Source of the DNA: Bacillota bacterium
Lineage (GTDB): Bacteria > Bacillota > Dethiobacteria > Dethiobacterales > Dethiobacteraceae
DNA: 50,991 nucleotides
Assembly (NCBI GenBank): GCA_018725565.1
Contig: QLUR01000020.1
Span: 1 to 50,991 of the forward strand
Reading direction: 5' to 3'
Both the position numbers and the translations under genes were made by a program. The notes beneath the pieces are model-generated. The model was not told the DNA's origin. It saw only the letters and a program-made list of their open reading frames with translations, and did no database searches. Position 1 is the stretch's first letter. Each line of letters begins with the position of its first letter. Positions 1-50,991 of this stretch are shown in pieces.

Positions 1-218
1 AAAAATTTTATCCCCTGAAGCCTTATGCCGCAAGGGATTTTTGGATTTACTATTGAACTATGCTGTCAAACTAGCGTGATATAAAATGTTTTGGGCATGC
101 GGAACTCCTTTTTTGGGTTATGCATCATTATATCAGAACACCTCCTGGCCAGGCAAGCGCACCGTTTACGCAACGTTTGCACATGCTCCAACCCTTGTAA
201 GGTTTGCGAAAAATATCC

Positions 219-247
219 TTGCTTTTTCTGCCAACTTCTTTTATAAT
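219..247 (+). promoter_or_regulatory. sigma-A-type promoter of abrB
   Basis: TTGCTT at 219-224 and a perfect TATAAT at 242-247 are separated by 17 bases. The -10 box lies about 40 bases before the abrB start, leaving a short leader with a strong ribosome binding site. Bases 1-218 upstream show no convincing gene. Confidence 0.65.
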
Positions 248-286
248 GAAGCTGTCGAATCTTGTTGTATTAAGGAGGAATATTTG

Positions 287-529
287 TTGAAATCCACAGG
301 TATTGTACGCAAAGTTGATGAGCTCGGCCGGGTGGTGATCCCCATTGAACTGCGCAGGACTCTGGGAATTGATGTCAAAGATTCTCTGGAGATTTACGTA
401 GACAGTGAAAAAATCATCCTGAAAAAGTACGAGCCTGCCTGCCTTTTTTGCGGTAACGCCGATGATGTGAAGCACCACAAAAACCGGATAATCTGTAAAG
501 AATGCATTCAGGAACTGGCTGCCGAATAA
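287..529 (+). CDS. abrB: AbrB-family transition-state regulator with zinc-ribbon tail
   Basis: DNA-binding regulator of the AbrB family, 80 residues. Residues 1-46 are almost the canonical swapped-hairpin DNA-binding domain (KSTGIVRKVDELGRVVIP, then ELRRTLGI). The C-terminal part differs from B. subtilis AbrB: it has two CxxC pairs (C52/C55 and C70/C73), a zinc-ribbon-like tail common in clostridial homologues. The start is TTG at 287, eight bases after AAGGAGG; a longer open frame runs upstream to 86 but has no homology and ignores this ribosome binding site. It faces rsmI tail-to-tail 23 bases away, as the abrB/rsmI neighbourhood does in Bacillus. Role inferred: repression of post-exponential and sporulation genes during growth. 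Confidence 0.93.
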   Translation: MKSTGIVRKVDELGRVVIPIELRRTLGIDVKDSLEIYVDSEKIILKKYEPACLFCGNADDVKHHKNRIICKECIQELAAE

Positions 530-552
530 ATAAAGGCCTACTCTGCCTGCCT

Positions 553-1377
553 CTATCTTTTTTGGTGAATCAGGTTGTAAACCTGGCGCTTGGGTAAACC
601 AAGAATGTCTGCCGCCGCAAGGGCGGCTTCTTTTTTGCACAGCCCAAGCGATAGCAGTTTGTCTACCAGCGGTTGAGCGGAAACAACCGGTATTTGTCCT
701 ATTTCTGCCGGAGCCAACAGCACGGTACATTCCCCCCGCGGCGCCTGCACGACAAAATGCTGCGCCAATTCCTGCAGCGAGCCTCGTACAAATTCTTCAT
801 GTATTTTGGTCAATTCACGGGCTACAACCGCCGGCCGGTGACCGGCGAAGGCAGCCAGGTCAGCCAAGGTGCCGGCCAGGCGGTGCGGCGCTTCGTAAAA
901 GATGGCTGTCTTGCCGGCAGACAAGATAGCTTCCATCATTTCTTTTCTTTTGGCTCCGCGGGACGGCAGAAAACCAAAAAACTCGAACGAGGCAGAGGGT
1001 AACCCGGAAGCTGCCAGCGCGGTAACAGCGGCCACCGGACCGGGCAAGGCAACCACGCGAACCTGTTTGCTGACAGCCGCCCTCACCAACGCCTCTCCCG
1101 GGTCAGCAATGCCCGGCATCCCTGCATCACTTACCAGGGCCACGTCCCGGCCGTCGAGCAGGCATCCGATCAGGTACGGCGTTTGCTTTGCCTTGTTGTG
1201 TTCATGATAACTAACAAGTCGGGTATGAATGTCAAAATGATTCAGCAGCTTGCGAGTTACCCGGGTATCTTCAGCCGCCACCAGGGCGGACTCCCGCAGT
1301 ACTCGCAGCACACGCAGTGTTATATCCTCCAGATTGCCCAGTGGCGTGGGACACAGATACAGCGTACCCTGATTCAC
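553..1377 (-). CDS. rsmI: 16S rRNA (cytidine-1402-2'-O)-methyltransferase
   Basis: SAM-dependent methyltransferase of the RsmI family (274 aa, normal length) that 2'-O-methylates C1402 in the decoding centre of 16S rRNA. Family motifs are clear: CPTPLGNLEDIT at the N-terminus, AEDTRVTRKLL, and SDAGMPGIADPG for SAM binding. The C-terminus carries the usual small helical extension ending in LGLPKRQVYNLI. The start is GTG, eight bases after GGAG. The gene overlaps the stop of ricT by four bases, so translation is probably coupled; it is the last gene of the yaaO-like/tmk/holB/ricT/rsmI run. Confidence 0.95.
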   Translation of the reverse strand: MNQGTLYLCPTPLGNLEDITLRVLRVLRESALVAAEDTRVTRKLLNHFDIHTRLVSYHEHNKAKQTPYLIGCLLDGRDVALVSDAGMPGIADPGEALVRAAVSKQVRVVALPGPVAAVTALAASGLPSASFEFFGFLPSRGAKRKEMMEAILSAGKTAIFYEAPHRLAGTLADLAAFAGHRPAVVARELTKIHEEFVRGSLQELAQHFVVQAPRGECTVLLAPAEIGQIPVVSAQPLVDKLLSLGLCKKEAALAAADILGLPKRQVYNLIHQKR

Positions 1378-2081
1378 GCCGGAAACTCCACCCCGTTTTC
1401 ACTGCGCAGCAAGACGCGCTCCCTGCCATCGGCCTGAGACGATTCATATGTGTCAGATTCATAGCGCAGGCAACACATCAGCCTGCCGCAGGCTCCGGAG
1501 ATTTTGGCCGGATTCAAAGAAAGGTTCTGGTCCTTGGCCATGCGGATGGAAACCGGCTCGAACTCACCCAGAAAGGTATGGCAGCACAGCACACGGCCGC
1601 AGGGACCGAGACCGCCGATCATTTTCGCTTCATCCCGGACACCGATTTGCCGCAGTTCTATTCTGGTTTTGAAAATCGCCGCCAGGCTTTTTACCAGATC
1701 TCGAAAGTCTACCCGCCCGTCTGCGGTAAAGTAAAAAATAATTTTCGAGCGGTCAAAGGTGTACTCCACGTCAACCAGCTTCATGTCCAGTTCATGTTCT
1801 TCTATTTTTTGCAAGGCAGCATTAAAAGCCTCTTCTTCTTTCTGACGGTTTTCCAGGATTTTTTGACAGTCTTCTTCCTCAGCACGCCGGACCACCTGCC
1901 GCAACGGCTGCAAAATGTCACTCTCCGCCACCGCTTTAGGACCTGTTACCACCGCTCCAAACTCCAGGCCCCTAGACGTCTCCACAATACAAAAATCACC
2001 GGTTTTCAGTTCAGTCACGCAGGGGTCGAAATAATAAATCTTTCCCGCCTTTTTAAAGCGGATACCGACAATGTTTGGCAT
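1374..2081 (-). CDS. ricT: PSP1-domain protein RicT (YaaT), RNase Y regulator
   Basis: PSP1 superfamily protein, 235 aa. In B. subtilis RicT (YaaT) forms the iron-sulfur Y-complex with RicA and RicF that directs RNase Y processing and promotes sporulation and competence. The signature cysteines are present: C161, C166/C167, C198 and C203/C204 in GPCGRVLCC and ACGRLMCCLRYE. A charged helical stretch lies at about residues 65-95. Its ATG overlaps the holB stop as TAATG, indicating coupling. Function follows from the family; partners RicA and RicF are not in the window. Confidence 0.93.
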   Translation of the reverse strand: MPNIVGIRFKKAGKIYYFDPCVTELKTGDFCIVETSRGLEFGAVVTGPKAVAESDILQPLRQVVRRAEEEDCQKILENRQKEEEAFNAALQKIEEHELDMKLVDVEYTFDRSKIIFYFTADGRVDFRDLVKSLAAIFKTRIELRQIGVRDEAKMIGGLGPCGRVLCCHTFLGEFEPVSIRMAKDQNLSLNPAKISGACGRLMCCLRYESDTYESSQADGRERVLLRSENGVEFPA

Positions 2082-2947
2082 TAGCTTAAAACCTCCTTCA
2101 GCTGCAAGAGCGCCGCCTCCGCAGCGAGCCGGACGTTCACCGGGGTTTGCAGGTTTTTCTGCAACTTCAGCAAAATAACGATTGCTTTAAATGCTCCCCC
2201 GGCCGTCCATTGTTCATCCAGACCGGCATAGGTTTCCCGTTCAAAAAACAGTAATGTCTCCCTACCGCTGCTCAGCAGGACAAGGATGTCCCGCAACATG
2301 GTCAGTATGACATCAAGAATGCCCGGCAGGTTTTCGTTCCCGGCCAACCGCCCGCTGAGTACACTTACTCCTGTTTCCTGCCGCAGTGCCGTTAAAAAAG
2401 CTGCTGCTTCTCCTGTTAACGACCGAAACATTTCACTTTGCTCCGGCTGCTCTGCCAGGCAACGCAGCGGAAATACCTGGCAGCGGGAAACAACCGTCGA
2501 AGGCAGCAGCCCGGGCTTCTCCGCCAACAGGATAAAGATAACTGACGCCGGAGGTTCCTCCAGTGTTTTCAGCATGCTGTTGGCCGCCTCCGGTGTTAAG
2601 CCCTGCGTGGCATCCAGGATAAAAATTTGCTGCCGCCCTTCCAGCGGCTGCAGAGCAGCAGCTTTTATAACCTGTCTCACCTGTTCAATCCGTATCGCTT
2701 TTCCTTCGGGAGCAATCCAATGGACATCAGGATGACTGCGTCGGACTACCTTTTGGCAGGACAGGCAGGTTTCACATGGCCCCTCCGGGAATTGCAGGCA
2801 GTTCAACGCCTGGGCAATACTGCCTGCCAGCTTTTTTTTACCTGTTCCCGCCGGACCGTAAAAAAGATAGGCATGCCCAACCGAGCCTTTGGACATAGCA
2901 ACTCGCAATACCTGGACAATATGCTGCTGGCCGGACGCTTCTATCAC
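2081..2947 (-). CDS. holB: DNA polymerase III delta' subunit
   Basis: Clamp-loader subunit, 288 aa. It has a P-loop-like GPAGTGKK at residues 31-38, a four-cysteine zinc module (C50, C58, C61, C64) and the SRC motif in STVVSRCQVF. The C-terminal collar domain is less conserved, as usual. The start is GTG after GGAGTGAGGG; the N-terminus is a few residues shorter than many homologues. It lies between tmk and ricT as in B. subtilis, but the two small genes normally separating it from tmk (yaaQ/darA and yaaR) are absent. Confidence 0.93.
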   Translation of the reverse strand: MIEASGQQHIVQVLRVAMSKGSVGHAYLFYGPAGTGKKKLAGSIAQALNCLQFPEGPCETCLSCQKVVRRSHPDVHWIAPEGKAIRIEQVRQVIKAAALQPLEGRQQIFILDATQGLTPEAANSMLKTLEEPPASVIFILLAEKPGLLPSTVVSRCQVFPLRCLAEQPEQSEMFRSLTGEAAAFLTALRQETGVSVLSGRLAGNENLPGILDVILTMLRDILVLLSSGRETLLFFERETYAGLDEQWTAGGAFKAIVILLKLQKNLQTPVNVRLAAEAALLQLKEVLS

Positions 2948-2974
2948 GCCCTCACTCCATTCGGTCCATATATT

Positions 2975-3025
2975 AGTAACTGCTCAGGCCATCATGTGAC
3001 GCTAATTGCTATAGCTGCAGTTACT
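2975..3025. repeat. perfect 9-bp inverted repeat between tmk and holB
   Basis: AGTAACTGC at 2975-2983 and GCAGTTACT at 3017-3025 are perfect inverted copies separated by 33 bases. They fill the 87-base gap between the tmk stop and the holB start. No T-run follows on either strand, so it is not a standard terminator; function unknown. Confidence 0.45.
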
Positions 3026-3034
3026 TATATTATA

Positions 3035-3682
3035 TCACAATGACGTGCTGTCCGTCAGAGACTGCAAATCCGGCCGGCATTGCCGCCAGATAAAGTCCGC
3101 CACCTCATCTTCCGGCAGGGCGGCGTCGACCACGGTAATGCGCTCGGGGAAACGGGTTGCCAGCAATAGAAAGCCTTCCCGCACACGGCGGTGAAATTCC
3201 AGCGGTTTAAGTTCCATACGGTCTCTGTGGCAGGCGGCGCGACGTGCCAACCCGTCCTGCGGCGGCAAATCCAGGAGAAAGGTGCGGTCAGGCAGGCGCT
3301 GTTCTATAGCCTTCAGGTTCACTCCCAGCACAAAATTTTCGTCAGCGCCCCCGGCATACGCCTGGTAGGCCAGGCTGGAATCAAGATAGCGGTCAGAGAT
3401 AACCACTTCCCCGCGCTGCAGGGCGGGGCCGATAATTTCCCGGTAGCCTTGAGCGCGTGCCGCCGCGTAAAGAAAAACTTCTGACAGGATGGTCATGTTG
3501 CGGTAGGCAGGGTTGAGCAAAATCGTCCTGACGGCATCACCGAGTGCCGTCCCGCCCGGCTCCCGGGTACAGGTTACCGTCAGTCCCAGCGACCGCACAG
3601 CCTGCGCCAGAATCTCTTGTTGCGTAGTTTTTCCTGCACCGTCCGGACCTTCCAGGCTGATAAAGTACCCGCGCCTGTTCAA
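3035..3682 (-). CDS. tmk: thymidylate kinase
   Basis: Phosphorylates dTMP to dTDP, 215 aa. The P-loop GPDGAGKTT is at residues 12-20, followed by TREPGGTALG, the substrate motif DRYLDSSLAYQ and an arginine-rich LID. The start is TTG at 3682, preceded by GAGGGGGTG inside the 3' end of the decarboxylase-like gene, with only six bases between the two genes. This placement repeats the yaaO-tmk pair of B. subtilis. Confidence 0.96.
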   Translation of the reverse strand: MNRRGYFISLEGPDGAGKTTQQEILAQAVRSLGLTVTCTREPGGTALGDAVRTILLNPAYRNMTILSEVFLYAAARAQGYREIIGPALQRGEVVISDRYLDSSLAYQAYAGGADENFVLGVNLKAIEQRLPDRTFLLDLPPQDGLARRAACHRDRMELKPLEFHRRVREGFLLLATRFPERITVVDAALPEDEVADFIWRQCRPDLQSLTDSTSL

Positions 3683-3688
3683 CCCGCG

Positions 3689-5110
3689 CTACACCCCCTC
3701 GCAAACAACACGCAGTTTTCCCTGCGGCTCAAGGCCGCGCAGCACCATCCCAGCGTCACTGGCCGCCGCCAGATAATCGATTACCGGCCTTGTCACGGTT
3801 TCCCCCGGGGCAAGGACCGGAATTCCGGGCGGAAATGCAGCTACCAGCGAAGCAGAAATCCTGCCTTCTGCCCGGGCAAGCAAGACAGGCTCCTGAGGCG
3901 CAAAAGCCGCTTCTCTCGGCAAAACTGCCACCAGCGGTTCCGGTAAACAGTCAAATACAGCCGGCACCTGCTTCTGCGGCAACCCGTCAAAAGCACGCAC
4001 AACTTTTACCGCGTCGCTCCTGCTCAAGCCGGGTCCTGCAACGAGCAACAGGATGCCTTTCTGGGCCAGTTCCACGTTGACACCCCTCTGCGCCAGCAGG
4101 TAGGCAGCCTGCCGGCCGTCGATCCCGGCAGCGCCGCAGAGTATGGTTACACGCAGGATATCCAGATCAAAGCCAGCTTCTTTAAGTGCTTCACGCTCCA
4201 AAAGCGGCAGCTCTGTCCGCAGCTTACCCCGCAGATAGGCTGCGTTCTGATACAGCTCGTCGAACAGTGCTCGTCCCGACAGAGCCATCCGTTTTCTGAC
4301 AGCGTCCAGCGAAAGTAGCAGCGGATAGGACGGACTGCTGGTCTGCACCCAGCGCAGCGCGGCACGCAGTCTCGCCTGCTCGTACTGTTCACAGTGCAAG
4401 TGCAGGACAGCTCCCGGCGTCAGCGCTCCCAACGTTTTATGCCAGCTTTGCACACGCATGGAGGCGTTCCGCCCGGGGGCAGGCATCTCCGGGTGAAAGT
4501 CCAGATGTGAGCCATGCGCCTCGTCAAGCAAAAGATGCACACCATGACGACAGGTTGCAGCAGCAATAGCCGTCAGGTCGGCACAAACCCCAAAATAGCT
4601 GGGACTGGTAACAAGCAAGGCTTTGGCCGCCGGGTATCGCGCCAAAGCCTGCTCCACCGCCGCAGCCGTTACATTCAGCGGAAATCCTTGGCCGTCTGTT
4701 GCCACCGGGAGATATGCAGGGCGTGCTCCGGAAAGAATCAGCGCATGATAAGCAGAAAGATGAGCGTTGCGGGGCAACAGCAAAATATCGCCCGGGTCAC
4801 AGGTGGCCAGCACCATGGCCAGCACTCCGGCCGTACTGCCGTTAACCAGGTAGAAACTTCGCCGGGCCTGCCAAAGGGAGGCCGCCATTTCTTCGGCCTC
4901 CAGGATCGGGCCGGCAGGGTCATGCAGGTCGTCAAGCCCCGGCAACTCAGTCAGGTCAAAACTAGCATATTCCGGGCAAAGCCTCTGCAGTTCAGGTGGC
5001 AGGCCCGGTCCGCCGCCGTGACCAGGCAGGTGGAGACGAATCCCGGACGCAGCGGTGTGGGCTAGGGCGGCTTCCCACAGCGGCAGGCGGGTGTGGTCCA
5101 TCAAACGCAT
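3689..5110 (-). CDS. Orn/Lys/Arg decarboxylase-family PLP protein (YaaO-like)
   Basis: Fold-type I PLP enzyme of the Orn/Lys/Arg decarboxylase family, 473 aa, the short form lacking the N-terminal wing domain. Visible marks are PGHGGGPG near residue 29, the PLP-binding aspartate D196 in LLLDEAHGSH and the Schiff-base lysine K225 in SWHKTLGALTPG. A C-terminal domain with GIPVLAPGE matches the family. Substrate cannot be told from sequence; arginine, lysine or ornithine, or an unrelated amino acid, are all possible. It sits directly before tmk, as yaaO does in B. subtilis, and nine bases after guaB. The ribosome binding site of the annotated ATG is weak. Confidence 0.88.
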   Translation of the reverse strand: MRLMDHTRLPLWEAALAHTAASGIRLHLPGHGGGPGLPPELQRLCPEYASFDLTELPGLDDLHDPAGPILEAEEMAASLWQARRSFYLVNGSTAGVLAMVLATCDPGDILLLPRNAHLSAYHALILSGARPAYLPVATDGQGFPLNVTAAAVEQALARYPAAKALLVTSPSYFGVCADLTAIAAATCRHGVHLLLDEAHGSHLDFHPEMPAPGRNASMRVQSWHKTLGALTPGAVLHLHCEQYEQARLRAALRWVQTSSPSYPLLLSLDAVRKRMALSGRALFDELYQNAAYLRGKLRTELPLLEREALKEAGFDLDILRVTILCGAAGIDGRQAAYLLAQRGVNVELAQKGILLLVAGPGLSRSDAVKVVRAFDGLPQKQVPAVFDCLPEPLVAVLPREAAFAPQEPVLLARAEGRISASLVAAFPPGIPVLAPGETVTRPVIDYLAAASDAGMVLRGLEPQGKLRVVCEGV

Positions 5111-5119
5111 GAACCGCGG

Positions 5120-6604
<1,485 letters not shown>

Positions 6605-6606
6605 TC

Positions 6607-6635
6607 ATCGTAGCAAAATTAAGGACATGTGTCAA
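6607..6635 (-). promoter_or_regulatory. sigma-A-type promoter of guaB
   Basis: On the minus strand a perfect TTGACA (6635-6630) and TACGAT (6612-6607) are 17 bases apart, about 30 bases before the guaB start. The -35 box overlaps the stop codon of the tudS-like gene. Confidence 0.75.
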
Positions 6636-7126
6636 CCTGCCGCCGACTCCAGCCAGGCCAGCAGCGCCGCTGTTTCTTCCTCATTAAAAACCGGCAGTCC
6701 CAACGCTAAAAGCGCCGCCGCCGCCACTCCCGGACCGCAGCGCAATTCCTTGCTGAACCTCCCGTCATAAATGTGCCTGTTGCCACAAGACGGGCTGCGT
6801 GCTTTAAAAAGCACTGCAGCTGCTGATACCGTCTCAGCCAGGCGCCTGGTTTCACAGGCACCGCGCAAATACGCAGCCGTTTTGTCCTCACCGGACGCTG
6901 TCAGCACTACCGCCTCACCTGCCAGAACGCCATAGCCGTCCGCACCGGTAATTTCGGCCGGCGGCCGCGGTGTCGGCAACCCGCCCAGCTGCTCCGGACA
7001 AACCGGCACCAGTACCGCCTTTTCCTGTACTAAAGACAAGTCCGGACAAAAATTGCTTCCGCCGTTGTGTGTGGTGTTCAGCCCCAGCAGGCAGGCGCTG
7101 ACCAGCAGCGTTAGTTTCCGCTTCAT
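6632..7126 (-). CDS. DUF523 / TudS-family protein
   Basis: DUF523 protein, 164 aa. Members of this family characterised as TudS are [4Fe-4S] enzymes that desulfurate thiouracil. The three conserved cysteines are present: C12 in SACLLG, C43 in PVCPEQLGG and C114 in RSPSCG, plus an extra C27. The PEQLGGLPTPR segment is the family hallmark. Whether this copy acts on thiopyrimidines is inferred from the family only. Its ATG overlaps the stop of the upstream NusG-II gene (TAATG), so the two are co-translated; the guaB promoter starts inside its last codons. Confidence 0.85.
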   Translation of the reverse strand: MKRKLTLLVSACLLGLNTTHNGGSNFCPDLSLVQEKAVLVPVCPEQLGGLPTPRPPAEITGADGYGVLAGEAVVLTASGEDKTAAYLRGACETRRLAETVSAAAVLFKARSPSCGNRHIYDGRFSKELRCGPGVAAAALLALGLPVFNEEETAALLAWLESAAG

Positions 7127-7524
7127 TATTCCGTTATGGCATCCAGTGATTGCCTTAATTCGTCGACCGGCCCACCGAGTACAGTCAGTACGAGCCTGTT
7201 GGGCAGACAGACGATTGCTTCGCCCGACCTCTCAACCCAGCCTACCGAAGAACAAAGGCCAAGAGGACAGATGGCTCGGGGCATCTCCTGGATACGAACC
7301 CGTCCTTCAGCAATGACCACTGTGGCTTCTCCGGCCGGCATTTGTACGACGACATGCTTTACGGTATCGGCTTCAAAAGAAATCTCGTTTACCAACTGTC
7401 CGTCCAACTCGATGCGCAGCAGTCTGCCACCGGCCGCAGCCGGCATATGACGGTCAGCCAGGAGGATTGCCGCTGCCAGCAGAACGAAAGCAATAATAAT
7501 CAGGTCGCCCTTTTTCAGTTTCAT
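7126..7524 (-). CDS. membrane-anchored NusG domain II protein
   Basis: NusG-domain-II-like protein, 132 aa. One N-terminal transmembrane helix (about residues 8-24, GDLIIIAFVLLAAAILLAD) is followed by an extracytoplasmic beta domain with GGRLLRIELDGQLV and CPLGLCSSVGWVERSGEAIVCLPNRLVL. Such proteins often lie near Rnf or quinone genes in clostridia, but their role is unknown. Three cysteines in the outer domain could hold a metal or a disulfide. It is translationally coupled to the tudS-like gene. Confidence 0.75.
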   Translation of the reverse strand: MKLKKGDLIIIAFVLLAAAILLADRHMPAAAGGRLLRIELDGQLVNEISFEADTVKHVVVQMPAGEATVVIAEGRVRIQEMPRAICPLGLCSSVGWVERSGEAIVCLPNRLVLTVLGGPVDELRQSLDAITE

Positions 7525-7567
7525 TGAACAAACAACTTCTTTCCCCTTGTTTTCTGCTCTGAAAATT

Positions 7568-7607
7568 CCCTCTCCCTCTGGGAGAGGGCAGGGTGAGGGG
7601 TTTTTTT
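7568..7607. repeat. REP-like hairpin element
   Basis: A perfect 9-bp stem, CCCTCTCCC (7568-7576) and GGGAGAGGG (7580-7588) around loop TCT, is followed by GGGTGAGGGG and seven Ts. A minus-strand frame across it reads PHPALSQRERE, a peptide typical of short palindromic repeats scattered through many genomes. On the plus strand it has the shape of a terminator but no plus-strand gene ends there. Confidence 0.6.
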
Positions 7608-7665
7608 ATCTTTCTGATGGTGCCGCCGCAGGCGGGAGTATGGGGGGTCTACCAGGATTTTAACA

Positions 7666-7698
7666 AAAATACGGCCGGTCAGCAACCCGCCGTATTTT
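7666..7698 (-). terminator. intrinsic terminator of the por operon
   Basis: AAAATACGGC (7666-7675) and GCCGTATTTT (7689-7698) form a perfect 10-bp stem. It begins eight bases past the porB stop and ends in a T-rich tract on the minus strand. Confidence 0.85.
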
Positions 7699-7705
7699 CT
7701 GCTCT

Positions 7706-8647
7706 CTAACTTTCCGTCGTCTCGCCGCAGCGCAGGAGCAGCTGCTCCCACTGCTGGTCGGTGAAAGCCTGCAGCTGCTCAAGGATCGCCTCATTTTCCG
7801 GCCGGAAAAGGTGACTGTACCGTCCCTGTTTTTCGAGATACTCACGCAACGGTTTTTTCTGGCGCACTTTATGAGTGAGACGCCATTTGCCATTTTCCAC
7901 CTCATAAAGCGGCCAGATGCACGTCTCGGTCGCCAGGCGGCTGATTTCCACCGTTTCTTCCATGGGGTAGCGCCAGCCGCGATGACAAGGCGCCAGGATG
8001 TTAAGCAAAGCCGACCCGTCAGCCTGAAAAGCTTTACGCGCTTTATTGACGGTATCGCGCCAGCTGTGTATGGCGGCCTGTGCCACATAAGGAATATTGT
8101 GTGCGGCGGCAATCGCTGTCAGGTCCTTGCGGTTCTGCGCTTTGCCGGCGCTTCTTTCACCAAAAGGAGAGGTAGTGGTCCAGGTACCTAACTGGGTAGC
8201 TCCAGAACGCTGGATACCGGTATTCATATAAGCCTCATTGTTATAGCAGACGTAGACAACACGATGTCCGCGCTCCAGCATACCGGACAAAGCCTGCAGT
8301 CCGATGTCGTAGGTGCCTCCATCGCCGCCGAAGACAACAAAACGGAAATCTTCGCCGATTTTTCCTTTCTTCTTCAGCGCCCGGTAAGCCGCTTCCACTC
8401 CGCTGATGGTGGCTGCGGCATTTTCAAAAGCACTGTGGATAAATGCTGTACGCCAGGAGCTGTATGGATAGATCGAAGTCGAAACCTCCAGGCAGCCTGT
8501 CGGGCAGCATGTCACTACCTGCGCATTCTCCGGAACGGCATGCAGCACCTGCCGCACCGCAATTGGCGCGCCGCAGCCGGCGCACATGCGGTGACCGCCG
8601 GTCAGAAGTTCTTTTTGATGCGTCAAGTCGCTTAGTTTTATGGCCAC
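7706..8647 (-). CDS. porB: 2-oxoacid:ferredoxin oxidoreductase, beta subunit
   Basis: TPP-binding subunit of a pyruvate (or branched 2-oxoacid) ferredoxin oxidoreductase, 313 aa. The N-terminal MCAGCG (C22, C25) and TCCPTGC (C47, C48, C52), with a later cysteine in APCHRGW, match the [4Fe-4S] cluster of the subunit. GGDGGTYDIGLQAL is the TPP/Mg motif. The start is GTG at 8647, eight bases after AGGGAGG; a longer frame upstream overlaps porA and is rejected. It is the last gene of porC-porD-porA-porB and is followed by a terminator. Pyruvate is the likeliest substrate but 2-oxoisovalerate is not excluded. Confidence 0.92.
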   Translation of the reverse strand: MAIKLSDLTHQKELLTGGHRMCAGCGAPIAVRQVLHAVPENAQVVTCCPTGCLEVSTSIYPYSSWRTAFIHSAFENAAATISGVEAAYRALKKKGKIGEDFRFVVFGGDGGTYDIGLQALSGMLERGHRVVYVCYNNEAYMNTGIQRSGATQLGTWTTTSPFGERSAGKAQNRKDLTAIAAAHNIPYVAQAAIHSWRDTVNKARKAFQADGSALLNILAPCHRGWRYPMEETVEISRLATETCIWPLYEVENGKWRLTHKVRQKKPLREYLEKQGRYSHLFRPENEAILEQLQAFTDQQWEQLLLRCGETTES

Positions 8648-8660
8648 ATCCGTTTCCTCC

Positions 8661-9851
8661 CTAATCACGTATTCCCAGATAAATAATACGTTTTTGCCGT
8701 TCATTGCTGCCTGCGGCCAGCTTGCATGAATCAACCGCCTGTCTGATAAGATTCCGCGACAAGTCCCGCCCGCCGAGCCCGTAGATAAAGTTTAGCATCT
8801 GCGGGCGTTTTTCCTCTTCGTAAAAAGCGGCACGCAGCTCTACAAAAAGCGGCCCGCCCATTTCCCCGGCAAAAGTATCGGAGCGGTCAAAGACGGCCAC
8901 ATTCTTAACATGTGAAAGAGCCTTTACCAAATCCCTTTCCGGGAAAGGTCTGAACATACGCAGTTTGAGCATGCCAATCCTGAGACCCTCTGCCCGCAAG
9001 TCGTCAATCATGCTCCTGATAGTGCCGGCGGCAGAGCCTGCCGCTACAATCACCAGCTCGGCGTCATCCAGCCTGTACGTTTCAAAAAAATCATAGTGCC
9101 GGCCGGAAATTTCTGCATACTGCCCGGCCACTTTCCTGACTGCAGCAGCGGCATTAATCATCGCCTGAGCTTGCGCCCGCTTAAACTCAAAATAATACCC
9201 GCCCAGACCGTCAAATACTCCCCAGCTTGGCGGATTCTCAGCATCCAGCAGTGAATCGCGCGGCATCAGTGTGCCTATGAACTGCTTTGCCGTCCGGTCA
9301 TCAAGCAAATCAAGGCGCTCCACGGCATGACTGATAATAAATCCATCCAGCAGCACCATCACTGGCAGCAGCACGTTGGGGTCCTCGGCAATGAGGACGG
9401 CCTGCAGCACATTATCATATGCCTCCTGTGCGTTTTCTGAAAAAAGCTGGATCCAGCCGCTGTCGCGGGCACCCATACTGTCGCTGTGGTCACAGTGAAT
9501 GTTAATCGGCGCTGAAAGAGCCCTGTTAACATTTGGCATGACGATTGGCAAGCGCATACCGGAGGCAATATACAACATTTCCCACATCAGCGCCAACCCT
9601 TGCGCCGACGTTGCCGTCATCACCCGGGCACCGGCGGCAGCCGCGCCTATAGCTGCGCTCAAGGCACTGTGTTCACTTTCCGCGTTGATCATCTCCGTAT
9701 CAACCAAGCCATCGCCAACCATTTGGGCAAAAGTCTCCACAATGGCTGTTTGCGGGGTGATCGGATACGCCGGAACAACGTCCGGATTTATCTGGCGCAT
9801 CGCTTCAGCAATCGCGTCAGTCCCTATCAAGGCTACTGTTCTGGGCATCAT
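8661..9851 (-). CDS. porA: 2-oxoacid:ferredoxin oxidoreductase, alpha subunit
   Basis: Large subunit of the four-subunit oxidoreductase that converts 2-oxoacid plus CoA to acyl-CoA, CO2 and reduced ferredoxin. It has 396 aa, normal for the split enzyme. Signatures are PAYPITPQTAIVE and the catalytic region MINAESEHSALSAAIGAA. The C-terminal transketolase-like domain includes VIVAAGSAAGTIRS and LRMFRPFPE. Two in-frame ATGs start the gene after GGAGG; the second gives slightly better spacing. It is 21 bases after porD. Confidence 0.94.
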   Translation of the reverse strand: MMPRTVALIGTDAIAEAMRQINPDVVPAYPITPQTAIVETFAQMVGDGLVDTEMINAESEHSALSAAIGAAAAGARVMTATSAQGLALMWEMLYIASGMRLPIVMPNVNRALSAPINIHCDHSDSMGARDSGWIQLFSENAQEAYDNVLQAVLIAEDPNVLLPVMVLLDGFIISHAVERLDLLDDRTAKQFIGTLMPRDSLLDAENPPSWGVFDGLGGYYFEFKRAQAQAMINAAAAVRKVAGQYAEISGRHYDFFETYRLDDAELVIVAAGSAAGTIRSMIDDLRAEGLRIGMLKLRMFRPFPERDLVKALSHVKNVAVFDRSDTFAGEMGGPLFVELRAAFYEEEKRPQMLNFIYGLGGRDLSRNLIRQAVDSCKLAAGSNERQKRIIYLGIRD

Positions 9852-9872
9852 TTATCCTCCTAATCTATAAAG

Positions 9873-10244
9873 TCAGCTGGTCTGCTCCCTGCCTGTCCCA
9901 CCTTCTTCAGGCAGCAGACATTTCTCCAGGCCGCGGGCCTCTGCCTCATTGACCATGTGAATGGCATCCTTCGGGCATTCCCTGGCACAGATGCCACAGC
10001 CCTTGCAGTGCCGGAGGTTAAACCCTTTCATTTTCTCAGCGGAAACAACTATGGCGCTGTCCGGGCAGTAAATAAAACAGGTAAAACAATGCACACATTT
10101 CTCGGGACTCAGAATGGGCCGCAGAGACCTCCACCCGCCAGTTTCATAGCGGTCAGCCGTACCAGGCTCCGGGATCACCGGTCCGACAGGATGCTCCCGC
10201 CAGCCCCATTCCCTTATCCTAGAAAAATCCCACTGCTTAGCCAT
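9873..10244 (-). CDS. porD: 2-oxoacid:ferredoxin oxidoreductase, delta (ferredoxin) subunit
   Basis: Bacterial-type 2[4Fe-4S] ferredoxin subunit, 123 aa. It has two clusters, CVHCFTCFIYCP and CKGCGICARECP, each CxxCxxCxxxCP. The roughly 65-residue N-terminal extension ending in RPILSPEKC is typical of PorD and not of free ferredoxins. It passes electrons from the porA/porB active site to soluble ferredoxin. It overlaps porC by eight bases. Confidence 0.93.
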   Translation of the reverse strand: MAKQWDFSRIREWGWREHPVGPVIPEPGTADRYETGGWRSLRPILSPEKCVHCFTCFIYCPDSAIVVSAEKMKGFNLRHCKGCGICARECPKDAIHMVNEAEARGLEKCLLPEEGGTGREQTS

Positions 10245-10815
10245 TGACCTGCACCTCCCCGAATGCTCTCTGCAATGCTTTTATGTTGCCGGCTACAACT
10301 TTCGCGGAGAATTTCCGCCCAAAGTTGGCGTCTACGAATTGGCGGGCCTCTTCTTCGCCAAGCAGGCCGAACACCTTTAAAAAGGCCGCCAGCATCGGAA
10401 TATTAGGCATCGATCTGCCCAGTTCCTCCATAGAAATGCGCGTTGCATCCACTGTGGCTACCTTGTAGCCGTGCAGCCTGAATTTTTCGGTCATAGTCGC
10501 CGGACATTCGCTCGTATTGATGATAATCAGCCCTTTTTCAGGTATTCCGGCTGCAAAATCAACCACATCACACAACGTCGGATCAACGACCAAGACAACC
10601 TCCGGCGACTCCACACCGCAGTAAGTGCGAATAGGTTCTTCACTGAGGCGGTTAAAGCACTGGATCGGCGCTCCCATTCTTTCCGGTCCGTATTCAGGAA
10701 ACGCCTGAAAATACAGCCCCTTGCTCAAAGCCATTTCAGCCAGCATCTTGGCAGCAGTTACCGCGCCTTGTCCTCCCCTGGCATGCCAGCGGATTTCTGT
10801 TAACTTTTTGCTCAT
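10237..10815 (-). CDS. porC: 2-oxoacid:ferredoxin oxidoreductase, gamma subunit
   Basis: Gamma subunit, 192 aa, first gene of the operon. The family motif RWHARGGQGAVTAAKMLAE at residues 9-27 is followed by FPEYGPERMGAPIQ and the conserved VDPTLCDVVD segment. The start is ATG after GGGAGGGAAG. No clear sigma-A promoter could be picked in the AT-rich sequence upstream, although an AT-rich palindromic tract lies at about 10848-10875. Confidence 0.93.
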   Translation of the reverse strand: MSKKLTEIRWHARGGQGAVTAAKMLAEMALSKGLYFQAFPEYGPERMGAPIQCFNRLSEEPIRTYCGVESPEVVLVVDPTLCDVVDFAAGIPEKGLIIINTSECPATMTEKFRLHGYKVATVDATRISMEELGRSMPNIPMLAAFLKVFGLLGEEEARQFVDANFGRKFSAKVVAGNIKALQRAFGEVQVNG

Positions 10816-11122
10816 TCTCTTCCCTCCCTAGATTATGCCAGCTAAATTTAAAATATTTTAAATATTTGAACTATTGCCCTCGCCAAAACAACTGCGGCTG
10901 AAACTGCCGGTTAAAGCATGCGGCGTATTAAAACTCAATGCCACCACTCTTATTATGCTATAAAAATTATAGCACCATCCTCGACAAAGCGTCAAGCTTT
11001 GCAGTCGGGGCGCTTATAGCAGTTAGAATCAATCCAGCTGTTATAATATTTTACTGCGATGCTGCCGTTATGGAAGGTGCTATGAAGGTTTATACAAGAC
11101 AAAAAATAAAGGAAGGTTCTCA
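10816..11122. other. 307-base intergenic region, no gene recognised
   Basis: This region lies between the por operon start and the 3' end of the LeuB-like gene. It contains an AT-rich tract, the palindrome at 10956-10974 and a short GC-poor dyad (CAAAGC/GCTTTG) near 10983-10999. A 76-codon plus-strand frame crosses it but has no recognisable homology and ends inside the next gene on the opposite strand. It presumably holds the por promoter. Confidence 0.5.
10956..10974. promoter_or_regulatory. perfect palindrome, possible operator for por
   Basis: TGCTATAA (10956-10963), AAA and TTATAGCA (10967-10974) form a perfect 8-bp dyad 141 bases upstream of porC. The size and symmetry suit a dimeric regulator. 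No regulator can be named. Confidence 0.4.
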
Positions 11123-12175
11123 TTACAGATATCTAATAACCAAATCCCCGACTTCCGATGTGCTATAACCCATCTTGCCGGCAGCCAGGCTCTGCAGGTG
11201 GCTGGCGCAAACAGTTTGAACGGCATTTTCTATCCGGGCCGCTGCTGCGGGCTCTCCAAGGGTACCGAGCATAAGGGCCGCCGCGCAAATCGCCGCCAGA
11301 GGATTAACCACATTCAGACCGGTATATTTAGGTGCAGAGCCACCGATGGGTTCAAACATGGAAACCCCCTGCGGATTAATATTGCCGCCCGCTGCTATCC
11401 CCATTCCGCCCTGGATGATAGCACCCAAATCCGTGATGATATCGCCAAACATGTTATCGGTGACAATTACATCAAACCACTCCGGATTTTTAACCATCCA
11501 CATCACCGCGGCATCAACATGAACATAGTCGCAGGCAATATCCGGGTACTCCCGCCCTCCCAGTTCATGGAAAACGCGCTCCCACAGGTCAAAAGCATAG
11601 GTAAGTACATTCGTTTTGCCGCAAAGGGTCAGCTTGTTTCTTTTGTTGCGCTTGCGGGTGAACTCAAACGCATAGCGCAGGCAGCGCTCAACACCCTTGC
11701 GGGTGTTGATGGATTCCTGGACCGCCACTTCATCGGCCGTGCCACGACGCAGCGTGCCGCCGGCGCCGGCATAAAGCCCTTCCGTGTTTTCCCTGACCAC
11801 TACAAAATCAATGTCGTCAGGGCCTTTGTCTTTCAGGGGCGTCTCGACCCCGGGGAAAAGTTTCACCGGCCTTAAATTAATATATTGGTCAAGCTCAAAG
11901 CGCAGCCGCAACAGCAATCCTTTTTCCAAAATTCCCGGCCTTACCTCCGGATGACCGATAGCTCCCAGGTAAATGGCATCAAATTGGCGAAGTTCGGCCA
12001 AAACACTGTCCGGCAGAATTTCAGCGGTTCTTTTATAGCGCTCCCCGCCCAAATCATAAGTCGTAACGTCCAGGGAAAATCCGGCCAAAGTACTGACAGC
12101 TTCTAAAACTTTCAGGCCCTCGCGGATTACTTCCGGGCCTGTCCCATCACCGGGGATAACTGCAATCCGGTACAT
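11123..12175 (-). CDS. isopropylmalate/isocitrate dehydrogenase-family beta-decarboxylating dehydrogenase
   Basis: NAD(P)-dependent beta-decarboxylating dehydrogenase, 350 aa. Motifs include PGDGTGPEV, the substrate-arginine segment LRLRFELDQYINLRPVK, ENTEGLYAG with the catalytic tyrosine, the catalytic lysine in LCGKTNVLT, metal aspartates in VTDNMFGDI and the cofactor region FEPIGGSAPKYTG. LeuB normally reads ENTGGIY where this has ENTEGLY, so substrate (isopropylmalate, isocitrate, homoisocitrate or malate type) is open. No leuA, leuC or leuD is beside it. The chosen ATG at 12175 follows AAGGAGG with an 11-base spacer; the open frame extends 15 codons further. Confidence 0.85.
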   Translation of the reverse strand: MYRIAVIPGDGTGPEVIREGLKVLEAVSTLAGFSLDVTTYDLGGERYKRTAEILPDSVLAELRQFDAIYLGAIGHPEVRPGILEKGLLLRLRFELDQYINLRPVKLFPGVETPLKDKGPDDIDFVVVRENTEGLYAGAGGTLRRGTADEVAVQESINTRKGVERCLRYAFEFTRKRNKRNKLTLCGKTNVLTYAFDLWERVFHELGGREYPDIACDYVHVDAAVMWMVKNPEWFDVIVTDNMFGDIITDLGAIIQGGMGIAAGGNINPQGVSMFEPIGGSAPKYTGLNVVNPLAAICAAALMLGTLGEPAAAARIENAVQTVCASHLQSLAAGKMGYSTSEVGDLVIRYL

Positions 12176-12222
12176 ATTCAGTAAAACCTCCTTGCCAATC
12201 ACTGACAAATATAATAACACAC

Positions 12223-12248
12223 CCTTTGCGAAAAAGGAAGTGCAAAGG
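12223..12248. repeat. inverted repeat just after bofA
   Basis: CCTTTGC (12223-12229) and GCAAAGG (12242-12248) are perfect inverted copies seven bases past the bofA stop. No clear T-run follows on the minus strand, so a terminator role is uncertain. Confidence 0.35.
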
Positions 12249-12254
12249 CGCGCG

Positions 12255-12518
12255 TCAGGCCAGCATTCGCTGCACCAAAACCAGCATCACCAGTCCCGGC
12301 CCCCCAAGATAACCGACTAGCAATGCGGTGACAGCGTTGATACCAATCTGCACGCCAAGGTGTCCGGCAGCCGCATTAAAGAGCAGCAGCAACAAGCTGC
12401 CAAGAGCACCGTAAAACAGCAGTCGAAAGAAATACCTGGCCGGGATAACCAGCATCTTCAGCACGAAATATAGGACAATCAAGCCAAAAACGACAGCCAC
12501 GATCACATTAATGTCCAC
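12255..12518 (-). CDS. bofA: pro-sigma-K processing inhibitor BofA
   Basis: Small integral membrane protein, 87 aa, almost entirely hydrophobic with two to three helices. It contains the family segment around NAAAGHLGVQIGINAVTALLVGYLGGPG. In B. subtilis BofA holds the SpoIVFB protease inactive in the outer forespore membrane until the engulfment signal, delaying sigma-K activation. The start is GTG, five bases after GGAGGGG. It overlaps the end of yaaL and follows dnaX-ybaB-recR-yaaL exactly as in Bacillus, which supports both the call and a spore-forming host. Confidence 0.92.
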   Translation of the reverse strand: MDINVIVAVVFGLIVLYFVLKMLVIPARYFFRLLFYGALGSLLLLLFNAAAGHLGVQIGINAVTALLVGYLGGPGLVMLVLVQRMLA

Positions 12519-12828
12519 GGCCGCCCCTCCCCCCGCGCAATAAATCCAGGTTGCCAGGGAGGCAATATTCCTCCTGGCGCGCTTTTTTTAACAAATACAT
12601 ATACTTTTTTTCCGCTGCCACCATAGCATGAATAGCATGGTCAACCAACTCCGGTTCAACAATTTGATTAAAATATGACATAGACGCCTGCCACTCCTGC
12701 CTGGCCTCCTCAACCAGAGTAAAGAAGTCCTTTTCCTTTATGGTCGCTGATGCGTTTTCTACTACAGTGAACCGGCCGACCACTAACTCCCAGGTTGTCT
12801 CCAACAGCCGCTTTTTGTTATTTTCCAC
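12508..12828 (-). CDS. yaaL: DUF2508 (YaaL-like) protein
   Basis: Small soluble helical protein of the DUF2508 family, 106 aa, function unknown. The core reads WQASMSYFNQIVEPELVDHAI, then LLKKARQEEY. The start is taken as GTG at 12828, six bases after GGAGGG; the open frame begins 33 bases earlier at an ATG without a ribosome binding site. It sits between recR and bofA as in B. subtilis and overlaps bofA by 11 bases. Confidence 0.85.
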   Translation of the reverse strand: MENNKKRLLETTWELVVGRFTVVENASATIKEKDFFTLVEEARQEWQASMSYFNQIVEPELVDHAIHAMVAAEKKYMYLLKKARQEEYCLPGNLDLLRGGRGGRGH

Positions 12829-12931
12829 TGTCAACCCTCCACAAAGAACCTGTTCCTTCATCTTAATTGTATGTTATCCATATCCTTCCTATGACATACC
12901 TTCCTTTTTGCCTGCGTTTAATTTTCATAAC

Positions 12932-12959
12932 AAAAAAGGACGCCTTTGCGTCCTTTTTT
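12932..12959 (-). terminator. bidirectional terminator after recR
   Basis: AAAAAAGGACGC (12932-12943) and GCGTCCTTTTTT (12948-12959) form a perfect 12-bp stem with a 4-base loop and T-run on either strand. It lies 11 bases past the recR stop. Confidence 0.88.
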
Positions 12960-12969
12960 CAAACGGCAC

Positions 12970-13563
12970 TCACATTTCGCGGCGCCCTTCCAGCGCCCGG
13001 GAAAGCGTTACTTCATCCGCATATTCCAAATCAGCGCCTACCGGCAAACCATGGGCGATACGGGTCACCCGGACGCCCAGAGGCTTGATTACCTTGGCAA
13101 GGTAATGTGCTGTAGCCTCTCCTTCAACATTGGGATTGGTAGCCAGAATCAGTTCACGGACCTGGCTGCCACCCAGGCGTTCCAACAGCTCCCGGACGCG
13201 CAGCTGCTCAGGCCCTATTCCATCGAGAGGAGAAATCGCCCCTCCCAGAACATGATAATAGCCTCTGAATTCGCGGGTTTTTTCCATCGCCAGCACGTCC
13301 CGCGCTTCCTGCACCACACAAACGACTGCCTGGTCACGCCGCACGTCGCGGCAAATGACGCACCTCTCTCCTTCGCAGTAGTTGCCGCATAGCTTACAAT
13401 AAGAAGTTTTGTCGCGGGCCTCAACCAAAGCACGGGCCATACCGGCTACTTCCTCCCGCGGCATCTTCAGGACAAAAAAGGCCAGCCTCGCCGCTGTCTT
13501 CGGCCCAATGCCCGGAAGTTTCAGAAACGCTTCAATTAAACGTGCAATTGTGCCGGGGTACAC
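12970..13563 (-). CDS. recR: recombination mediator protein RecR
   Basis: Recombinational repair protein acting with RecF and RecO to load RecA on gapped DNA, 197 aa. It has an N-terminal helix-hairpin-helix (LPGIGPKTAARLAFF), a zinc finger with cysteines in CKLCGNYCEGERCVIC, and a Toprim domain (VVQEARDVLAME ... LATNPNVEGEATA). The start is GTG after GGAGGGA. It is the third gene of dnaX-ybaB-recR. Confidence 0.97.
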   Translation of the reverse strand: MYPGTIARLIEAFLKLPGIGPKTAARLAFFVLKMPREEVAGMARALVEARDKTSYCKLCGNYCEGERCVICRDVRRDQAVVCVVQEARDVLAMEKTREFRGYYHVLGGAISPLDGIGPEQLRVRELLERLGGSQVRELILATNPNVEGEATAHYLAKVIKPLGVRVTRIAHGLPVGADLEYADEVTLSRALEGRREM

Positions 13564-13575
13564 CTGTCCCTCCTT

Positions 13576-13893
13576 CTATAACAGTCCCGGCGGAAGGCCG
13601 AGACCACCGGTGATTTTCTTCATTTCCCTCTCAGTCATCTCGTCAACCTTGCGCAGCGCCTCGTTGACAGCGGCAACCAGCATATCCTGCAATATCTCCG
13701 GGTCAGAGGGATCAATTGCCGCCGGATCGATAGCAATACTTTCAATTTCTCTTCGGCCGTTAACTATTACCCGCACCATACCGCCCCCGCTGCTCGCCTC
13801 CAGGCTACGCTGCTGCAGCTCACCCTGCATTTTCAGCATTTCCTCCTGCATCTTCTGGACCTGCTTCATCATCTTACCCATATTGCCGTACAT
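13576..13893 (-). CDS. YbaB/EbfC nucleoid-associated protein
   Basis: DNA-binding protein of the YbaB/EbfC family, 105 aa. It begins with the family's methionine-rich helix (MGKMMKQVQKMQEEMLKMQ) and contains GGGMVRVIVNGRREI followed by the short acidic segment before LQDMLVAAVNEAL. It is thought to be a nucleoid-associated dimer. It lies 12 bases after dnaX and 12 before recR, a universally common order. Confidence 0.95.
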   Translation of the reverse strand: MYGNMGKMMKQVQKMQEEMLKMQGELQQRSLEASSGGGMVRVIVNGRREIESIAIDPAAIDPSDPEILQDMLVAAVNEALRKVDEMTEREMKKITGGLGLPPGLL

Positions 13894-13904
13894 CGGTCTC
13901 CTCC

Positions 13905-15431
13905 TTATCTGCCGGCGTCATTCGCCATAATTTTGCCGCCAAAAATTTCTGCTGCAGTATCGACAATTTCTTCCTGGCTCATTTTTTTCTCCTGGGCGTC
14001 CTTGCCCAGGCTGCCAAGCTGCGTACAGTGAACACCCGCCCCGTACCCCAAAACCGTTTTTACTGCTGTTCCCAGCAGTTGCTTATACTCCGGCTTTTCC
14101 ATCATTTCGCGATGAAAGTCGCTCTTAAAGCCAATTTGCAGAACCTGGCCCGCACAGCCGCACAACTCCGCCTCAAGGAGCAGGGCGTGAGCCTGGATGC
14201 TTTCGCGTTTAACCTGCTCCAGGATTCGCGGCCACATGCGGGACATTTGTCGCAGGTCAGGAGTTTCGGCCGCCTCTTCCGCCCGCTTACCCGTGTCGGT
14301 CTTACCCGTCTGCGTCACCTGTTCCAGTCCGGGCAGCGTCTCCCCCCCTATCCCGAGCAGACGAAAAACAGCCAGTTCCCAAAGCAAGCGGGGGCGCGTC
14401 GACCAGCGTATTTCCGCCGACAGGTCATGGAAGACAGATAAAGCCCGCGCAACCAAAGCCAGCCCCATCGCCTTGCCCTGCCCAGCCAGCCTGTCAGCCC
14501 ATTCCGGCGCAATACCAAGCAGCTCAGCCTCTTCCCGGCAGGACAATACCACCATTAAATCGCGATAATAAGCGATCGCCTGCTGGGTAAAATGCTGCAG
14601 GTCCCGTCCCGCCGATGACACATCATTAACTATCAGCAGCGCCGCCGATAAATCGCCTTCTAAAATTGCGGCAGTAAAATCGTAAAAAACATCCCGCCCG
14701 ACAGAACCCAACACCGACAATACATCATTTTCCGTTACGTCACTTTCCGCGTAGGCGAGGGCCTGCTCAAACAGGGACAGGGCATCGCGCAAGCCTCCGG
14801 CCGCTTCTTCAGCGATTATCTGCAGCGCAGCTTCACTGACTTTTCTGTCCAGCTCCCCGGCTACCGTTCGCAGGCGTTCCATAATCCCGGCAAAACTGAT
14901 TAACTTAAAGTCCAGGCGCTGACAGCGGGAAACAACGGTTGCCGGCAGCCTGTGCGGCTCAGTTGTCGCCAGGATAAACAGCACATGTGCCGGAGGCTCC
15001 TCCAGTGTTTTCAGCAGGGCATTGGCCGCCTCCGTGGTTAACATGTGGACTTCATCGATAATGTATACTTTGCGTCGCGCTTCTACCGGCGCATAACGCA
15101 CTTTTTCACGCAGTTCGCGGATCTCATCAATCCCCCGGTTGGAAGCGGCATCTATTTCCAGTACATCAAGCAATCGGGAAGCGCCGATGTCCTGACAGAA
15201 AGAACAATTATTGCACGGCTCACGGGCCGGGCCGTTCAGGCAGTTAACCGCCTTGGCCAGAATCTTAGCCACACTCGTCTTACCGGTTCCCCGCGGCCCG
15301 CAAAAAAGGTAGGCGTGAGCGACACGCCCCTGCTCCAGAGCATTTTGCAGCGTCCGGGCCACATGCTCCTGACCGGTTACTTCGGCGAAAGCCTGCGGGC
15401 GCCAGCGCCTGTATAGCGTCTGGTAGGACAT
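13905..15431 (-). CDS. dnaX: DNA polymerase III subunits gamma/tau
   Basis: Clamp-loader ATPase, 508 aa. The Walker A is GPRGTGKTS near residue 45. It is followed by a zinc module (cysteines in the CLNGPAREPCNNCSFC stretch), Walker B IIDEVHML and the SRC motif VVSRCQRL. The tau-specific C-terminus is short. ATG at 15431 starts the conserved MSYQTLYRRWRP; an in-frame ATG seven codons upstream (15452) is an alternative. It is preceded on the same strand by the SRP RNA, as in B. subtilis. A run of seven As near the 3' end could allow slippage but is not supported as a programmed frameshift. Confidence 0.96.
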   Translation of the reverse strand: MSYQTLYRRWRPQAFAEVTGQEHVARTLQNALEQGRVAHAYLFCGPRGTGKTSVAKILAKAVNCLNGPAREPCNNCSFCQDIGASRLLDVLEIDAASNRGIDEIRELREKVRYAPVEARRKVYIIDEVHMLTTEAANALLKTLEEPPAHVLFILATTEPHRLPATVVSRCQRLDFKLISFAGIMERLRTVAGELDRKVSEAALQIIAEEAAGGLRDALSLFEQALAYAESDVTENDVLSVLGSVGRDVFYDFTAAILEGDLSAALLIVNDVSSAGRDLQHFTQQAIAYYRDLMVVLSCREEAELLGIAPEWADRLAGQGKAMGLALVARALSVFHDLSAEIRWSTRPRLLWELAVFRLLGIGGETLPGLEQVTQTGKTDTGKRAEEAAETPDLRQMSRMWPRILEQVKRESIQAHALLLEAELCGCAGQVLQIGFKSDFHREMMEKPEYKQLLGTAVKTVLGYGAGVHCTQLGSLGKDAQEKKMSQEEIVDTAAEIFGGKIMANDAGR

Positions 15432-15513
15432 AATATCACCGCCGTTATTCATGGATACCTTATTCCTCACGCCCGGCAAAAATCCTGCGCCCAAACGGCA
15501 AACCCCCGCCAAC

Positions 15514-15536
15514 AAAAATTCCCCCGTAGGAGGAAT
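15514..15536 (-). terminator. terminator after the SRP RNA
   Basis: On the minus strand ATTCCTCC, loop TAC and GGGGGAAT form an 8-bp stem with one G-T pair, then a T-rich tail. It lies 18 bases past the SRP RNA end and separates it from dnaX. Confidence 0.65.
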
Positions 15537-15553
15537 ATTTGCTTTAAAAACTG

Positions 15554-15821
15554 GCCGTGCACCTGCCTTTGACCTTCTCCCCCAGGCGTTACCCCGGCAG
15601 CCGGCTCAGGCCCGGTTGCCCTGTGGCACCCGCAATGTCTTGCTTACCGCTGCTTCCTTCCGGACCTGACGGGGTTCACAAGCTTACGCCGCACAGGACC
15701 AGACCGTCAACACCACTTTCCTGGGTCAGCCCCTGAAAAAGTAAGGCCGGGGACAGGATTTCGACCCTGCTCTAGCGGGTTGCAGGTTCAGGGCACCGCT
15801 ACCTCCCCGTCTAGCACGACC
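15554..15821 (-). ncRNA. ffs: signal recognition particle RNA (large Bacillus type)
   Basis: The minus strand carries the SRP RNA apical domain: GTCCGGAAGGAAGCAGCGG with the following GTAAGCAAGACAT, at about 15624-15672, binds Ffh. Extensive flanking sequence can pair into the Alu-containing long form of about 268 nt seen in spore-forming Firmicutes. Ends are estimated to within several bases. Position between tRNA-Ser and dnaX matches B. subtilis scr. Confidence 0.92.
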
Positions 15822-15834
15822 AAATTTAACAACC

Positions 15835-15930
15835 TGGCGGAGAGAGAGGGATTCGAACCCTCGAGACAAGGTTTTGCCCCGTCTACTCGCTTTCCAGGCG
15901 AGCGCCTTCGTCCAACTCAGCCATCTCTCC
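15835..15930 (-). tRNA. tRNA-Ser (anticodon GGA)
   Basis: The acceptor arms GGAGAGA and TCTCTCC pair, the anticodon stem CTCGC/GCGAG encloses loop CTGGAAA, and the T-loop GGTTCGAATCC is intact. A long variable arm marks a class II serine tRNA. Discriminator G and an encoded CCA (15837-15835) are present. It lies 13 bases upstream of the SRP RNA on the same strand, probably one transcript. Confidence 0.97.
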
Positions 15931-15961
15931 GGACTACATAAAACAGCCTATTCACTTCAAC

Positions 15962-15989
15962 CGCCGCAAAACCATACGGCGCCTTTTTA
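15962..15989 (+). terminator. possible plus-strand terminator between tRNA-Ser and the GGDEF gene
   Basis: CGCCG (15962-15966) and CGGCG (15977-15981) form a short stem followed by CCTTTTTATTTT on the plus strand. No plus-strand gene ends here, so it may be fortuitous. Confidence 0.3.
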
Positions 15990-16103
15990 TTTTACTACTC
16001 TTCCTGAGGTTTTACAAGTGCTTAATGCTGCCATTCTCAGGCAAGCTATCTTCCCGGGCTTTTCCCGGAGATTACCGTGTCGCTCTGCCGCCTCCGCCTG
16101 CTG

Positions 16104-17576
16104 TCAGTCCTGCCTTGACAACAGCCGCACAAAAGCATCCGCCATCCGCGGGTCAAACTGCGTGCCTGCAGCCGCTTGCACTTCGGCAAGGGCATCAGCC
16201 GGCAACAACGAGCTTCCGAGCGGATGTCCGGAAATCAGTATGTCGTAAGCATCAGCCGGCGCCAAAACACGACATAAAACGTGTATTTCCTCACCCCGCA
16301 GGCCGTGGGGGTAGCCATCTCCGTTCCACCACTCGTGATGCTGGCCGATAAGGTCGGCCACCGGCACCAGTTCCGGTGACGCAAGAGCAATACGGCGTCC
16401 AATCGCCGGGTGCCGTCTGAACTCCGCCTGTTCCTCAGTTGTAAGCTCCTCTCCCTTAAAGAGTACCTGTTCACGCACCCCCAGTTTACCGATATCGTGC
16501 AAATCGGCCAGTAGCCTTAGTTTATTCAGCTCCATGCGGGAAAGTCCAACCTCCTTGCCAAGCAGACAGGCCAGCTTTTTCACGCGTTCCGAGTGTTCCG
16601 CGGCAGCCCGGTCCCTGGCCGACAGCGCCGCCCGCAAAACGCGGACCACAGCCCCTCGCGGTTCTGCCTCCCGGGCCAGCTTATCCCTGTACATGGCGTC
16701 GTCGGCATCCTTATACGTTTCAAGAAGTGAACACTCAGGACTCTCGGTTGTAGCGACACCCACCGAAATACTTAAAGGCAGCCCGGGATGCTGCAGCAAG
16801 TTGTCCCTTTCCACCGCCTGCGTGAGGCGTCCGGCCACCTCCTCCGCCGTTGCCAGCTCGGTATTTGGCAGCACTACGGCAAACTCATCCCCGCCAATCC
16901 GGGCTACCAGGTCACCTCCCCGGACGCAGGAAGTGAGAATCTTTGCCGCCCGGCGCAGGAGAGCATCGCCATGTTCATGGCCACAGGTGTCGTTGGCCAC
17001 CTTCAGTCCATCGAGGTCACAGAGGATAATGCTGATGGGAAAAGAGCGGCTTTTTTCCAGGCGCCGCAGTTCCTCCTCGAAAAAATTACGGTTGTAAAGC
17101 TCGGTTAAGCTATCGTGCATGCTCTTTTGCCGCAGCTCCTGCTCAATTTTTTTACGCTCGCCGATGTCTCGGATACACTGGATGGCCCCCAGCACACTCC
17201 CTGCAGCGTCGCAAATCGGCGCCGCGATCGTCCAGAAATAAAGTCCCCTGCCGCCGTAAGCATGGGGAGCGAAGCCTTCGCCGACCAGCATCTGCCCCTT
17301 CCTTTCAATCTTCTCATAGCCGCGTTCCCAATCCTTGCCGTTGCCGAGCAGAATATTTACCAGAATGGGTCTTCGTTCCCCGAAAAACGGGGCAGCATGG
17401 GCATATTCCCCCTTGCCCAGCACTTCCTCTTTCCTAACACCCGTCATTTCCTCCACAGCCCGGTTCCACATAATCACTCTGCCTTCACTATCAACGGCAA
17501 GAAGGCCGTCAGGAACGGAATCGATGATGATTCCCAGCAGCCCAGCTTGTACTTCGAGGTCATTGTTCAGGAACAT
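16104..17576 (-). CDS. PAS-GGDEF-HD-GYP cyclic-di-GMP signalling protein
   Basis: Soluble three-domain signalling protein, 490 aa, with no transmembrane segment seen. A PAS sensor covers about residues 15-140 (IDSVPDGLLAVDSEGRVIMWN). A GGDEF domain follows with the catalytic signature RIGGDEFAVV intact, then an HD-GYP phosphodiesterase domain with HSERVKKLA, LHDIGKLG, GQHHEWWNGDGYPHGL and RVLAPADAYD. It could both make and degrade c-di-GMP. The start is ATG, ten bases after AAAGGAGG. It lies inside the otherwise conserved tadA/tRNA-Ser/SRP RNA block and diverges from tadA. Confidence 0.93.
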   Translation of the reverse strand: MFLNNDLEVQAGLLGIIIDSVPDGLLAVDSEGRVIMWNRAVEEMTGVRKEEVLGKGEYAHAAPFFGERRPILVNILLGNGKDWERGYEKIERKGQMLVGEGFAPHAYGGRGLYFWTIAAPICDAAGSVLGAIQCIRDIGERKKIEQELRQKSMHDSLTELYNRNFFEEELRRLEKSRSFPISIILCDLDGLKVANDTCGHEHGDALLRRAAKILTSCVRGGDLVARIGGDEFAVVLPNTELATAEEVAGRLTQAVERDNLLQHPGLPLSISVGVATTESPECSLLETYKDADDAMYRDKLAREAEPRGAVVRVLRAALSARDRAAAEHSERVKKLACLLGKEVGLSRMELNKLRLLADLHDIGKLGVREQVLFKGEELTTEEQAEFRRHPAIGRRIALASPELVPVADLIGQHHEWWNGDGYPHGLRGEEIHVLCRVLAPADAYDILISGHPLGSSLLPADALAEVQAAAGTQFDPRMADAFVRLLSRQD

Positions 17577-17668
17577 TCCATCAGTACCTCCTTTAAGTTC
17601 CCGCTTCAAACAATACAATAATTCCACTCCTGGAAACAAACTCCTTCTTTGCTAATTTTAAAAATCGC

Positions 17669-17697
17669 TTGACAAAGAAAGTATGTTTTTGTACCAT
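17669..17697 (+). promoter_or_regulatory. sigma-A-type promoter of tadA
   Basis: A perfect TTGACA (17669-17674) is followed after 17 bases by TACCAT (17692-17697), about 60 bases before the tadA start. It probably drives tadA together with the downstream tRNA-Ser. Confidence 0.65.
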
Positions 17698-17757
17698 TAC
17701 CGTGCAGTGCTTCGCTAAAACTCCTAATCCTTGCTGATTGTAAGGGAAGTGAAATGA

Positions 17758-18204
17758 GTGTCTGACTGCGATTTGATGCGCGAAGCGCTTCTGGAGGCAG
17801 AGCAAGCCTATGCAAAAGGCGAGGTTCCCATTGGAGCTATTCTCGTCTGCAACGGGGAAATTATAGCCAGAGACCATAACCGCCGCGAAGAGCTGGCAGA
17901 CCCCACAGCCCACGCCGAAATCCTCGTTTTGCGGCAGGCCGGCAGCCTGCTTGGCAGCTGGCGCCTGACAGATGCGGCGCTATATGTGACGGTCGAGCCC
18001 TGCCCGATGTGTGCCGGGGCACTTGTCCAGGCCAGGGTCAGCCGGCTCGTCTTTGGCGCATCCGACCCCAAAGCCGGTGCAATTGAGTCTTTGTTCCGTA
18101 TCGCCACTGATGAAAGGCTTAATCACCGGCTGGAAGTGACCGGCGGTGTGCTGGCCGGGGAAGCGGCTGCCCTGATGCGCAGGTTTTTCCAAAGCAGAAG
18201 ATAA
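17758..18204 (+). CDS. tadA: tRNA-specific adenosine deaminase
   Basis: Zinc deaminase that converts the wobble adenosine of tRNA-Arg(ACG) to inosine, 148 aa. The zinc/catalytic motifs are H52-A53-E54 (TAHAEI) and PCPMCAGA with C82 and C85. The start is GTG at 17758 after AAGGGAAG; a nearby ATG in another frame stops after three codons. It ends one base before the tRNA-Ser gene, so both are probably on one transcript. tadA next to dnaX and the SRP RNA is standard for Firmicutes. Confidence 0.95.
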   Translation: MSDCDLMREALLEAEQAYAKGEVPIGAILVCNGEIIARDHNRREELADPTAHAEILVLRQAGSLLGSWRLTDAALYVTVEPCPMCAGALVQARVSRLVFGASDPKAGAIESLFRIATDERLNHRLEVTGGVLAGEAAALMRRFFQSRR

Positions 18205-18205
18205 C

Positions 18206-18294
18206 GGAGAGATGGCTGAGCTGGTCGAAGGCGCTCGACTCGAAATCGAGTGTGCTGCAAGGCACCGTGGGTTCGAATCCCACTCTCTCCGCCA
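18206..18294 (+). tRNA. tRNA-Ser (anticodon CGA)
   Basis: The acceptor stem is GGAGAGA/TCTCTCC, anticodon stem CTCGA/TCGAG with loop CTCGAAA, T-arm GTGGG-TTCGAATC-CCAC, a class II variable arm, discriminator G and encoded CCA. It begins one base after the tadA stop and shares its acceptor and D-arm with the tRNA-Ser(GGA) on the opposite strand 2.3 kb away. Confidence 0.97.
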
Positions 18295-18306
18295 ATAAAA
18301 TCAAAA

Positions 18307-18334
18307 CTTCCGCGGTTTTTGAAAACCCCGGAAG
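18307..18334 (-). terminator. terminator-like hairpin downstream of hydF
   Basis: CTTCCG-C-GGTTTT and AAAACC-C-CGGAAG form a near-perfect stem. On the minus strand it is followed by TTTTGATTTTA, so it fits hydF transcription best, although it is 120 bases past the hydF stop. Confidence 0.55.
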
Positions 18335-18456
18335 TAGGCATAACTGAGCTTAAAATAACACAAATAAGAATTGTCATTTGTTTTTACCACTCCCAGCTAG
18401 CCTGGCGATAAATACTTCTGAGAGTATGACCGTAAATTGATTTTTATGGACAACTT

Positions 18457-19686
18457 TCATTTTGCCTCAGTCAGCATCCGCCGGATGGCGGGGAAGGGAG
18501 AAAGAGCCCTGGGCAGGATACCCATCAGGTGGGCGATGGCTACTCCGTAGTTTACGATAGGAATCCCGGCCTCTCTGGCGCGGGCAATCCGGGCCAGCAT
18601 TTCGCGCCGGTTAATCATGCAGGCGCCGCAGTGAATGATGATTTTGTATTCTTCAAGCTTATCCGGAAAGCCAAAGCCGCTGCTCCAGTCAAAGTTTAGC
18701 TCGCCCCCCGCAGACTGGCGGAGCCAGCGCGGGATTTTGACCCGTCCGATGTCGTCTTCCACCCGGTGGTGTGTGCATGCTTCCGCCATCAGCACTCTGT
18801 CCCCCGGCCGCAGCTTGTCAATGGCTGCTGCGCCGGCCGCCAGCGTTTCCAGATCGCCCTTGTACCGTGCGAACAGAATCGAAAAGGAAGTCAGGGGTAC
18901 ATCCGGCGGCGTATCGGCCTCCGCTTTCAGAAAAACCTGTGAATCGGTAATCACCAGCCGGGGTTTTTCGGATAAGTTGCTGAGGGCTTGCCTTAATTCC
19001 TCTTCTCTGGCAACCACCGAAATCGCGCCGTGATCCAGGATATCGCGGATGGTCTGAACTTGCGGCAGGATCAGACGCCCTTTGGGGGCGGCCTTATCGA
19101 TGGGGACCACCAGGACAACGATATCACCTGGTTGCAGCAGGTCGCCCACGATTGGCTGCTCGTCCCAGCCGGCAGGTGCGGAACGAATGATGGCTATTTT
19201 TAAATCTGTAATTCCATATCCGGTGACGGCACTGACCTCTACAGGCTTGGACCTCAACAGCTCCGTAAAGGCAATTACTGTGTCTGCGCCGTCGTGATGC
19301 AGGTCTGTTTTATTCAGCACCCCCACCACAGGCAGGTTTTTTTCCCTGCAAAGCCGGAGCAGTTCTTCTTCGAAACGGCTCACGGCAGCACCCGCTTCCA
19401 CGACTAGCAGGGCTAAATCTGTTTTGTTCAATACGTCGCGGGACCGCTTAACCCGCAACTCTCCCAGTTCCCCTTCATCGTCAATCCCCGCGGTATCAAT
19501 CAGGACTACCGGACCAATGGGCAAAATCTCCATTGCTTTGTAAACAGGATCGGTTGTGGTGCCGGCAACGGAGGAAACAATGGCAATCTCCTGATTGGTC
19601 AGCGCATTGATTAAGCTGGATTTGCCGGCGTTTCTGCGCCCAAAAATGGCGATATGCAAGCGGTTGCCCCTCGGTGTGCCCTGCAT
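18457..19686 (-). CDS. hydF: [FeFe]-hydrogenase maturation GTPase HydF
   Basis: Scaffold GTPase on which the 2Fe subcluster of [FeFe]-hydrogenase is assembled before transfer to HydA, 409 aa. The Era-like GTPase domain has GRRNAGKSSL, VAGTTTDP, DTAGIDD and NKTDL. The dimerisation domain follows, then the [4Fe-4S] domain with ligands in EACTHHR and HCGACM. ATG at 19686 gives the family start TPRGNRLHIAIFG; an in-frame TTG four codons earlier sits too close to GGAG. hydE, hydG and hydrogenase structural genes are not in the window. Its 5' flank abuts a truncated PIN-domain toxin. Confidence 0.96.
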   Translation of the reverse strand: MQGTPRGNRLHIAIFGRRNAGKSSLINALTNQEIAIVSSVAGTTTDPVYKAMEILPIGPVVLIDTAGIDDEGELGELRVKRSRDVLNKTDLALLVVEAGAAVSRFEEELLRLCREKNLPVVGVLNKTDLHHDGADTVIAFTELLRSKPVEVSAVTGYGITDLKIAIIRSAPAGWDEQPIVGDLLQPGDIVVLVVPIDKAAPKGRLILPQVQTIRDILDHGAISVVAREEELRQALSNLSEKPRLVITDSQVFLKAEADTPPDVPLTSFSILFARYKGDLETLAAGAAAIDKLRPGDRVLMAEACTHHRVEDDIGRVKIPRWLRQSAGGELNFDWSSGFGFPDKLEEYKIIIHCGACMINRREMLARIARAREAGIPIVNYGVAIAHLMGILPRALSPFPAIRRMLTEAK

Positions 19687-19705
19687 GTTCCGTCTCAACT
19701 CCAGT

Positions 19706-19813
19706 GTCCACTACCGACAGATAGCGGACGTCTTTCTCAGCATAGTAGATAACAGGCGCCGTATCCAGGAACAGGCGTGTTACTGTCTGAAGATGTTTAT
19801 CGATTCTCGTCAC
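19706..19813 (-). pseudogene. truncated PIN-domain toxin (VapC-like) remnant
   Basis: From a GTG at 19813 that overlaps the antitoxin stop, the frame reads RLFLDTAPVIYYAEKDVRYLSVVD, the first strand and helix of a PIN-domain ribonuclease with its catalytic aspartate. Homology stops at about 19706. The frame then runs into the ribosome-binding region and out-of-frame start of hydF, so the remaining three-quarters of the toxin, with its other acidic residues, is missing. It is inferred to be non-functional. The break point lies about 20 bases from the hydF start. Confidence 0.7.
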
Positions 19814-20096
19814 TCGACCTGAGTGAACCTGCGCGGAATTTTTCTGCCTCGTTTCTGGTGCGGGTAATATAAGACTGAGCATCTTCGCCGAGAACCTGCG
19901 GTTGTACCGCCCCGCAGATTTCCCGCCACTTTCTTCTTTCTCCCCGGTTTTGGTCTTTAAGCGGTGAAATAATCAGGTTATAGCCGTCTGTGGCAATTCG
20001 AAGTTTGGTATCAGCAGTAATGTTTAACAGGTCCAAAATGGGTTTGCCTATGATCAGTGCTGCACTGTTCCCATGCTTAACCAGTGACTTAATCAT
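19797..20096 (-). CDS. AbrB/MazE-type antitoxin
   Basis: Antitoxin-like DNA-binding protein, 99 aa. The N-terminal half is an AbrB/SpoVT-type swapped hairpin (KSLVKHGNSAALIIGKPILDLLNI, then LRIATDGYNLIISPL). The C-terminal half is charged and would normally wrap its toxin. ATG at 20096 is chosen; a GTG three codons earlier is possible. A well-formed promoter precedes it, and its stop overlaps the start of the PIN-toxin remnant, the usual coupled antitoxin-toxin layout. With the toxin broken it is an orphan, perhaps only an autorepressor. Confidence 0.78.
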   Translation of the reverse strand: MIKSLVKHGNSAALIIGKPILDLLNITADTKLRIATDGYNLIISPLKDQNRGERRKWREICGAVQPQVLGEDAQSYITRTRNEAEKFRAGSLRSSDENR

Positions 20097-20133
20097 TTTT
20101 TTCACTCTTTTTTCGGAAACACATTGTGCTTAT

Positions 20134-20161
20134 ATTATATATCCAACGATTTTTCAGTCAA
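20134..20161 (-). promoter_or_regulatory. sigma-A-type promoter of the antitoxin/toxin remnant
   Basis: On the minus strand TTGACT (20161-20156) and a perfect TATAAT (20139-20134) are 16 bases apart. The -35 box overlaps the stop codon of the glutamate synthase GXGXG gene. Confidence 0.68.
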
Positions 20162-20946
20162 GACAAACCGGCGTGCACCGGGTACGCGGAGCAATAGAAT
20201 TTATGAAAGGGCCGGCTGCCAGCCGGGATAATTTTAACCATTTCCCGCGTCAGGAGCGGGGTTGGGTCAAAACCGAAATAATGGCAGTATTCTTCCACCA
20301 GGCTTCTGACACGTTCTGTATCTGCTTTATCCGGCGGAAGCAGCCTGGCCCCTATTCCGGGCAGAAAGCCTGGGACATCATAATTGAAAATATAAATCTC
20401 CCCGGCATGTATCCCTGTTGCCAGAGTCTTATCAGCCTGACCGCAAACGCTCTCCTGTTCGTTGTACCTGTTCAGGATAACCATGGTTCCGCCGGCCATG
20501 TATTCCCCGAGAAAGTCGCCCGCCGTGCCGCCGACCACCACGCCCGGCTTCAGCTCACGGTATTCTTTCATATGGATGCCGACTCGATACCCCACGCTGT
20601 CACGGATAAAGAGCCTGCCGCCGCGCATCCCGTAAGCCAGGGCGTCCCCGCCCATGCCATGCACAGCCACAGTGCCGCTGTCCATGGTATTAGCAATGGC
20701 ATTTTGGCCGTGCCCATGCACTATAATTGTCGGTCCGCCCATGCAAAAGGCCAGGTCCTCACCGGGAACGCCTTCCACCTCCAACAACAGGTCACCGGCT
20801 GTCAGTCCGGCCCCCAGATAGCGCTGGCCGCGCACATGCCGCAGAACAATATGCCGCTCACCCTGCGCCAGACAAGCGCGGACCATATCATTTAACTGGC
20901 GGTAATCTACGCCTTTGGCGTCTAGGACTGTACTCAAGCGCTCCAC
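20158..20946 (-). CDS. glutamate synthase GXGXG-domain subunit
   Basis: Stand-alone equivalent of the C-terminal beta-helix (GXGXG) domain of glutamate synthase, 262 aa. Repeats such as GAGLTAGDLLLEVEGVPGEDLAF, GTVAVHGMGGDALAYGMRGGRLFI and GVVVGGTAGDFLGEYMAGG show the fold. In the large bacterial enzyme this domain is fused behind the amidotransferase and FMN domains; here the three are separate genes, as in archaea and many anaerobic Firmicutes. It starts directly after the FMN-subunit stop. Confidence 0.9.
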   Translation of the reverse strand: MERLSTVLDAKGVDYRQLNDMVRACLAQGERHIVLRHVRGQRYLGAGLTAGDLLLEVEGVPGEDLAFCMGGPTIIVHGHGQNAIANTMDSGTVAVHGMGGDALAYGMRGGRLFIRDSVGYRVGIHMKEYRELKPGVVVGGTAGDFLGEYMAGGTMVILNRYNEQESVCGQADKTLATGIHAGEIYIFNYDVPGFLPGIGARLLPPDKADTERVRSLVEEYCHYFGFDPTPLLTREMVKIIPAGSRPFHKFYCSAYPVHAGLS

Positions 20947-22455
20947 CTACTCTCCGGCGTGCCTGACACCCAGAATTTCCAGTTCCTTGGACGATAAGCC
21001 CACTCCGCGCAGGAGCAGGCGGTTCCCCCGGAAGGCCCCGATATCGTAAATTCCGTTTAGCCCCATAATTTCTTTCATTTCATGGCGCCACCCCTCTACC
21101 AGGTTGCTTAAGCGTTCCACCGCCCAGTCCACCTCCAGGCGTTTACTGATAACCGGATCATTTGTGGTTAATCCCCAGGGACATTTCCCGGTCTGGCAAC
21201 GCTGGCAGCCGTGGCAGCCGCAACTGACGAGAAGAGCCGTACCGACAGCCACCGCATCGGCGCCCAGCGCAACCGCTTTCATCACATCAGCGCTGTTGGA
21301 GATGCCGCCCCCCGCCACCAGGGAGGCTTTATGCCGGATCCCTTCCTCACGCAGCCGCTGGTCCACAGCAGCCAGTGCCAATTCCAGCGGGATCCCCACG
21401 TTGTCACGGACTATGGCCGGAGCAGCTCCCGTGCCGGCGCGGTAACCGTCCAGGTACACCATGTCGGCGCCGGCATGGACGATCCCGGTGGCTATCGCCG
21501 CGACATTGTGCACAGCGGCAATTTTTACGCAGACCGGCTTGTAGCCGCTGGCCTCCTTAACGGCATAAATCAGGAGCCGCAAATCTTCTATGGAGTAAAT
21601 GTCATGCTGCGGCGCCGGCGAGATGGCATCGCTCCCCAGCGGGATCATCCGTGTCCTGGAGATCCCCTCCAGCACCTTCTCCCCGGGCAAGTGGCCGCCG
21701 ATTCCGGGTTTGGCGCCTTGGCCGATTTTAATCTGATAGGCCCGTGCTTTTGTAAGATAAGCCGGATTGATTCCGAAGCGCCCGGAGGCTACCTGCAGGA
21801 CAGCCCAGTCGCTATACTCGCTTAGCTCTTCATGGAAACCGCCTTCACCTGAATACCAGAGGATTCCCTTTTCCCTGGCCGTGATTGCCAGGGCTTTTTG
21901 CAGCCGCAAATTGATGCTGCCGTAAGACATAGGGGCAAAGACGAGCGGAAGATTAAGCTTAAGCAGCTGGCTTATCTTAAGCCCTTTGGCTTCTTTTAAG
22001 CTCTCCGGCTTTCTCCCCAGATACGTCGTGGTTTCCATCGGCTCTCTTTGCGGGTCGATAGCGGGGTTCGTTACCTGGCAGGCGTTAAACAGCAGTCTGT
22101 CCCAATAAGTAGGAATATTGGCGCCGGCGCCAAACCCGGTAAGCGGCACAGCGCCGGTAGCGGCCTGCAGGTGCACACGCGTGACAGCAGCCTGGTTCCA
22201 GACAGCATGGGGACGCAGCACGAGCGGCCGCTCCTCGATACAGATGGCGCCGCGCGGGCAGAGCACCTCGCAGCGGTGACAGGCGCCGCAGGCCTTGCCG
22301 GAGGCGTGCGGTATTTTTTTTTCCTGGCGGGACTCCAGACGAATTTCGTTAAAGGTACACTGGCGGGCACAGGCGCCGCAGCCGGTGCACAAAGACCTGT
22401 CAAATGCCGGCCGGTATAATGAGCGCCAGCCCGGTTGCTCCGGTCGGAGGTTCAT
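20947..22455 (-). CDS. glutamate synthase FMN/iron-sulfur subunit
   Basis: Synthase subunit that reductively aminates 2-oxoglutarate using ammonia from the amidotransferase, 502 aa. Residues 20-80 hold two ferredoxin-type clusters (CTGCGACARQC and CGACHRCEVLCPRG). The FMN barrel follows with SYGSINLRLQKALAI, GQGAKPGIGGHLPG and GADMVYLDGYRAGTGAAP. A cysteine-rich segment CGCHGCQRCQTGKCPWG near residue 425 occupies the [3Fe-4S] position of GltB. Ferredoxin is the likely donor, since no NADPH small subunit is nearby. It overlaps the amidotransferase gene by four bases. Confidence 0.93.
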   Translation of the reverse strand: MNLRPEQPGWRSLYRPAFDRSLCTGCGACARQCTFNEIRLESRQEKKIPHASGKACGACHRCEVLCPRGAICIEERPLVLRPHAVWNQAAVTRVHLQAATGAVPLTGFGAGANIPTYWDRLLFNACQVTNPAIDPQREPMETTTYLGRKPESLKEAKGLKISQLLKLNLPLVFAPMSYGSINLRLQKALAITAREKGILWYSGEGGFHEELSEYSDWAVLQVASGRFGINPAYLTKARAYQIKIGQGAKPGIGGHLPGEKVLEGISRTRMIPLGSDAISPAPQHDIYSIEDLRLLIYAVKEASGYKPVCVKIAAVHNVAAIATGIVHAGADMVYLDGYRAGTGAAPAIVRDNVGIPLELALAAVDQRLREEGIRHKASLVAGGGISNSADVMKAVALGADAVAVGTALLVSCGCHGCQRCQTGKCPWGLTTNDPVISKRLEVDWAVERLSNLVEGWRHEMKEIMGLNGIYDIGAFRGNRLLLRGVGLSSKELEILGVRHAGE

Positions 22456-23534
22456 GCCGTCACCCCTTCCCCTGACGCTGCAGGCTCGTGATACAGCGCA
22501 ACGACCGGTTCGCCGGCACGGGGAGTGACAATCTGCTGTAAATCTTCCCGCATTTCGTACAACGCTGACAACTCACTGGCAAAATAAGTATAGTCATCTT
22601 GTGAAGCCATTGTCATCGGCCGCAGCTTGGTATTGTCCGTCAGGCTGAACATGCCTCCTGAAAACGCCGCCAGTACAGCGAATGGGCCGTTTAGCATGGC
22701 CGGCTCATAAATAATTCTTAGCAGTCGCAGCTGTTCCTGCCGTTCAGAATCTTCCAACCGCTCCACCGTTGCCCAGTAGGGCGGGGCTAAAGCGGCAGCT
22801 GCCTCCAGGATGCCAAGGCCGTGCCGACGGACAAGCAGGTCGAACAGGTAAGCAATTACTTCGCTGTCGGTCTGCAGATGGCAGAAGTAGCCCTGCGCTT
22901 CAAGATAGCGACGGTTGATTCCGTACGACGAGATCTCGCCGTTATGCACAATAGACCAATCTAAAGCGTTAAACGGGTGCGCGCCGCCCCACCAGCCCGG
23001 CGTATTGGTGGGAAAGCGGTTGTGGGCAAGCCAAGAGTACCCTTCATAGTGGTCCAGCATAAAAAAATCATAGATATCCCGGGGTGTGCCAACGCCTTTA
23101 AATACTCCCATGTCTTTCCCGCTGGAAAAAGCATTGGCGCCAGACACTTCTTTGTTCATCAGCATCATCTTCTCCAGCACATACCCGTCCTCGTTCTGGC
23201 CGCCGGAACAAAGGGCCGGCGACTCCGGAGTCTCTACAAAAAAACGCTGAAAGTACGGGTGGTCCCTTATTGCTTTTTCCCAGACAGGAATCGGCTCCTG
23301 TTTTTGCACCTTAAACCAGCGCCTGATAAACACCGCGGCCTGGTTAATCGCCTCTTCTGACGAAGCCATAATGTGAATGGCATACAAGTTCTCATACCCG
23401 GGATAAATACCGTATACCCCATATCCCGCTCCCAGTCCGTTGCCCCGTTCATTCTGCAAGACGATGGCTTTTTTTATCCGGCTGCCGTTTTCTCTAATCC
23501 TGTTAAGGCTGATTAAACCTGCTATCCCGCACAT
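22452..23534 (-). CDS. glutamate synthase glutamine-amidotransferase subunit
   Basis: Class II (Ntn) glutamine amidotransferase, 360 aa, first gene of the three-gene glutamate synthase. The nucleophile is Cys2, exposed after Met removal (MCGIAGLI). Later hallmarks are WLAHNRFPTNTPGWWGGAHPF, the NGEISSYG loop and QTDSEVIAYL. The start is ATG after AAAGGAG, which is partly held in an AGCTC/GAGCT inverted repeat (about 23541-23560). Upstream lie a sigma-A-type promoter and a perfect palindrome suited to an operator. Confidence 0.93.
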   Translation of the reverse strand: MCGIAGLISLNRIRENGSRIKKAIVLQNERGNGLGAGYGVYGIYPGYENLYAIHIMASSEEAINQAAVFIRRWFKVQKQEPIPVWEKAIRDHPYFQRFFVETPESPALCSGGQNEDGYVLEKMMLMNKEVSGANAFSSGKDMGVFKGVGTPRDIYDFFMLDHYEGYSWLAHNRFPTNTPGWWGGAHPFNALDWSIVHNGEISSYGINRRYLEAQGYFCHLQTDSEVIAYLFDLLVRRHGLGILEAAAALAPPYWATVERLEDSERQEQLRLLRIIYEPAMLNGPFAVLAAFSGGMFSLTDNTKLRPMTMASQDDYTYFASELSALYEMREDLQQIVTPRAGEPVVALYHEPAASGEGVTA

Positions 23535-23572
23535 ACGAGCAGCTCCTTTGCATTAGAGCTTTTTGCCTTTGT

Positions 23573-23589
23573 ATTTCATATTATGAAAT
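23573..23589. promoter_or_regulatory. perfect palindrome downstream of the glutamate synthase promoter
   Basis: ATTTCAT, ATT and ATGAAAT form a 7-bp perfect dyad about 20 bases downstream of the predicted -10 box, where a bound repressor would block initiation. The regulator is unknown. Confidence 0.5.
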
Positions 23590-23607
23590 TATATTTTATT
23601 ATATGAT

Positions 23608-23636
23608 ATAATAGCACTGTTTTTAAGATAATACAA
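23608..23636 (-). promoter_or_regulatory. promoter of the glutamate synthase operon
   Basis: Minus-strand TTGTAT (23636-23631) and TATTAT (23613-23608) are 17 bases apart, about 75 bases before the amidotransferase start. Confidence 0.55.
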
Positions 23637-23672
23637 GACATATTTCCTGCTTTCCCGGTAAATTCATACGAA

Positions 23673-23719
23673 AAAAAGCCCTTCTTAAAAGGACTTTATT
23701 GTCGTGGCAGCAGTTTTAA
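23673..23719 (-). repeat. terminator-bearing direct repeat, copy 1
   Basis: This is a 47-base copy of the element at 26160-26205, differing by one loop A and one G/A change. On the minus strand AAGTCCTT and AAGGGCTT form an 8-bp stem followed by seven or more Ts, an intrinsic terminator 130 bases past the RCC1-protein stop. A 33-codon minus-strand frame (23696-23797, MGHDGDFRKIG start, ending LKLLPRQ) ends inside it; whether that frame is translated is unknown. Confidence 0.8.
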
Positions 23720-23851
23720 TAAGCTTGCTCCAATACCTACAGCCGGCAGAACATTTACTGTTATGCCAATCTTGCGGAAATCACCATCATGCCCCATGTA
23801 GTAGTGGTGAACACACAATCTTTGTTACAGCGGGCCAAGGCTGATTCAATT

Positions 23852-25570
23852 TTACTGGCGGACGAAGATCGCTCCAACGTCCGTCCGAATGACCGCAGCG
23901 CCCAGGGCTTCCGACATAAAACGCAGCGGAACCACCGTCCGGCCACGCACTGCCCTAGCCGGTACGTCCAGAGCGACCGTCCTGGGAACGGCGCCCTCCT
24001 GAGAGATATGCGCTGCTTTCTCACCAAGGCGTAATTGTATCGTGACCGTTCCTTTGGTAATGGTAACTTCTTTTTTGGCCGAATCAAAACGGACCACGGC
24101 GCCTAACTGTTCACCCAGGAAACGCAGCGGGACCAGTGTGCGGCCCTTCTCTATAAAAGGTACTGAAGACTCACCACCAAGGATTGCGGGAACATCGTTT
24201 GTTCGCCCCCTGGGGTAGAGCCTAACCATTTTGGGGGCGCCTGGCCTGGACTCCGCGCCGTTGTCCGGCGCCAGCGAAACTGCTGTCGGCGCATTTCTGA
24301 AGGGAAAATATCTGGCGCCGTCGCCATCGGGAAGGGTTCCATCGCCAAGTTGTCCGTGATAGTTCGATCCCCAGGTCCAGAGCGTGCCGTCCGCCTTCAA
24401 TGCCGCAGTGTGGTGAGTTCCAACAGATACAACCGCCCAGTCGCGGTCTGTGCCGACTTGCGCCGGCAGCCCTCTTCCGGTGGTATTGGGACGTCCCGGA
24501 ACCGGATCAATCCCAATGCCAAGCTGTCCCGAGCCGTTATCTCCCCAGGTCCAGAGCGTACCGTCCTTCTTTAGCGCCGCGGCATGGTCTTTCCCCAAAG
24601 AAACAGACGCCCAATCGGTGTCTCTGCTTAGCCGCAGCGGCCGCACTTGTATTCCGCATACTCCTGGCGCCGCGATTCCGTGCATACCCCAAGCCCAAAG
24701 CGTGCCGTCCGTCTTAATCGCCACCGTCCGCCACGACCCAGCGAAAACAGCTGCCCAGTCGCGGTCTTTGCCCACCTGCACCGGCATATGTTCGTCCGCA
24801 TAGGTCGGCGGAATACGCGTACCTGAAGCAAAGGCTCTTGGATCGCCGCCGGTGCCGATGCCGAGCTGTCCGGACATGTTCCAGCCCCAGGTCCAGAGCG
24901 TGCCGTCCCTCTTTAGCGCCGCGGTGTGAGCGGTCCCAGCGGAAACAGACACCCAGTCGCGGTCTTTGCCCACCTGCACCGGCGCGTTTCTTGGCGCCGT
25001 AGTTCCGGCGCCAAGTTGTCCGTGCCCGTTAGCCCCCCAGGTCCAGAGCGTGCCATCCCTCTTTAGCGCCGCTATGTGGGCGCCTCCAACAGAAACATCC
25101 GCCCAGTCGCGGTCTTTGCCGACTTGCGCAGGTACCATGGGGGCAATGGGGCCGCGAGGGTGCATCTCCAGACCCCGCGGGGTCCAGCCGCGAAGGTGCA
25201 TCTCCAGGCCCCCCGGGCCCCAGTGCGCGGGCCAGCTCCAGGTCCAGAGCGTGCCGTCCTTCTTTAGCGCCGCGATTACCGCCGAGCCCTGATTACCTCC
25301 GGCAGAAACTGTTGACCAGTTGGTATCACTGCCGACTTGCCCCGGCCTGAACGTATTAATTCCAAATTGTGCCGCGCGCTGGTCATATCCCCAGGTCCAG
25401 AGCGTGCCGTCCGCCCTTACCGCCGCAGTGAAGGCACCGCCGCTGCTTACTTGCGGTTTTGCAGACCGGGCACGTTCGGCCTGCATCCCGGCAGCAGCAG
25501 TCCCGCTCCCGGCACAGGCCCACAGTATCAGACAGATGACGGCTAAAAACGAAAGGCCTGCTTTCCTCAT
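23852..25570 (-). CDS. secreted seven-repeat RCC1 protein with copper-amine-oxidase-like stalk domain
   Basis: Predicted exported protein, 572 aa. A signal peptide lies at about residues 1-27 (LSFLAVICLILWAC); the cysteine could be a lipobox, though W at -2 is unusual. Seven RCC1-type repeats follow, each with a [RKAT]DGTLWTWG-like strand and most with QVGKDRDW, enough for a closed seven-bladed propeller. The C-terminal 120 residues are the copper amine oxidase N-terminal-like (stalk) domain with two copies of GRT.VPLRF. Repeat two contains an extra 12-residue tandem duplication (25152-25223). The start is ATG at 25570, twelve bases after AAGGAG. Role unknown; surface binding or scaffolding is a guess. 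It probably follows the hypothetical gene in one operon. Confidence 0.88.
   Translation of the reverse strand: MRKAGLSFLAVICLILWACAGSGTAAAGMQAERARSAKPQVSSGGAFTAAVRADGTLWTWGYDQRAAQFGINTFRPGQVGSDTNWSTVSAGGNQGSAVIAALKKDGTLWTWSWPAHWGPGGLEMHLRGWTPRGLEMHPRGPIAPMVPAQVGKDRDWADVSVGGAHIAALKRDGTLWTWGANGHGQLGAGTTAPRNAPVQVGKDRDWVSVSAGTAHTAALKRDGTLWTWGWNMSGQLGIGTGGDPRAFASGTRIPPTYADEHMPVQVGKDRDWAAVFAGSWRTVAIKTDGTLWAWGMHGIAAPGVCGIQVRPLRLSRDTDWASVSLGKDHAAALKKDGTLWTWGDNGSGQLGIGIDPVPGRPNTTGRGLPAQVGTDRDWAVVSVGTHHTAALKADGTLWTWGSNYHGQLGDGTLPDGDGARYFPFRNAPTAVSLAPDNGAESRPGAPKMVRLYPRGRTNDVPAILGGESSVPFIEKGRTLVPLRFLGEQLGAVVRFDSAKKEVTITKGTVTIQLRLGEKAAHISQEGAVPRTVALDVPARAVRGRTVVPLRFMSEALGAAVIRTDVGAIFVRQ
25152..25223. repeat. 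36-bp tandem duplication inside the RCC1 gene
   Basis: Two 36-base units (25152-25187 and 25188-25223) differ at a handful of positions and share the core TGCATCTCCAG. They encode a duplicated GLEMH.RG unit and add a Gly/Pro-rich insert between propeller blades. Confidence 0.85.
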
Positions 25571-25599
25571 CTGACTTGCCAACTCCTTATCTTACCGGG

Positions 25600-26040
25600 C
25601 TACACCGTACGGCAGAGAATTGCCAGCGGAAGGTTAGTAGATCCGGCATGAGCAATTTCCAAGGCAACACTTACCGTCGAATTGGCGGGAACCGTCCTGC
25701 TTGCCACCTGTACGCCTTCTGTGTGGGGTTGCAGGACTGGCACCCCGTTTGTTACTCCCGCAACCTTCACCGCTCCGCGCAAAACGTTGCTGTTTAGGGT
25801 AAACTCTCGTACCAAAGCCACTCTGTTTGGCAAAATTGAGACATCACCTGGGGTCGCAGCATCCAAGGTATTACCTGCCAATGCTTTGGCGCAACAAATT
25901 CCCAGTAAAGCAAACGATGCGAATTCTCCGGGCGAGGCTCCAGTTTGGATACGTAAATTTTGTACTTGGTAAGTATCCGCTGTAGAACCGTTACCGATAG
26001 TAACCCCAACTTTGATGGTGGTACTGAGCAACCGCTCCAC
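25600..26040 (-). CDS. hypothetical protein
   Basis: Not recognised. The frame encodes 146 residues from GTG at 26040, rich in Val, Thr, Ala and Asn with alternating hydrophobic residues (VALVREFTLNSNVLRGAVKVAG, RTVPANSTVSVALEIAHAG), suggesting a beta-sandwich. No signal peptide or transmembrane helix is seen. The predicted promoter places the transcript start only about 12 bases before the GTG, so the mRNA would be nearly leaderless. The purine-rich GGGGAGGGG before an out-of-frame ATG is promoter spacer, not a used ribosome binding site. It is 30 bases upstream of the RCC1 gene and probably co-expressed. Confidence 0.6.
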   Translation of the reverse strand: MERLLSTTIKVGVTIGNGSTADTYQVQNLRIQTGASPGEFASFALLGICCAKALAGNTLDAATPGDVSILPNRVALVREFTLNSNVLRGAVKVAGVTNGVPVLQPHTEGVQVASRTVPANSTVSVALEIAHAGSTNLPLAILCRTV

Positions 26041-26058
26041 ACATTGGTTTCTGTAAAA

Positions 26059-26087
26059 ATTCTATCATAAGCCCCTCCCCGCGTCAA
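26059..26087 (-). promoter_or_regulatory. sigma-A-type promoter of the hypothetical/RCC1 pair
   Basis: Minus-strand TTGACG (26087-26082) and TAGAAT (26064-26059) are 17 bases apart, immediately upstream of the hypothetical gene. Confidence 0.65.
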
Positions 26088-26159
26088 TGCCATTTATGTT
26101 AAACTTTAGATAAATTTACCATCTGCTATTTTGTCTGTTCAGATCGATCAATTAACGAC

Positions 26160-26205
26160 AAAAAGCCCTTCTTAAAGGACTTTATTGTCGTGACAGCAGT
26201 TTTAA
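26160..26205 (-). repeat. terminator-bearing direct repeat, copy 2
   Basis: This 46-base element matches 23673-23719 almost exactly. The terminator stem lies 18-60 bases past the P-II gene stop. This copy has an additional outer dyad (ACGACA at 26155-26160 with TGTCGT at 26186-26191) absent from copy 1. Confidence 0.8.
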
Positions 26206-26222
26206 ACCAGATAAATGCCGGC

Positions 26223-26564
26223 CTACAGCGCTTTTTCCCCTTCTTCGCCGGTCCGGATGCGGATGACCTGAGCAACATTATCGAAGATAAATATTTTGCC
26301 ATCGCCAACTTCACCGGTCCGGGCGCTTTCCAGGATGACTCTCTTGATTTTTTCCACCTCGCTGTCTTTTACCAGCAGTTCCAGCTTGACTTTTGGCAAC
26401 AGGTCCACCTTATACCTCTCCCCGCGCCATTGCTGGATGATTCCCTTTTGCGTGCCATGCCCCTCTATTTCCGTAATCATCAGACCGTTGCAGCCAAGCT
26501 CAGTTAACGCCTGTTTCACTTCGGCCAGCTTTTCCGGACGAATGACGGCAGTAAGCAGTTTCAT
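26223..26564 (-). CDS. glnB: nitrogen regulatory protein P-II
   Basis: P-II signal protein, 113 aa, that reads ATP/ADP and 2-oxoglutarate and usually gates the adjacent ammonium channel. The T-loop holds Y51 (RGERYKVDLLPKVKLE). GEVGDGKIFIFDNVAQVIRIRTGE is the C-terminal nucleotide site, close to the standard signature but with FDN where many have PVE. It overlaps amt by four bases and is followed by an intrinsic terminator, so amt-glnB form one unit. Confidence 0.95.
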   Translation of the reverse strand: MKLLTAVIRPEKLAEVKQALTELGCNGLMITEIEGHGTQKGIIQQWRGERYKVDLLPKVKLELLVKDSEVEKIKRVILESARTGEVGDGKIFIFDNVAQVIRIRTGEEGEKAL

Positions 26565-27937
26565 AGCCGGACCCCTCCTTTATTTAACGCTTGGCTGGCT
26601 TGCTGCGGGACCGCTACGCCGCTCAGCACATTAAACGAGTAGGCGGGCTTGCGGGTCAAAAAGTCCGGATAAGCCTCATTCCCATGTTCGCCTCTGTCCA
26701 GACCTTCGATCTCCTCCCGCAGGCTGACTCTGATCCCCATCGTCATTTTAAGTGCCGCCCAAACCAGCAAGGCAGCCGAAAACACAAAGGCTCCCACCGA
26801 GACCACCCCCATTAACTGAGCAACCAGCAGTCCGGTTCCACCACCAAACAACAGCCCGTTGCCGGTAGCCACACCTGTCAGGCCATCCTGGGCAAAAAGA
26901 CCTACCGCCAATGTTCCAAAAATACCATTGACTAGGTGGACGGAAAGTGCTCCTACCGGGTCATCAATTTTCAGGCGGTCAAAGGCCACAACAGAGACAA
27001 CAACCAGAACACCGGCAATCAGCCCGATTAGCAGCGAACTGCCGACACTGACAAAGGCGCAGGCTGCTGTAATGGCTACCAGGCCGGCCAAGCCTCCATT
27101 TAATGTCATGCCAAGGTCTGGTTTGCCAAACAGTAGCCAGGAGGCGAGCGTAGTGCTGAGAACAGCTGCTGCGGCAGCGGTGTTTGTGGTAACGACTATG
27201 TGGGAGATAGCTTCCGGATTCGCCGCCATGGTAGAGCCGGGATTGAAACCGAACCAGCCAAACCAAAGCACTAATGTACCAAGTGTGGCCAAACTTAGAT
27301 TATGGCCGGGAATAGGGACTATTTTGCCGTTGGCCGTATATTTACCAAACCTCGGCCCCAAAAGCAGGACTCCGGCCAGTGCCGCCCAGCCGCCTACCGA
27401 ATGAACTACGGTTGAGCCGGCAAAATCAAACATCCCATTTTGATACAACCAGCCGCCGCCCCAGATCCAATGACCTACCACCGGGTAAATGAGCATGGTC
27501 AGGAAAAAGGAGAAGACAATAAAGGATTTGTATTTTATACGTTCGGCCACCGCTCCGGAGACGATGGTGGCAGCTGTCCCGGCAAAGACAAGCTGGAAGA
27601 AAAATTTGGCCATCAAAGGCACTCCGGCCCAGGAAAGGGCTGAATATACACCCTGGTAGGCGGCGCCGGTCGCCGGAGAGTTATCCGCCCCGCCCAGAAA
27701 AAAGAGTCCGTTTGTTCCAAAGATGGAGTTGCCGTCACCAAACATCAGGCCAAAGCCAAGGAACAGGAAACCCAATGAGGAAACAGCAAAAACAATAAAG
27801 TTTTTAGAGAGAATATTAACCGCGTTTTTGGCTCTGGCAAAACCTGATTCAACCATTGCAAAACCTAAATTCATAAAAAATACCAACATTGCCGCAATCA
27901 AAACCCAGATCGTATCCATTACCACTTTGGTCTCCAT
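26561..27937 (-). CDS. amt: ammonium transporter
   Basis: Amt/Rh-family ammonium channel, 458 aa with about eleven transmembrane helices. Hallmarks are FFMNLGFAMVESGFARAKNAVNIL, the FDFAGSTVVHSVGGWAAL-like segment (here reading FDFAGSTVVHSVGGW), and the second pore histidine in VHLVNGIFGTLAVG. The C-terminal tail that docks P-II is present. ATG at 27937 follows GGAGGG by seven bases. The in-frame sequence upstream contains an ATG-TAA start-stop pair behind a strong ribosome binding site. Confidence 0.95.
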   Translation of the reverse strand: METKVVMDTIWVLIAAMLVFFMNLGFAMVESGFARAKNAVNILSKNFIVFAVSSLGFLFLGFGLMFGDGNSIFGTNGLFFLGGADNSPATGAAYQGVYSALSWAGVPLMAKFFFQLVFAGTAATIVSGAVAERIKYKSFIVFSFFLTMLIYPVVGHWIWGGGWLYQNGMFDFAGSTVVHSVGGWAALAGVLLLGPRFGKYTANGKIVPIPGHNLSLATLGTLVLWFGWFGFNPGSTMAANPEAISHIVVTTNTAAAAAVLSTTLASWLLFGKPDLGMTLNGGLAGLVAITAACAFVSVGSSLLIGLIAGVLVVVSVVAFDRLKIDDPVGALSVHLVNGIFGTLAVGLFAQDGLTGVATGNGLLFGGGTGLLVAQLMGVVSVGAFVFSAALLVWAALKMTMGIRVSLREEIEGLDRGEHGNEAYPDFLTRKPAYSFNVLSGVAVPQQASQALNKGGVRL

Positions 27938-27985
27938 TTTTCTGCCCTCCGTTCTTTGTTTGGACTGCTCGCCGCGCAATTCTTT

Positions 27986-28007
27986 TTACATAGTTGCTCA
28001 CCTCCTC
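27986..28007 (-). promoter_or_regulatory. start-stop element (ATG-TAA) in the amt leader
   Basis: Minus-strand GAGGAGGTGA (28007-27998) is followed after six bases by ATG (27991-27989) and directly by TAA (27988-27986). The pair is in frame with amt, whose own ATG lies 49 bases further on. It looks like a ribosome-loading or decoy site. Confidence 0.5.
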
Positions 28008-28059
28008 AAATGTAGTAACGAAACCCCTGCCGAACCAGAAAATCCGCCGCACATAAAAA

Positions 28060-28094
28060 CGAGGAGGTCGGTCTTAACAGACCAGGCCTCCTCG
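28060..28094 (-). terminator. intrinsic terminator of glnA
   Basis: CGAGGAGGT and CCTCCTCG arms with an inner GGTCT/AGACC pairing form a long stem followed by TTTTTA on the minus strand. It lies 23 bases past the glnA stop and separates glnA from amt-glnB. Confidence 0.9.
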
Positions 28095-28117
28095 CCTGCA
28101 ATGAACGATTCGTTAAA

Positions 28118-29446
28118 TTAAAATTTAGCCAGATAGCGGTCGGTTTCCCATTGATGCACCGTCATTTCATACTCCCGGTATTCCTGGTGCTTGGCCTCCA
28201 AAAACCGCTGGCAGATATGCTCCCCCAAAGCATCCCGGATAACCTCACTGCCCGCCAGATTGTTCAGCGCTTGATTTAAATTGCCTGGCAGACTGGCGAT
28301 GCCCATAGCTGCTCTGTCTTCCGCCGTCAGACGATAAATATTTTTTTCAACCGGAGCAGGCGGTTGAATTTTATTCCTGATACCGTCCAGGCCCGCTTTT
28401 AGCATCACCGCCAAGGCCAAGTAAGGATTGCAGGACGGGTCGGGAGAGCGCACCTCAATCCTGGTGCCGACGCCCCGGCGCGCCGGAATACGAATCAGCG
28501 GAGAGCGGTTACGCTGCGACCAGGCCAGGTAAACCGGCGCTTCATAGCCAGGCACCAGGCGTTTATAAGAATTGACCGTGGGGTTGGTAATCGCCGTAAA
28601 GGCCGGCACATGCCTTAATATCCCGCCGATATAATGCAAGGCTGTCTCGCTAAGCTGATAGGGCGCGTGTTCGTCGTAAAAAATATTTTGGTTATCTTTA
28701 AAGAGTGATTGGTGGGTGTGCATGCCGGAACCGTTAATCCCGAAAATCGGCTTGGGCATAAAAGAAGCGTGCAGGCCGTGACGCTGGGCGATGGTGCGTA
28801 CCACGAACTTAAAAGTTACCAGCTTGTCGGCGGTGGCCAGCGCCTCGTCATACTTAAAATCAATCTCATGCTGCCCTTCCGCTACTTCATGATGGCTGGC
28901 CTCAATCTCAAACCCCATTTCCTGCAGCGTCATAACCATATCCCGCCGCGCATTTTCCCCCAGGTCCACGGGAGAAAGGTCAAAATAGCCGCCCTTGTCG
29001 TGGGTAATAGTGGTGGGCCGGCCGCTCTCATCGACGTGAAACAGGAAAAATTCGGCTTCGGGTCCGGCGTTCATCGTATAGCCCATTTCGCGCGCTTCCG
29101 TCAGCACCCGCTTAAGCGTGCAGCGCGGACAGCCGGCAAAAGGTTCACCGTCCGGCGTATACACGTCACAGATGAGGCGGGCGACGCTGCCGTCACGGGG
29201 ACGCCACGGGAAAACGGCAAAAGTGTCGGGGTCCGGTTTTAAGAACTGGTCGGATTCTTCAATCCGCACAAACCCTTCAATTGAAGAACCGTCAAACATC
29301 AGCTCCCCGTCAAGCGCTTTCTCCAGTTGGTCAACCGGAATGGCCACGTTTTTTAAAATGCCGAAAATGTCGGTAAACTGGAGGCGGATGAATTTAACAT
29401 TAGCCTCCTTAGCCAAAATGAGGACATCTTGTTTTGCGTAACCCAT
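28118..29446 (-). CDS. glnA: glutamine synthetase type I
   Basis: ATP-dependent synthesis of glutamine from glutamate and ammonium, 442 aa, the GSI-alpha size typical of Firmicutes and lacking the adenylylated tyrosine loop of GSI-beta. Motifs include [27 protein letters not shown], the ATP site [16 protein letters not shown], the glutamate-flap region [17 protein letters not shown] and [26 protein letters not shown]. The start is ATG after AAAGGAG. There is no room for a separate promoter between the upstream leader terminator (29481-29518) and the start, so expression should depend on read-through from the ANTAR gene promoter. Confidence 0.97.
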
Positions 29447-29480
29447 TGTTTAACAACTCCTTTTCTAAAATAAACAAAAA

Positions 29481-29518
29481 GCACCCTTGGAAGAAAAAGA
29501 TTATTTCTTCCCGGGCAC
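29481..29518 (-). terminator. leader terminator/attenuator before glnA
   Basis: On the minus strand GTGCCC, GGAAGAAA, a short loop, TTTCTTCC and GGGTGC pair into a long stem (two G-T pairs and one internal loop) followed by TTTTTGTTTATTTT. It sits between the ANTAR stop and glnA. A small alternative hairpin, GGC-AATGGT-GCC (29525-29514), overlaps its 5' arm; the loop has A at 1 and G at 4. Confidence 0.75.
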
Positions 29519-29559
29519 CATTGCCTCCCGTATCTTCTTCAGTTGTACCTCCGGCTGCC

Positions 29560-30126
29560 CTACATCAGCCGGCTAAATTCGTGAGCGGTGATTATCGCCT
29601 CAGCAATGTTTTTCAGCGGCCTGCGTTTATTCATGCTTTGCTGTTGTATCATCCTGTAGGCATCTTGTTCTGAGCACCCGAGCGAATCCATCAGAAAACC
29701 CTTCGCCCTCTCCACAACTTTTCGTGTTTCCAGTGTTTCTTTCATTCTGGCCAGGTCGTCAGCTGCCTTCCGCAGTCTGCACATGCCCGCCGCCGCGAAT
29801 TCGACCGCTGTCAGCAATGCAGTCTCATTAACAGGTTTTTGAATCTGACCCGAGACAGTTGAACTTCGCCCCCTGCGGGGATATGCGCTTAACAGCACCA
29901 GAGCGATTTGCCCGTCCTCCTCCAGCAATTTAGCCGCAGCTATCCCCTGCCGGCTGTCAATGTCAACCACAGCAACATCAGGCTGCAACGCCTGAATCAG
30001 GCGGAGCACTCCCGTTCCGCTGCCGGCTTCTCCGACAACCAGACAGCCTGCCGTTGCCAGGATTGAGCCACTTTCTTTCCTGACGCCGGCGGAATCGGAG
30101 CTGATGAAAACTCTGACGCCGCTCAT
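29560..30126 (-). CDS. ANTAR-domain response regulator (antiterminator)
   Basis: Receiver-like plus ANTAR RNA-binding protein, 188 aa. The receiver part keeps a candidate phospho-acceptor in DVAVVDIDS, a serine in LLSAYP and the lysine in QIQKPVNE. The ANTAR domain, about residues 125-185, reads RKVVERAKGFLMDSLGCSEQDAYRMIQQQSM followed by KNIAEAII. ANTAR proteins bind paired hexaloop hairpins and prevent terminator formation; NitR-type members adjoin glnA in solventogenic clostridia. Here the gene is just upstream of glnA with terminators before itself and before glnA, which suits glutamine-dependent antitermination. The start is ATG after GGGGGGCGG. Confidence 0.9.
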   Translation of the reverse strand: MSGVRVFISSDSAGVRKESGSILATAGCLVVGEAGSGTGVLRLIQALQPDVAVVDIDSRQGIAAAKLLEEDGQIALVLLSAYPRRGRSSTVSGQIQKPVNETALLTAVEFAAAGMCRLRKAADDLARMKETLETRKVVERAKGFLMDSLGCSEQDAYRMIQQQSMNKRRPLKNIAEAIITAHEFSRLM

Positions 30127-30149
30127 AAGCCGCCCCCCTGTAAAAAAAA

Positions 30150-30185
30150 ACGCCTCCACGCAGAGAAAATCTCTGAATCAGGCGT
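30150..30185 (-). terminator. leader terminator of the ANTAR gene
   Basis: Minus-strand ACGCCT (30185-30180) and AGGCGT (30155-30150), with an inner CAGAG/CTCTG hairpin, are followed by nine Ts. It stands 24 bases before the ANTAR start codon, in the leader, so full-length transcription needs read-through. Confidence 0.8.
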
Positions 30186-30210
30186 CACTGCCCGGCACAA
30201 CATTGTACCA
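30179..30210 (-). promoter_or_regulatory. tandem hexaloop hairpins, predicted ANTAR binding site
   Basis: Hairpin P1 is TGGTAC-AATGTT-GTGCCG (30210-30193). Hairpin P2 is CGGGC-AGTGAC-GCCTG (30194-30179). Both have six-base loops with A at 1 and G at 4 and a C-G closing pair, and they adjoin directly. P2 shares bases 30185-30180 with the 5' arm of the leader terminator, so P2 and the terminator exclude each other. Confidence 0.7.
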
Positions 30211-30226
30211 TATGCCGTTGTTTTTT

Positions 30227-30255
30227 ATTATAAATCAGAGCAATACAGTTTGCAA
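30227..30255 (-). promoter_or_regulatory. sigma-A-type promoter of the ANTAR-glnA unit
   Basis: Minus-strand TTGCAA (30255-30250) and a perfect TATAAT (30232-30227) are 17 bases apart, placing the transcript start just before hairpin P1. Confidence 0.7.
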
Positions 30256-30322
30256 CAACTAATTTTAAAATAACGTTTCACCATATAAAATTTTTAGCAC
30301 AGAATTTTAGAAAACAGCATAT

Positions 30323-30352
30323 TTGACAGTTACATACTAATATAAGTATAAT
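30323..30352 (+). promoter_or_regulatory. sigma-A-type promoter of the AAA/DUF4143 gene
   Basis: A perfect TTGACA (30323-30328) and perfect TATAAT (30347-30352) are 18 bases apart in AT-rich DNA, about 36 bases before the start codon. Confidence 0.72.
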
Positions 30353-30387
30353 AAATGCAAATAAATATACAAAATTGATAGCAAAAG

Positions 30388-31704
30388 GTGGTTGTCAAGC
30401 TGGAGCGACTAGCAAATAAAGAGCTTTTAAACTGGAAAAAACGCAAGGACAGGAAACCATTAATCTTAAAAGGTGTCCGTCAATGCGGAAAAACTTTTCT
30501 GTTAAATGCGTTCGGACAGGAGAATTATGAAGATGTAGCATATTTTAACTTCGAAAATACCCCTGCGCTGGCCGAACGCTTTGAACCAAATCTCGACCCA
30601 GGAAGAATTCTGGCAGAGCTAGGGATTTTAATCGGCAAGAGGATTAAGCCAGGTTCGACGCTGATAATTTTTGACGAAGTCCAATTTTGCAGCAAGGCCT
30701 TGACATCCTTGAAATATTTTAACGAGCAACTTCCTGAATATCATATCGCTTGCGCCGGTTCACTGCTGGGCATTGCTTTGTCAGGTCCTTCATCTTTTCC
30801 GGTGGGCAAAGTAGATTTTCTGACACTTCGTCCCATGAGTTTTTATGAATTCATCCTCGCCAACAATGAGCAGATGTTGCTGGAGCATATAGAGCAGCAG
30901 AACAAGCCGGCGCCGCTGCCGCAAATATTTGCCGATAAACTCCTAACGCTGTTAAAAAACTATTATGTGACAGGCGGCATGCCGGAAGTTGTCGCCAAGT
31001 GGATTGAAAACAAGGATGTGGCTGAGGTTGAGAGGATACAGGGATTGATCCTAAACTCATTTGAATTGGATTTTGCGAAACATGCCCCGACAGCAGACTT
31101 TCCCAAGCTGTTATTGGTGTGGAAAAGCATTCCCGGTCAATTGGCCAAAGAAAATAGTAAATTTATTTATGGCCATGTAAAACCGGGAGCAAGAGCCAAA
31201 GACCTGGAAGACGCAATTCAGTGGCTGGTAAGCGCAGGCATGATCTTTAAAGTCCTGAAAATCGAAAAACCGGCCATACCTTTGTCGGCTTATTCCAACC
31301 ATAGCTTTTTTAAGATATATTTGGCTGACGTCGGCCTGCTCAGAAAAATGTCCGGGCTGCCCGCTGCAGCAATATATGAAGACTCGCTGCTGTACTCAGA
31401 ATTTAAAGGCGCTCTGACAGAAAATTATGTTTTAGCCGAGCTTGTTAACCTGCTTGGAGATGTCCCTTATTTTTGGAAATCGGGCAACACCGCGGAAGTT
31501 GATTTTGTTGCGCAGTTTAAGAATGCGATTATCCCCATTGAGGTGAAAGCTTCAACCAGCGTTAAATCACGCAGTTTAGGTGTTTACCGCGAAAAATACA
31601 AGCCCGGGATTGCCGTCAGAACCTCTATGCTGAACCTAAAAGAGGACGAAGGACTGTTAAGTCTGCCCCTTTACCTGCTTTGGGCAGCGGAAAAGTTATT
31701 GTAA
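30388..31704 (+). CDS. AAA-family ATPase with DUF4143 domain
   Basis: Cytoplasmic ATPase, 438 aa. Walker A is GVRQCGKTF near residue 30 and Walker B is TLIIFDEVQF near 95. A winged-helix middle part is followed by a C-terminal DUF4143 domain whose WKSGNTAEVDFVAQ ... IPIEVKAS resembles a PD-(D/E)XK nuclease core. These proteins are widespread, often horizontally moved, and of unknown function. Base composition is clearly more A+T-rich than the neighbours, it is on the opposite strand from nearly everything else, and its 3' end overlaps the fabH-like gene by 34 bases, all suggesting a later arrival. The start is GTG with only a weak ribosome binding site. Confidence 0.9.
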   Translation: MVVKLERLANKELLNWKKRKDRKPLILKGVRQCGKTFLLNAFGQENYEDVAYFNFENTPALAERFEPNLDPGRILAELGILIGKRIKPGSTLIIFDEVQFCSKALTSLKYFNEQLPEYHIACAGSLLGIALSGPSSFPVGKVDFLTLRPMSFYEFILANNEQMLLEHIEQQNKPAPLPQIFADKLLTLLKNYYVTGGMPEVVAKWIENKDVAEVERIQGLILNSFELDFAKHAPTADFPKLLLVWKSIPGQLAKENSKFIYGHVKPGARAKDLEDAIQWLVSAGMIFKVLKIEKPAIPLSAYSNHSFFKIYLADVGLLRKMSGLPAAAIYEDSLLYSEFKGALTENYVLAELVNLLGDVPYFWKSGNTAEVDFVAQFKNAIIPIEVKASTSVKSRSLGVYREKYKPGIAVRTSMLNLKEDEGLLSLPLYLLWAAEKLL

Positions 31705-32816
31705 TGTTCGTTTTGAAAGGGGCCTCCGGAACGCGGCCGCCGCATACCTTCTCTGACCAGCTCCAATCCGGTTTTTTCACATGGCGGCAGGTCTATGTCT
31801 GCAATGCTCACAGGAGTTGTCCGTTCCCCCCAGCGGAAAAGATGGGCACTGTAGGTCAGTCCTCCGCCAAAAGCCGGCAACAGAATATGCATGCCCGGTT
31901 TGACATATCCTTCCTCGATAGCCTCGACAAAGGCGACCGGCGTAGTCGCCGCGGACATATTACCGTACTTATGAATATTGATAAATACCCGCTCTCGCGA
32001 AATGCCGAGCCGTTTGATAACGGCATCTATGATACGCAGGTTGGCCTGGTGGGGCACAACCAGTTCTATTTGCTCCGTTGACAGGCCGGTGCGGGCAATA
32101 GTTTCTTCTGACGCCTCGATCATGCCCATAACCGCTTTTTTGAAAATCTCCTGTCCGAGAAAATCCCACCAGACTGTTCCCAGCAAAGTCCGGCCGTCAG
32201 CATACCGCAAGCCTATCCCGTTCACCCTTAGAATATCACGGGACTCGGCAAAGCAACCCAGCTTGTCCGCCAGCAACCCTTCGTCCTGATCAGTCCCCTG
32301 CAGGACAAAAGCAGCCGCCCCGTCACCAAACAGCACGGCAACGTCACGGTCTGTCCAATCCTGAAACGTGGTAATGACTTCGGCGCCAATCACAACGGCA
32401 GTTCGCACGGCCCCGGTCCGGATCATTGACGAAGCTACAGAAAGAGCGTACATCCCGCTGGTACAGGCCGTATTCAGGTCAAAGGAGGCTGCCTTTTTGT
32501 TATCGAGCAGCAACTGGATGCGGGAGGCCGTATTCGGTATCGCCTCATCGGCAGAGCAGCTTCCGAAAATAATCAGATCAACATCCGCCGCGTCAACCCC
32601 GGCAGCCGCCAGAGCACGAACAGTCGCCACATGCGCCAGGTCGCTCACCGGCACATGAGAAACACGACGCTCTTTCATTCCGGTACGGCTGACAATCCAT
32701 TCATCGGTTGTATCCAGAAAAGTAGACATATCGTCGTTTGTCAGTACTGCCGGCGGCATACACTTGCCCCAACCGGTAATTGTGGCAAATCTAGCCCCCG
32801 CTTCTTTTCCCGGCAA
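31671..32816 (-). CDS. beta-ketoacyl-ACP synthase III family protein (FabH-like)
   Basis: Thiolase-fold condensing enzyme of the KAS III family, 381 aa. The Cys-His-Asn set is present in DLNTACTSGMYAL, LVVPHQANLRI and INIHKYGNMSAAT. The normal protein ends near GGGLTYSAHLFRW; here about 50 further residues follow, the last of them encoded by DNA that is also the 3' end of the AAA/DUF4143 gene. The start is TTG at 32816, seven bases after GAGGG. No fatty-acid synthesis genes are adjacent, so fatty-acid initiation versus another acyl condensation cannot be decided. Confidence 0.85.
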   Translation of the reverse strand: MPGKEAGARFATITGWGKCMPPAVLTNDDMSTFLDTTDEWIVSRTGMKERRVSHVPVSDLAHVATVRALAAAGVDAADVDLIIFGSCSADEAIPNTASRIQLLLDNKKAASFDLNTACTSGMYALSVASSMIRTGAVRTAVVIGAEVITTFQDWTDRDVAVLFGDGAAAFVLQGTDQDEGLLADKLGCFAESRDILRVNGIGLRYADGRTLLGTVWWDFLGQEIFKKAVMGMIEASEETIARTGLSTEQIELVVPHQANLRIIDAVIKRLGISRERVFINIHKYGNMSAATTPVAFVEAIEEGYVKPGMHILLPAFGGGLTYSAHLFRWGERTTPVSIADIDLPPCEKTGLELVREGMRRPRSGGPFQNEHYNNFSAAQSR

Positions 32817-32863
32817 TGTTCATCCCTCATTCTATAAATATTATGCAACTGCTTAGGTCATTA

Positions 32864-33661
32864 TTAAAGAGGAATCTGGTATTCACAGGGGACTTTTGTT
32901 TGGCACTTGCCGCAAGAGCTGTACGGATAACCGAACTCTCTGTTAAGGTCCGCCAGGGGGTTTTGGTTACGTTGATAGTCGTAACAGACAGCTTTATCCT
33001 TGCCGTCCTCGGTGATGGCACCGGAAGGACAGCGCTTGATACAGGCGCCGCAATTACGGGTGTCAGTAAACTTACAGTTCTTGAAGGGATGGGCGTAGGG
33101 ACGGGCGGACGGGGCAAAGTAATGATCCGTAATGACACTGCCGAAGCGCCCGGCCATACCTTTGGGGGTGATAAGGCCACGGTTCAGACTAAAGGTGCCA
33201 AGCCCGGCGGCATAGGCCACATGGCGTTCGGACCAGTTGCTGGTAAAGCGTGTAAAGTCAGAAATAAAGTCAGCCTCAATAACTGGGGCTAAGGCGTTGG
33301 CGCCTGCGTTTTGCAGTTCGGCAATTATAAAGCGGCGCATTTTGTCGTTAAACTCTTCTCCCCTGAAGCGGCTGTGGAGCCACTCTGGGGAGGCTAAACC
33401 GGGAGTGCGGTTCGATGTACGCACATGCTCGCCAAAGGGGAGGAAGTAAGAGATAACTGTAACAGCACCGGGCAGCCATTCCAGCGGAGGGCGGAAGTGG
33501 CTGCCGACAATCTCGGTCTTGAATTCCAGAAACAAAGGATCGGCGGCGGAAGCAAGGCCGAGCAGCGGAGGGTCGAAGTAGCGGTATTCGCCGTTATGCG
33601 TATTGACCGGATCGTTTAAGACCAGCTCGGACATATTTTGTGTCAGGAGTTCCTTGTCCAC
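32864..33661 (-). CDS. QueG-like 4Fe-4S protein
   Basis: Iron-sulfur protein related to epoxyqueuosine reductase, 265 aa, shorter than QueG because the HEAT-repeat tail is missing. The family core AYAAGLGTFSLNRGLITPKG leads into a ferredoxin-type segment CGACIKRCPSGAI and a second cysteine group CGKCQTKVPCE. QueG uses cobalamin and two [4Fe-4S] clusters. This truncated type is common in anaerobes and its substrate is unknown, so a queuosine role is not claimed. The start is GTG after AAGGCGG. Confidence 0.75.
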   Translation of the reverse strand: MDKELLTQNMSELVLNDPVNTHNGEYRYFDPPLLGLASAADPLFLEFKTEIVGSHFRPPLEWLPGAVTVISYFLPFGEHVRTSNRTPGLASPEWLHSRFRGEEFNDKMRRFIIAELQNAGANALAPVIEADFISDFTRFTSNWSERHVAYAAGLGTFSLNRGLITPKGMAGRFGSVITDHYFAPSARPYAHPFKNCKFTDTRNCGACIKRCPSGAITEDGKDKAVCYDYQRNQNPLADLNREFGYPYSSCGKCQTKVPCEYQIPL

Positions 33662-33785
33662 GGTCTCACCGCCTTAAATTATTAACGGATAAAAATTCGG
33701 CCGCTTTGTTCGATTTTCCTGCCTTGCCCGGCAATCAATTCAAAATGTGCTGGGTTGTTAGCGTAAGCTTCACCATTCCCCCGGC

Positions 33786-34814
33786 TCAGACACCGGCTGC
33801 CTGGCGGCCGGGAAAGATCAGCGAATGACTGATGCGCTCTATCAGCTCCAGGGCACGGCCTGTTCCTTTGGCCACACAGGTTTTAGGGTCCTGGGCCAGA
33901 TAAACGGGCACACCGGTTATTCCCGTCAGGAGACGATCTATTCCGTCCAGCAGCACACCTCCCCCGGTCAGGACGATTCCTCGCTCAATAATATCCCCGG
34001 CCAGCTCAGGAGGCGTCCTCTCCAAGACATGTCTGACACACTGCACAATCTGCTCCAGCGGCTCACGAATCGCTTCGTGAACATGCTTTGTTTTGATGGT
34101 AAGTGAACGGGGTAAACCGGAAAGCAAATCACGACCGCGAACTTCCGACTCCTTGGCACGGTGGCCCGGGAAAGCCGTACCCACCTCCATTTTCAGCGAC
34201 TCAGCCGTACGCTCGCCGATGAGCAAGTTAAATTCTTTTTTGACGTAACGGACAATGGCTTCATCAATTTTATCGCCGCCTACCCGGATGCTTTCCGTTA
34301 CAACTGTTTCCCCGAGCGAAAGGACAGCCACATCGGTCGTACCGCCGCCAATGTCAATAACCATATGCCCGCAGGGATGAAAAATATCGAGCCCGGCTCC
34401 GAGAGCAGCCGCCCGTGGTTCCTCAATCAGATAAGCCTCACGGGCACCTGCACGGATGACGGCATCAACCACTGCCTTTTGCTCCACGGTGGTGGTAGCA
34501 GCCGGGATACAGGCAACAACACGCGGTCTTAGCAAGCGGCGCCGGTCACATACTTTGGCAATAAAATGACGCAGCATCAATTCCGTCACTGTAAAATCAG
34601 CGATAACGCCTTCCCGGAGAGGGCGGACAGCCACTATATTTCCTGGCGTGCGCCCCAGCATGCGCTGGGCTGCCTCCCCTACCGCGAGCACCTGGCGACT
34701 GTTCTGTTCGATAGCGACCACCGACGGTTCATGCAGTACCACCCCTTTACCGCGCAAATGCACAAGAACAGTGGCAGTACCCAGGTCGATACCCATATCT
34801 GTTCCCAGCTTCAT
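33786..34814 (-). CDS. mbl: MreB-like cell-shape protein Mbl
   Basis: Bacterial actin homologue, 342 aa. Nucleotide-binding motifs are GIDLGTATVLV (phosphate 1), HMVIDIGGGTTDVAVLSLG (phosphate 2) and GIVLTGGGVLLDGID (adenosine). It polymerises under the membrane to guide lateral wall synthesis. It is called Mbl and not MreB because it directly follows spoIIID, the conserved spoIIID-mbl pair of spore formers; sequence alone does not separate the paralogues. Confidence 0.9.
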   Translation of the reverse strand: MKLGTDMGIDLGTATVLVHLRGKGVVLHEPSVVAIEQNSRQVLAVGEAAQRMLGRTPGNIVAVRPLREGVIADFTVTELMLRHFIAKVCDRRRLLRPRVVACIPAATTTVEQKAVVDAVIRAGAREAYLIEEPRAAALGAGLDIFHPCGHMVIDIGGGTTDVAVLSLGETVVTESIRVGGDKIDEAIVRYVKKEFNLLIGERTAESLKMEVGTAFPGHRAKESEVRGRDLLSGLPRSLTIKTKHVHEAIREPLEQIVQCVRHVLERTPPELAGDIIERGIVLTGGGVLLDGIDRLLTGITGVPVYLAQDPKTCVAKGTGRALELIERISHSLIFPGRQAAGV

Positions 34815-34907
34815 TTTTACCCTCCAAAATTCGCCGGCAGCAGCTTGTCTGCGCCATGCGCACTGATGGCTATTTATTCGCCAGCTGGCGAGTTTTTCCT
34901 GTAGATT

Positions 34908-35156
34908 CTATCCGGTGGAATATTTTTTTCTCGTCGCCTCCCCGCCGCGCAGGTGTCGTTCTGCTTTGTTTTTTTCCAGCACACTTTTTATCTCCCTGGC
35001 AATAAAGCGGTTAAGGAGCGGGAGACGCTCAGTTACATCTTTGTGGACTGTTGATTTCGATACACCAAAAACACGGGCCACATGCCTGACTGTGGCACCG
35101 GTCTCCAAAATATAGTTGCTTACTTCAAGGACGCGCTGCTCGATGTAATCCTGCAC
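34908..35156 (-). CDS. spoIIID: mother-cell transcription factor SpoIIID
   Basis: Small HTH regulator that modulates sigma-E and sigma-K genes in the mother cell, 82 aa. The diagnostic helix-turn-helix reads TVRHVARVFGVSKSTVHKDVTERLP, and the C-terminal basic helix ends in HLRGGEATRKKYS. The start is GTG at 35156, seven bases after AGGAGG; the open frame extends further upstream without homology. A good sigma-E-type promoter precedes it, and mbl follows. Confidence 0.96.
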   Translation of the reverse strand: MQDYIEQRVLEVSNYILETGATVRHVARVFGVSKSTVHKDVTERLPLLNRFIAREIKSVLEKNKAERHLRGGEATRKKYSTG

Positions 35157-35188
35157 CAGGCCGCCTCCTGTCAGAAACTTTTGTAAAC

Positions 35189-35216
35189 AATATATGTGGA
35201 GCAGCCGGGAATATGA
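35189..35216 (-). promoter_or_regulatory. sigma-E-type promoter of spoIIID
   Basis: Minus-strand TCATATT (35216-35210) matches the sigma-E -35 consensus KMATATT. After 13 bases CATATATT (35196-35189) is close to CATACANT. It sits about 30 bases before the spoIIID start; spoIIID is sigma-E-dependent in B. subtilis. Confidence 0.68.
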
Positions 35217-35254
35217 CAGCATGGGGCTTTGAGAGCTTTGCCGGCAACAAAAAA

Positions 35255-35279
35255 AAACAGCTCCTTTTAAGAGCTGTTT
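35255..35279 (-). terminator. intrinsic terminator of spoIIQ
   Basis: AAACAGCTC and GAGCTGTTT form a 9-bp stem with a nine-T tract on the minus strand. The spoIIQ stop codon lies in its loop. Confidence 0.85.
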
Positions 35280-35962
35280 TCCTGGTTTGCCTGGCGTGCC
35301 GGCAGGACGGTCAGCGGGTCGAGGGCTTGGCCGTCCCTGTACAGGGCAAAGTGGAGAAAGGCACCTTCTGCCGCATCCAACACAGCTGTCTGTCCAACCC
35401 TGGCTATCGGTTCACCGGCGGCAACTTCTTCCCCGGCGCCAAAAAAGACATCTGACAGGTTAGCGTATCTGCTGACATACCCGCCTCCATGGTCAATTTC
35501 CAGCAGCAGACCGAGCCGCACATCTTCCCTGACCTCTAAGACAATGCCCGGCCAGGCTGCGTACACCAGTGTTCCGACAGCCCCTGCCAGGTCTATGCCG
35601 ACATGCAGGCGCAACTGGTTGCCAACACGGTAAATCTGATGGTGGCGGGTCAGCACTTCTCCTGCCAGGGGCCACTGCAAGGGCTCGCTTGGCTTCTGCC
35701 TGGGAGCCAGCAGGTCAAGCGGAGAATACGCCGCATCGGCCACACCTAAAGATACTGACGGACCAGGCGTCGGGATTTCCTCCTGCAAAACTGCTTGCTG
35801 TCCGCCGAACGCCGGAAACGGCAGCTTCAAGGGGTGAGCAGCGAACCTGGTTATTGCCGCCGCCAGCAGACCGACAATGAAAACATACAGCAGAGCCGTC
35901 AGCAGTCTTTTTCTGCGGCTAACCTGTCTCAGCAGTGCAGGAACGGAAAAATATTTTTTCAT
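35267..35962 (-). CDS. spoIIQ: SpoIIQ-like M23 (LytM) protein, catalytic histidines missing
   Basis: Forespore membrane protein with a LytM domain, 231 aa. A single transmembrane helix at about residues 18-37 anchors it; the M23 domain covers about 95-218. Zinc ligands H120 and D124 (LHVGID) and H204 (FLHFAL) are kept, but the catalytic His of HxH is F202 and the other catalytic His position (YxHL) is N168. SpoIIQ pairs with SpoIIIAH across the intermembrane space during engulfment, a structural role consistent with lost catalysis. Its place between spoIID and spoIIID is the conserved one. Confidence 0.9.
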   Translation of the reverse strand: MKKYFSVPALLRQVSRRKRLLTALLYVFIVGLLAAAITRFAAHPLKLPFPAFGGQQAVLQEEIPTPGPSVSLGVADAAYSPLDLLAPRQKPSEPLQWPLAGEVLTRHHQIYRVGNQLRLHVGIDLAGAVGTLVYAAWPGIVLEVREDVRLGLLLEIDHGGGYVSRYANLSDVFFGAGEEVAAGEPIARVGQTAVLDAAEGAFLHFALYRDGQALDPLTVLPARQANQENSS

Positions 35963-35984
35963 ACGGACATCACCTCTGGCGAGG

Positions 35985-36013
35985 TAGTATGTCCAGTATT
36001 TTCCTATTTATAC
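35985..36013 (-). promoter_or_regulatory. possible sigma-F-type promoter of spoIIQ
   Basis: Minus-strand GTATA (36013-36009) and GGACATACTA (35994-35985) resemble the sigma-F consensus GYWTA and GGNRANAMTW with one mismatch and a 14-base spacer. It is 22 bases before the spoIIQ start and overlaps the spoIID stop. Confidence 0.5.
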
Positions 36014-37023
36014 GCGGCAAGCCCGGAGATAGGGACAATTTCCACGCCGGTATAGTAAAAATGAATTATCTCCCTGTATGATTTGCCGGCCCGGGCCTGC
36101 CCGTCAGCCCCGTGCTGGCAAAGACCCACGCCATGACCAAATCCGCGGGTGGTGAAGGTGACCGTATCTCCGTCAAGCCGCCAGGAAAATTTAGTGGAGG
36201 GCATTTCCAGGGCTGCCCTGAACTCACGCCCGCTGACTTGCTCGCCGCCTACGCGCAAGAATCTGACTCGACCTGTGGCTGTACGCTGCGCGCCGTCAAG
36301 CAGAGGCCGTCCGGCTGCTGAGACCGGTAAGGCGGATATATAGGGCAGCAGGGCGCCGGCAAACTGTGCGCCGCTGAACTCGTGTTTAGTCTCCCGCCAG
36401 CGGCTGTCCTTGCAGTAAGGGCAACGCACGCCGCGCAGGTAGGGAGAGGCAGCTGACCAGACATCCTCACTGTTTTCGGTATGGCCGCCGCAATGAGCGT
36501 GAAAGACGGCGTCAACCGGCTGCCCTCCGGAAACTATAATCAGCCCGGAAGTTTCCTGTACGGCCCGGCGAATTTTCCGCAGATAGCCCTGGGCCTTGTC
36601 GGCCGGCCATTTACCAAGGGATTTTTCTTTTGGCTCCCAAGCCTGGCAATGGGCAAAATCGCTGCAGATGTCGGCCCCGGGATGACGCTCGCAGCCCTGC
36701 CCGCCAAAAGCCGTCAAACGTCTGACAGTATAGGTGCGTGCCACCACTGCCTGGGCCTTTAAGGCCTCAAGGTCAAAGGAGGCCGGCATTTCCGCCGCCA
36801 CCACTCCAACCAGGTACTCGTCAAGCGGTAAGGTAATTACCTCTCCCAGGTCGGAACGAAAAACACGGGTTTTGATTTCCGCCCCTGAATCAACTTGACT
36901 TGAGCGCTGGTCAGGATTGGGCAGCGCACCTGCCGGCATCTTGCAGCCACGCCCTATTAATGCCGGGAAGACGATGATAATTGCCGTCAAAAAAAAGACT
37001 GCCATAGACAGCGCTTTACTCAT
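36004..37023 (-). CDS. spoIID: stage II sporulation protein D
   Basis: Membrane-anchored lytic transglycosylase that cleaves septal peptidoglycan during engulfment with SpoIIM and SpoIIP, 339 aa. An N-terminal transmembrane segment (about residues 8-24) is followed by the SpoIID core: LPLDEYLVGVVAAEMPASF with catalytic E78, ALKAQAVVARTY, FHAHCGGHTENSEDVW and GFGHGVGLCQHGADGQA. Two cysteines in RGVRCPYCKDS are the usual zinc/structural pair. It heads spoIID-spoIIQ-spoIIID-mbl and diverges from the PhoU-like gene. Confidence 0.96.
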   Translation of the reverse strand: MSKALSMAVFFLTAIIIVFPALIGRGCKMPAGALPNPDQRSSQVDSGAEIKTRVFRSDLGEVITLPLDEYLVGVVAAEMPASFDLEALKAQAVVARTYTVRRLTAFGGQGCERHPGADICSDFAHCQAWEPKEKSLGKWPADKAQGYLRKIRRAVQETSGLIIVSGGQPVDAVFHAHCGGHTENSEDVWSAASPYLRGVRCPYCKDSRWRETKHEFSGAQFAGALLPYISALPVSAAGRPLLDGAQRTATGRVRFLRVGGEQVSGREFRAALEMPSTKFSWRLDGDTVTFTTRGFGHGVGLCQHGADGQARAGKSYREIIHFYYTGVEIVPISGLAAYK

Positions 37024-37140
37024 TTAAGGCCTCCGCGTTGCTGTGTCACTATTTTTATGTCGCAGTAGGCCTTGTTAGAACTGTCGGAGCCCGATCTGAC
37101 AAGCAGACTGTTTAGGCACGGCATAGCAACAGCTAAGGTA

Positions 37141-37152
37141 GTATGATATAAT
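37141..37152 (+). promoter_or_regulatory. extended -10 promoter of the PhoU-like gene
   Basis: A perfect TATAAT (37147-37152) is preceded by TGA, giving an extended -10 element. The -35 region (TAGCAA at 37124-37129) is weak. It lies 54 bases before the start codon. Confidence 0.5.
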
Positions 37153-37206
37153 ACTGCTGCGGACCTAAGACCGATACATTAGCCGTCAGGCAAGGGGGAT
37201 GATAAG

Positions 37207-37827
37207 ATGACAAAAGAAATTGTCGGCAGCTCAACAGCAACTGAAATTGCAGGCATTATGACAATGTTCGGGGAGTTTTACAACGAGGTAACCACTGCAT
37301 TTTTAAGTAACCGTCTGAGCCTAAAGTATCAGCAAACCACTTCTGAATTAAGCAAGCGTCTAAGGCAGCGACTGGCCCGGGCTTACGATAGCGCTGCTGA
37401 ATTTACTGGCAAGGAGGCGCTTGCTGTCCAGTCTGTCGCCATTAACCTGAGCAAAATATTTTATGACCTGCTCCGCCTTTCCGGCAATGTAGAGTCAAAG
37501 GTCCGGGAAAAAATTATTTTCAGCGATGCCGCAACCACCGAGATTACCGAAGTTATGCGCCGGACCGGTGAGCTAATCCCCCATGTGGCCGATGCCATCC
37601 TGACCAGTAACCCTCTGATTGTGTCGCACGTAGAAAAAGAAACCGAGGCACTGGGCTTAGCTGTTCAAAACTGTATCAAAGCTCACGAGGACAGGCTATG
37701 CAGGGGCATCTGCAACCCAAAGGCTTCGGTAATCTTCATGCTGATGACCCAACAGTTGCAAGACATCCTCTGGCATTACCAGGCGCTGGTCGGTGATCAT
37801 CACGGTACCCCCGCTAAGACACAATAA
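37207..37827 (+). CDS. PhoU-like helical protein
   Basis: All-helical soluble protein, 206 aa, resembling PhoU/Pit-accessory domains by its spaced polar helices and the segment HEDRLCRGICNPKASVIFMLMTQQLQDILWHY. No phosphate transporter is beside it and the acidic metal motifs of true PhoU are not obvious, so a phosphate role is not claimed. It has its own promoter and ribosome binding site (AAGGGGGATG before ATG), faces the V-ATPase operon tail-to-tail, and shares a bidirectional terminator with it. Confidence 0.7.
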   Translation: MTKEIVGSSTATEIAGIMTMFGEFYNEVTTAFLSNRLSLKYQQTTSELSKRLRQRLARAYDSAAEFTGKEALAVQSVAINLSKIFYDLLRLSGNVESKVREKIIFSDAATTEITEVMRRTGELIPHVADAILTSNPLIVSHVEKETEALGLAVQNCIKAHEDRLCRGICNPKASVIFMLMTQQLQDILWHYQALVGDHHGTPAKTQ

Positions 37828-37846
37828 TATTATTTGCCAAAAATCA

Positions 37847-37881
37847 GCAGAGTGCCGACTTGTAACAAGTCGGCACTCTGC
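37847..37881. terminator. bidirectional terminator between the PhoU-like gene and atpD
   Basis: A perfect 16-bp stem (37847-37862 with 37866-37881) around loop TAA ends both convergent units. The minus-strand side carries TTTTTGG and the plus-strand side a weaker TTGGTGTTT tail. Confidence 0.85.
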
Positions 37882-37897
37882 TTGGTGTTTGCCCGCT

Positions 37898-38536
37898 TTA
37901 CGCGGACTCGCCACGAACGATATCCTTGATTTTCATCAGGCGGGTCAAAGCGCCGCGCTCATTTTCGTCCAGCTTCATGCTGATGTACTTAACAGTCTTT
38001 TGCATCTGCGGAATCATAACATGTTCCAAGGCATTTACCCGGCGGCGTGTTTTGTCGATTTCTTCTGCCAGCAGAAAAACTGCTTTCTCAAGCTCCGCCA
38101 GGCGCAGCAGACTTGGCAAAACCGCGGCCAATGTGGCAATGGAAGTGTCCAGTTCACCCGAGGTGGCGGCAAAGCCGTACGAGTACACGCTGCCGGACTG
38201 TTCATCCTGTAAACTTGCTCTGAATTTGGGTACACGCACACTCATCATGTTTAATTCCGTCACCTCCAGCTCCAGTTTAGCAAGCGGGTACATGACCGCC
38301 TCTTCCAGAACTTCGGTGGACATAACGGCCCGGGCCAGCAGAAAGTTGGCAAAAGCGCGGGACAATTCACTCTCTACTTTGCCACGGAGAGTTTTGTTCT
38401 CCCTGATCAGCTCCAGAAACTTGCGCATCAGCTCATCACGCTTATCCTTTAAGAGCTTGTGACCGCGCTGGGCCATCTTCAGGCGGCCTTTAAGACGGTT
38501 GAGCTCCATCCTGGTAGGGTTGACACGGATTTCCAT
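37898..38536 (-). CDS. atpD: V/A-type ATPase subunit D
   Basis: Central-shaft subunit of the V/A-type ATPase, 212 aa, last gene of the operon. It is a long antiparallel coiled coil: the N-terminal helix begins NPTRMELNRLKGRLKMAQRGHKLLKDKRDELMR and the C-terminal helix includes EEIDKTRRRVNALEHVMIPQ. It turns inside the A3B3 head and links to F and C. It starts six bases after the atpB stop. Confidence 0.96.
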   Translation of the reverse strand: MEIRVNPTRMELNRLKGRLKMAQRGHKLLKDKRDELMRKFLELIRENKTLRGKVESELSRAFANFLLARAVMSTEVLEEAVMYPLAKLELEVTELNMMSVRVPKFRASLQDEQSGSVYSYGFAATSGELDTSIATLAAVLPSLLRLAELEKAVFLLAEEIDKTRRRVNALEHVMIPQMQKTVKYISMKLDENERGALTRLMKIKDIVRGESA

Positions 38537-38542
38537 TAGTTA

Positions 38543-39925
38543 TCACCCCCCGGAGGCAGCGGGCAGATACTTGTCGAGATACTCGTCGCGCACACGCTTT
38601 AACTCGGAACGCGGCAGCATGGCCAGCAACTGCCAGCCGATGCTCAAAGTTGTCTCGATGGAACGGTCTTCATGTTCTCCCTGCCGCACATAGCGGTTTT
38701 CAAATTCATCAGCAAACTTGGCAAACAGCTTGTCCGCCTCGCTTAATGCGGCTTCACCCAGGATGGCAGCCAGTTCCTTAGCCTCCTTACCGCGGGCGTA
38801 GGCAGCATAAAGCTGGTTTAACGTATCGGCGTGGTCTTCGCGTGTTTTGCCTTTGCCAATTCCCTTGTCTTTAAGACGGGACAGCGACGGCAGCACATCC
38901 ACCGGCGGATAGATGCCCTTGCGGTGCAGGGCGCGGTTGAGGATAATCTGCCCCTCGGTGATATAACCGGTCAGGTCGGGTATGGGATGAGTTTTATCGT
39001 CTTCCGGCATAGTCAGAATGGGAAACTGCGTGATAGAGCCTTCACGTCCGCGAATCCGTCCGGCCCGCTCATAGATGGTGGCCAGGTCGGTGTAAAGGTA
39101 GCCGGGATAGCCGCGCCGTCCGGGCACTTCCTTACGGGCGGCGGAAATCTCGCGCAGCGCCTCGGCATAGTTGGTCAGGTCCGTCAGAATTACCAGAACA
39201 TGCATGCCTTTTTCATAGGCCAGGAACTCAGCGGCTGTCAGTGCCATGCGCGGGGTGGCAATCCGTTCAATGGCCGGGTCGTCCGCCAGGTTAATAAACA
39301 GGACGGAGCGGTCTATGGCACCAGTTTTGCGAAAGTCAGAGATAAAGAAATCGGCCTCTTCAAAAGTGATGCCCATGGCGGCAAAAACAATAGCGAATTT
39401 GGTATCAGTCCCCAGCACCTTGGCCTGACGGGCAATCTGTGCCGCCAAACGGTTGTGGGGCAGGCCTGAACCGGAAAAGATGGGCAGCTTTTGCCCGCGC
39501 ACCAAAGTGTTCAGGCCGTCAATGGTAGAGACACCGGTCTGTATAAACTCTGATGGATAATTACGGGCGCAAGGATTGAGCGGCAGGCCGTTAATATCCA
39601 GCCGCTTTTCAGGAATAATTTTTGGTCCCTTGTCCCGGGGACGCCCCAGCCCGTCAAAGACCCGGCCCAATATATCAAGAGATACGGGCAACTCAATCCC
39701 CTTGCCGAGGAAACGTACTTTGCACTGATTTACGTTCATGCCGCTTGAGCCTTCAAATATCTGGACGAGAGCTTTGTCACCGGACACTTCAAGCACCCTG
39801 CCTCGGCGAATCGAGCCGTCCTGCATCTCAATTTCGGCGAGCTCACCGAATTTGATTCCTTCCACTTGCTTTATGAGCATCAAAGGGCCGGCAACTTCCG
39901 AGATAGTGCGATATTCTTTAAGCAT
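38543..39925 (-). CDS. atpB: V/A-type ATPase subunit B
   Basis: Non-catalytic nucleotide-site subunit of the A3B3 head, 460 aa. Typical segments are [49 protein letters not shown] (degenerate P-loop), [28 protein letters not shown] and the [17 protein letters not shown] stretch. The start is ATG at 39925, six bases after AAAGGAGG; the open frame runs 19 codons upstream into the space behind atpA. Confidence 0.97.
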
Positions 39926-39941
39926 GGCGGTCCTCCTTTCT

Positions 39942-41738
39942 TTAGGCAGTTTGCCATTCGAGTTCTTCTTCACCGGTGGCACTGGCTGCGGCTATTTGCT
40001 CTTTCACGGCAACTGCAATTTGGTCTAAGTCGGCAATTTTTCTTTCCTCCAGGTAGCGGGCGCGGGCTATCGCATCACGAACCGGCAGCTGCAGCAGCTC
40101 CAGCAGGTTGGCGCCGCGCTCCAGTGCTCGCAGGCATTCATGATGAAAGAGCATGATCAGTTTCATCATCATGAATTGTTTTTCCAGCGACGCGTAGGTA
40201 TCCACCTCGTGGAACGAGTTCTGATGCAGGAAATCTTCCCTGATCGATTTGGCCGTTTCCAGTGTCAGCCGTTCGCGGGTTGAAAGCGCTTCCACGCCAA
40301 CCAGGCGCACAATTTCCTCCAACTCTGCTTCTTCCTGAAGAATGCGCATGGCCTTGCCACGCATCTCCACCCATTCGGCACTGATCCGGTTACGGTAGAA
40401 ACCATCAAAGGTATCTGTATACAGAGAGTAGCTGGTCAGCCAATTGATAGCCGGAAAGTGCCGCCGGTAGGCCAAAGGAGCATCCAACCCCCAGAAAACT
40501 TTGACGATGCGCAGCGTGTTCTGTGAAACCGGCTCGGAAAGGTCGCCGCCGGGTGGTGAAACGGCGCCGACAGCTGTCACGGCTCCGATACGATTCTCAC
40601 TGCCCAGGCACCGCACCTTGCCAGCCCGCTCATAAAACTCGGCTAACCGTGAACCAAGGTACGCCGGATATCCTTCCTCTCCAGGCATTTCCTCCAAGCG
40701 ACCGGAAATCTCACGCAGCGCCTCCGCCCAGCGGGAGGTGGAATCAGCCAGCATGGCGACACTATAGCCCATATCCCGGAAATACTCAGCGATCGTGATC
40801 CCGGTATAGATCGATGCTTCACGAGCTGCCACCGGCATATCAGAGGTATTGGCGATCAGTACGGTCCGCTTCACCAGTGCCTCCCCTGACTTAGGGTCTT
40901 TCAGCTCCGGGAACTCGATAAGCACGTCAGTCATCTCGTTGCCACGCTCACCGCAGCCAACGTAAACAATAATCTCAGCATCCGCCCACTTGGCCAGCTG
41001 GTGCTGGGTCACAGTCTTGCCACTGCCGAAAGGACCCGGGATACAGGCCACCCCGCCTTTGGCCACAGGGAAAAACATGTCCAGTACACGCTGTCCGGTC
41101 AGCAACGGCTCGTCAGGGGAAATCTTTTCTTTGTACGGACGCCCCTTGCGGACCGGCCATTTCTGCAGCATCTGGATTTCCTTGATTACCCCGTCTTTCT
41201 CAACTTTAGCCACTGTATCGACCACAGTGGCTTCGCCGCTGTGGAGAAAGACCAGTTTGCCGCTGACTCCGGGAGGCACCATGACCTTATGGACGACCAG
41301 CACAGTTTCCTGGACAGTGCCAATGACATCACCTGGCTCGACTTCATCGCCGGCCTTGGCGGTCGGGACGAAATTCCAACGCTTCTGGCGATTCAGGGTT
41401 TCCGGCTCGACGCCGCGGGCAATCCGGTCGCCAACCATTTCCCAGATGACATCAAGCGGTCTCTGAATACCGTCATAAATAGACTCGATCAGACCGGGGC
41501 CTAGTTCCACACTGAGCGCCTGCCCCGTAGAATACACCGGTTCACCGGGTCCCAGGCCGCTCGTTTCTTCGTAGACCTGAATAGAAGCGCGGTCACCGCG
41601 CAGTTCAATAATTTCCCCGATGAGGCGTTTGTCGCTGACGCGCACCACGTCGTACATCTTGGCGTCCGGCATGTTTTCGGCCACTACCAGCGGACCGGAA
41701 ACTTTAATTATCCTGCCTACATTATCAGTGTTGGTCAA
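39942..41738 (-). CDS. atpA: V/A-type ATPase catalytic subunit A
   Basis: Catalytic subunit, 598 aa. It contains the non-homologous insertion typical of V/A-type A subunits (about residues 110-200, [11 protein letters not shown] ... VPPGVSGK), the P-loop GPFGSGKT, the catalytic glutamate in [11 protein letters not shown] and the arm [32 protein letters not shown]. The start is TTG at 41738 after AAGGTAGG. Only three bases separate it from atpF. Direction (synthesis or pumping) is not set by sequence. Confidence 0.98.
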
Positions 41739-41740
41739 AA

Positions 41741-42073
41741 CTACCTACCTTCTTTCCCAAATAAGATATCCGCGCCAATGGCTCTTTCCGCATTTTTTTT
41801 GATTTGCAGCATACCAAGCCCCAGGGTGCCCTGGTTGTTGGGAATCAGCACCACGGCCGGCAACTTCTTTTTGTTCAGTTCCTCCAGCTGCGGACCGATC
41901 TTTTCCGCTACCGCCTCAGTTATGCAGACCACCGCATACCGCTCACGGACAATGCCGTTTAGGGTACGGGCCGCCTCCTCAACGCTGGTTACCGGGTAGG
42001 TGACCGCTCCCAGCGCCTTAAACCCTAAAATTGAATCTTTGTCGCCGATTACCGCCACCTTATACATAGACAT
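41741..42073 (-). CDS. atpF: V/A-type ATPase subunit F
   Basis: Small rotor subunit, 110 aa, with a Rossmann-like N-terminus ([18 protein letters not shown]) and the C-terminal segment [21 protein letters not shown] at 42073 is seven bases after AAGGAAAGG; a GTG one codon earlier and an ATG two codons later are alternatives. It overlaps the end of atpC by 14 bases. Confidence 0.93.
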
Positions 42074-43052
42074 CACGTAGCCTTTCCTTGATTTCTTCCG
42101 TGGGCAGACGGTTAATCTTGCCGACCATAATTATGCGGATCAGCTTCAGCTCATTTTCTTTTGCCAGCAGATAGCCGGCCAGCGGCTCCGGACCAACTGT
42201 GAGATACTTGGCTTGCTTAATTTGTTTCAACAAAAAATTATCAGCCAGCTTCTCAAAACGGGTCAGGGAGTCGGTCTTCTGGTAAGTCTGGACGCCCTCC
42301 TCCACTACCTTAGCATAGCGGCTGTACAGCAGGCGGTCAATCAACACTTCCAGCGGCTCCACCAACTGCACAAGCCTGAATACTTCCAGTTCACCGCCCG
42401 GCAAGAGGGCCTGCTCAAGAAATTCTTTGGAACGGTTGGCTCTTTTTACCCGCAGGTATGTCTTGATGTTCAGCAGGTCAATGAGGATGGTAAAGTATTC
42501 TTTGAGCATAGGGGAAGCCAGCTCCTCCAGGCTTTCAGCCGTTTCGGCGTACATGGCCTGTTCAAGCAGCATGTCCGTCATTTGCGGGTCCGGATTGAGA
42601 CGAAACAATTCGGACATTTGCCTGCCCGCCTGACGCATACGCAGGGGCAATTTGCTGTAATCGTCCTCATTAACCGCTCGGGCCAGCTCGTCAACAGGAA
42701 TGTTTCCAATATCCCTGACCAGCAGGTCGTCCCTCTTCTCTCCGAGCTTTTGTGATTTGAACAGCACCTTCAGGTTGTGGTAATCAAACTTACGGGCAAA
42801 AATGCTTACCAGCTCAGGGGCCAACTGCCTCATCTCCCGGTACACCCGGTGCAATTCCTGATCCAGTATCTTGTCAAAGTCATGAATACCGGGCAAAGAG
42901 GCGAGGTATTCGGAATACTCCGTTTCGCCAAGAACTTTCAGCACTTCTTCGGCATTCCTGGCCTCGGCCATCCGGTCAATTTTTGCATTGTCCAATAGCT
43001 TCGGCTCCTTAGCCCGTACCCTTCCTACAGCATGGGCGTACTGCTCATTCAT
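42060..43052 (-). CDS. atpC: V/A-type ATPase subunit C
   Basis: Funnel-shaped subunit joining the rotor shaft to the K ring, 330 aa. It starts NEQYAHAVGRVRAKEPKLLD and ends [25 protein letters not shown], both characteristic of the bacterial/archaeal C (V-type d-like) subunit. Largely helical with no transmembrane segment. It lies 17 bases after atpE. Confidence 0.95.
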   Translation of the reverse strand: MNEQYAHAVGRVRAKEPKLLDNAKIDRMAEARNAEEVLKVLGETEYSEYLASLPGIHDFDKILDQELHRVYREMRQLAPELVSIFARKFDYHNLKVLFKSQKLGEKRDDLLVRDIGNIPVDELARAVNEDDYSKLPLRMRQAGRQMSELFRLNPDPQMTDMLLEQAMYAETAESLEELASPMLKEYFTILIDLLNIKTYLRVKRANRSKEFLEQALLPGGELEVFRLVQLVEPLEVLIDRLLYSRYAKVVEEGVQTYQKTDSLTRFEKLADNFLLKQIKQAKYLTVGPEPLAGYLLAKENELKLIRIIMVGKINRLPTEEIKERLRDVYV

Positions 43053-43069
43053 CGTTCAGCCTCCCCCGC

Positions 43070-43672
43070 CTACATGCCAAAGAGCGCCGCGGCTACTTCC
43101 GGCTCTAGCTGATCGCGTTGCATACGCAGTATAGACTCAAAGGAATTGTTAATCTCTACTTCACCGGAGCGCAGAATAAAGCCGCTCTGGATTTCACGCG
43201 TTTCAGCTGACAGGATAAGCCCGCCCTGCTTGCCCTGTTCCTCAAGTGCTTTATTGACGGCAGCAATAAATTCAGAGGTAAAAAGTTCCCTGCCCTTGGC
43301 TGAGACAATTATCTCTTCCCTGCCGCTCTGTGCCGCAGCCAGCAGCATCGGCATGAGAATCTCCCGGGAATCGGCGGTCTGCAAAGCCGCCAGACGGGCC
43401 AGAGCCTGCCGGAAGGTATCTTCAATAAGTTCTTCTTTGGCCCCGAGGAGCGCCTTGCGCGCGTCGAGTTCAGCAATGGTCCGTGTACGACGGCGTCTTT
43501 CCTCGGCCTGAAGCTGTGCCTGTTCCAAAATGAACTTCTTCCTGACATCCGCCTGCTTCTGAGCGCCGGCGACAACCTCTTCAGCCCGACGTTTCGCTTC
43601 CGCCAAAACTTTTTCTGCCTGCCCGGCGGCTTCAGAGATGATTTTTTCTTTCAGTTTGTCAGCGCCTGACAT
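43070..43672 (-). CDS. atpE: V/A-type ATPase subunit E
   Basis: Peripheral-stalk subunit, 200 aa. An N-terminal coiled coil rich in Ala, Glu, Arg and Lys (about residues 1-75, AEKVLAEAKRRAEEVVAGAQKQ) is followed by a C-terminal globular domain with GGLILSAETREIQSGFILRSGEVEINNSFE. It pairs with subunit H/G (46159-46485) to hold the A3B3 head static. Confidence 0.94.
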   Translation of the reverse strand: MSGADKLKEKIISEAAGQAEKVLAEAKRRAEEVVAGAQKQADVRKKFILEQAQLQAEERRRRTRTIAELDARKALLGAKEELIEDTFRQALARLAALQTADSREILMPMLLAAAQSGREEIIVSAKGRELFTSEFIAAVNKALEEQGKQGGLILSAETREIQSGFILRSGEVEINNSFESILRMQRDQLEPEVAAALFGM

Positions 43673-43701
43673 CAGGGACTCACTTCCTTACAGTTCAAAT
43701 T

Positions 43702-44175
43702 TTAAAGCGGGGCAAACAGGTAAATAATCAGGGACATCAGCAGCGCAAATACAGCGTAGGTTTCGACCATCACGCCGTAAATCATGGCTTTACCAAATTC
43801 TTCCGGACGCTTGGCAATCAGTTGAATACCGCTCGCGACAGCCTTCCCCTGATAGATGGCCGACATCCAGCCCACAAAGCCGATGGGCAAACCGGCAAAC
43901 AGCATGCTCAAGCCCTGAGGGATTGTCAGATCCATTGGTTCGGCACCGATCACGCCTACCCTGAACAAGATCAAAAAGCCCATAATCAGTCCGTAAATAC
44001 CCTGCGTTCCGGGCAAAGCCGTAAGCACGACGGTCAGACCAAACTTGTCCGGATCCTCGCTGACCACGCCGGCGCCCGTTTGCCCGGCAATCCCGATCCC
44101 CACTGCCGAACCGATGCCGGCCATAAAGGTTGCCACCGCAGCGCCAAGAATCGCCAAAGCCAATCCTACATCCAT
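43702..44175 (-). CDS. atpK: V/A-type ATPase K (proteolipid) subunit, Na+-type ligands
   Basis: Rotor-ring proteolipid, 157 aa, two fused hairpins with four transmembrane helices. Only the second hairpin has an ion-binding carboxylate, E138 in MVETYA. L54, T57, Q58 and Y61 (LPGTQGIY), Q109 (YQGK) and E138 align with L61, T64, Q65, Y68, Q110 and E139 of the Enterococcus hirae Na+-V-ATPase, so Na+ transport is predicted. It lies between atpI and atpE with a 44-base gap to atpI. Confidence 0.96.
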   Translation of the reverse strand: MDVGLALAILGAAVATFMAGIGSAVGIGIAGQTGAGVVSEDPDKFGLTVVLTALPGTQGIYGLIMGFLILFRVGVIGAEPMDLTIPQGLSMLFAGLPIGFVGWMSAIYQGKAVASGIQLIAKRPEEFGKAMIYGVMVETYAVFALLMSLIIYLFAPL

Positions 44176-44219
44176 TGTTTTAAATGCCTCCTTCAGTTTT
44201 AAAAAAATTTAACAATTAT

Positions 44220-46172
44220 TCACTCACCAATTACCTCAACATGGCGCACCTGAAGCTTAAACGGCTTGAACGGGCGCCCGCCGCCTTCGTAGAAGCGGTT
44301 AAAGAACTCCAGATATTGCAGGCGGCTGGAGTGGACGAACGCGCCCAATATGCTAATCATCAGGTTGAAGGTATGCCCGACAATCATCATGCCGACCATG
44401 ACGACATAGCCGATGACAGAACCGGCAAAAAGACCGGCCAGCATATTTACCGCCATAGCTATGACGCTGCCGGCTAGTCCCAGCGCCAGTAAGCGTGAAT
44501 AGGACAGGATGTCGCCAAGAAACCCGGTGATGTTATACAGGGAAAACAAACCAGACAAGAATTTTTTGACAATCCCGGTCTGCGCTCTGCCCTGTGTCAA
44601 TACTAACCCGGCAGCCGACGCCAGCGACATTATCCTGCCAATTTCCGACAAGCCTGGCAGGGCGAGAAAGATGAGCCCCAGGATCAGCGTCGCCCAAAAT
44701 AACTGGTCAAAAATAGCGTCTAAAAGCTTACCCTCCCGCACATTTCGGTAGAACCGGATGCCCATGCCGAAGAAAATCTGTACCAAACCAATAATGAGCG
44801 AATAAATAAGCATCCGCATCGGGTCAACCAGAGCGTTAAAAAAGAGGGGCTCCATAGGAATCAGGCCGCCGAACCAACCGCTGATCAAGATACCGAAGAC
44901 CATTGTGGAAATACCACCGGCGAAGGCGATCCAGAAAATTCTACGGGCTTGGACAGACATTTTCAGCTTCCAGAGGGCCAAGCCGGACAGGACGGTCAAA
45001 ACAAGACCGTAGCCGGCGTCTCCCAGGCAGAGGCCGAAAAAGATCACGAAAAAGGGCGCCATGGGAAAGGTCGGGTCGATGGCCCGTGGCGCCGGCGTAC
45101 CGTAAAGCTGCGTAATAAACTCAAAGGGAGCGACGATGCGGTTGTTCGTCAACAGTACCGGATAGGCCTCGCCTTCCCGCGGAGAACGGTATACTACTTC
45201 CACGGTATCACATTGTTGAGCCAACCTGTTTTCCAGGACGGGTAATTTGGACTCCAGCGCCCAGCCTTCAACTACAAAAGAGTTGTTCGTTCGGGCGAAG
45301 TTGCCCACCGCCTGCTTTTTGTCCCGTTCCACTGCCAGATAGTCGCTGTAATAGCGCAGAGTCTCGCGGGTACCTGTGTGAACCTGCGCGGCCTCCAGGG
45401 CTTTCTGGCGCTCCTTAGCTATGGCTGCCAGTTCTTCCCGGATACGCGCCAGGTTGCCGGCAGGAGTGTCCTTCAGGGCGGATAACTGGTGCCTGGAAAA
45501 GTTGAATTTCTTTAAAATATCCTGTACTGCTTCAGCCTTCCATGTGGGGTAGACCAGAAAGATATAGGTGTCCTTGCGGTCAGCATTTATTTCCGCCACA
45601 ATAGCTTCTTCCGCTTCTCCGGCCAACTGCTTCCGGCAGGAATCGAAGTCAGTGGCAGGCAGGGTCCCCAGTTCCATCTGCACAAATTCACTGCCGCGCA
45701 CTTCCTCCAGCGGCACTTCCAGCGCAACCCAGGGAGTCAATTGAGCAGTCAGGTTTTGCAAACGCGTCTCCTCATTGCGCAGGGACATCAGCTTTTCATC
45801 AACCTTGCGCAGTGCGTTGCAGGCTTCTCGGGCGACAGCAGCCCATTTTTCCTGCCCGGCAGCAAAATCTTCCGCCGACATAGGCACCCTGTTGCCGCCA
45901 AAAGCATCCAAAAACTTCTTTTTAGCCGGGTAATGACGGTTAAGAAAATCTAAAGCAAAATTGACCTCCCTCAGAGCCGCTTCCACTTCGTGCAGCTCTT
46001 CCTGGGCCTGGTCTCTCACCACCAGTCCGGTCCAATCCTCCCCTGCAACCTCGTCCATCGCCTGAACGTTACCGATCTCCACAACTCCACTCTGTTGCAG
46101 GATACTCAATACTTTGTCCTTTTCAGACTGGTGCGCGATCAGGTAAAGTTTTTTCATTTTAGCTACGGCCAT
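44220..46172 (-). CDS. atpI: V/A-type ATPase subunit I (a subunit)
   Basis: Membrane stator subunit forming the ion half-channels, 650 aa. The N-terminal cytoplasmic half is helical/coiled-coil (about residues 1-330). The C-terminal half has seven to eight transmembrane helices with APFFVIFFGLCLGDAGYGL and FLGDILSYSRLLALGLAGSVIA, the latter holding the essential arginine. The annotated ATG overlaps the end of atpH by 14 bases; an in-frame ATG five codons later (KKLYLIAHQ) is an alternative. Confidence 0.96.
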   Translation of the reverse strand: MAVAKMKKLYLIAHQSEKDKVLSILQQSGVVEIGNVQAMDEVAGEDWTGLVVRDQAQEELHEVEAALREVNFALDFLNRHYPAKKKFLDAFGGNRVPMSAEDFAAGQEKWAAVAREACNALRKVDEKLMSLRNEETRLQNLTAQLTPWVALEVPLEEVRGSEFVQMELGTLPATDFDSCRKQLAGEAEEAIVAEINADRKDTYIFLVYPTWKAEAVQDILKKFNFSRHQLSALKDTPAGNLARIREELAAIAKERQKALEAAQVHTGTRETLRYYSDYLAVERDKKQAVGNFARTNNSFVVEGWALESKLPVLENRLAQQCDTVEVVYRSPREGEAYPVLLTNNRIVAPFEFITQLYGTPAPRAIDPTFPMAPFFVIFFGLCLGDAGYGLVLTVLSGLALWKLKMSVQARRIFWIAFAGGISTMVFGILISGWFGGLIPMEPLFFNALVDPMRMLIYSLIIGLVQIFFGMGIRFYRNVREGKLLDAIFDQLFWATLILGLIFLALPGLSEIGRIMSLASAAGLVLTQGRAQTGIVKKFLSGLFSLYNITGFLGDILSYSRLLALGLAGSVIAMAVNMLAGLFAGSVIGYVVMVGMMIVGHTFNLMISILGAFVHSSRLQYLEFFNRFYEGGGRPFKPFKLQVRHVEVIGE

Positions 46173-46485
46173 AGGCTTTCACAATCCTTTCCGTCACCAT
46201 GGTTATCGCCTTTTCCTGCCTCGCACGCGCCGCTTCCTGCAGCTTCACGATCTCTGCCGCAGCTTGCTGCCGCAATGGCACCACGATCGCCTCCGCCTCT
46301 TTCTCGGCAGCGGCCAGTGCCCTTTGCGCCTCCGCCTCGGCTTCAGCTATGCTGCGCTGCAAAAATTCCAGTGCCTGCCTTTCCGCATCCTGAACAACCT
46401 TACGGGCTTCTGACAGGGTACGCCGCCGGACCTCCTCCGCTTTTTCCTCTGCCGTACGAATCTCCTTGATTACTGACGCCAACAA
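46159..46485 (-). CDS. atpH: V/A-type ATPase subunit H/G (peripheral stalk)
   Basis: Single long coiled-coil protein, about 108 aa, Ala/Glu/Arg-rich (ASVIKEIRTAEEKAEEVRRRTLSEARKVV ...), the partner of subunit E in the peripheral stalk. Start is uncertain: AGGGAGG directly abuts a GTG-ATG pair (46494, 46491), while TTG at 46485 has an eight-base spacer and is chosen. It is the first true V-ATPase gene after the AtpZ-like gene. Confidence 0.85.
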   Translation of the reverse strand: MLASVIKEIRTAEEKAEEVRRRTLSEARKVVQDAERQALEFLQRSIAEAEAEAQRALAAAEKEAEAIVVPLRQQAAAEIVKLQEAARARQEKAITMVTERIVKAYGRS

Positions 46486-46518
46486 TAACATCACCTCCCT
46501 ACCGCGCCAGACTGACTG

Positions 46519-46728
46519 CTACTTTTTGAGCAGCATCCTGATGGCCTGCCTGAACCCTGCATAAAGACCCACCAGCACCCCGAGCATGATTCCGGCTAAC
46601 TCGCTGCCGGCCCGCCGGCCAAGCTGCCAGCCCAAATAACCACAGACAAGCAGCGCCAATACAATGGTCAGCGCCAGCCGTACCGCCAAAGTAAAACTGC
46701 TTAAATCCTCAGGCTTGAACCGGTACAT
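46519..46728 (-). CDS. AtpZ/AtpI-like small membrane protein
   Basis: Small protein of 69 aa with two predicted transmembrane helices (about residues 10-31 and 42-58; FTLAVRLALTIVLALLVCGYLGWQLGRRAGSELAGIMLGVLVGLYAGF). It resembles the AtpZ/AtpI accessory proteins that open F-type ATP synthase operons and assist c-ring assembly or Mg2+ supply. Here it precedes a V-type operon, which is unusual. ATG at 46728 follows AGGTGAGG. The gap to atpH is 33 bases, so it is probably in the same transcript. Confidence 0.7.
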   Translation of the reverse strand: MYRFKPEDLSSFTLAVRLALTIVLALLVCGYLGWQLGRRAGSELAGIMLGVLVGLYAGFRQAIRMLLKK

Positions 46729-46888
46729 GACCTCACCTGCCTGCCGGCACAATTCCTGCAGCTGTTGCTCCGCTGTTAAAAATCATAAAACTCTAAGCTG
46801 CTTCGACGGGTTTCCGAAAATTCTTCTATTACCAAGACAAATTTTTCGATTTTCTCAACATTCTATCTTATCGGTGTCAACCGGCAAT
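46729..46888. other. gap between thiolase and V-ATPase operon
   Basis: This 160-base gap presumably holds the V-ATPase promoter, but no -35/-10 pair with good spacing could be chosen. On the minus strand a TTGACA occurs near 46877-46872 without a matching -10, and a long imperfect hairpin (CGAAAA ... TTTTCG) lies at about 46820-46853. Confidence 0.35.
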
Positions 46889-48070
46889 TCATCGAACCAC
46901 TACCGTTGCCACACCCTGACCGCCGCCGATGCATAAGGTAGCCAGGCCGGTACGAACGTCACGCTTTTGCATTTCATGCAGTAAGGTAACAAATATTCGT
47001 GCGCCGCTGGCGCCTATCGGGTGCCCCAGGGCAATAGCCCCGCCGTTAACATTGACGATATCCATATTAAACTTAAGGGTCTTCGCCACGGAAAGCGCCT
47101 GGGCGGCAAAGGCCTCATTGGCCTCAATCAGCTCAATGTCGTTCAGCTCAAGACCTGCCTTAACCAGTGCCTTCTCTGTCGCCTTGATGGGACCGGTTCC
47201 CATAATGCGGGGCTCCACACCTGCGGAGGCGTAGCCGGCGATCACCGCCAAAATCTTCAGCCCCAACGCGCGCGCTTTCTCAAGCTCCATCAGCACCACG
47301 ACGGCAGCGCCGTCATTGATCCCGGAGGCGTTGCCGGCAGTGACCGTACCCTCTTTTTTAAAGGCGGGAGCAAGCTTGGCCAGCGCCTCTGCCGTTGTGC
47401 CTTTCCTTGGGAACTCATCGGTGTCAAAGATAAGCGGGTCACCTTTACGTTGCGGAATCTGGACGGCTATAATTTCCTCCCGGAAGCGTCCGGCTTCGAT
47501 GGCAGCAACGGCCCGGCGCTGGCTTTCCGCCGCAAGCCGGTCCTGTTCTTCTCTGGACAGGCAGAAGTCAACGGCGATATTCTCGGCCGTAATGCCCATG
47601 TGCGTATCGGTCATCGCGCACCACAGCCCGTCAGTAATCATGGTGTCAACCAGAGAGCCGTTCCCCATACGCAGCCCGAAACGCGCTCCCGGCACAGAGT
47701 ACGGCGCCCGGCTCATGTTTTCCATACCGCCGGCCACCACCACATCGGCATCCCCGAGCATAATTGCCTGGGCACCAAGATTAACAGCCTTCAGACCGGA
47801 GCCGCAAACCTTATTAATGGTCAGCGCCGCCACTTCCACGCCGCAGCCGGCACGCAGGGCAGCCTGCCGCGCCGGATTCTGGCCAAGGCCCGCCTGCAAC
47901 ACATTCCCCATAATCACCTCATCCACCTGTGACGGTTCCACCCCGGCCCGCCGCAATGCCTCCCTGATTACGAGCGCTCCCAGGTCTATAGCCGCCACCT
48001 CCCGCAAGCCGCCGCCAAAACTGCCGATTGCCGTCCTGGCGGCTCCCACCACCGCAACTTTTTTAGCCAT
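46889..48070 (-). CDS. acetyl-CoA C-acetyltransferase (thiolase)
   Basis: Condenses two acetyl-CoA to acetoacetyl-CoA or cleaves 3-ketoacyl-CoA, 393 aa. The catalytic set is complete: nucleophile C89 ([10 protein letters not shown]), H350 ([10 protein letters not shown]) and C380 (LCIGGGQG). The size and motifs fit biosynthetic thiolases of the ThlA/AtoB type; direction is not set by sequence and no butyrate-pathway partner is adjacent. ATG at 48070 is five bases after GGAGGGACATG. The gene is an intruder in the wecB to ATP-synthase neighbourhood. Confidence 0.94.
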
Positions 48071-48096
48071 CATGTCCCTCCGTTTCTTAAAAATAG

Positions 48097-49263
48097 TTAT
48101 CCAGACTGCCGGGCAGCTGCAAAATCTTCCGGCCTTTCCCGGCACAACCCAAAATGCCAGCGTACCGCAGCCAAAATACGGGCTGAGGCCTGTCCGTCAC
48201 CATAGGGATTGACGGCGGCGGCCATCCGTTTGTAAAGCATGGCGTCCCTCAACAGCCTGGTCACCAAGGTCACAATTCCCTCCTCCTGCACGCCGGCTAT
48301 CGCCACTGTTCCGGCTTCCACCGCTTCCGGCCGTTCTGTTACCTCCCGCAGCACCACCACCGGCCGGCCCAGCGAAGGAGCCTCTTCCTGGATGCCACCG
48401 GAATCGGTAAGCAATAATGTGGCTTTATGCATCAGGTTATGGAAGTCATTGACATCCAGCGGCTCCAGCAACAGCACTCGTTCCAGTCCGCGCAGGTGAC
48501 GGATGATCGGTTCGCGCACGGCCGGGTTTTTATGAACAGGGAAAACCATAAAGATGTCTGTATGTTCCAGTACAAGGCGGCGGAGCGCCCGGCAAATGGC
48601 CTCCAGCGGTTCACCCAGGTTTTCGCGGCGGTGTACTTCCACCACCACCAGTCGTTTTTCCACAGGCAAGCTGTTTAGCTCTTCCCTGGTAAAACGGTAA
48701 TTCTCCCTGACAGTATAGCGCAATGCGTCAATAACCGTATTGCCGGTTACAAAAATGCCTGCCGGGGTTACGTTTTCGGCCAGCAGATTGCGGCGGGCTG
48801 AGGCGGTAGGCGCAAAATGCAGGTCGGTCAGCACACCGGTAAGTTTCCTGTTTAATTCCTCCGGATAAGGCGCATATTTCCGCCCGCTGCGCAAGCCAGC
48901 CTCCACATGCCCTACCGGTATCTGACGGTAAAAAGCGGCCAGCGCTCCGACAAATGTGGTCGTGGTGTCTCCATGTACGAACACCAGGTCGGGGCAGACC
49001 TGCGCCAGGACGTTGTCGAGCCCGGCGAGCGCCCGTGTAGTAATCCCGGTTAAAGTCTGCCCGTGCTGCATCACGTCCAGGTCAAAATCCGGGACGATTC
49101 CGAAAAGTTCCAGCACCTGGTCAAGCATTTCCCGGTGCTGTGCGGTAACGCAAACAAGCGTTTCCAGTTCGGAACAGGCACGCAGCTCCAGGACAAGCGG
49201 CGCCATTTTAATCGCTTCCGGACGGGTGCCGAAAACTGTCAGGCAACGGAACGGTTTAGCCAC
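48097..49263 (-). CDS. wecB: UDP-N-acetylglucosamine 2-epimerase (non-hydrolysing)
   Basis: Interconverts UDP-GlcNAc and UDP-ManNAc for cell-wall polymers, 388 aa. Motifs: [54 protein letters not shown] and the UDP site [23 protein letters not shown]. The start GTG overlaps the comEB stop by eight bases without a clear ribosome binding site, suggesting coupled translation. wecB between comEB and the ATPase operon is the normal Firmicutes arrangement. Confidence 0.95.
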
Positions 49264-49720
49264 AGGAGGTCCCCCGGCCCAGCGCCAGGCAACGGACCAG
49301 GATACCTGCTTCCGCCAGCAATTCCTCAGCCAGCCGGTCCGGGTAGGCGTCTAAAACTACCACTTCCTTCATGCCGGCATTAATCAGCATCTTGGCGCAC
49401 ATTACGCAAGGATGTGTTGTGCAGTAAATGGTGGCTCCCTGAATAGGCACGCCGTACATGGCCGCCTGCAGCATGGCATTTTGTTCCGCATGCAGGGCTC
49501 GGCAAAGCTCCTGCCGTTCACCGGAAGGAATGCCGCGAGCCTCTCGGAGGCAGCCCGTTTCCCGGCAGTGGGCCAGGCCGCTGGGTGCCCCGTTATAACC
49601 TGTGGCCAGTATCCGCTTGTCCTTGATAATCAAAGCCCCAACCGGGCGGCGGAGACAAGTGGAACGGCTAGCCACTACCTGTGTGATTTCCAGAAAATAC
49701 GAGTCCCAGGTCGGGCGCAT
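49256..49720 (-). CDS. comEB: dCMP deaminase (ComEB)
   Basis: Zinc deaminase of the dCMP/cytidine family, 154 aa, converting dCMP to dUMP. It has the zinc/catalytic H77-A78-E79 (LHAEQNA) and C105/C108 (THPCVMC) plus the extra zinc site cysteines and histidine in HCRETGC. The start is ATG at 49720 after AAAGGGTG; the longer open frame overlaps glyA and is rejected. It lies between glyA and wecB as in many clostridia. Confidence 0.95.
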
Positions 49721-49733
49721 ATCTTTCACCCTT

Positions 49734-50963
49734 TCACCCGTAGACGGGAAAGCCGCGGCACAGCGCAAAAACCCGTTCTTGTGCCCTGCGCCTGCCTTCC
49801 GCATCCTGCCGGTTATGCAGCGTATCAGCTATTAACTCAGCTATTACCGACATTTCCGGCTCTTTCATCCCGCGGGAAGTAACAGCAGGCGTACCAAGAC
49901 GCAACCCGCTGGTCACAAGGGGCTTTTCCGGATCAAAGGGGATAGTGTTTTTGTTAGTGGTAATGCCCACCCCGTCCAACGTTTCCTCGGCCTGCTTGCC
50001 TGTCAGCCCTTTATTGCGAAGGTCCAAAAGCATTAAATGGTTGTCAGTACCGCCGGACGACAGCTTAAAACCGTACCCCATCAGCGACTCTGCCAGTGTC
50101 CGGGCATTGGCAAGCACCTGGCGCTGGTACGCAGCAAATTCCGGCTGCTGCGCTTCCCTGAAGCCCACTGCTTTAGCGGCAATGACATGCATCAGCGGCC
50201 CGCCCTGCAGGCCCGGGAAAACGGCCTTGTCCACCGCGCCGGCAAATTCCCGGCGGCAAATAATGAAGCCGCCGCGGGGTCCGCGCAGCGTCTTGTGGGT
50301 GGTGCTGGTGACAAATTCAGCATACGGGACCGGGTTCGGATGCAGCCCCGCCGCCACCAGTCCCGCAATGTGCGCCATGTCGACCATCAGATAAGCACCT
50401 GCAGCGTCGGCGATCCGGCGGAAAGCGGCAAAATCAATGACCCGCGGGTAGGAGCTGGCACCAGCCACAATCAAGCGCGGGGCGTGCTTCCTGGCCAGAG
50501 CTTCCAATTGATCATAGTCCAGGTAACCTGTTTCGGGATTTACTCCGTAAGAAACAATTTTAAAATACTTGCCGGAAATGTTGGCCGGGCTGCCATGAGT
50601 CAAGTGCCCGCCGTGGGAAAGGTCCATTCCCAGCACCACATCGCCGATTTTTAACGCCGCCAGAAAAACAGCCAAATTGGCGCTGGCGCCCGAATGAGGC
50701 TGGACATTGGCGTGCTCCGCGCCGAAAATGGCCTGCACCCGCTCCCGGGCCAGGTCTTCCACCATATCCACATATTCACAACCGCCGTAATAGCGTTTGC
50801 TGGGGTAGCCTTCGGCATACTTATTGGTCAGGACCGAACCTTGAGCCTCCAGCACTGCCCTGCTGACATAGTTTTCCGAAGCAATAAGCTCCAGGTAGTC
50901 CTGCTGCCGTTCCAGTTCCCTGTCAATAGCTGCAGCCACTTCAGGGTCAAACGCTTTTAGCAC
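49734..50963 (-). CDS. glyA: serine hydroxymethyltransferase, 5' end at contig edge
   Basis: PLP enzyme interconverting serine and glycine with tetrahydrofolate, 409 residues visible. Motifs: [50 protein letters not shown] and the PLP lysine in [14 protein letters not shown]. The coding sequence meets adapter at 50964, so bases beyond are not genomic. The last genomic codon is GTG (50963-50961), giving [14 protein letters not shown]; this could be the true start or up to a few residues may be missing. A start placed further right would add MYKRQ, which is translated adapter. Confidence 0.95.
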
Positions 50964-50991
50964 CTGTCTCTTATACACATCTGACGCTGCC
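50964..50991 (-). other. Nextera transposon adapter sequence (artefact)
   Basis: The last 28 bases begin CTGTCTCTTATACACATCT, the 19-base Tn5 mosaic end, and continue GACGCTGCC, the start of the Nextera read-1 adapter. This is library sequence left at the contig end and should be trimmed. Confidence 0.97.

Follow-up and report, generated by a model that had tools for sequence, protein, structure and literature searches.

The window analysed here, a stretch of 50,991 nucleotides assigned to the Dethiobacteraceae family, carries a gene encoding an ANTAR response-regulator-like protein upstream of the glutamine synthetase gene glnA. The locus raises the question of whether this protein controls its own transcription through the leader of its gene and whether such control reaches glnA. 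Both had been proposed in an earlier note on this DNA, in which the leader was described as an autoregulatory antitermination site with a positive feedback loop extending into glnA. The features of the locus are listed in Table 1.

Organization of the ANTAR gene leader

On the minus strand, read directly in the 5′ to 3′ direction, the leader is composed of a promoter, the hairpins P1 and P2, an intrinsic terminator, and nine Ts, followed by the ANTAR start codon, all placed as the earlier note had described. The Ts occupy positions 30150-30142, so most of the run lies outside the interval given in that note (30150-30255). The two hairpins stand in tandem, with stems of at least 3 bp and hexaloops carrying A1 and G4, and a similar promoter was recognized by inspection in the seven orthologous leaders. 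The start codon was assigned to ATG 30126 and not to GTG 30159, the start in the mechanical list of open reading frames, because the first methionine is aligned in all eight orthologues. The ribosome-binding site of the ANTAR gene is separated from the hexaloops by some 40 nt or more.

Table 1. Features of the ANTAR-glnA locus in the window.
Feature	Position	Strand	Remarks
Sigma-70-type promoter TTGCAA-17-TATAAT	30227..30255	-	10 of 12 bases match the consensus
P1 hairpin GGTAC-AATGTT-GTGCC	30194..30209	-	5 bp; hexaloop with A1 and G4; C-G closing pair
P2 hairpin GGGC-AGTGAC-GCCT	30180..30193	-	Hexaloop with A1 and G4; C-G closing pair; abuts P1 directly
Intrinsic terminator ACGCCT...AGGCGT and nine Ts	30142..30185	-	5′ arm (30185-30180) coincides with the end of P2
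ANTAR response-regulator-like gene	29560..30126	-	188 aa; only ANTAR domain of the genome; receiver pocket degenerate
Single hexaloop hairpin GGC-AATGGT-GCC	29514..29525	-	Before glnA; no A1/G4 P1 detected upstream
Intrinsic terminator GTGCCC...GGGTGC and T run	29476..29518	-	Overlaps the single hexaloop hairpin; -19.5 kcal/mol
glnA, glutamine synthetase	28118..29446	-	442 aa; both attenuators lie upstream
amt (ammonium transporter) and P-II genes	26223..27979	-	After glnA; context only

The overlap between P2 and the terminator was confirmed base by base. Bases 30185-30184 correspond to loop positions 5 and 6 of P2 and bases 30183-30180 to its 3′ arm, while all six also form the 5′ arm of the terminator; P2 and the terminator are therefore mutually exclusive. 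Together, P1 and P2 fold at about -10.6 kcal/mol, against about -16 to -17 kcal/mol for the terminator stem alone (30185-30150), and the terminator is therefore the likely default state. An alternative 5′ stem (CGGCAU...GUGCCG), formed when the sequence was folded in isolation, was set aside as incidental since it was absent from the orthologues inspected. On the opposite strand, a perfect consensus promoter (TTGACA-18-TATAAT) at 30323-30352 (+) precedes a divergent ATPase-like open reading frame (30388-31704); about 70 bases separate this promoter from that of the ANTAR gene.

When both strands were scanned for pairs of A1/G4 hexaloops whose second hairpin overlaps a terminator, the ANTAR leader was the single site in the window, whereas 1,219 dinucleotide-shuffled sequences gave 0.06 such sites on average. 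Taken alone, this figure is suggestive; the leader is convincing because it is also conserved and precedes the sole ANTAR gene of this genome. A covariance model built from seven family leaders recovered the window leader as the sole strong match in its own genome (E 2.5e-8; next best, 0.11), and the terminator was not seen by eye at a weaker match (C20:48990). When P2-like hairpins with a T run behind them were sought by pattern, most of the sequences returned lacked terminator stems, and only the two attenuators of the window stood out on inspection. At the gathering thresholds of Rfam, the leader had no match, and the window matched only the SRP RNA and two tRNAs.

Conservation of the leader and the ANTAR protein

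The family survey comprised 20 genomes, of which 8 (the window genome and seven more, with proteins 62-77% identical to that of the window) encode a close ANTAR orthologue and 12 do not. The leader is situated at the same place in 8/8 orthologous loci, and strong matches to the leader model were obtained in every one of these genomes, whereas none of the 12 others gave a strong match (best E 0.026). The positive matches are partly circular because those leaders largely trained the model; this does not apply to the absence from the 12 genomes or to two extra matches, which lie directly before glnA in G003 (C107:412-441) and G017 (C89:50556-50585) and were not in the training set. P1 was found in all ten leaders, i.e., the eight leaders of ANTAR genes and these two glnA leaders. 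In the same set, the terminator overlapping P2 could be folded in 10/10 cases, at -12.8 to -17.5 kcal/mol, despite a divergent upper stem.

Conservation of the loops, on which the earlier note had made its proposal depend, was observed across the orthologous leaders. The loop rule stated there (A1, G4, and a C-G closing pair) holds for both window loops but is not strict, as position 1 of the P1 loop is G in two orthologues (L044, L047), while G4 is invariant. Covariation of the stems, on which the proposal also depended, was weak: one base pair of P1 is changed on both sides, and the covariation measures do not exceed those of shuffles. This is uninformative because stems and loops are nearly invariant.

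The ANTAR gene of G003 and of G017, together with its leader, is located elsewhere and is not followed by glnA. Between the extra leader and glnA, remnants of the ANTAR gene were read by eye, consisting of the C-terminal tail in G003 and the start with a few codons in G017. Both glnA loci keep the dual leader as well as the single-hexaloop terminator, which suggests that the RNA sites are retained to control glnA in trans, irrespective of the ANTAR gene. A different rearrangement was seen in L042 (G013:C164, about 7643-8488), where ANTAR residues 1-166 fuse in one frame into an ammonium transporter from residue 36; this fusion, which lacks glnA, represents either a deletion or an assembly chimera.

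The protein matched the ANTAR domain (PF03861) with 75.6 bits against a cut-off of 27.3, and the domain was found once in the 98%-complete genome, so self-action is the parsimonious reading. Its nearest solved structures are a putative antiterminator (1s8n) and EutV (6wsh/6ww6). In EutV, residues R142, K149, and E160 contact G4, with M172 listed alongside (Walshe 2022, PMC8934654). These four align with R135, K142, E153, and M165 of the window protein and are invariant in the 29 proteins compared, in nearly all of which Y157 is Y or F. The window protein thus unites the domain with the RNA-contact residues, and its gene and the leader lie near nitrogen genes of the same genome. Two other EutV contacts are replaced (R168 by Q and R177 by P). 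The receiver domain keeps D55 and K97; one acid of the acidic pair is kept in the window protein and in L042 and none in the other six orthologues. Given this degenerate pocket, activation by canonical phosphorylation is doubtful.

Together, these results make an autogenous, ANTAR-dependent transcription attenuator the best explanation of the leader, and a highly likely one, in agreement with the site proposed in the earlier note. It could be argued that an ordinary terminator lies next to an unrelated 5′ structure and resembles an ANTAR site by chance, given how short the motifs are (the loop rule and stems of 3 bp) and that the stem covariation is not significant. Such a coincidence is highly improbable considering the shuffle expectation, the position before the only ANTAR gene, the restriction of the leader to the genomes with an orthologue, and its presence before glnA in two genomes whose ANTAR gene is elsewhere. 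A genuine ANTAR target might instead titrate the bound protein or act on translation, as exemplified by Mycobacterium ANTAR RNAs that overlap ribosome-binding sites and the decoy RNA EutX of E. faecalis (cited in PMC8934654). The distance of the hexaloops from the ribosome-binding site and the retention of the P2-overlapping terminator in every leader argue against this function, which we regard as improbable, if slightly less so than chance resemblance.

Hairpin spacing and relation to known ANTAR systems

Dual-hexaloop antitermination of nitrogen genes, including glutamine synthetase, is already published. The closest point of comparison is EutV and its eutP target in Enterococcus faecalis (PMC3369931, PMC8934654), where two A1/G4 hexaloops, with P2 overlapping an intrinsic terminator, are recognized by an ANTAR protein with matching G4-binding residues in a nitrogen-related operon, and which provides the precedent for the mutual exclusion of P2 and terminator (PMC3369931). 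EutV is activated by phosphorylation, in contrast to what the degenerate receiver of the window protein would predict; our site is placed before the regulator gene itself and is followed by an extra single-hexaloop attenuator before glnA. The hairpin spacing also differs. In the E. faecalis eut sites, the linkers measure 5-12 nt, and induction fell drastically when that of eutP was cut to 3 nt (PMC3369931). The P1-P2 linker is 0-1 nt in 10/10 leaders of the family, outside that working range. The range comes from functional measurements on eutP; the published search definition allows a variable linker (PMC3369931). The likeness to known paired-hexaloop sites on which the earlier note had drawn therefore extends to the loops and the terminator overlap but not to the geometry. 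In the other Bacillota loci examined, the hairpins are set further apart (roughly 4 to 22 nt), and abutting hairpins seem to be particular to the Dethiobacteraceae family.

In Desulfotomaculum and Pelobacter, Ramesh et al. (2012) predicted dual-hexaloop ANTAR RNAs upstream of nitrogen genes (PMC3369931). These RNAs, like the sites described here, combine the two hexaloops with a terminator before genes for glutamine synthase (the wording of that paper), P-II, and ammonium transporters, with several sites per regulon. In more distant Bacillota (L016, L017, L019, L020, L031), the leader of the ANTAR gene has a similar overlap of hairpin and terminator, and autogenous ANTAR leaders thus look common. 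The amidase operon of Pseudomonas aeruginosa provides a precedent for such feedback, since AmiR, an ANTAR protein with a pseudo-receiver, is encoded inside the operon that it antiterminates. AmiR is controlled by its partner AmiC. By analogy, a partner or ligand may report nitrogen status, probably the activating signal, to our ANTAR protein, although the operon here contains glutamine synthetase and an AmiC-like partner was not identified.

The second terminator before glnA and the proposed circuit

A second overlap between a hexaloop hairpin and a terminator, which the earlier note missed, lies in the gap that separates the ANTAR gene from glnA (29525-29476). The overlap was present in 7/7 loci, the loop being AATGGC or AACGGC in the six others, and the terminator folds in all seven despite divergent upper stems. 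An A1/G4 P1 hairpin upstream of the single hexaloop was not found in 6/7 loci, and L046 has one weak A-T-rich candidate. The attenuator may therefore work like an ANTAR site, but it is not a member of the dual-hexaloop class and could not have been found by the search of Ramesh et al., which required two hairpins (PMC3369931). Our literature search retrieved no description of a single-hexaloop attenuator. No promoter-like site was found in the gap between the ANTAR gene and glnA, so transcription into glnA passes two hexaloop-linked terminators. The feedback loop that the note had extended into glnA would accordingly run into another terminator, likewise linked to a hexaloop, where read-through would be gated again.

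From the order of these elements, we infer the following circuit. RNA polymerase would start about 10 nt before P1, and without help the nascent RNA would fold the 30185-30150 terminator and stop before the ANTAR gene. Active ANTAR protein would bind the P1 and P2 hexaloops through their G4 bases and keep P2 closed, withholding 30185-30180 from the terminator and allowing transcription of the ANTAR gene; the regulator is thus very likely to activate its own gene in a positive feedback loop. The polymerase would then meet the second terminator, whose 5′ arm is the end of the single hexaloop hairpin, and the same protein would probably open this gate, such that glnA would need two ANTAR-dependent read-through events. 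Abutting hairpins, the extra single-hexaloop gate, and a degenerate receiver distinguish this arrangement from the known mechanism. If the circuit is correct, an RNA-binding regulator that first has to open its own gate would control glutamine synthetase in these bacteria, and the response to nitrogen status could be sharp as a result. The abutting hairpins and conserved single hexaloop bear on the number and spacing of hexaloops that an ANTAR dimer needs to stop termination.

ANTAR control of the gate before glnA is the reading we favour, with less confidence than for the leader. The hairpin could also be no more than the base of a partial terminator that acts constitutively and fixes the ratio of ANTAR to glnA, leaving the leader as the protein-responsive attenuator; this possibility merits consideration but is the less probable of the two. 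It is in line with the lack of an upstream A1/G4 P1 in 6/7 loci, with the reported requirement of the P1 hexaloop for antitermination in vivo (Walshe 2022, PMC8934654), and with the 1.1 overlaps of a single hexaloop with a terminator expected per window by chance. Nevertheless, the AAYGGY hexaloop, its C-G closing pair, and the GGC/GCC stem are shared by 7/7 loci with diverging flanks, and the hairpin persists where the ANTAR open reading frame has been deleted. Moreover, hexaloop/terminator sites occupy the same position between ANTAR and glnA in distant Bacillota (L024, L026, L027), some with a P1, and an overlap of this kind was also found there in L019. Walshe et al. (2022, PMC8934654) define a single hexaloop as the minimal unit for binding but report that both hairpins must be contacted for antitermination. 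Under ANTAR control of the glnA gate, one speculative and rather unlikely version is a two-gate autogenous circuit in which the protein, first loaded on the dual leader, would be passed downstream to the single hexaloop as a working antiterminator, with P1 recruitment shared along the operon.

Additional hairpins were observed at other positions. A second glutamine synthetase, 70% identical to that of the window, is encoded at G000:C36:86307-87629, and no hexaloop/terminator overlap was found in the stretch surrounding it (L107). Between glnA and amt, a hairpin CAGGC-GAGGAG-GCCTG with G1 and G4 in its loop shares bases with the 5′ arm of a strong terminator (28098-28055, minus strand) and could be either a degenerate ANTAR site or a plain terminator. 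Downstream of glnA in L045, L046, and L047, recurrent GGAC-RNNGNN-GTCC hexaloop hairpins precede, by a few bases, terminators that lie in front of amt or P-II genes, with no overlap with the terminator stem. In the window, GGACAAGGATGTCC at 2278-2291 (+) fits this GGAC-type pattern, with 0.19 occurrences expected by chance.
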